Assembly: GCF_001907295.1 (NCBI RefSeq) | Contig: NZ_MQVR01000016.1 | Coordinates: 1-36,189 of the forward strand | Direction: 5' to 3' | Length of the DNA: 36,189 bases | From: Bowdeniella nasicola | GTDB lineage: Bacteria > Actinomycetota > Actinomycetes > Actinomycetales > Actinomycetaceae | Shown: positions 1 through 36,189 of the stretch, one piece after another | Layout of the letters: every line of letters starts with the position of its first letter | Numbering within the stretch: the first letter of the stretch is position 1 | Translations under genes and position numbers: made by a program | Notes under the pieces: generated by a model | What the model saw: the letters and a program-made list of their open reading frames with translations, nothing else | What the model was told of the DNA's origin: nothing | Databases searched by the model: none

Positions 1-89
1 CTCGCGGATTCCGCAACCTCGAGAACTACCGACTCCGCATGCTCCTCATCGGTGGGGGTCTGGATGCCTCACCCCACACTCAACTCTGA
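1..89 (+). pseudogene. 3' end of an ISL3-family transposase (cut by window edge)
   Basis: The frame beginning at base 3 reads GFRNLENYRLRMLLIGGG and stops at 87-89. The Gly-Phe-Arg-Asn-x-Glu-Asn-Tyr-Arg-x-Arg pattern is typical of the extreme C-terminus of ISL3-family (DDE) transposases. The rest of the gene lies outside the window, so whether the copy is intact is unknown. The bases after the stop contain GAAGAGCC (89-96), which resembles the terminal GGCTCTTC-type ends of ISL3 elements and could be the end of the insertion sequence. That end assignment is inference, because the partner end is not visible. Confidence 0.7.
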
Positions 90-122
90 AGAGCCACTTT
101 GGTGATGCTCAAGGCTCAACCA

Positions 123-992
123 TCAGGGACGTTCATTGTCTGAACAAAGAAGCACTTCTAGTGATTTTACTAGTGCCGCTCTCAGGGGTCGGGCCCCGGA
201 TTCAAGGCTGCGCTGTTCCGCCACGTGTTGTGCTTTCCCTTCCGGGGTCTCGATCGCGATATTGGGCAGGCCGAGTGACGTCGTGTCATACGGCGCCGAC
301 ATCATGTCGAGTTGTCGGGCGGTGATCGCATGCTCGAAACAAGTCAGGAGCAGATCCGAATTAATACCCGGCGTCAGCTTGAACGCCCACCGGTACAGGT
401 CCATAGATCCCGCATGAATACAGCCGGGTTGTTCGTCTGCGACCTGGGTTGCGTAGGTGGGGCGGGAAGCGTTACGTGGCTCGGCGTCCGGGGTGAAGAA
501 CCGGAAGGCATCAGCGTGCGTACAGCGCAACTCATGGGCTTCGACGACCGCATCGGTGCCCGCCTTCCCGAGCCGCAGCGGCAGCGGATGGCGGTGCTCC
601 TCCTGCCGGTAGACCATCGCCCATTCATGCAGGCCGAAACAGGAAAACTGGGCGGGACGGGCATCAATTGTTGTCAGCAGCCGATGCACGAAAGAAAGGA
701 AGCGGCCACGCTTCGCCCGATAGGCGGCGATATCTAGATAGGCACCGGAATCGTCCGTGCAATACAAGGGCCAATTCTCGCGATCGGTACAGCCTTCAAG
801 GACGATTCCCGGACCTGGGTGCCACCGTCTCATCTTGCCCGGGGTAAAGCCGTAGTACTCGAATAAGAAATCCATGACGGGGTGTTTTTCTCCCCGCGAG
901 CGCCGAGCGAGGTGATCGGCCGTGAGCTCATCGACGCGCGCCTCGTGGCGCGCCTGGCGCTCGCGCCATTCAGCCTCCGGAATCGAGCACAT
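123..992 (-). CDS. Actinobacterial '3-methyladenine DNA glycosylase'-family protein
   Basis: The 289-residue protein starts at ATG 992. It matches an actinobacterial family usually labelled 3-methyladenine DNA glycosylase, recognisable by the N-terminal EAEWRERQARHEARVDELT segment, RRSRGEKHPVMDFLFEYY (about residues 30-47) and the RRWHPGPGIVLEG block (55-67). I see no helix-hairpin-helix or classical glycosylase active site, so the label is a family name rather than a demonstrated activity. No good Shine-Dalgarno precedes the start. A TAGACT -10-like hexamer lies about 9 bases upstream, which fits a leaderless transcript. It is divergent from the frameshifted VOC gene. Confidence 0.8.
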   Translation of the reverse strand: MCSIPEAEWRERQARHEARVDELTADHLARRSRGEKHPVMDFLFEYYGFTPGKMRRWHPGPGIVLEGCTDRENWPLYCTDDSGAYLDIAAYRAKRGRFLSFVHRLLTTIDARPAQFSCFGLHEWAMVYRQEEHRHPLPLRLGKAGTDAVVEAHELRCTHADAFRFFTPDAEPRNASRPTYATQVADEQPGCIHAGSMDLYRWAFKLTPGINSDLLLTCFEHAITARQLDMMSAPYDTTSLGLPNIAIETPEGKAQHVAEQRSLESGARPLRAALVKSLEVLLCSDNERP

Positions 993-1033
993 GGGGACAA
1001 GTCTAGAACTGCTCGGCTGCCTAGCCTGAAACC

Positions 1034-1439
1034 ATGACAGCTAACGCGCCCACGCCCTACCTGTGGGTTCCCCGGCACCGCCCGCGACGCCCTTCAGACA
1101 TATCAACGGATCTTCGGTGGCGACCTCGCGATCCACACTTTTGCGGAATCCGACCGCACCGATGGCCCACCCGAGGCAATCGCCCATGGCATCCTCGCGG
1201 GCCCGGTTTCGCTCCATGCCACGGATGCATCCCCCGGTGAGGAAACCGTCGCCATGGCCGGAATGAGCCTCGTACTGCTCGGGGCCGCCGATGCGGCCAC
1301 CTTGACTCAGTGGTTTGCTGATCTCAGTAGTCACGGCACGGTGATCGATCCGTTGCAGGAACGTCCCTGGGGTGCCTGCGATGGCCAGGTCCGCGACCGC
1401 TTCTCAATTCGGTGGCTGATCGGCTACGAGCCCGCCTAG
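1034..1439 (+). pseudogene. VOC/PhnB-like glyoxalase-superfamily gene with a one-base frameshift
   Basis: Two frames together encode one protein of about 134 residues. The first (ATG 1034) reads MTANAPTPYLW; the second then continues PGTARDALQTYQRIFGGDLA and runs through SLVLLGAADAATLTQWFADL to FSIRWLIGYEPA, stopping at 1437-1439. This is the PhnB-like VOC fold (COG2764 type, 'YLWF..TARDAL..YQ.IFGG' start, 'PWGACDGQVRDRFSIRW' end). The break is at the GGG of 1065-1067: removing one G restores TGG TTC CCC GGC ACC (W-F-P-G-T). It is either a real recent frameshift or a base-calling error. TAGCCT just upstream suggests a leaderless promoter. Confidence 0.85.
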
Positions 1440-1448
1440 CCTGAGGGC

Positions 1449-2015
1449 ATGGGACAACGCATGTTCGTCGGGATTCGTCCGCCTGCTCATATCCGCGAAC
1501 ACATTGCCGAGTTCGCGGCGGCACGCCCCGACTTCCCCTGGATAAATGAGGAACAATGGCACATCACGCTGGCCTTCCTCGCCTCGGTGCCCGATGCGCG
1601 CCACGACGAACTCATCGAACGGTTGGCCGACGGCTTAGGTCGCCAAGTCTCTCCCCTGGTCACGGTCCATGGCGCCGGGTGTTTCCCCAACCCGGACCGC
1701 GCGAGCGTGCTGTGGCTTCGGATCGCGGAGCTTTCCGGTAGTTTGTCGGCGCTCGCCACGAGCGCACGGCACGCGGCTAATAAGTCAGGGTCAACGCCCG
1801 ATGGGAAGCGGTTCATCCCCCACCTGACGGTGGCGAGATTAAAGCGCCCGGTCTCGGCGACCCGATGGCTCCGGATCCTGGATACGCTCACAACCGACCC
1901 CTGGGAGGTCAACGAGGTCGAACTCATCGGGTCCTATCTTGGCGAAGGCCCGGCGGGCCGGCCACGGTACGAAACCGTAGCGACGTTTCAACTCGTGCCA
2001 CCGGCTACCGAGTAA
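1449..2015 (+). CDS. thpR: RNA 2',3'-cyclic phosphodiesterase (2H family)
   Basis: The protein is 188 residues. It carries both HxT/S motifs of the 2H phosphoesterase (LigT/ThpR) family: WHITLAFL at about residues 37-44 and HLTVARLK at about 125-132. The N-terminus MGQRMFVGIRPPAHIRE is typical. Family members hydrolyse 2',3'-cyclic phosphates on RNA ends and can ligate tRNA halves in vitro. The ATG lies 10 bases after the stop of the VOC remnant. The upstream TAGCCTGA resembles the one before the VOC start and may be a -10 element. Length is normal for the family. Confidence 0.93.
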   Translation: MGQRMFVGIRPPAHIREHIAEFAAARPDFPWINEEQWHITLAFLASVPDARHDELIERLADGLGRQVSPLVTVHGAGCFPNPDRASVLWLRIAELSGSLSALATSARHAANKSGSTPDGKRFIPHLTVARLKRPVSATRWLRILDTLTTDPWEVNEVELIGSYLGEGPAGRPRYETVATFQLVPPATE

Positions 2016-2055
2016 GGTGCCGGCGGGGTAGCGTGGAAAGCGGAGGAGATCCGCA

Positions 2056-3381
2056 TTGACGCCCATTCGCCCGCCCGCAGTTGCCGGGTCGTTCTATCCC
2101 GCCGACCCGGAAAAACTTGCTGCCTCGGTCGACGAGATGCTCGCGCAAGTCCCTGCGCCGAAAAACTTTTCCCGCATCGTGATTGCCCCGCACGCCGGCC
2201 ACATGTACTCGGGTCAGCTCGCGGCCCACGCCTACCGTCAGCTCGATCCAGCTACGCGCCGCGTTGCCGTGCTCGGCCCGACGCACCGCGTCGGGATCGC
2301 CGCGATGGCGCTGACGGGCGCCGATGGCCTCGCCACCCCGCTCGGCACGATCGACGTCGATGTCGAACTGACCGAACTCGTCTCCGGGCTCGCCGATGTC
2401 GTCGAGGCGCCCGTGGTCCACGCCCAGGAACATTCGATCGAGGTGCACATCCCGTTCCTGCAGCGCCACCTCGAGCCGGGCTTCACGCTGCTGCCGATCG
2501 CCGTGGGATCGTGTAGCGCCGAATCCGTCGCAGCGGTCATCGACGCTGTTTACGATGCGGGAGATACCGCGATCGTCATCAGCTCCGATCTGTCCCACTT
2601 CCTCACCGATGAGTCGGCGCGCCACAAAGATGCGTATACGATCGCGCAGATCCTCTCACTTGCCGGCCCGCTCGACGGGTATCAGGCATGTGGAGCCTAC
2701 CCTATTAACGGGCTGGTGCGCTTCGCCCGCGGCCGGGCGATGACGGCCGAGATTCTCGCAGCCGGTAATTCGGCCGATGTCTCTGGTGATACCTCGCGCG
2801 TCGTCGGATACGCGTCGCTGCGGTTCGATAGCGACGGCACCGATCCGCGCCTCGTCGACATCGCCTACCGAGCAATCGCGGATGAACTCGGGATCGATGT
2901 GCCGGGCTCACCACCGGAAATGCCCGAGGAGGTGGGCTCTAGTTTCGTGACGCTCACGATCGATGGGAAGCTGCGCGGCTGCATCGGCAACCTACGGGCC
3001 GACCGGCCGCTCGCCACAGATATCTCGGAGAACGCGCGGGCCGCCGCGACGCGCGACCCGAGGTTCCCGCCGCTGCGGCCCGAAGAATTCGCGGCCACCG
3101 ATATCGAGGTTTCGGTGCTGTCGACGCCCGAGCCGATGCCGGCCACCACGCGCGCCGAGGTCATCGCGCAGCTGCGACCGGGAATAGACGGAGTCATCCT
3201 CGACGACGGCGTCCACCGGGCAACATTCCTGCCCCAGGTGTGGGAACAGTTGCCCGAACCGAACCAATTCCTCACCCACCTCCTGGCGAAAGCGGGCCTG
3301 GAAGCGGACGAGTGGCCCGAGGACATGCGCGTGTCGACCTATACGGCGACCCCCCATATCAGGCGGGCGAATCAACGATGA
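2056..3381 (+). CDS. AmmeMemoRadiSam fused protein: Memo (B) plus AMMECR1 (A)
   Basis: A TTG start at 2056 sits behind a GGAGGAG ribosome-binding site. Residues about 1-265 form a Memo-family domain (PPAVAGSFYPADP start; APHAGHMYSG with His46/His49, GPTHRVG with His77, EHSIEVH with His126/His131, and Cys212 in ACGAYPINGL). These correspond to the metal-site-like residues of the family. Residues about 290-430 form an AMMECR1 domain (LRGCIGNL, TRDPRFPPL, ISVL-type strand, FLPQVWEQLPEP). The stop overlaps the ATG of the radical SAM gene by 4 bases (ATGA), so the two are translationally coupled. The system is conserved but its reaction is not established; a redox or radical-based modification is only a guess. 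Confidence 0.93.
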   Translation: MTPIRPPAVAGSFYPADPEKLAASVDEMLAQVPAPKNFSRIVIAPHAGHMYSGQLAAHAYRQLDPATRRVAVLGPTHRVGIAAMALTGADGLATPLGTIDVDVELTELVSGLADVVEAPVVHAQEHSIEVHIPFLQRHLEPGFTLLPIAVGSCSAESVAAVIDAVYDAGDTAIVISSDLSHFLTDESARHKDAYTIAQILSLAGPLDGYQACGAYPINGLVRFARGRAMTAEILAAGNSADVSGDTSRVVGYASLRFDSDGTDPRLVDIAYRAIADELGIDVPGSPPEMPEEVGSSFVTLTIDGKLRGCIGNLRADRPLATDISENARAAATRDPRFPPLRPEEFAATDIEVSVLSTPEPMPATTRAEVIAQLRPGIDGVILDDGVHRATFLPQVWEQLPEPNQFLTHLLAKAGLEADEWPEDMRVSTYTATPHIRRANQR

Positions 3382-4403
3382 GCGCGCCCGCGAAATGGTG
3401 GCACCGCACCGACGACGGGCGGGTACGCTGCGAGGTCTGTCCACGGCTCTGCACGCTGCGCGATGGCCAGCGCGGCTACTGCTTCGTGCGGATGAACGTC
3501 GACGGCGCGCTCTTACTCGACACCTACGGCCGCTCCTCGGGCTTTGCGATCGACCCGATCGAGAAGAAGCCGCTCAACCATTTCCTGCCCGGCAGCCGAA
3601 TCCTGTCGTTCGGGACGGCGGGCTGCAACCTCGGGTGTAAGTTCTGCCAGAACTACACGATCTCGACCTCGCGGCATTTCGATTCGCTCTCCCAGGAGGC
3701 CTCCCCCAGCCAGATCGCGGAGGCGGCGCTACGTTACGGCGCGAAATCCGTCGCCTTTACCTACAACGACCCGGTGATCTTCGCCGAGTACGCGATCGAC
3801 ACCGCGCACGCCTGCCGCGAGGTGGGCATCCACCCCGTCGCCGTGACCGCGGGGCATATGACGGAGCAGGTGCGCGGCGAGTTCTTCTCCGCGATGGACG
3901 CCACGAACATCGACCTCAAGGGCTTCACCAACGAGTTCTACCGCAAGATCACCGGCGGCCGCCTCGAGACCGTCCTCGCCACGCTCGAGCACGTCGCCGC
4001 CACCGACACGCACCTGGAAATCACGACCCTCACCATCGAGGGCCACAACGATTCCGATGCGGAGCTCGCGGCGATGAGCCGCTGGATCGTCGAGCATCTC
4101 GGGCCCGACGTGCCCCACCATTTCTCGGCCTTCCACCCCGACCACCGGATGCGCGACGTGCCGCCGACGAAGCCCGCCACCCTTTCTCGCGCCCGCGAGA
4201 TCGCGTTGGCGGGCGGGGAACGCTACGTCTACACCGGCAATATCTACGATCCGGCCGGGCAGTCGACGCGCTGCCATGAGTGCCAGGAGGTCGTCATCGC
4301 CCGCGACCGCTATCGCGTTGGCGAGATCCGGCTCGATGTCGCACGCGATAAAACCGCGGCCTGCCGCACGTGCGGGGCGGCGGTTCCGGGGGTGTTTGCT
4401 TAG
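3378..4403 (+). CDS. AmmeMemoRadiSam system radical SAM enzyme
   Basis: The 341-residue enzyme starts at ATG 3378, which overlaps the previous stop. The radical SAM cluster motif CxxxCxxC is C83-C87-C90 in [14 protein letters not shown]. An N-terminal cysteine-rich stretch (Cys18, Cys21, Cys25, Cys35) precedes it, as in PflA-like members. A C-terminal Cys-rich knuckle (CHEC ... CRTC) follows. It is the third component of the AmmeMemoRadiSam set and is immediately downstream of the fused A/B protein, so one transcript supplies all three activities. The substrate is unknown. Its 3' end overlaps the convergent tpx gene by 4 bases. Confidence 0.94.
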
Positions 4404-4897
4404 CTCAGCGCGTCGATAACGGCGTCGTAGTTCGGCTCCTCGCCGATCTCGCTGTTCAGCGCGCGGTAGATGACCTCGCCATCCTCATCGATCACGACGA
4501 TCGCGCGAGCGCACAGGCCCGCGAGCGGGCCGTCGGTCATCGCGACACCGTAATCATCGGCGAAGCTCGAACGGAAGATAGACGCCGACGTGACGCGCTC
4601 GATGCCTTCGGCACCGCAGAAGCGGCCGAGCGCGAACGGCAGGTCGGCCGAGACACACAGTACCTCGGTGTTTTCCAGCGAGGACGCGAGTTCGTTGAAC
4701 TTGCGCACCGAGGCCGCGCACACGCCGGTATCGACAGACGGGAAAATATTGACGACGAGGCGCTTGCCTGCGAAGTCGGACAGGTTCACATCGGCAAGAT
4801 CGGTGCCGACGAGCGTGAAATTCGGGGCCGCGGAACCGACCTCGGGGAGGTCGCCGCAGGTCTGGACGGGATCACCTTTGAATGCAGTTGTCGCCAT
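4400..4897 (-). CDS. tpx: Thiol peroxidase (atypical 2-Cys peroxiredoxin)
   Basis: The gene encodes 165 residues from ATG 4897. The peroxidatic cysteine is in [18 protein letters not shown] (about residue 60) and the resolving cysteine is in [11 protein letters not shown] (about residue 94), both diagnostic of Tpx. The N-terminus [21 protein letters not shown] is also typical. The enzyme reduces hydroperoxides in the cytoplasm using thioredoxin. I chose the ATG at 4897 because all family homology begins there, although the frame remains open upstream. It is divergent from the DUF808 gene across 57 bases. Confidence 0.96.
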
Positions 4898-4954
4898 GGG
4901 GCCACGGTAACAGGAATAATCTTGGCTTAGCTCCCTCAATCGAAAGGACTGCCC

Positions 4955-5962
4955 ATGGCTGGCGGACTGGCTGCGCTCCTTGATGACATTGCGACCCTCG
5001 CGAAAATGGCCGCAGCCAATATTGACGACGTGGCGGCCGCGGCCGGGCGCGCGAGTGCGAAGGCGGCGGGCGTCGTCGTCGATGACACGGCCGTGACCCC
5101 GCAATACCTCGAAGGCATTAAGCCCGAGCGTGAATTGCCGATCATCAAGCGGATCACGATCGGCTCGCTGCGCAATAAGCTCCTCATCATTTTGCCGATC
5201 GCGCTGCTGCTGTCGCAGTTCGCGCCGTGGGCGCTCACGCCGATCCTCATGCTCGGCGGGTCCTACCTGTGTTTTGAGGGGATGGAAAAGGTCTGGGAGA
5301 AGATCTCCGGGCACGGCGAGGAGCACAGCAAGCCCGCGATCGCCCGCGGCCCGGATGCCGAAGACCAGATGGTGAAGTCGGCGGCCCTCACCGACCTTAT
5401 CCTGTCCGCCGAGATCATGGTCATCGCGCTGAACGAGGTCGCGAACGAGAAATTCGTGGCGCGCACGATCATCCTCATTGCGGTCGCCCTGCTCATCACC
5501 TTCCTCGTCTACGGTGTCGTCGCGCTCATCGTGAAGATGGACGATATCGGAATCGCCCTCACCAAGCGGGAGTCACCGCGCTCGCAGAAATTCGGACATG
5601 CCCTCGTCGCAGGGATGCCGAAACTGCTGACCGCGATCGGCATCATCGGCACGTTCGCGATGATCTGGGTCGGCGGCCACATCATTCTCGTCGGCCTGAA
5701 CGAACTCGGCCTGACCGCCCCGCACGCGTTCGTCCACCACATGGAGGGCTACGTTTCGCATATCGCGGGCGTCGGCGGATTCCTCGCCGGGGTCGTCAAC
5801 ACGATCTTCTCGCTCATCCTCGGCGCGATCTGGGGTGCGATCCTCGTCGGGATCATGCACTTCATGCCCTTTGGGCGAAAAGAGATTCCCGACGAGTCAG
5901 GTCATGGCGAACTCGACCAGCCACACGAGGGTGGCGGCGCCGAGTACGACGGTGAAGAGTGA
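4955..5962 (+). CDS. DUF808 family inner-membrane protein (YedI-like)
   Basis: The protein is 335 residues. The opening [44 protein letters not shown] pattern is the signature of the DUF808/YedI family. Hydrophobic segments lie at about 65-85, 160-185, 220-250 and 265-300. An AAAGGA-like ribosome-binding site precedes the ATG. The family function is unknown. The last 66 bases overlap the convergent azlD coding sequence, and the C-terminal tail encoded there ([20 protein letters not shown]) is acidic and poorly conserved. Confidence 0.93.
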
Positions 5963-6202
5963 GCGGTTCATAAAGGCGAGACCGACCGCGACGATGAGTC
6001 CGACCGTCGCTGAGACGTAGGACTTCGTCGCGAAGAAGACCGCGGGGATCGTCATCGCCGTGAGTACCGCCCACGGGACGTAGTACAGGAAGCTGCGGAT
6101 CCACCGCGAGTCGATCTGTTTGCGCATCGCGACCAGCGGGATCGCGCGCAGCAGGTAGGTCACGCCGCTCGTCGTGAGGATCGCCAGGGCCAGGTAGCTC
6201 AT
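5897..6202 (-). CDS. azlD: AzlD family branched-chain amino acid exporter, small subunit
   Basis: The 101-residue protein has three to four hydrophobic helices and the AzlD pattern (GVTYLLRAIPLVAMRKQI, FLYYVPWAVLTAMTIPAVFF). It partners AzlC to export branched-chain amino acids in characterised members. The ATG at 6202 overlaps the azlC stop by 4 bases, so translation is coupled. The 3' end overlaps the DUF808 gene by 66 bases on the opposite strand. Confidence 0.92.
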   Translation of the reverse strand: MSYLALAILTTSGVTYLLRAIPLVAMRKQIDSRWIRSFLYYVPWAVLTAMTIPAVFFATKSYVSATVGLIVAVGLAFMNRSLFTVVLGAATLVWLVEFAMT

Positions 6203-6918
6203 CGCGTGCCCTCCGGAACCGGTAGGAACGTCGCGCCTAGCGCTGCGGCGATGCACGTCGAGATGATGATGCGCCAGCCGACCTCGAGCTCGCGCAGCCC
6301 CGGCGTGAACGCGAGCAGGATCGAGACCGCGGCCGCGATCGCCATGACGATGCGGACCTCGTGGTGTTTCTTCGCCGGCGGGATGACGATCGCGATGAAC
6401 ATGCCATACAGCAGTACGCCGGCGGCGCTTTGCACCGAGTCGGGAATGACCTCGCCGACGAGCGCGCCGACGACCGTGCCCGCCGTCCAGCCGAGGATCG
6501 GCAGCACCATCGAGCCAACGAAATACGGCACGGTCAGCGGGGCGCGCGAAATATTGATCGCGTAGATCTCGTCGGTCACGCCAGCGGCCATGATGAGGCG
6601 CTTCAAGGTCCCGACGCCCGCGGGCAGGCGCTGCGCGAGCGAGACGCTCATGAGCAGGTAGCGCAGGTTGACGATGAAGGTCGTCGCGGCGAGTTCGATC
6701 AAGCCGCCCTTTACGATGATGAGCGTGATGCCCGCGAATTGGCTGGTCGAGGACATCGACGTCGCCGAGAATACGGCGGAAGCAAGCGGCGGCAGGTCGC
6801 CGCGCGCCCAGTACAGGCCGATGGCAAGCGCGACCGCGAAATAGCCGAGGCCGATCGGCAGCCCGCCGCGCAGGCCGGCGCGAACCTCGGCGCCGCGAGA
6901 GACATCCGGTGGTGTCAC
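6199..6918 (-). CDS. azlC: AzlC family branched-chain amino acid exporter, large subunit
   Basis: The encoded protein is 239 residues from a GTG at 6918 that overlaps the stop of the upstream gene (GTGA). AzlC features include RAGLRGGLPIGLGYFAVALAIGL, SATSMSSTSQFAGITLI and NLRYLLMSVSLAQRL, followed by several hydrophobic helices. The same frame is open far upstream only because the preceding gene is shifted into it; homology to AzlC begins at the GTG, and the length is normal. It forms an operon with azlD and the broken membrane-protein gene. Confidence 0.92.
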   Translation of the reverse strand: MTPPDVSRGAEVRAGLRGGLPIGLGYFAVALAIGLYWARGDLPPLASAVFSATSMSSTSQFAGITLIIVKGGLIELAATTFIVNLRYLLMSVSLAQRLPAGVGTLKRLIMAAGVTDEIYAINISRAPLTVPYFVGSMVLPILGWTAGTVVGALVGEVIPDSVQSAAGVLLYGMFIAIVIPPAKKHHEVRIVMAIAAAVSILLAFTPGLRELEVGWRIIISTCIAAALGATFLPVPEGTR

Positions 6919-7551
6919 GACGCCGCCTGCGAGCGGCCCATCACCGTGAAGTAGCCGGCATAGAACGTCGCCCATCCCGCCCCAAAGACGACCCACTCCG
7001 CGCGGCGCGATAGCGGCGTCACCCGACGACGATTCAGCGCCGCAAGGCCCGCGACGCCCATGGGGACCGCGATAAAGCGCACCGCGCGCGCGGGTACCGA
7101 CCCCATGTCGGCGTTGGCGTAGCGCAGCCGCTTTGAAGCGCACCGCGCGCGCGGGTACCGACCACGCCGCGAATTGCGCGAGCGGCGTGCCCTGCAGCGC
7201 GGCGGCGCGGGCGTAAAGCTTATAGGGCTCGCCGCGCAGGAAGGAGGACAGCAGCGCGAGAATGCCGCGGTCGCGGTAGTCGGCGTCGACCTTATCAACC
7301 ATGGCGTGGCTGATCGCGGGGATGGTTGCGAAGGCGTCCCGGCTACGCTCCGCTCCGACCGACTTTGACCACCGATACGTCGCCACTCCCCCAGCGATCG
7401 CGCCCGCGAGCGCCGGGAGCACGGCTTTCAGCGCGCGCTTCGGATTCGTCATCGCGATGCGGGAGAGCCAAATGTCGGGAACGAAGAAGAACACCGTAGC
7501 TTCGGCGCCGCCCCACGCGGCTGCCACGCCATAGTCGGCAACGGGTCGCAT
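6915..7551 (-). pseudogene. Small membrane protein (VTT/DedA-like), frameshifted by a 61-bp insertion
   Basis: The N-terminal part (ATG 7551) reads MRPVADYGVAAAWGGAEATV, then FFFVPDIWLSRIAMTNPKRA and on through LAGAIAGGVATYRWSKSVG to GTPLAQFAAWSVPARAVRF. The C-terminal part continues in another frame as FIAVPMGVAGLAALNRRR ... FGAGWATFYAGYFTVMGRS and stops at 6915. The arrangement of hydrophobic segments resembles small VTT/YqaA-like membrane proteins, but I assign the family only tentatively. The break coincides with a 61-bp insertion flanked by 28-bp direct repeats; 61 is not a multiple of three. Removing one 61-bp unit restores a continuous frame of roughly 190 residues. azlC starts inside its stop codon. 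Confidence 0.75.
7075..7163. repeat. 28-bp direct repeat flanking 33 bp (61-bp period)
   Basis: The sequence beginning AAGCGCACCGCGCGCGCGGG and ending GTACCGACC-like at 7075-7102 is repeated exactly at 7136-7163, with an offset of 61 bases. The 33 bases between the copies are not a copy of the adjacent gene. The duplication shifts the reading frame of the membrane-protein gene it lies in. Confidence 0.95.
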
Positions 7552-7598
7552 GTTCCTATTATGCTGTGGTCACTGCCACAACAGAGCCGGGAGGGACG

Positions 7599-8297
7599 TT
7601 GGGTCACGCACAATCGCCGCACGGCCTCGACCGCCGCGCCATCCCCCAACGCTCGAGCACGTGGGCCGCGCGCGCCGCCGACCTCCTCGCCGCCGCGCGT
7701 ATCCGGCCCAACCACATTTCGATCTCCTCCATTGTGCTCGGTGCTCTCGCCGGCGTGGCCTTTGCGCTGAGCGCTACCGAATCGACCGGTGCCCGGATCG
7801 CGTGGCTGCTCATCGCGGCGGCCACGATGCCGTTGCGGCTGCTCATGAACATGGTCGACGGGATGCTCGCGGTTGAAAAAGGGATGAGTTCCCCGACGGG
7901 CGACCTCTATAACGAGGTACCCGACCGCCTCGCCGACGTGTTTGTCCTTGCGGGTGCTGGCTACGGAGTCAGCGGCCTGGTCGCCCTCGGCCGCGTCGAT
8001 GTCGGGGTCGCGCTCGGCTGGAGCGCCGCGCTGCTCGCCGTCCTCACGGCCTATGTTCGCAGCCTCGGCGCTGCGCAGGGCGTGAAAAACTTTTTCGCCG
8101 GCCCGATGCCCAAGCCCATCCGCATGTGGGTCATGACCGCGGCGGCACTGGTCTCCATGCTCGAGCCCGCCCTTGGTATCACTCGCGGCTGGGTGATCGT
8201 CGTCGGGCTCATCGTCGTTGCCCTCGGCTCGCTCGCCACCGTCATCATCCGGCTGCGGCTCATCGCCGCCGCGCTGCACGCGAAGGCCGCCTCGTGA
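7599..8297 (+). CDS. CDP-alcohol phosphatidyltransferase family membrane protein
   Basis: About 232 residues with several membrane helices. The CDP-OH-P motif region lies at 7857-7925 and reads DGMLAVEKGMSSPTGD followed by LYNEVPDRLAD. Compared with the canonical DG-x2-AR-x8-G-x3-D-x3-D pattern, the Arg is Val and the first Asp of the second half is Asn. Members join a CDP-activated lipid to an alcohol such as glycerol phosphate. The TTG at 7599 follows GGGAGGG and is downstream of a TATTAT -10-like element at 7557-7562; a GTG at 7566 is an alternative start. The stop overlaps the acyltransferase start (GTGA). With the next two genes it forms a phospholipid-building operon. Confidence 0.88.
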   Translation: MGHAQSPHGLDRRAIPQRSSTWAARAADLLAAARIRPNHISISSIVLGALAGVAFALSATESTGARIAWLLIAAATMPLRLLMNMVDGMLAVEKGMSSPTGDLYNEVPDRLADVFVLAGAGYGVSGLVALGRVDVGVALGWSAALLAVLTAYVRSLGAAQGVKNFFAGPMPKPIRMWVMTAAALVSMLEPALGITRGWVIVVGLIVVALGSLATVIIRLRLIAAALHAKAAS

Positions 8298-8962
8298 CCG
8301 CGCTGCAGTCGGCTCTCGCGAAGATCGCCACGTTCGTCTCCGGGGCGCGCGTGCGCTACCGCGATCCCCTGTCGGCCGAGGCGATGCCGCGCCAGGCAAT
8401 CTATTTCGCGAACCACTCCTCCCACCTCGACTTCGTCACGCTGTGGGCAGCGCTCCCGCCCGCGCTGCGCGCCTCCGTCCGGCCGGTCGCGGCGAAGGAC
8501 TATTGGGGCTCGGGCATCAAGTCGTATCTGGCCGAAAGAGTTTTTCGCGCCTATCTCGTCGACCGCGGCGGCTCGGGCCAGGCCGCGGCCGCAGCCGCGG
8601 CCCCGACGACGAAGTCAGCGAGCCAGATCGAAGGCATGCAGCGCGTCCTCGACGAGGGCGATTCGCTCATCATCTTCCCCGAGGGCACGCGCGGCGATGG
8701 CCAGGAGGTCGCCACCTTCCACTCGGGGCTCTATCACCTCGCCCGCCACGCCCCGCACGTTCCCGTCGTACCCGTAGGGCTCCATAATCTCGGACGCATG
8801 CTCCCCAAGGGCGGCGTCATCCCGGTCCCCCACCTCGCGACCGTCTCGTTTTGCACGCCCCTGACCGTCACCGAGGACGAGACGAAGGACGCGTTCTTGG
8901 ACCGCGCTCGCGCCGCGCTCATCGCCGACCTCGCCGATCGGGCGGGCAAGGAGAGCTCATGA
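8294..8962 (+). CDS. 1-acylglycerol-3-phosphate O-acyltransferase-like (PlsC family)
   Basis: The 222-residue protein starts at GTG 8294, overlapping the preceding stop. It has the acyltransferase HX4D motif in NHSSHLDF (about residue 39-46) and the glycerophosphate-binding FPEGTRGDG motif (about residue 127). These mark the PlsC family, which acylates lysophosphatidic acid. An alanine-rich insert (QAAAAAAAPTTKS) separates the two. The stop overlaps the next ATG by 4 bases. Given the neighbours it probably feeds phosphatidic acid, or a related lipid, to the CdsA-like enzyme. Confidence 0.92.
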   Translation: MTALQSALAKIATFVSGARVRYRDPLSAEAMPRQAIYFANHSSHLDFVTLWAALPPALRASVRPVAAKDYWGSGIKSYLAERVFRAYLVDRGGSGQAAAAAAAPTTKSASQIEGMQRVLDEGDSLIIFPEGTRGDGQEVATFHSGLYHLARHAPHVPVVPVGLHNLGRMLPKGGVIPVPHLATVSFCTPLTVTEDETKDAFLDRARAALIADLADRAGKESS

Positions 8963-9954
8963 GGATTGGACTCATCGATACCTCGACGTGGCACCTGCTC
9001 GCCGGCGTCGGAGCCATCCTCGTCCTCGCCACGATCATCACGGTGATCCTGTCGCTGCGGCTGACCGCGCCTGCACACGAAGGACTGCTGACGAACCTGA
9101 AGCAGCGGGTCTACGCGTGGTGGATCATGGTCGGAGTCATCCTCGCGACGCTCGCGCTCGGCGAGATCGCGGTCATCATCCTCTTCCTCGTGATCTCGCT
9201 GCTCGCGCTACGAGAATTCATCACGATCGCCCCCACGAATCAGCGCGACCACCACACCCTGGTCTGGCTGTTTTTCATCATCCCGCCGCTGCACTACTTC
9301 GCGCTCGCGCAACACTGGTATGGCTTTTTCGCGATCTTCATCCCCGTCTACGCCTACCTGTTCCTGCCCGCACGCAATGCGCTTGCCGGGGAAACCCGGG
9401 ATTTCATGCAGCGCTCCGCCGTCATCCAATGGGCGCTCATGGTCTGCGTCTACGCCGTGTCCTACGCGCCCGCACTGCTGCAGTTGCCCGTCGCGATCCA
9501 CGAGGGCAAAGCCGCCGCCGACGGCTCCGCGATCGGCTCGGGCGGGCCCGAGGGTGGCCGGCTCCTGCTGTTCTTGTTCATCGTCGTCCAGGGCTCCGAC
9601 GTGCTGCAGTACGTCTGGGGCAAGACGCTGGGCCGCCACCCGATCGTCCCGAGCGTCTCCCCGAACAAGACCTGGGAGGGCTTCATTGGAGGTGTCCTCT
9701 CGGCGACGTTGCTCGGTGCGGGCCTGTGGTGGGCGACGCCGTTCAACCCGTGGCAGGCGGCCGCGCTCGCGTTCATCTCGTGCCTTCTCGGGTTTGCGGG
9801 CGGACTCGTGATGTCCGCGATCAAGCGCGATCGCGGCATCAAGGATTTCGGCGCCCTGCTACCTGGCCACGGCGGCATTCTCGACCGCGTCGACTCCCTC
9901 ATCTTCGCCGCGCCGGTCTTATTCCACCTCACCCGGTTCTTCTTCGCCACCTAG
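8959..9954 (+). CDS. Phosphatidate cytidylyltransferase (CdsA-like)
   Basis: The protein is 331 residues with about eight membrane helices. It has the CTP_transf_1 features SPNKTWEGFIGG (about residues 233-244) and the C-terminal signature SAIKRDRGIKDFGALLPGHGGILDRVDSL (about 286-315). Such enzymes make CDP-diacylglycerol from CTP and phosphatidic acid. I do not assign cdsA as the symbol because the main housekeeping cdsA may lie elsewhere; this copy sits in a dedicated three-gene lipid operon resembling the E. coli ynbAB arrangement (CDP-alcohol transferase next to a CdsA homologue). Confidence 0.93.
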   Translation: MRIGLIDTSTWHLLAGVGAILVLATIITVILSLRLTAPAHEGLLTNLKQRVYAWWIMVGVILATLALGEIAVIILFLVISLLALREFITIAPTNQRDHHTLVWLFFIIPPLHYFALAQHWYGFFAIFIPVYAYLFLPARNALAGETRDFMQRSAVIQWALMVCVYAVSYAPALLQLPVAIHEGKAAADGSAIGSGGPEGGRLLLFLFIVVQGSDVLQYVWGKTLGRHPIVPSVSPNKTWEGFIGGVLSATLLGAGLWWATPFNPWQAAALAFISCLLGFAGGLVMSAIKRDRGIKDFGALLPGHGGILDRVDSLIFAAPVLFHLTRFFFAT

Positions 9955-9996
9955 CCTCACCGGGCAGTCCGGGCACTTCCCCGATACTGTGGGGAT

Positions 9997-10224
9997 ATGC
10001 CCTACGAGAAGAACACGGAACTGCCCGAGGGCGTACAAGACGTCCTCCCGCCCCACGCGCAGACGATCTACCGCGAGGCGTACAACTCCGCCTTCGACGA
10101 ATACTCCTCCCCCAAGGATCGCCGCGGCGATGACTCCCGCGAAGAGGTCGCCCACAAAGTCGCGTGGTCGGCCGTCAAGCAGTCCTATTCCAAGGGCGAC
10201 GACGACAAGTGGCACAAAGACTAA
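9997..10224 (+). CDS. chaB: ChaB family protein
   Basis: The 75-residue protein MPYEKNTELPEGVQDVLPPH followed by AQTIYREAYNSAFDEY matches ChaB, once proposed as a regulator of the ChaA cation antiporter. No chaA is present here, so the partner is unknown. It is small, soluble and charged. It starts 43 bases after the CdsA stop, with a TACTGT -10-like hexamer close upstream, so it may have its own leaderless promoter. Confidence 0.93.
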   Translation: MPYEKNTELPEGVQDVLPPHAQTIYREAYNSAFDEYSSPKDRRGDDSREEVAHKVAWSAVKQSYSKGDDDKWHKD

Positions 10225-10233
10225 GGAGCAGTC

Positions 10234-10758
10234 ATGACTGAGAACACGACAAAGATCGCTTTCCTCGCCACCGACGGATACGAAGACTCCGAACTGACCA
10301 GCCCCTGGGAGGCCGTCACGCAGGCCGGAGCCACCGCCACGCTGATCGCCCCCGAATCAGGGTCGATCGAAGGCAAGAAGGGCCATCAGGCCAGCGTCGA
10401 CTTCGTCGTCAAGGATGCCAATCCCGATGACTTTGCCGGCCTCGTCCTGCCCGGCGGCGTCGTGAACGCCGACCACCTGCGCATGGACGACGATGCCGTC
10501 GCATTCGTCAAGTCCTTCTTCGATGCCAACAAGCCCGTCGCCGTCATCTGCCACGGCGGCTGGATCCTCACCGATGCCGACGTCCTTTCGGGCCGCACGC
10601 TCACGAGCTACCCCTCGCTGAAGACCGACCTGAAGAACGCCGGCGCCACCTGGGTCGATGAAGAAGTGTGCGTCGATGGCGAGCTGATCTCGTCGCGTAC
10701 GCCCAACGATCTGCCCGCATTTAACCGCGAATTCGTGCAGAAAATCCGGAAAAACTAA
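10234..10758 (+). CDS. DJ-1/PfpI family type 1 glutamine amidotransferase-like protein
   Basis: The protein is 174 residues. The nucleophile elbow is AVICHGGWIL (Cys about residue 107), followed by LSGRTLTSYPSLKTDLKNAG and WVDEEVCVDGELISSRTPND, as in PfpI/YhbO/YraA proteins. Related members act as deglycases, chaperones or peptidases under stress; which one applies cannot be read from sequence. It begins 10 bases after chaB with a good AAGGAG ribosome-binding site, so the two are likely co-transcribed. A short TTCGG-ACAC-CCGAA hairpin follows the gene (10762-10775). Confidence 0.93.
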   Translation: MTENTTKIAFLATDGYEDSELTSPWEAVTQAGATATLIAPESGSIEGKKGHQASVDFVVKDANPDDFAGLVLPGGVVNADHLRMDDDAVAFVKSFFDANKPVAVICHGGWILTDADVLSGRTLTSYPSLKTDLKNAGATWVDEEVCVDGELISSRTPNDLPAFNREFVQKIRKN

Positions 10759-10835
10759 AAATTTCGGACACCCGAAGTATCGCGGTGCGCGCAGGCGTAG
10801 GATCTCTCCCGTCCATCAACCGTGAGGAGAAAACT

Positions 10836-11795
10836 ATGACAATTCGCGTCGGCGTCGCGGGCTACGGAAACCTCGGGGCGAGCGTTGCTGCCCTGGTCCG
10901 TGCCCAGCCCGATATGGAGCTCGTCGGGGTCTTTTCCCGCCGCTCCAATCTCACCATCGATGTGCCCGTCTTTCCGGCCGACGAGGCCGCCGCGCATGCC
11001 GATGAGATCGACGTAATGTTCCTGTGCCTCGGGTCCGCCACGGACATCCCGGAGCAGGCCCCGGACTTCGCCCGGCATTTCACGACGGTCGATACCTACG
11101 ACAACCACCACCTCATCCCCGCGCACCGCGCGGCGATGGACGAGGCCGCCCGCGCCGGCGGGAACCTCGCGGTCGTGGCGACCGGGTGGGATCCCGGCCT
11201 GTTCTCGTTCAATCGGGTGCTCGCGAACGCCCTGTTCCCCGAGCCGAAGCAGCACACGTTCTGGGGCCGCGGCGTCTCGCAGGGCCACTCCGATGCGGTC
11301 CGCCGGATCGCCGGCGTGCGCCGCGCGGCGCAGTACACGATCCCGAACACCGAGGCGATCGCCGCGGCTAAGCGCGGTGAGGCCGGCGGCCTGACCGGTC
11401 AGCAGGCACATGTCCGCGACGTGTACGTCGTCGCGGATGCCGCGGACCACGAGCGCATCGAGCGCGAGATCCGCGAGATGCCCGAATACTTCGTCGGCTA
11501 CGAGGTCCACGTGACGTTCGTCGACGAGGAGACCTTAGAGGCCGAGCACACGGGCATGCCCCACGGCGGCCACGTCATCACGTCGGGCATCGTCAACGAC
11601 ACGCGCGCGAGCATCGAATTCCAGCTCGAGCTCGAACGCAACCCCGATTTCACGGCCGCCTGCCAGGTGGCCTACGGGCGCGCGGCCGCGCGGCTCGCGG
11701 CCGAGGGCAAGACCGGCGCGCTAACCGTCCTGGAGATCCCGCCCTACCTGCTCTCGCCGCTCGGAATCGACGAACTTGTGGAATCCTTTGTGTAA
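10836..11795 (+). CDS. ddh: meso-Diaminopimelate D-dehydrogenase
   Basis: The 319-residue enzyme starts at ATG 10836 behind GAGGAG. It has the Rossmann motif GVAGYGNLGASV at about residues 6-17, the YDNHHLIPAHR segment, and GWDPGLFSFNR ... FWGRGVSQGHSDAVRRI, a pattern shared with corynebacterial Ddh. It catalyses the NADP-dependent single-step conversion of tetrahydrodipicolinate plus ammonia to meso-DAP, for lysine and cell wall. Length is normal for the family. The stop shares one base with the DUF4442 start. Confidence 0.95.
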   Translation: MTIRVGVAGYGNLGASVAALVRAQPDMELVGVFSRRSNLTIDVPVFPADEAAAHADEIDVMFLCLGSATDIPEQAPDFARHFTTVDTYDNHHLIPAHRAAMDEAARAGGNLAVVATGWDPGLFSFNRVLANALFPEPKQHTFWGRGVSQGHSDAVRRIAGVRRAAQYTIPNTEAIAAAKRGEAGGLTGQQAHVRDVYVVADAADHERIEREIREMPEYFVGYEVHVTFVDEETLEAEHTGMPHGGHVITSGIVNDTRASIEFQLELERNPDFTAACQVAYGRAAARLAAEGKTGALTVLEIPPYLLSPLGIDELVESFV

Positions 11796-12295
11796 TGCGA
11801 TTCCCGACCTACCAGGACCTCGACGAGTTCTTCAGGAGGCCCGCCCTGACAAAGGCGGCCATGAACCTATGGCCGCCTTTTCGGGGTTCATCGATCACGA
11901 TCCTGCACATCACTGATGACTTCCGTCGCGTGCGCGTGCGCCTCGCCCTGCGCAAACTCACGGCGAACTACCTCGGCACGCTCTACGGCGCGTCGCTGTT
12001 TTCCATGACGGACCCCTGGTGGGTCATGATGCTGGCGCGTAACCTCGGGCGCGATTACAGCGTGTGGGATGCCTCCGCCCAGATCGACTTCATCTCCAAG
12101 GGGACGCGGCATGTGTTCGCCGAGTTCGAACTCGACGAGGCGAGCCTCGATGATATTCGCCGCGAGACCGCGGACGGCGAGAAGCACCTGCGCTGGTTTT
12201 CGACCGACATCATCACCGCCGACGGCACCCTCGTCGCGCGGGTGAACAAGCAGGTCTACGTCCGCAAAAAGCCGCACGCGCGGGGCCTACAGTAG
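11795..12295 (+). CDS. DUF4442 domain-containing (hotdog-fold) protein
   Basis: The protein is 166 residues. AAMNLWPPFRGSSITILHI, LRKLTANYLGTLYGASLFSMTDPWWVMML and RDYSVWDASAQIDFISKG match the DUF4442 family, which has a thioesterase-like hotdog fold but no confirmed substrate. It overlaps the ddh stop by one base (TAATG). An unusually strong terminator-like hairpin is embedded in codons 19-29 and may limit readthrough from ddh. The gene ends just before a TetR gene. Confidence 0.92.
   Translation: MRFPTYQDLDEFFRRPALTKAAMNLWPPFRGSSITILHITDDFRRVRVRLALRKLTANYLGTLYGASLFSMTDPWWVMMLARNLGRDYSVWDASAQIDFISKGTRHVFAEFELDEASLDDIRRETADGEKHLRWFSTDIITADGTLVARVNKQVYVRKKPHARGLQ
11851..11881 (+). terminator. 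Terminator-like hairpin inside the 5' end of the DUF4442 gene
   Basis: A perfect 12-bp inverted repeat, AAAGGCGGCCAT (11851-11862) and ATGGCCGCCTTT (11869-11880), with a 6-base loop is followed by another T. The GC-rich stem and the short T run look like an intrinsic terminator about 56 bases after the ddh stop, yet it lies within coding sequence that matches the family (AAMNLWPPF). It could attenuate DUF4442 expression. Function is inferred from structure only. Confidence 0.6.
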
Positions 12296-12299
12296 AGGC

Positions 12300-12884
12300 A
12301 TGACGCAGGCAGACCCCGTCCGCAAGCGGCTGCTCGATGCCGCCGACTCGATCCTGTTCATCGACGGCCCCGTCTCCACCCGGGTCGAAGAGATCCTGCA
12401 GCGCGCGGCCGCGGCTCCTGCCAGCCTGTACGCCCATTTCGGCTCGAAGGACGGCATCGTTATCGCGGCGCTGCGCCGCCGCCTGCAGGTCTGGTCCGAG
12501 ACCTGGAGTGAGGCGATCGATGCCGCGCAAACGCCGAACGATAAACTTCTCGCCGTCTTCACTGCCCTCACCACGTATCAACGCGACCGCCTGACCGAAC
12601 GCTGGTGCGCGTTTTCCGCGACCACGGCGGCGCTGCCCTATCCGAGCGAGGAGCTCACGAAGGTCCTCGCGGCCGAGGACGAACTTTTAAAGTCCCGCCT
12701 CCTGGCGTGTGCACAGCCGATCGCGGGCGATCGAGCCGCAGAGCTCGCTGAGCTCGTTGAGGTCTGCTACTGCGGCACCCTCACGCTCATGCTGCGCGGC
12801 ACCGCGTATGAGGACGCGATCGCCCGCGGACACGCCGCGGCACGGCTGACGCTTCAGGCTTGGTTGGCCGACTCCCACGCCTGA
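12300..12884 (+). CDS. TetR/AcrR family transcriptional regulator
   Basis: The protein is 194 residues. The N-terminal helix-turn-helix is VRKRLLDAADSILFIDGPVS ... VEEILQRAAAAPASLYAHFGSKDGIVIAAL, typical of TetR. The C-terminal ligand-binding part includes two Cys-containing stretches (LLACAQPI, VCYCGTLTL). The effector is unknown. It follows the DUF4442 gene by 4 bases and its last 31 bases overlap the convergent persulfide dioxygenase gene. Confidence 0.93.
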   Translation: MTQADPVRKRLLDAADSILFIDGPVSTRVEEILQRAAAAPASLYAHFGSKDGIVIAALRRRLQVWSETWSEAIDAAQTPNDKLLAVFTALTTYQRDRLTERWCAFSATTAALPYPSEELTKVLAAEDELLKSRLLACAQPIAGDRAAELAELVEVCYCGTLTLMLRGTAYEDAIARGHAAARLTLQAWLADSHA

Positions 12885-14239
12885 TAGCTGCCCGCCAGCT
12901 CGACGATGTCGAAGCCCACGCGACGCAGCGCCTGCGCGGCGACGGTATTGCGCATGCCCGTCTGGCAGTACGTGACGATCGTGCCCTCGCGCGGCAGCTC
13001 GTCCTGGTGCCACAGCACGCGAGCGGCGCTGAGCTGCTCGGCGCCCGGGATATGTCCCGCGGCGTATTCGTTCTTGTTGCGCACATCGAGCAAAAGGTCG
13101 TGGCCGAAGCCTTCCAGGTCGGCGACGCTCACCTCGGCGCGGACCGTGAGCTCAAGACCGTCGAGCGAGGTCACGAAGCCTGCGACGTTATCGACCCCGA
13201 CGCGGACCGTGTGGTCCCACAGTCGGTGGGCTTCTTCCTGATCGTTCGCGAGGAGGATCAACGCCGCATCATCGCTTTCCGGGTCGAATGCCCAGCCCGC
13301 ATAGGTGGCAGGCTTCGTCGCGGGGATCGCGAGCGCACCTTCGACGGTCGCTTCGTGGACGGCTTCCTTACCGCGGGTGTCGACAAAGACGTGGGTACCG
13401 GCAGCGACCTTCTCGCGCACCTCAGCTCCCGTCATCTCCGACAGTTCGCCGCGCTCACCCAGGATGTCCGGGCCCTGACGGTTCTGCCGCTTCATCCGAC
13501 CGAAGTAGGCGTGCGCATCCGGCTGGCCATCGAGCAGTTCATCGACGAATCCCTGCTCATCACCTTCCGCGACGTAGCGCGCCCACCACGCGAATTTCTT
13601 CTCGTAACCGACCGTTGAGGACGGCACCGAACCGAGCGCCTTGCCGCAGGCCGAGCCCGAGCCGTGCGCGGGATAGACCTGGATGTGGTCGGGCAGCGTC
13701 ACGAACGAATCGCGCAACGAAGCAAACACCTGGCGCGCGCCGCCAAAGCGGGTATCGACGCCGCCCGCGGCCTCGTCGAGGAGGTCGGGCCGGCCCAGGT
13801 CTCCGGCGAAGACGAAGTCGCCCGTGAACATGTAGCCGGGCTCATCCGCGAACGCCCCGTCAGTCAGGAGGAACGACAGGTGTTCGGGGGTATGCCCCGG
13901 CGTGTGGACGGCCTTGAGGGTGAGGTTTCCGATCTCGATCTCATCGCCGTCGTGTAGCCGGGTGCCGTCAAACTGGTACTGCCAGTCCTCGCCGCCTTCG
14001 GCGGACAGGAATATCTCGGCGCCGGTGGCCGCCGCGAGTTCGCGCGTGCCGGAAAGGTAGTCAGCGTGGATGTGGGTCTCGGTGACGTGCGTGATCTCCA
14101 TGTCGTTCTTTTTGGCAAGGTCGAGGTAGACCTGAATATCCCGGCGCGCGTCAATTACCAGCGCCTGCCCCATCTTTTGGCAGCCGATGAAATAGCTTGC
14201 CTGGGCAAGGTCTTCGTCGCAGATGCGTTCGAGTAGCAA
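12854..14239 (-). CDS. CstB-like persulfide dioxygenase with tandem rhodanese domains
   Basis: The protein is 461 residues from a TTG at 14239 behind GGAGG. The N-terminal metallo-beta-lactamase domain has THIHADYLSGTREL (His56, His58, Asp60), VHTPGHTPEHLSF and YPAHGSGSACGK, as in ETHE1-type persulfide dioxygenases. Two rhodanese domains follow. The middle one (VFVDTRGKEAVHEA ... LILLANDQEEAH) lacks a catalytic cysteine; the last has it in VTYCQTGMRN (about Cys425). This MBL, pseudo-rhodanese, rhodanese order is that of staphylococcal CstB, which converts persulfides to thiosulfate. A palindrome and a hairpin upstream suggest sulfide-responsive control. Confidence 0.92.
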   Translation of the reverse strand: MLLERICDEDLAQASYFIGCQKMGQALVIDARRDIQVYLDLAKKNDMEITHVTETHIHADYLSGTRELAAATGAEIFLSAEGGEDWQYQFDGTRLHDGDEIEIGNLTLKAVHTPGHTPEHLSFLLTDGAFADEPGYMFTGDFVFAGDLGRPDLLDEAAGGVDTRFGGARQVFASLRDSFVTLPDHIQVYPAHGSGSACGKALGSVPSSTVGYEKKFAWWARYVAEGDEQGFVDELLDGQPDAHAYFGRMKRQNRQGPDILGERGELSEMTGAEVREKVAAGTHVFVDTRGKEAVHEATVEGALAIPATKPATYAGWAFDPESDDAALILLANDQEEAHRLWDHTVRVGVDNVAGFVTSLDGLELTVRAEVSVADLEGFGHDLLLDVRNKNEYAAGHIPGAEQLSAARVLWHQDELPREGTIVTYCQTGMRNTVAAQALRRVGFDIVELAGSYQAWESANQA

Positions 14240-14268
14240 GGCGGACCTCCAAAAGTTCGTGGTCCGCC
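14240..14268 (-). promoter_or_regulatory. Leader hairpin overlapping the Shine-Dalgarno of the CstB-like gene
   Basis: On the minus strand GGCGGACC and GGTCCGCC form a perfect 8-bp stem with a 13-base loop that ends directly against the TTG start at 14239. The GGAGG Shine-Dalgarno straddles the loop and the second arm, so pairing would partly mask it. This suggests translational control, but it may be chance. Confidence 0.5.
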
Positions 14269-14275
14269 AACCATA

Positions 14276-14291
14276 ATACCCCTAGGGGTAT
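14276..14291. promoter_or_regulatory. Perfect 16-bp palindrome, CstR/CsoR-type operator candidate
   Basis: ATACCCCTAGGGGTAT is a perfect palindrome, 37 bases upstream of the CstB-like start codon. A G/C tract repeated inversely and flanked by A/T is the operator style of the CsoR/CstR family. CstR regulates persulfide dioxygenase genes in other bacteria. No cstR-like gene is in this window. Confidence 0.6.
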
Positions 14292-14309
14292 ATCTCAAGG
14301 GCTAGAAGA

Positions 14310-14528
14310 CTACCCCAGCACAAGCAGCGTCACGGCCGAAACTGCGGCCGCCGCCGGCAGGGTGACGACCCACGCCATACCGATCGGCTTCATCAGACGC
14401 CAGTTGGTCGCCTTGTTCGCGAGGCCAATCCCGAGCACCGCACCGATGAGGATGTGGGTCGAGGAGACCGGCAACCCCAGCACCGAAGCCAGCATGACGA
14501 CGACGGCCGCCGCCAGCTCGGCCGTGAA
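14310..14528 (-). pseudogene. C-terminal remnant of a PiT-family inorganic phosphate transporter
   Basis: The minus-strand frame encodes [20 protein letters not shown] then [20 protein letters not shown] and ends [22 protein letters not shown], stop at 14310-14312. [19 protein letters not shown] is the highly conserved C-terminal repeat signature of PiT permeases. Homology ends abruptly at 14528, where the frame turns into unrelated sequence next to the ABC operon. Only about 73 of roughly 330-500 residues remain, so this is a deletion remnant. Confidence 0.88.
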
Positions 14529-14553
14529 AGGTGGCCGAAGGGTTAACGGGCGG

Positions 14554-15384
14554 TTAACGAAGGAAGAGCTTTTGCAGCCGCCACGTGGTCAAGATGCCTC
14601 CGGCGAGAGTCATCACGAGGAAGTATCCGACGTGGACGGGAGTCATCGAGGTGAAGACCCCGACGGAGAGCTGACGCATGAGTTCGACGCCGTGCCACAG
14701 CGGCAGCAATTTGATGACCATCTGGACCGCCTCGGGGTAGACCGTGATCGGATACAGCGTCGCGGACAGCAGAAACATCGGCAGCATGACGAAGTTGATG
14801 AGGTCCATCTGCTGGAAGGTGCGAAGGAACGACGTGACGCCCATGCCGAAGCTTGCGAACCCGAGCGCGATGAGGACCGCGACGGGGATCATGAGCAGCG
14901 CCCACGTTCCCGCAACGATCCCCATGGCGTACAGCACGCCCATGAATCCGAGCGCGTACAGGAAGCCGCGGAAGAGCGCCATGACGATCTCGCCGATGGC
15001 GACGTCGAGCGGGCCGAGCGAGGTGGAGACCATCGCCTGGTAGAGCTTCGCGTAGTGGAGCTTGAAAAAGACGTTCCACGTCGAGTCGAAGATCGCGCCG
15101 TTCATCGCGCTCGTCGCGAGCAGCGCCGGAGCGATGTAACCGATATAGGAGATCTCGGTGCCGCCCGGGCCTTCGACGGTCCCGACGAGCGAGCCGAGCC
15201 CGTAGCCCATGGCGAGCAGGTAGAAGACCGGTTCGAAAAACCCCGAGACGAGGATGAACCAGTTTTGGACCATGATGACCTTGAACCCGCGCTCGAGGAC
15301 CGCGCGGGCATTACCGGAATACACCCCGCGCAGCGGTCGGGGGCGCGAGAGGCGATCGAGGATCGTGCGGGTCGGTGAACTCAT
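14554..15384 (-). CDS. ABC-2 type exporter permease
   Basis: The protein is 276 residues from ATG 15384, with six hydrophobic segments including [38 protein letters not shown] and [20 protein letters not shown]. This is the ABC-2 (DrrB/NodJ-like) permease pattern. The start overlaps the stop of the second permease by 4 bases. The frame is open upstream, but homology starts at MSSPTRTIL. It is the last gene of an ATPase-permease-permease operon and probably forms a heterodimer with its neighbour. Substrate unknown. Confidence 0.92.
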
Positions 15385-16217
15385 GAGGTCAACCGCTTCC
15401 GGTAGGTGCGGGCCGCAAGCGCGATCCCGAGCGCGATACAGGCCAGGAGGAATGCCGCGTGGACGACGATCATCGTTGCGCCGATGTCTTTGCCGTAGGC
15501 GGCAGCGCGAGCCAATTCGGCCCCGTGCCAGATCGGCGAGATCCACCCGATCCCCTGCAGGTAGGAGGGCATGACGGCGAGCGGGTAGAACGTGCCGGAG
15601 AACAGGAACAGCGGCATGACGATGAAGCGCTGCACCGTCGAGAATTCGGTCCCCTCCCCTTTAACGGTCGCCGAATACGCCTGCAGCGGCACCCCGAACG
15701 CGAGCCCGGCAAGCGGCCCGATGACAAGGAGCAGCGGCCACGTCGCGGCCAGCGGGTAGGCGAATGTCCACATCAGAGTCGTCGTGATCACCGCCTGCAG
15801 GGCGAAGCGGAACGAGACCGCTATCGTGTGGCCGAGTGCGATCTGCCACGGGGCGAGCGGCCCGCCGGCCGGTGCGTAGTAGAAGCGCTGCCATTTGAAC
15901 CCGGCCATGACGGGATACGTCATTTCCGTGGCGCTCGATTGCACCGAGATCGACACGAGCAGCGCCGGTGCGACGAACACGAGGTAACTCACGCCTTCGA
16001 CGGTGCCGGCATTCGCGTCGACGAGGGCTCCGAGCCCGATCCCCATGGCAATGAGGTAGAGCAGCGGTTGGCCGATATCGGACAGGAGCAGCGGCCAGCC
16101 GTAGCGGCGCATCTGCCGCAGGTAGTGCTCGGCGAAATACCACCAGCCGAAGCGGCGGGCGCGGTGGGCGGATGTGAGCGGATCGTGGGCTTGTCCCTGG
16201 TAGACGGCGTCAGTCAA
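15381..16217 (-). CDS. ABC-2 type exporter permease
   Basis: The protein is 278 residues from a TTG at 16217, overlapping the ATPase stop by 8 bases. Segments WPLLLSDIGQPLLYLIAMGIGLGALVD, YLVFVAPALLVSISVQSSATEMTYPVM and MPLFLFSGTFYPLAVMPSYLQG fit the ABC-2 permease family and are clearly related to the downstream permease. Together with the ATPase it forms an exporter for drugs, lipids or other molecules; specificity cannot be read from sequence. Confidence 0.92.
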   Translation of the reverse strand: MTDAVYQGQAHDPLTSAHRARRFGWWYFAEHYLRQMRRYGWPLLLSDIGQPLLYLIAMGIGLGALVDANAGTVEGVSYLVFVAPALLVSISVQSSATEMTYPVMAGFKWQRFYYAPAGGPLAPWQIALGHTIAVSFRFALQAVITTTLMWTFAYPLAATWPLLLVIGPLAGLAFGVPLQAYSATVKGEGTEFSTVQRFIVMPLFLFSGTFYPLAVMPSYLQGIGWISPIWHGAELARAAAYGKDIGATMIVVHAAFLLACIALGIALAARTYRKRLTS

Positions 16218-17157
16218 TGAGGCTCCGTCCCGTCAGGCGCAAGAACACGTCCTCGAGCGAGGAGCGGCGCACGAGCGAGGTCGTCGGGTTCAGCCCGCGA
16301 GCACCGACCGCGTCTAAGGCGGCGTCGCCGGACTCGGCGTAGATGAGGATCCGGTCGGGCAGCACTTCTTGCCGGTCGCCGATCCCTTCGAGCTGGTCGA
16401 CGATCTGCTGGGAGCGCCCGGAGCCGAAGCGCACTTCGGCGACCTCACGCGAGGCGTAGGTGCGGATGAGTTCGCGCGGCGAGCCCTCGGCCATGATCTG
16501 GCCCTTGTCGATGACGATGAGGCGGTCGCACAGCTGCTCAGCCTCGTCCATGAAGTGGGTCGTGACAAGGAGGGTGACGCCCTCTTCTTTCAGGCGGAAT
16601 AGGCGATCCCACAGGACGTGGCGGGCCTGCGGGTCGAGGCCTGTAGTGGGTTCGTCGAGCAGCAGGATGCGTGGCTCGTTGATAAGCGCCCGGGCGATGG
16701 TCAGGCGGCGCTTCATGCCTCCCGACAGCTCGCTGATCTTCTTCTTGCGTTTGTCCGTCAGCTGGGCGAATTCGAGGAGTTCGTTCGCGCGCGGTTTGAG
16801 GTAGGAGTATGGCAGCCCGAAGTAGCGGCCGTAGATGACGATGTTCTCGTCGACCCGCAACTCCTCATCGAGATTGTCTTGCTGCGGAATGACGCCCAGG
16901 TGGGCGCGGACCTCGGGGCCAGCGACCTCCGGGTCGAGTCCGACGACGCTAAGTTCTCCCCCGCTGCGCTGCAGCGTGCCACCGATCATCCGCATCGTCG
17001 TCGACTTGCCGGCGCCGTTCGGGCCGAGCAGGCCAAAGGACTCGCCGGCAGCGACGTCGAAATCGATACCGTCGACGGCGATGAAATCTCCATAGGTTTT
17101 GGTGAGGTTCCGGGCGCGGACGACCGGGTCACCGGAGCGGAACTGTGAGGAAGACAC
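16210..17157 (-). CDS. ABC transporter ATP-binding protein (DrrA/NodI-like)
   Basis: The protein is 315 residues. Walker A is LLGPNGAGKSTTMR (about residues 42-55), the signature is ELSGGMKRRLTIARAL (about 143-158), Walker B is ILLLDEPTTGLDPQ (about 165-178) and the H-loop is VTTHFMDEAEQLCDR. A C-terminal extension follows, as in DrrA-type exporters. It is the first gene of the exporter operon with two overlapping ABC-2 permease genes. Confidence 0.95.
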   Translation of the reverse strand: MSSSQFRSGDPVVRARNLTKTYGDFIAVDGIDFDVAAGESFGLLGPNGAGKSTTMRMIGGTLQRSGGELSVVGLDPEVAGPEVRAHLGVIPQQDNLDEELRVDENIVIYGRYFGLPYSYLKPRANELLEFAQLTDKRKKKISELSGGMKRRLTIARALINEPRILLLDEPTTGLDPQARHVLWDRLFRLKEEGVTLLVTTHFMDEAEQLCDRLIVIDKGQIMAEGSPRELIRTYASREVAEVRFGSGRSQQIVDQLEGIGDRQEVLPDRILIYAESGDAALDAVGARGLNPTTSLVRRSSLEDVFLRLTGRSLID

Positions 17158-17189
17158 CCACGCAGACTACCCGCGGCGCCTTAGAAGAG

Positions 17190-17735
17190 CTAGCGCTTTG
17201 TGGGCTCCCAGCCGAGGGCGGGCGCGACGTGATCGGCAAAGGATGCAAGGACGTGCAGGTTGTAGTCGACGCCGAGCTGGTTCGGGATTGTGAGCGTCAG
17301 GGTATCGGCACTCATGAGGGCGGCATCTGCGCGGAGCTGGTCGATCAGCACGTCGGGCTCGGCGGCGTACGTCTTGCCGAAGGTCGAGGTGAATCCGTCG
17401 ATGACGCCAACCTGGTCCGTCGAGCCCTGGCCCCGCACTCCGAAATAGCGACGGTCGATATCGTTCATGACCGGGAAGATGGAGCGGCTGACCGAGACCC
17501 GCGGGGTCCGGCGATGCCCGGCAGCGGTAAAAGCGGCCCGGTAGCGCTCGATCTGTTCGGCCTGCAGGTCGGCGAAGCTATCGCCCGTCGTCTCTGTCAG
17601 CAGCGTGGAGCTTATGAGGTTCATGCCGCGCTGCGCCGGCTCGGGTGAGCCACGCGAGATCCCAAGGGCAACCCGACCATCGGCGAGTAGGTCGAGCGCG
17701 GCAGCCTCTTCCGCGAGATACAGCGGGTTTTCGTA
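17190..17735 (-). pseudogene. C-terminal part of an LLM-class flavin-dependent oxidoreductase split by the mobile element
   Basis: Reading on the minus strand from 17735 it encodes YENPLYLAEEAAALDLLADG, then RVALGISRGSPE and, later, AEQIERYRAAFTAAGHRRTPRVSVSRS, TYAAEPDVLIDQL, LTIPNQLGVDYNLHVLASFADHVAPALGWEPTK. These are hallmarks of luciferase-like monooxygenases. The N-terminal half lies 8.8 kb away at 26517-26756. Homologues have roughly 75-80 more residues between GISRGSPE and GMNLISST, so this piece also carries an internal deletion. The upstream codons to 17765 belong to the element end. Confidence 0.9.
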
Positions 17736-17754
17736 GCACATGTCAGGGTTACAA
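17716..17754. other. attL: left element-chromosome junction
   Basis: Chromosomal LLM sequence (coding YENPLYL on the minus strand) meets element sequence at TAGC 17734-17737. The element half-site 17736-17754 is the inverse of 26496-26514 at 13 of 19 positions, and all six differences are transitions. Confidence 0.75.
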
Positions 17755-17779
17755 CACCCGTTCACGTAAGCTTGGTTGC

Positions 17780-19216
17780 ATGGTTGAACTGGTATCGCTG
17801 AGGAAGACGAACGAGGTCGCCGCGTACGTCCGCGCTTCGATGGATCGCAAGGGCGACCGGTGGACGGTCGAGACCCAGTTGCGGAAGATCAGGGCGCTGG
17901 CCGAGGCGAAGGACTGGGAGGTCGTCGAGGTCTACGACGACAACGCGGTCTCGGCGACGAAGAAGCGCCGCGCTGGCACCCGGTGGGCCGAGATGCTGGA
18001 TGACGCCCGGGCGGGTCGGTTCTCGATGGTCGTCGCGGTGGACATGGACCGGTTGCTGCGCAGCACGAAGGACTTGAATACGCTGATCGACCTCGGTCTG
18101 CGGGTCGTCACCGTGGACGGCGAGATCGACCTCTCGACGGCGGACGGAGAGTTCCGGGCGACGATGCTCGCCGCTCTCGCGCGGTTCGAGGCGCGTCGCA
18201 AGGCCGAGCGTCAGATCAGGTCGAACGAGCGCCGCCGCGCCGAGGGCATACCGGCGTCCACCTGCAAGGCGTTCGGCTGGACAAGGGAGGGCGAGCTGAT
18301 CGAGGAGGAGGCCGACGCGATTCGGCGGGCCTTCGACGCGTTCCTCGGCGAGCCGTCGCTGTCGATCCGGCGCATCCGCGAGGACCTGAACAACGCCGGT
18401 CATCTGACCGCGCGCGGGGCGGAGTTCTCCGTCGATGCCGTGCGGTACCTGCTGGCGAACCCGCTCTACGCTGGCTACATCAAGCACTACGCCTCGGGCG
18501 AGCTGTACCCGGTGCAGGGCGCGGGGTTCCCGCCCATCGTCAGCGAACAGACATGGCGGGCTGCGGTGGCGAAGCTGGAGGACAACGTGCGGAGGTCGGC
18601 GAGGCAGGGCAACCAACCGAAGTACCTCCTGTCCACGATCGGGCTGTGCGGGAAGTGCGGCGCGACGCTCGTCTCGGGGACGAACAGCCGCAAGCAGCCG
18701 ACGTACCGCTGCGGTGAGCAGTTCCACCTCACCCGCCAGCGCGAGCCCGTCGATGCGATGGTCACCGAGGCGGTGCTCACCCGACTGTCCTCGGTGGACG
18801 TGCACGACCTCGTGATGCCGCAGGAAGATGCTGGGCCGGACCGCGAAGAGCTGCTGAGCGAGCGGAACGCCCTGGTCGAGCGCGTCAAGGAGCTGAGCCC
18901 GCTGCTGCGCGACATCCACCAGCCCGTGCTGGAGATCACCGCGGCGATCAACGACGTGAAGGCTCGCATCGACGAGATCGACGCGGAGCTGCTCGACCGA
19001 TCGGTGTCGGTGGCGGCGAAGCTGCTCGCGGACGTGGACGAGCTGGTCGGCACCGCGGAGCGCCGCGAGGTGGTCGAGTCGAAGTGGAAGGAGTTGGACG
19101 TGGACCGTCGCCGGATGCTCGTGGACGAGCTGGTGACGGTGACAATCGAGCCCATCGCGCCGGGTCACGTGAAGTTCGACCCCGACCTCATTCGAATAGA
19201 GCCTCGTCGCGACTGA
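17780..19216 (+). CDS. Large serine recombinase (site-specific integrase)
   Basis: The protein is 478 residues from ATG 17780. The N-terminal resolvase domain has the catalytic serine at Ser20 in AAYVRAS, and conserved arginines in AVDMDRLLRSTKDL (about 86-99) and EARRKAERQIRSN. The recombinase domain follows (about 155-275; FGWTREGELIEEEADAIRRAF), then a zinc beta-ribbon (Cys290, Cys293, Cys311 and probably His316) and a coiled-coil-rich C-terminus (about 350-420). It catalyses attP x attB integration, and excision with a directionality factor. It starts 43 bases inside the element's left end, the usual position. A gene for the directionality factor is not certain; the small proteins downstream are candidates. 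Confidence 0.96.
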   Translation: MVELVSLRKTNEVAAYVRASMDRKGDRWTVETQLRKIRALAEAKDWEVVEVYDDNAVSATKKRRAGTRWAEMLDDARAGRFSMVVAVDMDRLLRSTKDLNTLIDLGLRVVTVDGEIDLSTADGEFRATMLAALARFEARRKAERQIRSNERRRAEGIPASTCKAFGWTREGELIEEEADAIRRAFDAFLGEPSLSIRRIREDLNNAGHLTARGAEFSVDAVRYLLANPLYAGYIKHYASGELYPVQGAGFPPIVSEQTWRAAVAKLEDNVRRSARQGNQPKYLLSTIGLCGKCGATLVSGTNSRKQPTYRCGEQFHLTRQREPVDAMVTEAVLTRLSSVDVHDLVMPQEDAGPDREELLSERNALVERVKELSPLLRDIHQPVLEITAAINDVKARIDEIDAELLDRSVSVAAKLLADVDELVGTAERREVVESKWKELDVDRRRMLVDELVTVTIEPIAPGHVKFDPDLIRIEPRRD

Positions 19217-19398
19217 CACGCGAGTCGACTCGTCAGTGGACCGGTGAGTCGAGTCGTGGGAGAATAGTTGCAGACAAGAAGATCCCACCGGGGCCGCGAC
19301 TTAGAAGCGCGGGGTTCTGCTCCCGGATGAGTAGCCGGTCAAACAGCCCAACGAACGTGGCGGGGAACCGGAAGCACACTCATGTTTGAGGACTTCCG
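19217..19398. other. Intergenic region between integrase and the rep-mob operon, with palindrome
   Basis: CGAGTCGACTCG at 19221-19232 is a 12-bp palindrome, and a related GAGTCGAGTCG follows at 19246-19256. Together they could form a terminator for the integrase or an operator. I see no confident -35/-10 pair for the downstream operon and no gene longer than a few codons. Confidence 0.45.
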
Positions 19399-19611
19399 AT
19401 GCCTGTCGTTATCGACGCTCCCCGCGCATCTGCGCTGGACCGTCCTGGGCTCGACCAGGACCTGAACCCCGTTCCGCAGGCTGATGGGCTCGATCCCGTC
19501 ATCGCTGCCGCCCTCGCCGCCGGTCGCCGAGCGGGTGAGCGCCTGGCCCGCACGCCGCTGACCCCGCGCCAGCGCGCCGCGGTCGCCGCTGTGATGGGCG
19601 GTGATCGCTGA
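19399..19611 (+). CDS. Small element-encoded protein, unknown function
   Basis: The frame encodes 70 residues. The start ATG 19399 follows GAGGA at a fair distance. The N-terminal half is acidic and proline-containing (LDRPGLDQDLNPVPQADGLD); the C-terminal half is Ala/Arg rich and probably helical (ALAAGRRAGERLARTPLT, RQRAAVAAVMGG). It overlaps the next start by one base (TGATG), and third-position GC is high, so it looks real. I recognise no family. As a small basic protein beside an integrase it might be a directionality or accessory factor, but this is speculation. Confidence 0.65.
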   Translation: MPVVIDAPRASALDRPGLDQDLNPVPQADGLDPVIAAALAAGRRAGERLARTPLTPRQRAAVAAVMGGDR

Positions 19612-19859
19612 TGAGCGCCAACTTCACCGCTTTCGACTACGTGAACGGCTTCCGCTGGCGTCTGGGCGATCCCGCCCTCGCCGACAGCGAGGCGCACCTC
19701 TACGACCTCGGTGTGCTCCGCTCCGTGCTGGAGGAGGCCGTCGAGATCGCCGTCGCCGATGCCCGCGCCGACGGTGTGACCTGGGCCAAGATCGGCGACG
19801 CCCTCGGCGTCACGCACCAGGCCGTCATCAAGCGCTACCGCAAGGGCGGTGCCCGATGA
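19611..19859 (+). CDS. Small helix-turn-helix protein of the mobile element
   Basis: The frame encodes 82 residues. The C-terminal segment VTWAKIGDALGVTHQAVIKRYRKG is a clear helix-turn-helix (WxxIGxxLGVxxQAVxxRY, as in sigma-like or Xre-like helices). The N-terminal half (DLGVLRSVLEEAVEIAVADARA) is helical and acidic. It starts on the last base of the previous stop, and its own stop overlaps the rep start (ATGA). It probably binds DNA as a regulator of the rep-mob operon or as an accessory factor for excision or replication; which one is unknown. Confidence 0.78.
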   Translation: MSANFTAFDYVNGFRWRLGDPALADSEAHLYDLGVLRSVLEEAVEIAVADARADGVTWAKIGDALGVTHQAVIKRYRKGGAR

Positions 19860-22078
19860 ACGCCGCCGAACGCACAAGCGCCCTCGTGTCCGCCGACCTG
19901 ACCCCGCCCGGAGGGCCTGGCCTGGCACCCGCCGAAGGCGGGCTGCCCGTCGTCGATCCGAATGTCGCGAACCCGGTTCTCGCCGTCGAGGACCTTCTCG
20001 AAGAAAACGGCTATACGGCTGCACAGAGCGATTCCGCTGGCTCCGACACGACCGCCGATCTCAGCTCTGACCTGGGATCTACCGCCGCAATTCATGCGCG
20101 GCCTTCCTTGGGTGGCCGCGCATCCGTTTCAGAAACGGCTGCACAGGCGCCTACTTCGGCTACACCCGTGGACTTCGCCGAGATGGACGTGCCGGGTGCC
20201 GATCCCGGTGATGAGGTTGAGGCGTTCGTGGTCGAATCCACGCCCGCGCAGGTCGCCGAGGCGAAGGATTTTTTCGCCCGGGCGAAGGCTGCGGAGAGCT
20301 CGGAGCAGGTGAAGCGCGCACGGATGCAGTCGCGCGTGTTCTCGGTGATGCAGTACCGGGAGCACCCGGAGACCGGCGAGGTCATGCTCACGCAGGAGCA
20401 GATCGACGAGGGCCTCGCGGCGCTGGGCGATCGCCTCCACCGCTGGGCCTACGTGTGGCACCCGTACGACCGCCTGGTCGAGGTGGACGAGGGCACCGGC
20501 GAGACGGTGTGCTGCGGAACCAAGGGCCTGCACGCGCACATGGTGCTGTGGGTCGCCGATGCGGACGGTCCGCGCCCCACGATCCGCACGGTCTCCGATG
20601 CCTTCTCGATCCCTTCGGCGCGGGTGAAGCCGCCGAAGGAGACCGCGGAGCAGGACGGCACCGAGCACAAGGGCCGAGGCGCTGCGGAGAAGGCGTTTTT
20701 CGACCTCGCCGAGTACCTGCCGCACGAATCGCGCGGGAGGGACGCAACCCCCGGCATCCACCAGTCGGATCGGCACGACCTCGTGGACAAGACGCAGGAG
20801 GGCAAGCCCGGCAAGTACCAGTACGGGCGCGGGCGGATCGTCGCGAACTTCGATTTCGGCCGGGAGCTGGACGCGCACATGGCGATGCGCCGCACCGCCG
20901 CGGAGGGCGGCGGCAGCGCGAAGCTGAGCAAGCTCTTCCAGGCCGTGGGCAAGGGTTCGCTGACGCTGAAGCAGGTCCGTGATCAGGAGCCTGCGATCTA
21001 CTTTGCGAAGGGCAACCTGGCGCATTTTCAGAAGCTGCGCGGCGACTTCCTCTCGCACCAGGACGCGCCGGAGTCGGTCATGAACTTCTACGTGTTCGGG
21101 GAGGGCGGCACGGGCAAGGACCTGCTCGCGAAGGCGCTCGCTCGCGCCCTGGCCCCGGACGCGGACAAGCCGTACTTCAAGGTCGGCGGCGAGAACGTCT
21201 CGTGGGAGGGATACGACGGCGAGCCGGTCGTGATCTGGGAGGACATGCGCGTCGGCGACATGATCCGCACGGCGAAGAGCCGGGGAATGCTCTTCCGCAT
21301 TCTCGGCCCGTGGCGCGAGCCGGACGAGAAGCCGGTCGTGAACATCAAGGGGTCCAAGACGCAGCTGCTCAACCGGGTGAACATTGTGACGGGGCCTGAG
21401 GGTTACGAGGAGTTCCTCCGGGGCTTGGCGGGCGAGTACGAGTCGATGCAGGGCGGAGTTCGGGTCAAGCACCATGCGGAGAACCTCGGGCAGGGGTTCC
21501 GCCGCTTCCCGGTGATCATCCCGGTGGCCGAGCGTGAGTTCTCGATCTTCGTGAACTCCGGCGTGCTCAACGGCACCCGCGAGTACCAGAGCTACGAGCG
21601 GTACGAGCACATGCGCCAGGACCTGGAGCTGCTGGCACGCAAGTGCAAGGCGATCAAGGACACCGCCGAGCGGGAGCGCGTTCGCGGTGCGATGGAGGCG
21701 CGCACGGTCGCGCCGATCGTGGAGCAGCACGACCGGATCGCATGCCCTGAGCTGGACGCGATTGACGCGGACGATCTGTTCGCGGAGTTCGCCGGGGTCG
21801 GGCAGCCAATCCCGCAGAGTTCCGTCGAGGTCGCAGTTGCACCGAGTGAGCCGAGCCCCCGCGATCGCTGCATCTGCGACGAGTGGCAGGGCTACGCCCT
21901 GGACCACACCGAGTCCTGCCCGATCCGCACGGATGCCGAGGCGGCGATGGCGGAGATGCGCCAGCGCGAGGCCGAGCGCGAAGCGGCGGCGGAGGCCCAC
22001 CGTCAGGCCGAGCTTGAGCGGAAGGTCGCGCGGCTCCGCGCGAACGGCGGCCTGCTGGTCGTGGGAGGTGCACGATGA
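19856..22078 (+). CDS. Replication initiator: HUH-like endonuclease plus P-loop (SF3-like) helicase
   Basis: The protein is 740 residues from ATG 19856. Residues 1-150 are low-complexity and acidic. An endonuclease-like region follows, with KGLHAHMVLW giving a His-x-His pair (His226, His228), and FFDLAEYLPHES (Tyr287) plus GKYQYGRGRI resembling motif 3 of the Rep_2/pMV158-like initiators. A P-loop domain comes next: Walker A FGEGGTGKD (415-422), Walker B PVVIWEDMR (457-465). The C-terminus has a Cys/His cluster (CICDEWQGYALDHTESCP) and a charged coil. Rep with nuclease and helicase in one chain suggests rolling-circle replication of the excised circle. SF3 assignment is by motif spacing and is less certain than the P-loop itself. 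Confidence 0.88.
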   Translation: MNAAERTSALVSADLTPPGGPGLAPAEGGLPVVDPNVANPVLAVEDLLEENGYTAAQSDSAGSDTTADLSSDLGSTAAIHARPSLGGRASVSETAAQAPTSATPVDFAEMDVPGADPGDEVEAFVVESTPAQVAEAKDFFARAKAAESSEQVKRARMQSRVFSVMQYREHPETGEVMLTQEQIDEGLAALGDRLHRWAYVWHPYDRLVEVDEGTGETVCCGTKGLHAHMVLWVADADGPRPTIRTVSDAFSIPSARVKPPKETAEQDGTEHKGRGAAEKAFFDLAEYLPHESRGRDATPGIHQSDRHDLVDKTQEGKPGKYQYGRGRIVANFDFGRELDAHMAMRRTAAEGGGSAKLSKLFQAVGKGSLTLKQVRDQEPAIYFAKGNLAHFQKLRGDFLSHQDAPESVMNFYVFGEGGTGKDLLAKALARALAPDADKPYFKVGGENVSWEGYDGEPVVIWEDMRVGDMIRTAKSRGMLFRILGPWREPDEKPVVNIKGSKTQLLNRVNIVTGPEGYEEFLRGLAGEYESMQGGVRVKHHAENLGQGFRRFPVIIPVAEREFSIFVNSGVLNGTREYQSYERYEHMRQDLELLARKCKAIKDTAERERVRGAMEARTVAPIVEQHDRIACPELDAIDADDLFAEFAGVGQPIPQSSVEVAVAPSEPSPRDRCICDEWQGYALDHTESCPIRTDAEAAMAEMRQREAEREAAAEAHRQAELERKVARLRANGGLLVVGGAR

Positions 22079-22380
22079 GTACCTTCGACGGCCAGCCGCA
22101 GCCGATTCGTCAGGGCTCCGGTGGAGCGCTGGAGGATCGGGCTGCATGCCCGCGCAGCGGCCCCCGGAGGGCCCCGGGAACCTTGGAGCGCAGCGGAAAG
22201 GTGTATGGGGCTACACCTTCCGTTCCGGAGGTTGTCGCAGAGGCTCCACATCAGGGCGCAGGGTCCCAGATGTGGAGGGGCGATGACCTCCGGAACGGAA
22301 GGCCCCACGGGAGTGCCGCCGGAGGCTCCGGGGCACGTCGCGCAGCGGCGGGCGTCGGATCATCGGGAGGTGCGCGATGA
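22075..22380 (+). CDS. Doubtful 101-residue ORF spanning the structured rep-mob spacer
   Basis: The frame starts at an ATG that overlaps the rep stop (ATGA) and has a strong GGGAGG site, and its stop overlaps the relaxase ATG in the same way. That spacing argues for translation. Against it, the product is low-complexity (Gly, Ala, Arg, Ser, Pro), third-position bias fades after about 40 codons, and most of the frame is occupied by nested inverted repeats. It may exist mainly to carry ribosomes across a cis-acting DNA region. I recognise no family. Confidence 0.35.
   Translation: MSTFDGQPQPIRQGSGGALEDRAACPRSGPRRAPGTLERSGKVYGATPSVPEVVAEAPHQGAGSQMWRGDDLRNGRPHGSAAGGSGARRAAAGVGSSGGAR
22216..22302. 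repeat. Nested inverted repeats between rep and mob: candidate oriT or replication origin
   Basis: The outer arms are 22216-22237 and 22281-22302 (20 of 22 positions complementary, starting CCTTCCGTTCCGGAGGT). Inside them a perfect 9-bp stem pairs CTCCACATC (22244-22252) with GATGTGGAG (22269-22277) around a 16-base loop. The stem can extend outward with TGGGG/CCCCA across a 5-base bulge. MobV-family origins of transfer lie directly upstream of the mob gene and contain such repeats, so oriT is the best guess; a double-strand origin for Rep is the alternative. Confidence 0.65.
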
Positions 22381-23642
22381 GCTACACGGCAACTTTTGAC
22401 GCGAGCCACAAGGTCAAGGCGTCAGGCGCTCACGCGACGAACTTCGTTCGCCACATCGCCCGCGATGCGGATCAGGCCGCGGGGTTCTCCTTCGCTCAGC
22501 GGAACCCGAACATCGATCCGGCGCGCACGTCGATGAACATCACGATGGTCAACGACGGCAACGGAGGTTGGCGTGCCCCGGTCGTGACGCAGGACGAGAA
22601 GGGCAACGACCGGCCGCCGTCGGCAGAGCTGACGGACTATCTGGACGCGCGCCTGGCGACGGTCGAGAAGAAGATCAAGGCCGACGCGGTGGCGATGCGC
22701 CCCCTCGTCTTGCAGCTCGATCCGAAGTGGTTCGCCGAGCACAACCCGGACTGGCGCGAGGACGGTCTGAACGCCGAAGCAGAGCAGTACATCGGCACGC
22801 AGCTCGACTGGGCCGCCCAGGAGTTCGGGCAGCAGAACCTTCCGGGCTACTCCGTGCATATGGATGAGACGAATCCTCAACTCCAGCTCCTGTTCACCCC
22901 GGTGACGGAGGACGGGAGGCTGAGCCAGAAGGACTTTTTCAAGGGTCCCGGCGATCTCCAGCGCCAGCACAAGGCGCACCGCCAGGCGCTGGCCGATGCC
23001 GGGTACGACGTCGAGTTCAAGGTCACCAAGCGCTCGAAGGAGCACCTGAGCAGCGAGGAGTTCGCCAAGAAGGTTGACCAGGCCCGCGAACGGGCCGCTG
23101 AGGCCGCGCAGCACCTCGCCACGGTCCGCGAGCAGGTCGAACAGTCGGACTTCGGCCAGTTCTTCGAGCAGCAGCACCCAGAGGCGTTCGGCCAGGTGCT
23201 GGACGAGTACACGAACGAGATCGAGCAGCGCATCCGCGCGCAGGAGGAGCAGGGACATGGACAGCATCACCGCGATGGCCACGGCGAGGGCGACGGAGAA
23301 GATCGAGCAGCAGCGGACTACGGAGATGCTGGAGACGTTGGTCTCGAAGCACGCCGCCGTCGAGCAGCAGCTCACGACGCTGACGAAGGCCGTGAGGGAC
23401 CTCACCGGGCATCAGAAGATCATGGACGAGGAGCTGACGAAGCGGATCGACCGGGCGTCGATCTCGCAGCCGTCCGCCAGCACGTCGCCGCAGATCGCGA
23501 GCGTCGAGAGCAGGCTGAGCGAGATCGAGAGCACGCTCGGCGAGTTCGCGCAGAGTCTCGACGGGAAGCGTTTGAGCGCCGCATCGCAGAGCTTGGTCGC
23601 GGAGGCGCAGAAGAATCGCGCGGCTACGGCCTCGGCGATTGA
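22377..23642 (+). CDS. MobV/Pre-family relaxase with altered metal-site motif
   Basis: The frame has 421 residues; coding character fits only the first about 292 (to 23252). It starts at ATG 22377 behind GGGAGG. MobV features: NFVRHIARD with His26 at the position of the MobM catalytic histidine; NPNIDPARTSMNI (44-56), the 'NIDPxRxxxN' motif; and VHMDETNPQLQLLFTPVTEDGRLSQKDFF (160-188). In MobV the last has HxDExxPHxH, but here both final histidines are Gln (Gln168, Gln170), while His161 and Glu164 remain. A charged helix (KVDQARERAAEAAQHL) follows. From 23253 the frame overlaps the next gene and looks non-coding; a single T-to-G change (TGA to GGA) at 23253 would explain a lost stop. Confidence 0.85.
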   Translation: MSYTATFDASHKVKASGAHATNFVRHIARDADQAAGFSFAQRNPNIDPARTSMNITMVNDGNGGWRAPVVTQDEKGNDRPPSAELTDYLDARLATVEKKIKADAVAMRPLVLQLDPKWFAEHNPDWREDGLNAEAEQYIGTQLDWAAQEFGQQNLPGYSVHMDETNPQLQLLFTPVTEDGRLSQKDFFKGPGDLQRQHKAHRQALADAGYDVEFKVTKRSKEHLSSEEFAKKVDQARERAAEAAQHLATVREQVEQSDFGQFFEQQHPEAFGQVLDEYTNEIEQRIRAQEEQGHGQHHRDGHGEGDGEDRAAADYGDAGDVGLEARRRRAAAHDADEGREGPHRASEDHGRGADEADRPGVDLAAVRQHVAADRERREQAERDREHARRVRAESRREAFERRIAELGRGGAEESRGYGLGD

Positions 23643-24132
23643 CGGGCTCAAGGTGCAGGCCGCGGCGAACCAGAAGCTCGTGAGCCAGGTCGGCGGTGCG
23701 GTGCAGTGGATCGAGAAGCGCACCGAGGAGCGCGTGCAGAAGGCCGTCGAGCAGGTCGCCGGGGATGCCTCGACCACGATGACGGCGAACCTCGACGCCG
23801 CGAACGAGCGGGCCGAGCGGATCTTCGCCGCGACAGCGAAGGTTGAGGCGCGCCAGCTCTGGAGCGCCGCCGCCGCGATGCTCCTCGCGCTCGTGCCGCT
23901 CGCGATGCTGGTCGCGGGCGTCTGGATGGCCGCAGCGGGCCTCATCACGGGTGCTCAGTGGGCGCTGGACGTGGACGGGAGCGTGTGGCTCGGCATCGGG
24001 CGGTGGCTCGTAGTCGGCGCTGGCCTCGCCGGGGCCGGCTACGCCCTCTTCGCCTCCGCCCGCTGGGTCGTCGGCCTCGCGGAGACGTGGAAGGGCCGCG
24101 GGATGCCGTCATGGCCCCGCTGGCGGAGGTGA
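23257..24132 (+). CDS. Coiled-coil protein with two C-terminal membrane helices (mobilization accessory?)
   Basis: The frame encodes 291 residues from ATG 23257 behind AGGAGGAGCAGG. Residues 1-195 are helical with heptad-like spacing (TEKIEQQRTTEMLETLVSK, VESRLSEIESTLGEFAQSL, TANLDAANERAERIFAAT), predicted coiled coil. Hydrophobic segments at about 203-231 and 244-268 flank a short outside loop, and a basic tail ends in WPRWRR. Third-position GC is strong in this frame, which identifies it as the real one in the overlap with the relaxase frame. Position after a relaxase suggests a role in mobilization or membrane tethering of the relaxosome, but no family is recognised. Confidence 0.78.
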   Translation: MDSITAMATARATEKIEQQRTTEMLETLVSKHAAVEQQLTTLTKAVRDLTGHQKIMDEELTKRIDRASISQPSASTSPQIASVESRLSEIESTLGEFAQSLDGKRLSAASQSLVAEAQKNRAATASAIDGLKVQAAANQKLVSQVGGAVQWIEKRTEERVQKAVEQVAGDASTTMTANLDAANERAERIFAATAKVEARQLWSAAAAMLLALVPLAMLVAGVWMAAAGLITGAQWALDVDGSVWLGIGRWLVVGAGLAGAGYALFASARWVVGLAETWKGRGMPSWPRWRR

Positions 24133-24184
24133 CCCCAGCTCCCGAGGGCAAGCGCGCGGAGCGCGTGCGGCAGAACTCCCCAGA

Positions 24185-24214
24185 GTGACAATAGGTCAGC
24201 CACTACTGTATAGT
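24185..24214 (+). promoter_or_regulatory. Promoter of the cmtR-ATPase operon
   Basis: GTGACA (24185-24190) and TATAGT (24209-24214) are spaced by 18 bases and end 7 bases before the cmtR ATG, so the transcript would be leaderless. ACTG-7-CAGT (24204-24218) straddles the -10 and is a candidate operator for CmtR autoregulation. Confidence 0.65.
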
Positions 24215-24221
24215 TCAGTGC

Positions 24222-24581
24222 ATGCTGACTATTGCTTCTCGCCTCGACGTCATGAACCGGCTGGGCCGGGCCATGGCGGACCCGACGCGCTCCCGGATCC
24301 TGATGACCCTGCTGGACGGGCCGAGCTACCCGGCCGTGCTCTCGCGCGAGCTGGAGCTGACGCGTTCGAACGTGTCGAACCACCTGACCTGTCTTCGCGA
24401 CTGCGGGATCGTGGTCGCCGAGCCCGAGGGTCGGCAGACGCGCTACGAGATCGCCGACCCGCACCTCGCGGCGGCGCTCACGGCGCTGGTGGACGTGACG
24501 CTGGCCGTGGACGAGCACGCGCCGTGCTTGGACGCCGCGTGCACTGTGCCGGGCTGCTGCGGGACGGGAGCGGGCGCGTGA
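24222..24581 (+). CDS. cmtR: Cd(II)/Pb(II)-sensing ArsR-family repressor CmtR
   Basis: The protein is 119 residues. The winged helix includes RSNVSNHLTCLRDCGIVVAEPEGRQTRYE. Cys57 and Cys61 in HLTCLRDCG and Cys102 in HAPCLDAAC fall at the residue numbers of the Cd/Pb ligands of mycobacterial CmtR (Cys57, Cys61, Cys102), which is strong support. Extra cysteines (107, 112, 113) follow. In the apo form CmtR represses its own operon; binding Cd(II) or Pb(II) releases it. The stop overlaps the GTG of the ATPase gene by 4 bases. Confidence 0.95.
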   Translation: MLTIASRLDVMNRLGRAMADPTRSRILMTLLDGPSYPAVLSRELELTRSNVSNHLTCLRDCGIVVAEPEGRQTRYEIADPHLAAALTALVDVTLAVDEHAPCLDAACTVPGCCGTGAGA

Positions 24582-26479
24582 GCGCGGCGTGCGGCTGCGA
24601 CGAGCCGGAGACCCGGGTCGGCGAGAAAGCCGATGAGGAGCAGGAGCGTCCGTGGTGGCGTGACCGCGGGATCATGGTCCCGGTGCTCTCCGGCGTCGCC
24701 TTCGGCACGGGCCTGGTCCTGGAATGGACAGGGGCGGAGGTCCCGGCGCTGGTGGCGTTCTGGATCAGCCTGCTGCTGGGCGCGTCGACGTTCACCCCGG
24801 GCGCGATCCGCAAGCTGTTCAAGGGCAAGCTGGGCATCGGCCTGCTGATGACGATCAGCGCGGTCGGCGCGGTGATCCTCGGCTACGTCGAGGAGGCCGC
24901 CGCCTTGGCGTTCCTGTACTCCATCGCCGAAGCGCTGGAGGACAAGGCCATGGACCGCGCCCGCGGCGGGCTGCGGGCTCTCCTCAAGCTCGTCCCGGAG
25001 ACCGCGACCATCCGGCGGGACGGCGCGCCCGTGGAGGTCGCTGCGAAGGACCTCCAGGTCGGGCAGCTCATGCTGGTGCGCCCCGGTGAGCGGATCGCGA
25101 CCGACGGCATCGTCCGCACAGGTCGGTCGAGCCTGGATACCTCCGCGATCACCGGCGAGTCGATCCCGGTCGAGGTCGAGCCCGGCGACGCGGTGTCGGC
25201 CGGGGCGATCAACACCGCCGGTGCCCTGGAGGTCGAGGCGACCGCGGCGGGTACGGACAACTCGCTGACCACGATCGTGGAGCTGGTCGAGCAGGCGCAG
25301 GCCGAGAAGGGAGACCGCGCTCGGCTGGCCGACCGGATCGCCCGACCCCTCGTGCCCGGCGTGCTGATCCTCGCCGCTCTCGTCGCGATCATCGGCTCGC
25401 TGCTCGGCGACCCGGAGCTGTGGATCACCCGCGCCCTCGTGGTGCTCGTCGCCGCGTCGCCGTGCGCGCTGGCGATCTCCGTCCCGCTCACCGTCGTCGC
25501 CGCGATCGGCTCGGCGAGCCGGTTCGGCGTGATCATCAAGTCCGGTGCCGTGTTCGAGCGCTTCGGCGTGATCCGCCACGTCGCCGTCGACAAGACCGGC
25601 ACCCTCACCCGCAACGAGCCCGCCGTCACCGCCGTCCTCACCGCCGCCGGCGTGACCGAGGCGCCGGCCCTGGCCTGGGCGGCATCCCTGGAGCAGCACA
25701 GCACCCACCCGCTGGCCGCCGCGATCACCGCCGCCGCACCCGGAGTCCCCGCCGCCCTGGACGTCACCGAGCAGGCCGGGCACGGCATCGAAGGCACCCT
25801 CGACGGGGCCCGGGTCACCGTCGGCAGCCCTCGCTGGCTGGACTCGGGGACGCTCAAGGACCAGGTCGCGGGCCTGGAGGAGCAGGGCATGACCGTCGTC
25901 ATTGTGCACCTCGACGGGGTCCCGGTCGCCGCGATCGGGGTCCGCGACGAGCTTCGCCCCGAGGTCCCAGAGGTCGTGCGCACCCTCGCGGCCCAGGGCG
26001 TCGGGATGACCATGCTCACCGGCGACAACGCCCGCACCGCCCGCGCGCTGGCCGCGCAGGCCGGGATCGGGGACGTGCGCGCCGAGCTGCGTCCCGAGGA
26101 CAAGGCCGCCGCGATCAGCGAGCTGGGCAGGCACGGCTCGGTCGCGATGATCGGCGACGGCATCAACGACGCCCCCGCCCTGGCGGCCGCGGACATCGGC
26201 ATCGCGATGGGCGCGACCGGCTCCGATGCCGCGATCGAGTCCGCCGACGTCGCCTTCACCGGCCACGACCTGCGGCTCCTCCCGCGGGCGTTCGACCACG
26301 CCCGCCGCGGCAGGCACATCATCAACCAGAACATCATCCTGTCCCTGCTGATCATCACCGCCCTGCTGCCGCTCGCCCTGTTCGGCGTACTCGGCCTCGC
26401 AGCGGTGGTGCTCGTGCACGAGATCGCCGAGGTGATAGTGATCCTCAACGGGCTCCGCGCCGCCAGGACGAGGAAGTAG
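24578..26479 (+). CDS. Heavy-metal P1B-type ATPase with SPC metal motif
   Basis: The protein is 633 residues from a GTG that overlaps the cmtR stop. P-type motifs: TGES (192-195, actuator), SPCAL (294-298, transmembrane metal motif), DKTGTLT (338-344, phosphorylated Asp) and MIGDGINDAPALAAADIGIAMG (hinge). There is no full N-terminal metal-binding domain, only CGC at residues 5-7. SPC rather than CPC and the short N-terminus point to the P1B-4 (CtpD/CtpJ/CoaT-like) group, but the last helix reads VLVHEIAEVIVILNGLR. It exports divalent metal; with CmtR upstream, Cd/Pb is the likely inducer, while Co, Zn or Fe are possible substrates. It ends 37 bases before the element end. Confidence 0.93.
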   Translation: MSAACGCDEPETRVGEKADEEQERPWWRDRGIMVPVLSGVAFGTGLVLEWTGAEVPALVAFWISLLLGASTFTPGAIRKLFKGKLGIGLLMTISAVGAVILGYVEEAAALAFLYSIAEALEDKAMDRARGGLRALLKLVPETATIRRDGAPVEVAAKDLQVGQLMLVRPGERIATDGIVRTGRSSLDTSAITGESIPVEVEPGDAVSAGAINTAGALEVEATAAGTDNSLTTIVELVEQAQAEKGDRARLADRIARPLVPGVLILAALVAIIGSLLGDPELWITRALVVLVAASPCALAISVPLTVVAAIGSASRFGVIIKSGAVFERFGVIRHVAVDKTGTLTRNEPAVTAVLTAAGVTEAPALAWAASLEQHSTHPLAAAITAAAPGVPAALDVTEQAGHGIEGTLDGARVTVGSPRWLDSGTLKDQVAGLEEQGMTVVIVHLDGVPVAAIGVRDELRPEVPEVVRTLAAQGVGMTMLTGDNARTARALAAQAGIGDVRAELRPEDKAAAISELGRHGSVAMIGDGINDAPALAAADIGIAMGATGSDAAIESADVAFTGHDLRLLPRAFDHARRGRHIINQNIILSLLIITALLPLALFGVLGLAAVVLVHEIAEVIVILNGLRAARTRK

Positions 26480-26495
26480 GAGGGATCATCGAGTG

Positions 26496-26533
26496 CTATA
26501 ACTCCGATATGCGCTAGCGCAGGTCGATGACGC
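26496..26533. other. attR: right element-chromosome junction
   Basis: The element half-site CTATAACTCCGATATGCGC (26496-26514) meets chromosomal LLM sequence (coding GTGVIDLR on the minus strand) at TAGC 26515-26518, 16 bases after the P-type ATPase stop. Confidence 0.75.
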
Positions 26534-26756
26534 CTGTGCCGACCTCAATGCGCTGGGTGCGCGCCGCGATCGCCGACAGCAGCGGCATCGGAGCCGCGGC
26601 CTACCGCGCGAAATGGTGGACCCGGAAATAGGCGCCGTTGACGCCGATCTCATCGGCCGCGACCGAGAGTTCGACAGCCTGGTGTAGTGCCTCACCTGCG
26701 CTGGGGCCGCCGTGCCCGCCGTAGTGACCGAAGCTGAGGAATCCGAAGCTGCGCAT
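26517..26756 (-). pseudogene. N-terminal part of the LLM-class flavin oxidoreductase, with nonsense codon
   Basis: From ATG 26756 on the minus strand the frame reads MRSFGFLSFGHYGGHGGPSA, then GEALHQAVELSVAADEIGVN, GAYFRVHHFAR, a TAG stop at about 26604-26606, and AAAPMPLLSAIAARTQRIEV, GTGVIDLR. This is the typical start of luciferase-like monooxygenases of this group and is continuous with the piece at 17190-17735 once the element is removed. The TAG probably replaces a CAG (Gln) codon. The ATG lies 4 bases after the ychJ stop, so the intact ancestor was in an operon with ychJ. Confidence 0.92.
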
Positions 26757-26760
26757 GTCC

Positions 26761-27147
26761 TCACTCTAGGGGCAGCGCGTCGAGGTAGACCCAGCGTCCG
26801 GCCTTGCGCGTAAACCGCGAGCGCTCGTGCAGCTCGCCGGTCATGCCGTCGTCCATAAAGTGTGCTCGGAATTCGACGATGCCCTCGGTATCGTCTTCGC
26901 CACCGTCTACGACGTCGAGGATCTCGAGCCGCGTGAATACCGGGCTATCGTCGTCGACATTGGTCGGGCGGGTACGCGGATGCCATGAGCGAAATACGTA
27001 GTTCGCATTGCGTCGAACGTAGGCGGAGTACCGCGAACGCATGAGTTCTTCGGCGGTGGTGGCCTGCCGGACGCCATCGTGTAGTTCTCCGCAGCAGGTC
27101 GCATAAGTTTCGCCGCCGCAGGGGCACGGCCACGCTTTTGTCGTCAT
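26761..27147 (-). CDS. YchJ family SEC-C/zinc-binding protein
   Basis: The 128-residue protein starts CPCGGETYATCCGELHDG (residues 8-25), the Cys-rich SEC-C-like knuckle of the YchJ/UPF0225 family, followed by TAEELMRSRYSAYVRRNANYVFRSWHPRTRP, a family hallmark. A nuclear-transport-factor-2-like fold is expected. Function is unknown. It was upstream of the now-broken LLM oxidoreductase. Confidence 0.93.
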   Translation of the reverse strand: MTTKAWPCPCGGETYATCCGELHDGVRQATTAEELMRSRYSAYVRRNANYVFRSWHPRTRPTNVDDDSPVFTRLEILDVVDGGEDDTEGIVEFRAHFMDDGMTGELHERSRFTRKAGRWVYLDALPLE

Positions 27148-27197
27148 AGCAAGAAGGCTAGAACGTTCCGGGCTGGCGTGCGCGTTATCGTTGCGTC

Positions 27198-28025
27198 ATG
27201 GCCCTTCATGTCTTCGATCTCGACGCGAGCGCCGGGCGTGTCAGTGACCTCGGCGCTCAGGTACTATCTTGGACCCCGCACTCCACGAACCGGCCGGTTC
27301 TGTTTACCTCCCGTAGGGCGGGCCAAGCGCGCGAGGTCCATGCCGGTATCCCGATCTGCGCGCCGTGGTTCGGCCAGGGCCGCACCGACGTGAGCGTCCC
27401 GTACGGCCATGGACTCGTGCGCTGGATCGAATGGGACCTGGTCGAAGAGGACGTAAGTGAAAACCGCGCGCGATACGTGTGGGAACTCGACCACAGCGCG
27501 ACGGAAGGCACCCCCGGGTCGGACGACTACCCCGCCGACCTGTACTACCGCTATGTCGCCGAGTTCGATTCCGAACTGCGCGTCGCCCTCACGATCACGT
27601 CGCCGACGCAGCAGACCATCGTCGACCAGGCGTTCCACACCTACTTCTATGTCGATGACCTCGCCCGCTCCCGCATCGATGGCCTTGACGGCAGCGAATT
27701 CCTCGATGGCTCCCGGCGCGGTGTGCACGATGGGACGCTTCAGATCGAGGGCCCGCACGACGTCATCTACTTCGACGCTATTGCCGACTCCCCCACGCTC
27801 ACGATCGGCGAGCCGGACCGCACGGTCACGATTCGCACCTCGGGCGCCCGCGACGCGATCGTGTGGAACCCGGGGCCCGATGGGGCGCAACGGCTCAACG
27901 GGTTCGATGCAGATGAGTGGGAGCACATGATGTGTGTCGAGGTCGGCAACGTGCAGCATCATGCCGTGACGATTCCGGCCGGCGGATCGCACACGCTCAG
28001 CATGTCAGTGGCTGTCGAAGAGTAG
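27198..28025 (+). CDS. D-hexose-6-phosphate mutarotase (aldose 1-epimerase family, YeaD-like)
   Basis: The protein is 275 residues. PVLFTSRRA ... GIPICAPWFGQGR, QAFHTYFYVDDLARSRIDGL (catalytic His region, about residue 151) and HMMCVEVGNVQHHAVTIPAGG (catalytic Glu, about residue 248) match YeaD-type epimerases that interconvert alpha and beta anomers of glucose-6-phosphate. The ATG at 27198 lies 50 bases from the divergent ychJ start. Length is normal. Confidence 0.93.
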   Translation: MALHVFDLDASAGRVSDLGAQVLSWTPHSTNRPVLFTSRRAGQAREVHAGIPICAPWFGQGRTDVSVPYGHGLVRWIEWDLVEEDVSENRARYVWELDHSATEGTPGSDDYPADLYYRYVAEFDSELRVALTITSPTQQTIVDQAFHTYFYVDDLARSRIDGLDGSEFLDGSRRGVHDGTLQIEGPHDVIYFDAIADSPTLTIGEPDRTVTIRTSGARDAIVWNPGPDGAQRLNGFDADEWEHMMCVEVGNVQHHAVTIPAGGSHTLSMSVAVEE

Positions 28026-28041
28026 GAATTTTTCCCGCCGG

Positions 28042-28737
28042 CTACGCCACGCCGGGAAGCCGCCCTCCCCCATTTTTCGGATCGGCATCGAGTGCGACGA
28101 GACCTGCCTGCTGGGTTCGCTCGGCAAGCTCATTCAGGCCGGCCCGGCGCGCGGCTTCAGCGATATGGCGGACAGCCTCGTGCGGCGAACTGGACCCCGT
28201 TCCGGCAAACCACATCGTGCGCCCATCCGTTGGATTGACGGGCGCATCGAGAAAGGGCGCGACTAATGGCTTATGTCGTCGTGCCTCACGAGGCGACGGA
28301 CCGACGAAGTGGACGCCTTGGGATGTCCAAAAGTTTCGCCGGACGGTCGATTGCGGCACGACGCCGGTTCCAATCGCGTGACTGTAGTGCCGGGCCCCGG
28401 TCACCGGAACCACGCTTCCCGGTGCGATCTGTTCGTAGCGGATCACGTAGGGGCGTAGTCCCGGCGCCGCGGATCCGATCAGTACTCCGCGCTCGGCGAT
28501 GATGAGTGCTTCGCCCCCCATGTACAGGTAGATGAGGCCGCAGATCACCGCAAAAATGACGCTGGGCGCGATCGCAAGGACGAACGTTTCACCCGGATTG
28601 ATCAGGGTGAACACCGTAAACAGCAGCCACACTCCGCCGAGAATCAGGGCAAACAGTAGCGAGGGCCGATCCCGATAGACGGCCCGCACCTCTCCGATTT
28701 CTTCGCGATAGCGCGCTGCTGCGGACTTAACGCTCAT
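28042..28737 (-). CDS. Membrane protein of unknown function
   Basis: The protein is 231 residues from ATG 28737, which overlaps the stop of the upstream glycosylase gene (ATGA). Two hydrophobic helices at about 27-45 (LLFALILGGVWLLFTVFTL) and 53-73 (LAIAPSVIFAVICGLIYLYMG) are followed by a soluble domain of about 150 residues (VIRYEQIAPGSVVPVTGARH, VHFVGPSPREARRH). The arrangement resembles actinobacterial proteins with a C-terminal PH-like or similar domain, but I do not recognise it with confidence. Confidence 0.8.
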   Translation of the reverse strand: MSVKSAAARYREEIGEVRAVYRDRPSLLFALILGGVWLLFTVFTLINPGETFVLAIAPSVIFAVICGLIYLYMGGEALIIAERGVLIGSAAPGLRPYVIRYEQIAPGSVVPVTGARHYSHAIGTGVVPQSTVRRNFWTSQGVHFVGPSPREARRHKPLVAPFLDAPVNPTDGRTMWFAGTGSSSPHEAVRHIAEAARRAGLNELAERTQQAGLVALDADPKNGGGRLPGVA

Positions 28738-29177
28738 TGGTCCCTTTCTGATACCGGCCGTTCCCACGGTTCAATCTCCCCTGGCACCTCGTCAAACATT
28801 GGGTGCAGCTGCGGTCGTGACGCGACGGCCGTCTCATAAACCTTGGGGCTACGGATCTGAAGCTTTGCCAGCAGGTGGCGCCATTCGTAAGCGACCTGTC
28901 CCTCGGTGACGGGAAGTCGCACACCGGTTGGCTCGGTCCGAATGCGATCGCGATCGAAGCGGTAGCCGCGCGCTGCGGCTTCATCCGCGACCGCCGTAAG
29001 GTACGTGGCAATTGCTGCCATGGAATCTGCGGTTGCGCGGAAGCGTTCGAGCTGCGGATGGTGGCGGTAGCCGGCAGTTTCGCCGGCCAGAATTTTTTGC
29101 GCGAGCAATCCCTCGCGCCAAAGTGCGCTCAAGCCCTGCCGATCAAGGTGCAACGGGTTAAGCGACCAAAGCCTCAT
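28734..29177 (-). CDS. Pyrimidine-dimer DNA glycosylase / endonuclease V-like
   Basis: The protein is 147 residues. MRLWSLNPLHLDRQGLSALW, then LLAQKILAGETAGYRHHPQLERF and YLTAVADEAAARGYRFDRDRI are characteristic of the Pyr_excise family related to T4 endonuclease V, which removes UV-induced pyrimidine dimers. The usual position of the N-terminal catalytic amine fits a short chain starting at this ATG. It is co-oriented and overlapping with the membrane-protein gene downstream. Confidence 0.9.
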   Translation of the reverse strand: MRLWSLNPLHLDRQGLSALWREGLLAQKILAGETAGYRHHPQLERFRATADSMAAIATYLTAVADEAAARGYRFDRDRIRTEPTGVRLPVTEGQVAYEWRHLLAKLQIRSPKVYETAVASRPQLHPMFDEVPGEIEPWERPVSERDQ

Positions 29178-29191
29178 GCCGAAACTCTACG

Positions 29192-29722
29192 TTATGCCCG
29201 TGCAGTCGCCACCTGATGCTCGGTCAGGTCACGATCGGCGTAGATCAGCCGAGTTGCTGGCCCGTTCGGGTTACCAGTGTCCGGCCCGGCGAAACAGCAC
29301 CTCAGGCCGATCCGTTCCGCCACGAGCCGCGACCGCGTATTGTGCTCGAGCAGCCGGGCGACAACGGGCAGGTCCGCATTGGCGGCATTGGCGCGTTCCA
29401 CGGAGTAGCGTGCCGCGCGCGTGGCAATTCCCCTACCCTGCGCCTGGGGCGCTATCCAATATCCGAGGTTCCAATACGAGCCTCGCCGCAGTTTGGGACC
29501 GCAGATCCCCACCACACGGTCGCCATCCCAGATGAGCCAGCTGGACAGTCCTTCACGTTCCCAGCCCTCGAGCCACATGCGCATGAGCGCTTCGGTCTCG
29601 CTACGGCGGGTGAAACGACCCGACGGGTAGTGTTTCCACACGCGCGGGTCGGAATAGAGGGCGTGGACGGCATCAATATCGTCGATGGTCGGCTTTTCCA
29701 GCCGAAAATCACCAAATCTTAT
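29192..29722 (-). CDS. GNAT family N-acetyltransferase (RimJ-like) without a normal start codon
   Basis: Homology extends upstream to 29722, reading (I)RFGDFRLEKPTIDDIDAVHA, then LYSDPRVWKHYPSGRFTRRS and the acetyl-CoA loop YWIAPQAQGRGIATRAARYSV, LLEHNTRSRLVAERIGLR. The codon where Met is expected is ATA (29720-29722). No ATG, GTG or TTG occurs in this frame between the upstream in-frame TAA and a GTG at 29641, which would remove the first 27 residues of the fold. It lies 14 bases after the siderophore ATPase stop. It may be unexpressed, use a rare start, or start at 29641 as a truncated form. Confidence 0.75.
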   Translation of the reverse strand: MRFGDFRLEKPTIDDIDAVHALYSDPRVWKHYPSGRFTRRSETEALMRMWLEGWEREGLSSWLIWDGDRVVGICGPKLRRGSYWNLGYWIAPQAQGRGIATRAARYSVERANAANADLPVVARLLEHNTRSRLVAERIGLRCCFAGPDTGNPNGPATRLIYADRDLTEHQVATARA

Positions 29723-29736
29723 GCAGCGAGAACGTC

Positions 29737-30492
29737 CTAGAAGTAATAGGCCATCGGGCCTTTGGGGCCCGGAAGAATCTCGACGGGGGTGTTAAAGACC
29801 CTCGAGAGGGTTTCTTCGCGCATGATGTCTTCGGGCGTGCCGAACTCGACGACCTTACCGTCCTTCATCGCGACGATCCATTCCGAATAGGCGGCGGCGA
29901 AGTTGATGTCGTGCAGCACGATGAGGATCGTGCGATCCAGTTCGACGGCGGCGCGCTTCAGGTGCTGCATCATGAGCACCGAGTGCTGCATATCGAGGTT
30001 ATTGAGCGGCTCGTCGAGCAGGACGTAGTCCGTGTCCTGTGCCAGGATCATCGCGACGTAGGCGCGCTGGCGCTGGCCGCCGGAGAGTTCGTCGAGGAAC
30101 CGGTTTTCCAGCGCACCGAGCTCCAAGAAATCGATCGCCTGGCTGATGATCCGCTCGTCTTCCCGGGTCAGGCGGCCCTGCGAGTACGGGAAGCGGCCGA
30201 ACCCCACGAGCTGGCGCACGGTCAGGCGGGTGACGTAGGAGTTTTCCTGCCGAAGGATTGACACGATCCGCGCGAGTTCCTTCGACTTGGTGGTGGCAAC
30301 GTCCCTACCGGCGATCTCGATAGCGCCGTCGTCCATCCCCATGAGACGACCGATCATCGTGAGCATCGTGGATTTGCCCGCGCCGTTGGGCCCCACGAGG
30401 GCCGTGATCCCGCCCTTGGGAATGGCGAGATCGACGGGGCCGATCGAGACCTCATCGGAATAGTTCCGGGTCACGGTCGAAAGCGAGATCAT
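29737..30492 (-). CDS. Siderophore/iron ABC importer ATP-binding protein (FecE/CeuD-like)
   Basis: The protein is 251 residues from ATG 30492, one base after the upstream permease stop. Walker A is LVGPNGAGKSTML (about 33-45), signature LDELSGGQRQRAYVAMIL (about 133-150), Walker B YVLLDEPLNNLDM (about 156-168), H-loop IVLHDINFA. It is the ATPase of the four-gene Fe3+-siderophore importer behind the iron box at 33647-33665. Confidence 0.95.
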   Translation of the reverse strand: MISLSTVTRNYSDEVSIGPVDLAIPKGGITALVGPNGAGKSTMLTMIGRLMGMDDGAIEIAGRDVATTKSKELARIVSILRQENSYVTRLTVRQLVGFGRFPYSQGRLTREDERIISQAIDFLELGALENRFLDELSGGQRQRAYVAMILAQDTDYVLLDEPLNNLDMQHSVLMMQHLKRAAVELDRTILIVLHDINFAAAYSEWIVAMKDGKVVEFGTPEDIMREETLSRVFNTPVEILPGPKGPMAYYF

Positions 30493-30493
30493 G

Positions 30494-31561
30494 TCACAGC
30501 CTTCCCTTGCGCAGGATGTAGAAGAGGAAGAAGCCACCGCCGACGAGTTCGATGATGACGCCGACGGAGCCCTGGGCGTAAAAGACATTGCGCAGGATGA
30601 AGTGCGCGCCCGCCATCATGATGAAACCGATGAACCAGGCCATCGGGAAGAGGTAGCGATGGTCGTAGGTGTCGGCGAGCTGGTAGGCCAGCATCGCGAC
30701 GAGGAAGCCAAGGAACGTCATCGGCCCGATGAGCGCCGTCGAGGTCGCCATCAAAATCGCGGTTAGGACGAGGACGAGCAACGTCCGGCGACGGTGGTTG
30801 ATGCCGAGGTTGAGGGCGGGCTCGCGCCCGAGGGCGAGCACGTTGAGGGTGCGCGACTGCCCCCACAGCGCGGCGCCGGCGAGCGCCACGATGATGGCCG
30901 CGGGCAGCAGGTATTCCTCACGCGCTTGCGCGAGCGAGCCGATGAGGCGCGCGGTCAGCAGGTCAAATTCGCTCGGGGTGAGCAGGCGCTGCAGGAACGT
31001 TGCCGCGGCGCCGAGGCCGCCACCGATGACGATGCCGACGAGCAGCGTGATGTGCAGATTGCCGCGCGGGCCGCCGAACAGCCAGCCGTACAGGATCGTC
31101 GCGAAGGTGACCATGAGCGCGATCTGGAACAGGAACTGCCACACGCCGGTGACGAGCGTGATCCCGGCGGCGCCGAGCGCGAAGACCGCGGCGGTCTGCA
31201 CGAGTCGGTAGAGCGATTCGAAGCCCATGATGCTGGGCGTGAGAATCCGGTTGTGCGTCACCGTCTGGAAGCTGATGGTCGCAATCGCTTGGGCGCCCGT
31301 GACGATGAGGACGACGATGAGGGTCTTGGCCCGCAGGCGCGCGATCGTCCAGTAGCCATCCGAGCCGATGGGCATCGGATTGCCGTAAGACATCGTGAGC
31401 GCGGTGCTCCCCAGCGCGAGGGCGATGAGGATCGCGAGGATGATCCAGTAGCGACGACGAGTTCCGCCGGCGAGAGCACCCGTCGTGCGTCGGGTCGGCT
31501 CGGGGTCGGACAGCGGTGGCGTCACGCGCTCGCGCGGCTTCATGAGGGTCGTACTAGCCAC
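30494..31561 (-). CDS. Siderophore ABC importer permease (FecCD family)
   Basis: The protein is 355 residues with about nine hydrophobic segments. FQTVTHNRILTPSIMGFESLYRLVQTAAVF and IGPMTFLGFLVAMLAYQLADTYDHRYLFPMAW are FecCD features. The GTG at 31561 overlaps the upstream permease stop by 8 bases; an ATG at 31543 is an alternative. An N-terminal cytoplasmic extension of about 35 residues precedes the first helix. It pairs with the second permease of the operon. Confidence 0.93.
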   Translation of the reverse strand: MASTTLMKPRERVTPPLSDPEPTRRTTGALAGGTRRRYWIILAILIALALGSTALTMSYGNPMPIGSDGYWTIARLRAKTLIVVLIVTGAQAIATISFQTVTHNRILTPSIMGFESLYRLVQTAAVFALGAAGITLVTGVWQFLFQIALMVTFATILYGWLFGGPRGNLHITLLVGIVIGGGLGAAATFLQRLLTPSEFDLLTARLIGSLAQAREEYLLPAAIIVALAGAALWGQSRTLNVLALGREPALNLGINHRRRTLLVLVLTAILMATSTALIGPMTFLGFLVAMLAYQLADTYDHRYLFPMAWFIGFIMMAGAHFILRNVFYAQGSVGVIIELVGGGFFLFYILRKGRL

Positions 31562-32576
31562 GGCGACGCATCCTTAGCAGCATGACAACAAAGACAACGG
31601 CACCGATCGCCGCGAGGATAATCGCGACGGGCACCTCAAACGGCATGATGATCACGCGCGCGATGATGTCGCAGATCGTGACAATCCAGATGCCGGTAAA
31701 CGCGACCCACGGAAGGTTCGAGCGCAGGTCATCGCCGCGGACCATCGAGACGAGATTGGGCACGATGAGGCCGAGGAACGGCAGTTGCCCGACCACGACG
31801 GTGACGATGCCGGTCGCGAGCGCGATGAGCCCGGTGCCGAGCAGGACGACCATGCGGTAGTTCAGGCCGATATTAGTCGCGAATTCCTCGCCGAGGCCCG
31901 CCGCGGTGAACCGATCGGCGGCGACGAAGACGAGAACAACGACGATGAGGACGGCCCACATCGGCTCGTACTGGCCCTTGATCGCTGAGGTGAAGGAGCC
32001 CTGGAACCAGATCCCCATCGTCTGCAGCAGGTTGGTCTCAAGCGCGATATAGGTCGAAGCCGCGCCGACGACGGCCGCCAGCATCATGCCGACAATCGGG
32101 ACGATGACGCTCGATTTCAGCGTCACGCGCTGCAAGAACGCGAAGAAGACGAGCGTACCGATGAAGGCGGTGGCGACCGCGACGCTCATCTTGACTAGCA
32201 GCGAGGCCGCCGGCGCGATGATCATGATGAGCAGGAGGCCGAGCCCCGCCCATTCCGTCGTGCCGGTCGTCGTCGGTTCGACGAAGCGGTTCTGCGTGAT
32301 CATCTGCATCACGAGGCCGCTCATCGCCATGACGGCGCCGGACAGAATCAGGGCGACCGTCCGCGGAATCCGCGTAATCGCGAAGATTTCCGCGCCGTCG
32401 TCCGCTCCCAGGATGTCGTACACACCGACCGACAGTGAGAGCACGGTGAGGGCAACAGTGAGGAGGACAGCCCCTAGCAGCGACCACGACAGGCGCGGCC
32501 GACGCGCGGTAGGCAACGCGCCGCCAGGCTCCCGAGCGGACTCGGGAGCCTGGACGGTGGTCGCGTTGAAGGTCAC
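31554..32576 (-). CDS. Siderophore ABC importer permease (FecCD family)
   Basis: The protein is 340 residues. IFAITRIPRTVALILSGAVMAMSGLVMQMITQNRFVEPTTTGTTEW is the FecCD hallmark, and LPFLGLIVPNLVSMVRGDDLR is the coupling region that contacts the ATPase. The GTG start overlaps the stop of the substrate-binding protein gene (GTGA). It belongs to the iron-regulated importer operon. Confidence 0.94.
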   Translation of the reverse strand: MTFNATTVQAPESAREPGGALPTARRPRLSWSLLGAVLLTVALTVLSLSVGVYDILGADDGAEIFAITRIPRTVALILSGAVMAMSGLVMQMITQNRFVEPTTTGTTEWAGLGLLLIMIIAPAASLLVKMSVAVATAFIGTLVFFAFLQRVTLKSSVIVPIVGMMLAAVVGAASTYIALETNLLQTMGIWFQGSFTSAIKGQYEPMWAVLIVVVLVFVAADRFTAAGLGEEFATNIGLNYRMVVLLGTGLIALATGIVTVVVGQLPFLGLIVPNLVSMVRGDDLRSNLPWVAFTGIWIVTICDIIARVIIMPFEVPVAIILAAIGAVVFVVMLLRMRRRG

Positions 32577-33580
32577 GCCTTAGCCTTCTCCATCGCGTCG
32601 GCGATCGAGTTGAAGAACTCGGTGTAGGTCGCGAGCGACTCATCGATGTAGGTGTACTGCGGCATGTAGACGATACGGTCGTTCTTCACCGCATTGACGT
32701 TTTGCAGCGCCGCAGAATTCTTCAGCAGCTCGTTGGCCGGGGTGAAAGTCTTGCCGCGGAGGGCGGAAACTGACGCGTCGCGGTCGAGCACGAGAATCCA
32801 GTCCGGGTTGGCGTCGGCGATCGCCTCGACGGAGACGTCGTCGCCCTCGTGGTCCTTCGAGGAGCCCTCGACCTTCAGGGCCGGGGTGAGGCCGAGAACG
32901 TCAAACGCGGGGCCAACGGAGCGACCCTTGGTCGGCGCGGCGTAGTTGATCTTGCCGCCGGAGGTGATGACGCCGAGGACCTTCTGCGACGGGTCGTAGG
33001 CGGCCTTCGCCCGCGCAACGGCGGCGTCGAACGCCTCGATTTCCTTCTTCGCTTCCGCTTCCTTACCGAAGATGCGCCCCATCTCGGTTACCTGGCGCTT
33101 GAGCTCTTCGGCGAAGTCCTTGCCATCGCGCGGCGAGTAGTCGACGAGCGTCGCGTTCGGGGCGAGCTTCTTGATGTCGTCGTTGTACTGCGTGAAGCGC
33201 TGACCGGAGACGATCAGGTCGGGCTCGGCAGCGACGATGAGCTCGAGGTTGGGCTCGCGGTGGTTACCGATATCGGTGACGTCCTTCTTATAGGACAGAT
33301 CCGGGCGCATTAAGGAGACGGCGCCGGCCTTCAGTTCCACACCCCAGTCGTTCAGCAGCTTAAACGTACGGTTGTCGAGGGCGACAACGTTCTTGGGCGG
33401 AACCGTGATCGTGTGCTTGCCGAGATTCGATTCCGTCTCGATCGTCGCGCTGGTGGCGTCAGGGGAAGCCGACGTGGTCGAGCCCGAGTTTGACGGGCTC
33501 GTACCGCAGGCCGAAAGGCCGAGCGCGAGAGCCGCTGATGCCACGATCATCGTGACACTCTTTGAGCGACGAAGTTTCAT
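32573..33580 (-). CDS. Siderophore-binding lipoprotein (FepB/CeuE-like)
   Basis: The protein is 335 residues. The signal peptide MKLRRSKSVTMIVASAALAL ends in the lipobox GLSACG (Cys25), so it is a lipoprotein on the outer face of the membrane. The FecB-like domain includes VVALDNRTFKLLNDWGVELKAG, EPDLIVSGQRFTQYNDDIKKLAP and NPDWILVLDRD. It captures an Fe3+-siderophore for the two permeases and ATPase encoded downstream in overlapping genes. The start is preceded by an iron box. Confidence 0.95.
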   Translation of the reverse strand: MKLRRSKSVTMIVASAALALGLSACGTSPSNSGSTTSASPDATSATIETESNLGKHTITVPPKNVVALDNRTFKLLNDWGVELKAGAVSLMRPDLSYKKDVTDIGNHREPNLELIVAAEPDLIVSGQRFTQYNDDIKKLAPNATLVDYSPRDGKDFAEELKRQVTEMGRIFGKEAEAKKEIEAFDAAVARAKAAYDPSQKVLGVITSGGKINYAAPTKGRSVGPAFDVLGLTPALKVEGSSKDHEGDDVSVEAIADANPDWILVLDRDASVSALRGKTFTPANELLKNSAALQNVNAVKNDRIVYMPQYTYIDESLATYTEFFNSIADAMEKAKA

Positions 33581-33646
33581 AGTACGAATAACTCCAGATG
33601 GTCGTTGATCGATGGGCGGTGTGCCCCCACCGAACGGCCTTGCTGG

Positions 33647-33665
33647 TTAGCTTAGCCGAGCCTAA
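33647..33665. promoter_or_regulatory. DtxR/IdeR-type iron box
   Basis: TTAGCTTAGCCGAGCCTAA matches the 19-bp DtxR/IdeR consensus (TTAGGTTAGSCTAACCTAA) at 16 positions. It lies 67 bases upstream of the siderophore-binding protein start, the right place for Fe(II)-dependent repression of the importer operon. Confidence 0.85.
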
Positions 33666-33925
33666 CCTTATGGTCACTTTGAGCAATTAAGCAACCCTAT
33701 CGTTGCATAAATTGGCACGCAATAGTCACCACTCGCCTCAACCATCCGGCGTTCAATTCGGGCGATCTAGGCGATTGCCATGAAAGACGAAGGCCTGGCC
33801 TATGGTCCTATAAGGAACCGATAGGCCAGGCCTAATGTCGCTGCGAGTGTGTTAACGAAAATGTGTCTCGGCAACGTTGCCGCCTCTGCCTTAACCCTTC
33901 ACGCAGAGCACGTGGGCCGCCTCCT
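33666..33925. other. Intergenic region with terminator-like hairpin and a 14-bp palindrome
   Basis: No gene is seen. It is locally AT-rich upstream of the iron box (33680-33720), where promoter elements for the importer probably lie. CGGCAACGTTGCCG at 33869-33882 is a perfect palindrome near the 3' end of the IS remnant and could belong to that element's terminal region. Confidence 0.5.
33791..33833 (-). terminator. Long perfect hairpin, probable terminator
   Basis: AGGCCTGGCCTAT (33791-33803) and ATAGGCCAGGCCT (33821-33833) form a perfect 13-bp stem, and the loop itself can pair (TCCT/AGGA). On the minus strand it is followed by a T-rich stretch (TTCGTCTTTC), so it would stop transcripts coming from the IS remnant before the importer operon. 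Confidence 0.6.
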
Positions 33926-34642
33926 TCATTCGGTCCGGAGGCTGTGTGAGTCGTCGGTTTCGATTTGATGGGTGCACTGCTGAGCGTACTCGACTGGGGG
34001 TAGGTAGCCGAGCGAGGAGTGCCGGCGGTGATGGTTGTACTCGTCTTTCCAGTCGCCGACCACGACCTGCGCGTGCAGCAGCCAGTAGAAGCTGTTGATG
34101 TTGAGGCACTCGTCGCGGAGCCGGCTGTTGAACAACTCGACGTACCCGTTCCGCCACGGCGAGCCCGGTGGGATGTAGGACAGGCCGGTGCGGGTGCCTG
34201 CCCAGTCGGCCATCGCTTCGCTGATGAACTCCGGCCCGTTGTCGGACCTGAGCACAGCGGGAGCGCCGCGGACGGCGACGAGATCCTCGAGATGCGCGGT
34301 GAGCCGGTCGGCGGTGATCGACCGCTCGACCAGCCCGCCGATGCATTCCCAGGTGTGCTCATCGACGATCAAGCAGATCTTGATCGGCCGGCCCTGCTCG
34401 TCGGCGTCGAACTGGAAGTCCACCGCCCACACCACGTTCGGAGCGTCCGCTGTTGCGGGGTCGACGGTCGAGGACCCGACGCGTTTGCGACGCCGCTGCT
34501 GCGGGACGCGGAGGCCCTCGTCACGCCACAGGCGTTGGATCTTCTTGTGGTTCACGACCCAGCCCTCGGCGCGCGCATCGTGATACGCGCGTCGGTACCC
34601 CCGGGGTGTGACACTTCCTGCTGTTCGACATGACCTGACCAA
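33926..34642 (-). pseudogene. IS3-family transposase (OrfB), 5'-truncated
   Basis: Homology starts at GYRRAYHDARAEGWVVNHKK (about 34600) and runs to HRRHSSLGYLPPVEYAQQ. The rve integrase core has all three acidic residues: Asp in VWAVDFQFDAD, Asp in VLRSDNGPEF and Glu in NGYVELFNSRLRDE. The first roughly 100 residues of OrfB and all of OrfA are missing, and the sequence before GYRR is unrelated. I see no clear terminal inverted repeats, so the element is a remnant. Confidence 0.88.
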
Positions 34643-34918
34643 TCTCCCCGCCCGAACCCACGGGCAACAGGACGACTCTCAGAACCACCGGACCTACGAA
34701 ACGGGGTCAGCCCACCACCTACACCCTGGTTTGTGAAAAGCCCGTTAAGCAGCTGACTCTGAGGACAACCCACTAGAGTCGCTTGTCTGCTGGGGTGGCC
34801 GTTCCCGAGGTGTTAGAAAGTAGGCCCGCACCTCCCCAACCGCGACCTGCCAGGATGAACTGATTTCTCACCTGGCGGGAGGCGCTAAAGGAAAGTGCGG
34901 GCCCTCGTTGTGCAGGAC
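34643..34918. other. Intergenic region with a large imperfect cruciform downstream of the surface-protein gene
   Basis: GGCCCGCAC (34823-34831) pairs with GTGCGGGCC (34895-34903); inside, CCTGCCAGG pairs with CCTGGCGGG (8 of 9) and CCTCC can pair with GGAGG. The structure starts 16 bases after the surface-protein stop on the minus strand and may be its terminator or part of an old IS end. A weaker GACTCT/AGAGTC pair lies at about 34753-34778. No credible gene is seen. Confidence 0.5.
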
Positions 34919-36154
34919 TTAGCTCTTGCGAGGGCGTGCAGCTACAAGTAGCGCAACACCAGCAACAACAAGTGCACCAGCGGTCAGTCCAACCGGAAGT
35001 ACCGTGGCACCGGTACGGGGCAGGGAGTTGCCGTCGTTCGAAGCGGTGCCGTTTGAACCATTTGCACCAGTGCCGTTCGAGGTGCTGTTCGCACCGTTGT
35101 CGGAGTCGCCTCCGTCTCCTTCAGCAGGAGCTTCCGTCTGTTTGTCGTCAGGCTTCCTGCTGTCGTCGTTGTCGGACTCACCAGGCTGAGCCGGCTCGTT
35201 TGGCTCCTGCGACGGCTCCACAGGTGGTTCCTGCGTTGGCTGTTCGCCTGGTGCTTCACTCGGCTTTTCACTTGGCGGAGTCGAGACGTCGCCGTCTTCA
35301 CCACCTGGCTTGCGATCCACGACGAACGTGAGACGTTGCGTCTTCGCTGTCACACTGCCACCAGCGCTTCGTGCACCTCCCACCTCCTGCTTGGCGCGCG
35401 CCGTCACGTCGATCGTGTACGTTCCAGGTTTGGTGAATGCCCACGCAGTATGCATGTGGGTTCCGGGCGGAAGAGGAATGTCTGCAGCCTTCTCGCTGGA
35501 TGCGTACATCGTTTGAATGGAGCCGAGGTTCTCCGTGTAGGCAAACCATTTTCCGCCTTCAGGTGCGCTCACAGGTGTGAGTGTCATCGTCGCACCTTCG
35601 GGATATTTCATGCGGTCGAGCGTTTCGCTTGAGAACCCTGGCCACACACGGCCTGGTTGTTGAGCTTGCGGCAGAATGTAGAGTTCAGTGCCTTTGGGAC
35701 CGAGGACGTCGTAGCTTGGGTTGGCAAGCACGTTGCCTTCACGCTTAACCTTCGCAAGTTTCGTGACTTCCAGGGTCGTCGAGTCGATAGTGCGTGTCAC
35801 GGATTCCTGTGCGTGCTGTCGCGAATCGTCGCCGAGCGCTACGGTCAGTTCACCATTGAGGTCCATGGCACGCAGGTCGACGTGTCCGTTATTAATCGTG
35901 ACAGGCGTGTTGAGGAGACTTTCGTCAGAGCCGTCGTTTCCGTCGCCTGGGTTTGGTGTTTCACCACCGTCGCCTGGGTCGGGTGTGGTGGTGGCACCGC
36001 TTTCGGAAAATTGGGTCTGAACTGTATTGCCCGTGTTACTGACCTGTCCAAGGTCAATGGTGTCTGTATTACCAATTGCGGCGCGTGGCTGTGGCTGGTC
36101 AAGTCCCTTGTAGTGGTGTAACGGCGTTTTCCTCTCGTTTGGGGTTTTAGCTTG
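34919..36154 (-). CDS. LPXTG-type surface protein with choice-of-anchor M-like domain; 5' end missing or broken
   Basis: The frame is open from a TAG at 36155-36157 to the TAA at 34919. The first ATG is at 35866 (315 residues), but the domain clearly starts further upstream (TPVTINNGHVDLRAMDLNGE). Sequence such as YILPQAQQPGRVWPGFSSE, PLPPGTHMHTAWAFTKPGTYTIDVTARA and LTFVVDR fits actinobacterial surface-anchored 'choice_anch_M' proteins, often linked to metal uptake loci. A Pro/Glu/Ser/Asn-rich stalk (about 120 residues) leads to LPRTG, a hydrophobic helix and the RPRKS tail, the sortase sorting signal. Neither a signal peptide nor an ATG/GTG/TTG is present upstream of 35866, so the gene is truncated or shifted. 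The codons are less GC-rich than neighbouring genes. Confidence 0.8.
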   Translation of the reverse strand, partial: QAKTPNERKTPLHHYKGLDQPQPRAAIGNTDTIDLGQVSNTGNTVQTQFSESGATTTPDPGDGGETPNPGDGNDGSDESLLNTPVTINNGHVDLRAMDLNGELTVALGDDSRQHAQESVTRTIDSTTLEVTKLAKVKREGNVLANPSYDVLGPKGTELYILPQAQQPGRVWPGFSSETLDRMKYPEGATMTLTPVSAPEGGKWFAYTENLGSIQTMYASSEKAADIPLPPGTHMHTAWAFTKPGTYTIDVTARAKQEVGGARSAGGSVTAKTQRLTFVVDRKPGGEDGDVSTPPSEKPSEAPGEQPTQEPPVEPSQEPNEPAQPGESDNDDSRKPDDKQTEAPAEGDGGDSDNGANSTSNGTGANGSNGTASNDGNSLPRTGATVLPVGLTAGALVVAGVALLVAARPRKS

Positions 36155-36189
36155 CTAGTGCGGGCGTGTCGGTATCGGTCATGGTCGTG
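36155..36189 (-). other. Upstream edge of the surface-protein locus
   Basis: On the minus strand a short frame MTDTDTPALAS ends at a TAA at about 36148, possibly the tail of an upstream gene cut by the window. GAGAGG lies just downstream (about 36132-36137) and looks like a ribosome-binding site, but no standard start codon follows it in the surface-protein frame. Confidence 0.3.

Follow-up and report, generated by a model that had tools for sequence, protein, structure and literature searches.

Immediately upstream of a predicted persulfide dioxygenase gene, between positions 14240 and 14291 of the window (the whole stretch of 36,189 nucleotides analyzed here), a 16-bp palindrome is followed by an inverted repeat that runs up to the start codon. 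Do the two elements constitute two layers of control? An earlier note on this sequence took the first for an operator of the CsoR/CstR family and the second for a hairpin that masks the ribosome-binding site; both are present in the sequence at the positions given there.

The gene downstream occupies 12854–14239 on the minus strand (461 aa, stop included). Its product combines a metallo-beta-lactamase domain (PF00753) with a rhodanese domain (PF00581), both above cut-off, and matches the sequences of PDB entries 3tp9 (E 3e-105) and 3r2u (E 8e-84), the second of which we take to be S. aureus CstB. None of the NCBIfam equivalog models reached its own cut-off for this protein. We regard it as CstB-like, with persulfide dioxygenase and rhodanese as predicted activities; the palindrome adjoins the gene, as had been claimed. 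The closest named relative of the protein is from Bowdeniella nasicola (77% identity). Homologous genes were collected from 85 loci (80 of 257 relatives plus L092–L096), and the start was located in 76 of them, a set that includes the locus itself and in which L093 and L012 are apparently one organism. The TTG at 14239–14237 aligns with ATG in all 75 of the other located genes and is therefore taken to be the right start.

On the minus strand, 14310–14528 is what remains of the C-terminal part of a PiT-type transporter gene, a place held in B. nasicola by an intact frame of ∼550 codons between the ABC permease and dioxygenase genes. Further along, on the plus strand, lies a mobile-element-like block (17645–26479) with a serine recombinase (PF00239, PF07508), a Mob_Pre relaxase, a P-type ATPase and a large frame that has no Pfam match.

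The palindrome, ATACCCCTAGGGGTAT (14276–14291, no strand assigned), is perfect over its 16 bp, and its exact letters occur once in the 2.64-Mb genome. The same motif stands upstream of homologous genes: with up to two mismatches it was found within 250 bp of 67 of the 76 located starts (control 1/76), in at least two copies at 24 of the 76, and at zero or one mismatch in all nine loci without a located start. It is absent upstream of nine of the 76 genes, including three from another genus of the same family. Some Arthrobacter-type dioxygenase promoters (L020, L025, L027, L028, L030, L032, L034, L043) carry three copies in a row at similar spacing. An Arthrobacter-like dioxygenase locus also occurs in a record titled Vibrio cholerae strain 35D (L046), and its leader is almost identical to that of L041; this is probably contamination or a wrong label.

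The position of the motif relative to the promoter is conserved too. Across 40 loci with a single operator, the four bases before the last three bases preceding the operator read TTGC (88, 82, 80 and 90%, respectively), and −10-like boxes (resembling TATACT or TAGAAT) follow the operator directly or one base later. In register with this TTGC block, a −35 box, TTGAGA (14293–14298, minus strand), is predicted in the window; a predicted −10 box, TATGGT (14270–14275, minus strand), follows after 17 bp, the spacer being filled by the operator. From this conserved layout transcription is predicted to begin 6–8 nt after the −10 box, at 14264–14262 on the minus strand. In S. coelicolor the mRNA of the dioxygenase gene is reported to start 12 bases before the start codon (PMC7533328), and very short leaders therefore occur in this gene family.

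The predicted start bears directly on the second element. It consists of a left arm, GGCGGACC (14268–14261), and a right arm, GGTCCGCC (14247–14240), both read on the minus strand: a perfect 8-bp stem with a 13-nt loop, the right arm of which adjoins the TTG and overlaps the last two G of the Shine-Dalgarno sequence GGAGG (14250–14246), just as the earlier note had described. The note went on to combine the two elements, with CstR acting on transcription while the hairpin, as RNA, partly masks the Shine-Dalgarno sequence; translation from a weak TTG would thereby be lowered or regulated. Several features fit such a model. None of 2000 dinucleotide shuffles of the 39-nt leader reached an 8-bp stem; the fold z of the leader is −4.89, whereas the 75 other genes average −0.41 (sd 0.91), four of them lying at z ≤ −2; the TTG is the only one among the 76 starts; and folding shows the last two G of GGAGG paired in RNAs that begin at 14264 or upstream.

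Set against these are chance, conservation and the promoter. Of 3000 39-nt pieces drawn at random from the window, 31 reached an 8-bp stem; of 20000 36-nt pieces drawn at random from both strands of ∼84 kb of the genome, 323 were no less stable when folded, so that 1–2% of random pieces are as strong. A stem of this kind lies over the Shine-Dalgarno sequence in two of 113 Shine-Dalgarno-plus-start combinations in sampled sequence, the site itself being part of the sample. The hairpin is only mildly unusual. Among the 75 other located genes no leader has a comparable fold, and the hairpin is missing from relatives including B. nasicola, whose leader is unrelated to that of the window and identical to that of G033, a genome of the same genus as the window's, which makes Bowdeniella the probable genus. 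No Rfam family matches over the site; the only match in the 601 bases searched lies elsewhere and is sub-threshold (19.4 bits against a gathering threshold of 49). Finally, the stem needs an RNA that begins no further downstream than 14264, and a start at 14263 or beyond abolishes it: the start predicted from the conserved promoter straddles this limit, falls inside the left arm and would leave at most 4 bp of stem.

We therefore read the hairpin as most likely incidental, given its absence from the 75 other genes, its random-piece strength and the start at its limit of stability. It looks private to the species, and probably most of it lies upstream of the mRNA 5′ end. As a conserved Shine-Dalgarno-masking regulator it was rejected on the same three counts, and control at two levels appears unlikely: the transcriptional layer is supported and the translational one is weak. 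A different function for the inverted repeat, as a stabilizer of the mRNA 5′ end or as the site of another DNA-binding protein, would suit its position at the predicted end of the transcript. Yet the repeat, with loops of 8–18 nt allowed, occurs once in the genome, as often as its reversed control, and not at all in the B. nasicola-like genome G033; such a function is accordingly quite improbable. The same count led us to discard the hairpin as a recurrent element. No terminator was found in 14200–14400.

Returning to the operator, we asked what would bind it. A profile search with PF02583, the CsoR/CstR family, finds a single gene in the genome, on another contig (C198), and none near the dioxygenase gene, in agreement with the earlier suggestion that the repressor is encoded in trans. 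The protein scores 72–73 bits with PF02583 (DUF156) against a cut-off of 22.8 and aligns to PDB 7mq1 and 7mq2; 7MQ2 bears the name CstR (PMC9774590). Cysteines occupy both sensing positions (Cys36 and Cys65), Gly61 takes the place of the copper CsoR histidine, and there is no histidine anywhere in the protein. Both cysteines are present in 54 of 54 distinct CstR homologues from the fetched loci, and histidine at position 61 in none. The sole member of the family in this genome is, by its residues, of the CstR type. Its gene is preceded, 17 bases before the start codon, by ATACCCCTAGGGGGTAT, a 17-bp form of the palindrome, and followed by a gene for a pyridine-nucleotide-disulfide reductase with a rhodanese domain, which scores 383 bits with the CoA-disulfide reductase model TIGR03385, below the cut-off of 579. 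In G060 (contig C15, L294) a second cstR-like frame, separate from the lysS-linked cstR (L127), also has the exact 17-bp operator form upstream.

These observations bear on a copper-related reading, by which the palindrome would serve a copper-sensing CsoR and have the dioxygenase gene beside it by accident. A palindrome with G/C tracts is reported to be common to CsoR-family operators at large (PMC10318464), and CsoR and CstR share one Pfam family. The histidine ligand is important for copper CsoR. Its place is taken by glycine in a protein devoid of histidine, it is missing from all 54 homologues at these loci, and the sites are surrounded by sulfur and thiol genes; a copper operator is thus highly implausible here. 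The palindrome is instead a predicted CstR-type operator, which bears out the assignment made at the outset.

Copies of the motif elsewhere in the genome fall on a coherent gene set rather than being scattered at unrelated sites. Two outcomes that would have spoken against the earlier note, stray copies and the lack of a CstR homologue, thus did not occur. With up to three mismatches there are seven sites (reversed control, one): upstream of the dioxygenase–rhodanese gene, cstR, trxB–trxA, a TsoY-family gene, a gene for a small Cys/His protein and an SQR-like gene, the six proposed regulon members, and at the 5′ end of a tRNA-Gln. The trxB product scores above cut-off with TIGR01292 and trxA is the next gene; the TsoY-family gene scores 429 bits with NF047644 (versus 150). 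The site before the SQR-like gene is degenerate (three mismatches), and the relative of this gene in G033 does not reach the cut-off of the type III SQR selenoprotein-subtype model. The tRNA-Gln 5′ end mimics half an operator and is a recurrent false positive (L010:4006, L210:1500, L264:2000, L269:2003).

In four genomes of the genus the 16-bp form with up to two mismatches gives 19 sites versus three for the control (in G060, three versus two). Fourteen of the 19 precede regulon genes; two have the sequence of the tRNA-Gln site (G000:C2, at a tRNA-Gln, and G033:C11, judged from its letters alone), one (G060:C17) lacks a regulon gene, and G033:C25 and G082:C262 are left out of this account of contexts. 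All four genomes have a site before cstR, counting the exact 17-bp form in two of them, and before the small-protein gene. Membership of trxBA is indicated by sites with one mismatch in two species. The TsoY-family gene, which takes its name from a selenoprotein family of unknown role, is preceded by the motif in three genomes (L003:1551–2756, L126 and L208). The 17-bp form was also tried as a search motif with two mismatches, and was of little use beyond its exact copies (16 sites versus seven for the control).

Of 149 genomes of the order, 54 contain the motif without a mismatch; its reversed control is found in none. A cstR gene (E 1e-12 or better) is encoded in 75 of the 149 and in 53 of the 54 with the motif; the exception, G244, has its sole site at a tRNA-Gln (L210), and 22 of the 75 cstR genomes have no exact motif. 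We inspected 72 of a summed total of ∼107 exact sites. At 57 of these a reference gene (cstR, CoA-disulfide-reductase-like, dioxygenase, rhodanese, SQR, TsoY or small protein) reads away within 400 bp, a raw count that carries no matched random-site background. The other 15 sites comprise six that precede a thioredoxin gene (E 6e-16 or better to the genome's own TrxA), one before a glutaredoxin-like gene, one before a gene that weakly resembles SLAC1 (E 0.01), three at tRNA-Gln and four with no assigned context.

The small Cys/His protein recurs among these genes. The copy encoded in this genome, 54 residues long, belongs to a family of ∼55 residues with the consensus MCRPVTCxxCGKTTWAGCGQHVDxV...C, which is found in 73 of the 149 genomes of the order and in 19 of 198 in a sample of the phylum; 64 of the 73 also encode cstR. 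In 66 small proteins C2, C7 and C10 are invariant by selection, because the pattern used to pick the proteins demanded them; it made no such demand of C18, H21 and C35. From 66 of the 73 genomes 68 loci were obtained, one of which was dropped for an in-frame stop. Within 200 bp upstream of the gene the motif is present at 40 of the remaining 67 (control 1/67), a cstR-like ORF lies within 600 bp at 31, and one or the other is present at 51. In the phylum sample 16 of 20 loci could be placed: four have the motif (control 0) and nine a sulfur gene nearby.

No Pfam or NCBIfam model matches the protein and, up to E 10, no PDB sequence does. The AlphaFold2 model has a mean pLDDT of 75.8 and a pTM of 0.49; a Foldseek search for fold relatives returned eight matches up to E 10, none of them clear (best E 4.9), and VIA-align found none at Z 2 among 15 chains. 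In the open-access literature the protein was not found. As far as these searches show, the small protein would be a recurrent member of the CstR regulon, and its Cys/His pattern suggests metal binding. We consider it somewhat probable that this protein has a core effector role when Actinomycetes respond to persulfide through CstR, and that it probably binds zinc or sulfur as a partner of the dioxygenase, CoA-disulfide-reductase-like and thioredoxin branches. On the same reading the response would not be confined to a single operon but would be a dispersed regulon that extends to trxBA, the main thioredoxin system.

Taken together, the locus is very likely explained by the operator of a CstR-type persulfide-sensing repressor, placed in the promoter and belonging to a dispersed regulon, next to an incidental hairpin. 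This reading joins what was observed (the motif, its gene contexts and conservation, the layout of the promoter and the co-occurrence with cstR) to a binding event, a persulfide response and a transcription start that we infer. CstR, encoded on C198 upstream of the CoA-disulfide-reductase-like/rhodanese gene, would bind in the −35/−10 spacer of the dioxygenase–rhodanese promoter and block RNA polymerase. Persulfides or polysulfides would modify its two cysteines and release it from the DNA, and cstR and the reductase gene, the dioxygenase–rhodanese gene, trxBA, the TsoY-family gene, the small Cys/His gene and probably the SQR-like gene would be induced jointly. With transcription probably beginning inside the left arm of the hairpin, the RNA would carry a shortened stem at most.

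Much of this has precedent. ScCsoR of S. coelicolor is reported to bind ATACCn6GGTAT before a persulfide dioxygenase gene and to be released by polysulfide (PMC7533328). Its circuit (sco0620, persulfide dioxygenase, rhodanese, sulfite transporter) is alike in the class of 16-bp motif, the dioxygenase target and autoregulation, and its release by sulfane sulfur through two cysteines is what we suppose for the CstR studied here (PMC7533328). The targets described for ScCsoR are, however, neighboring genes of one cluster (PMC7533328), whereas here the sites are genome-wide and include trxBA, the TsoY-family gene and the small protein; the thioredoxin genes of S. coelicolor are reported to be under AdpA (PMC9952706). 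In S. aureus, CstR is likewise described as a dithiol repressor over a CstB-like dioxygenase–rhodanese gene, but one that likely regulates a single operon directly (PMC5480029), in contrast to an operator at several separate transcription units. The YrkD cluster of Bacillus licheniformis is similar in placing pdo, sqr, rhodanese and a hypothetical thioredoxin, YdfQ, under a CstR-like repressor, so that a thioredoxin under such control is not new in itself; it differs in being one contiguous 11-gene cluster, and its published description, as far as we could draw on it, mentions no counterpart of the small protein (PMC9918477). TTHA1953 of Thermus thermophilus, also of the CsoR family, controls sulfur genes that lie far from the gene encoding it, but it is described with a different operator, TACNNTACNNNNGTANNGTA, and with Sox targets (PMC10318464). 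The operator, the type of sensor and the dioxygenase target are of known kinds; as far as the searches show, what is new is that the layout is dispersed and takes in trxBA and the TsoY-family gene, and that the small protein recurs as a member.

If this reading is right, comparing promoters is a way to discount even a conspicuous hairpin at a start codon, and one well-defined motif would suffice to read, from sequence alone, the complete persulfide regulon in a large group of bacteria that includes pathogens as well as soil and skin bacteria. It would also tie thioredoxin and the TsoY-family protein to reactive sulfur, and would give an unstudied family of small proteins its first functional context.
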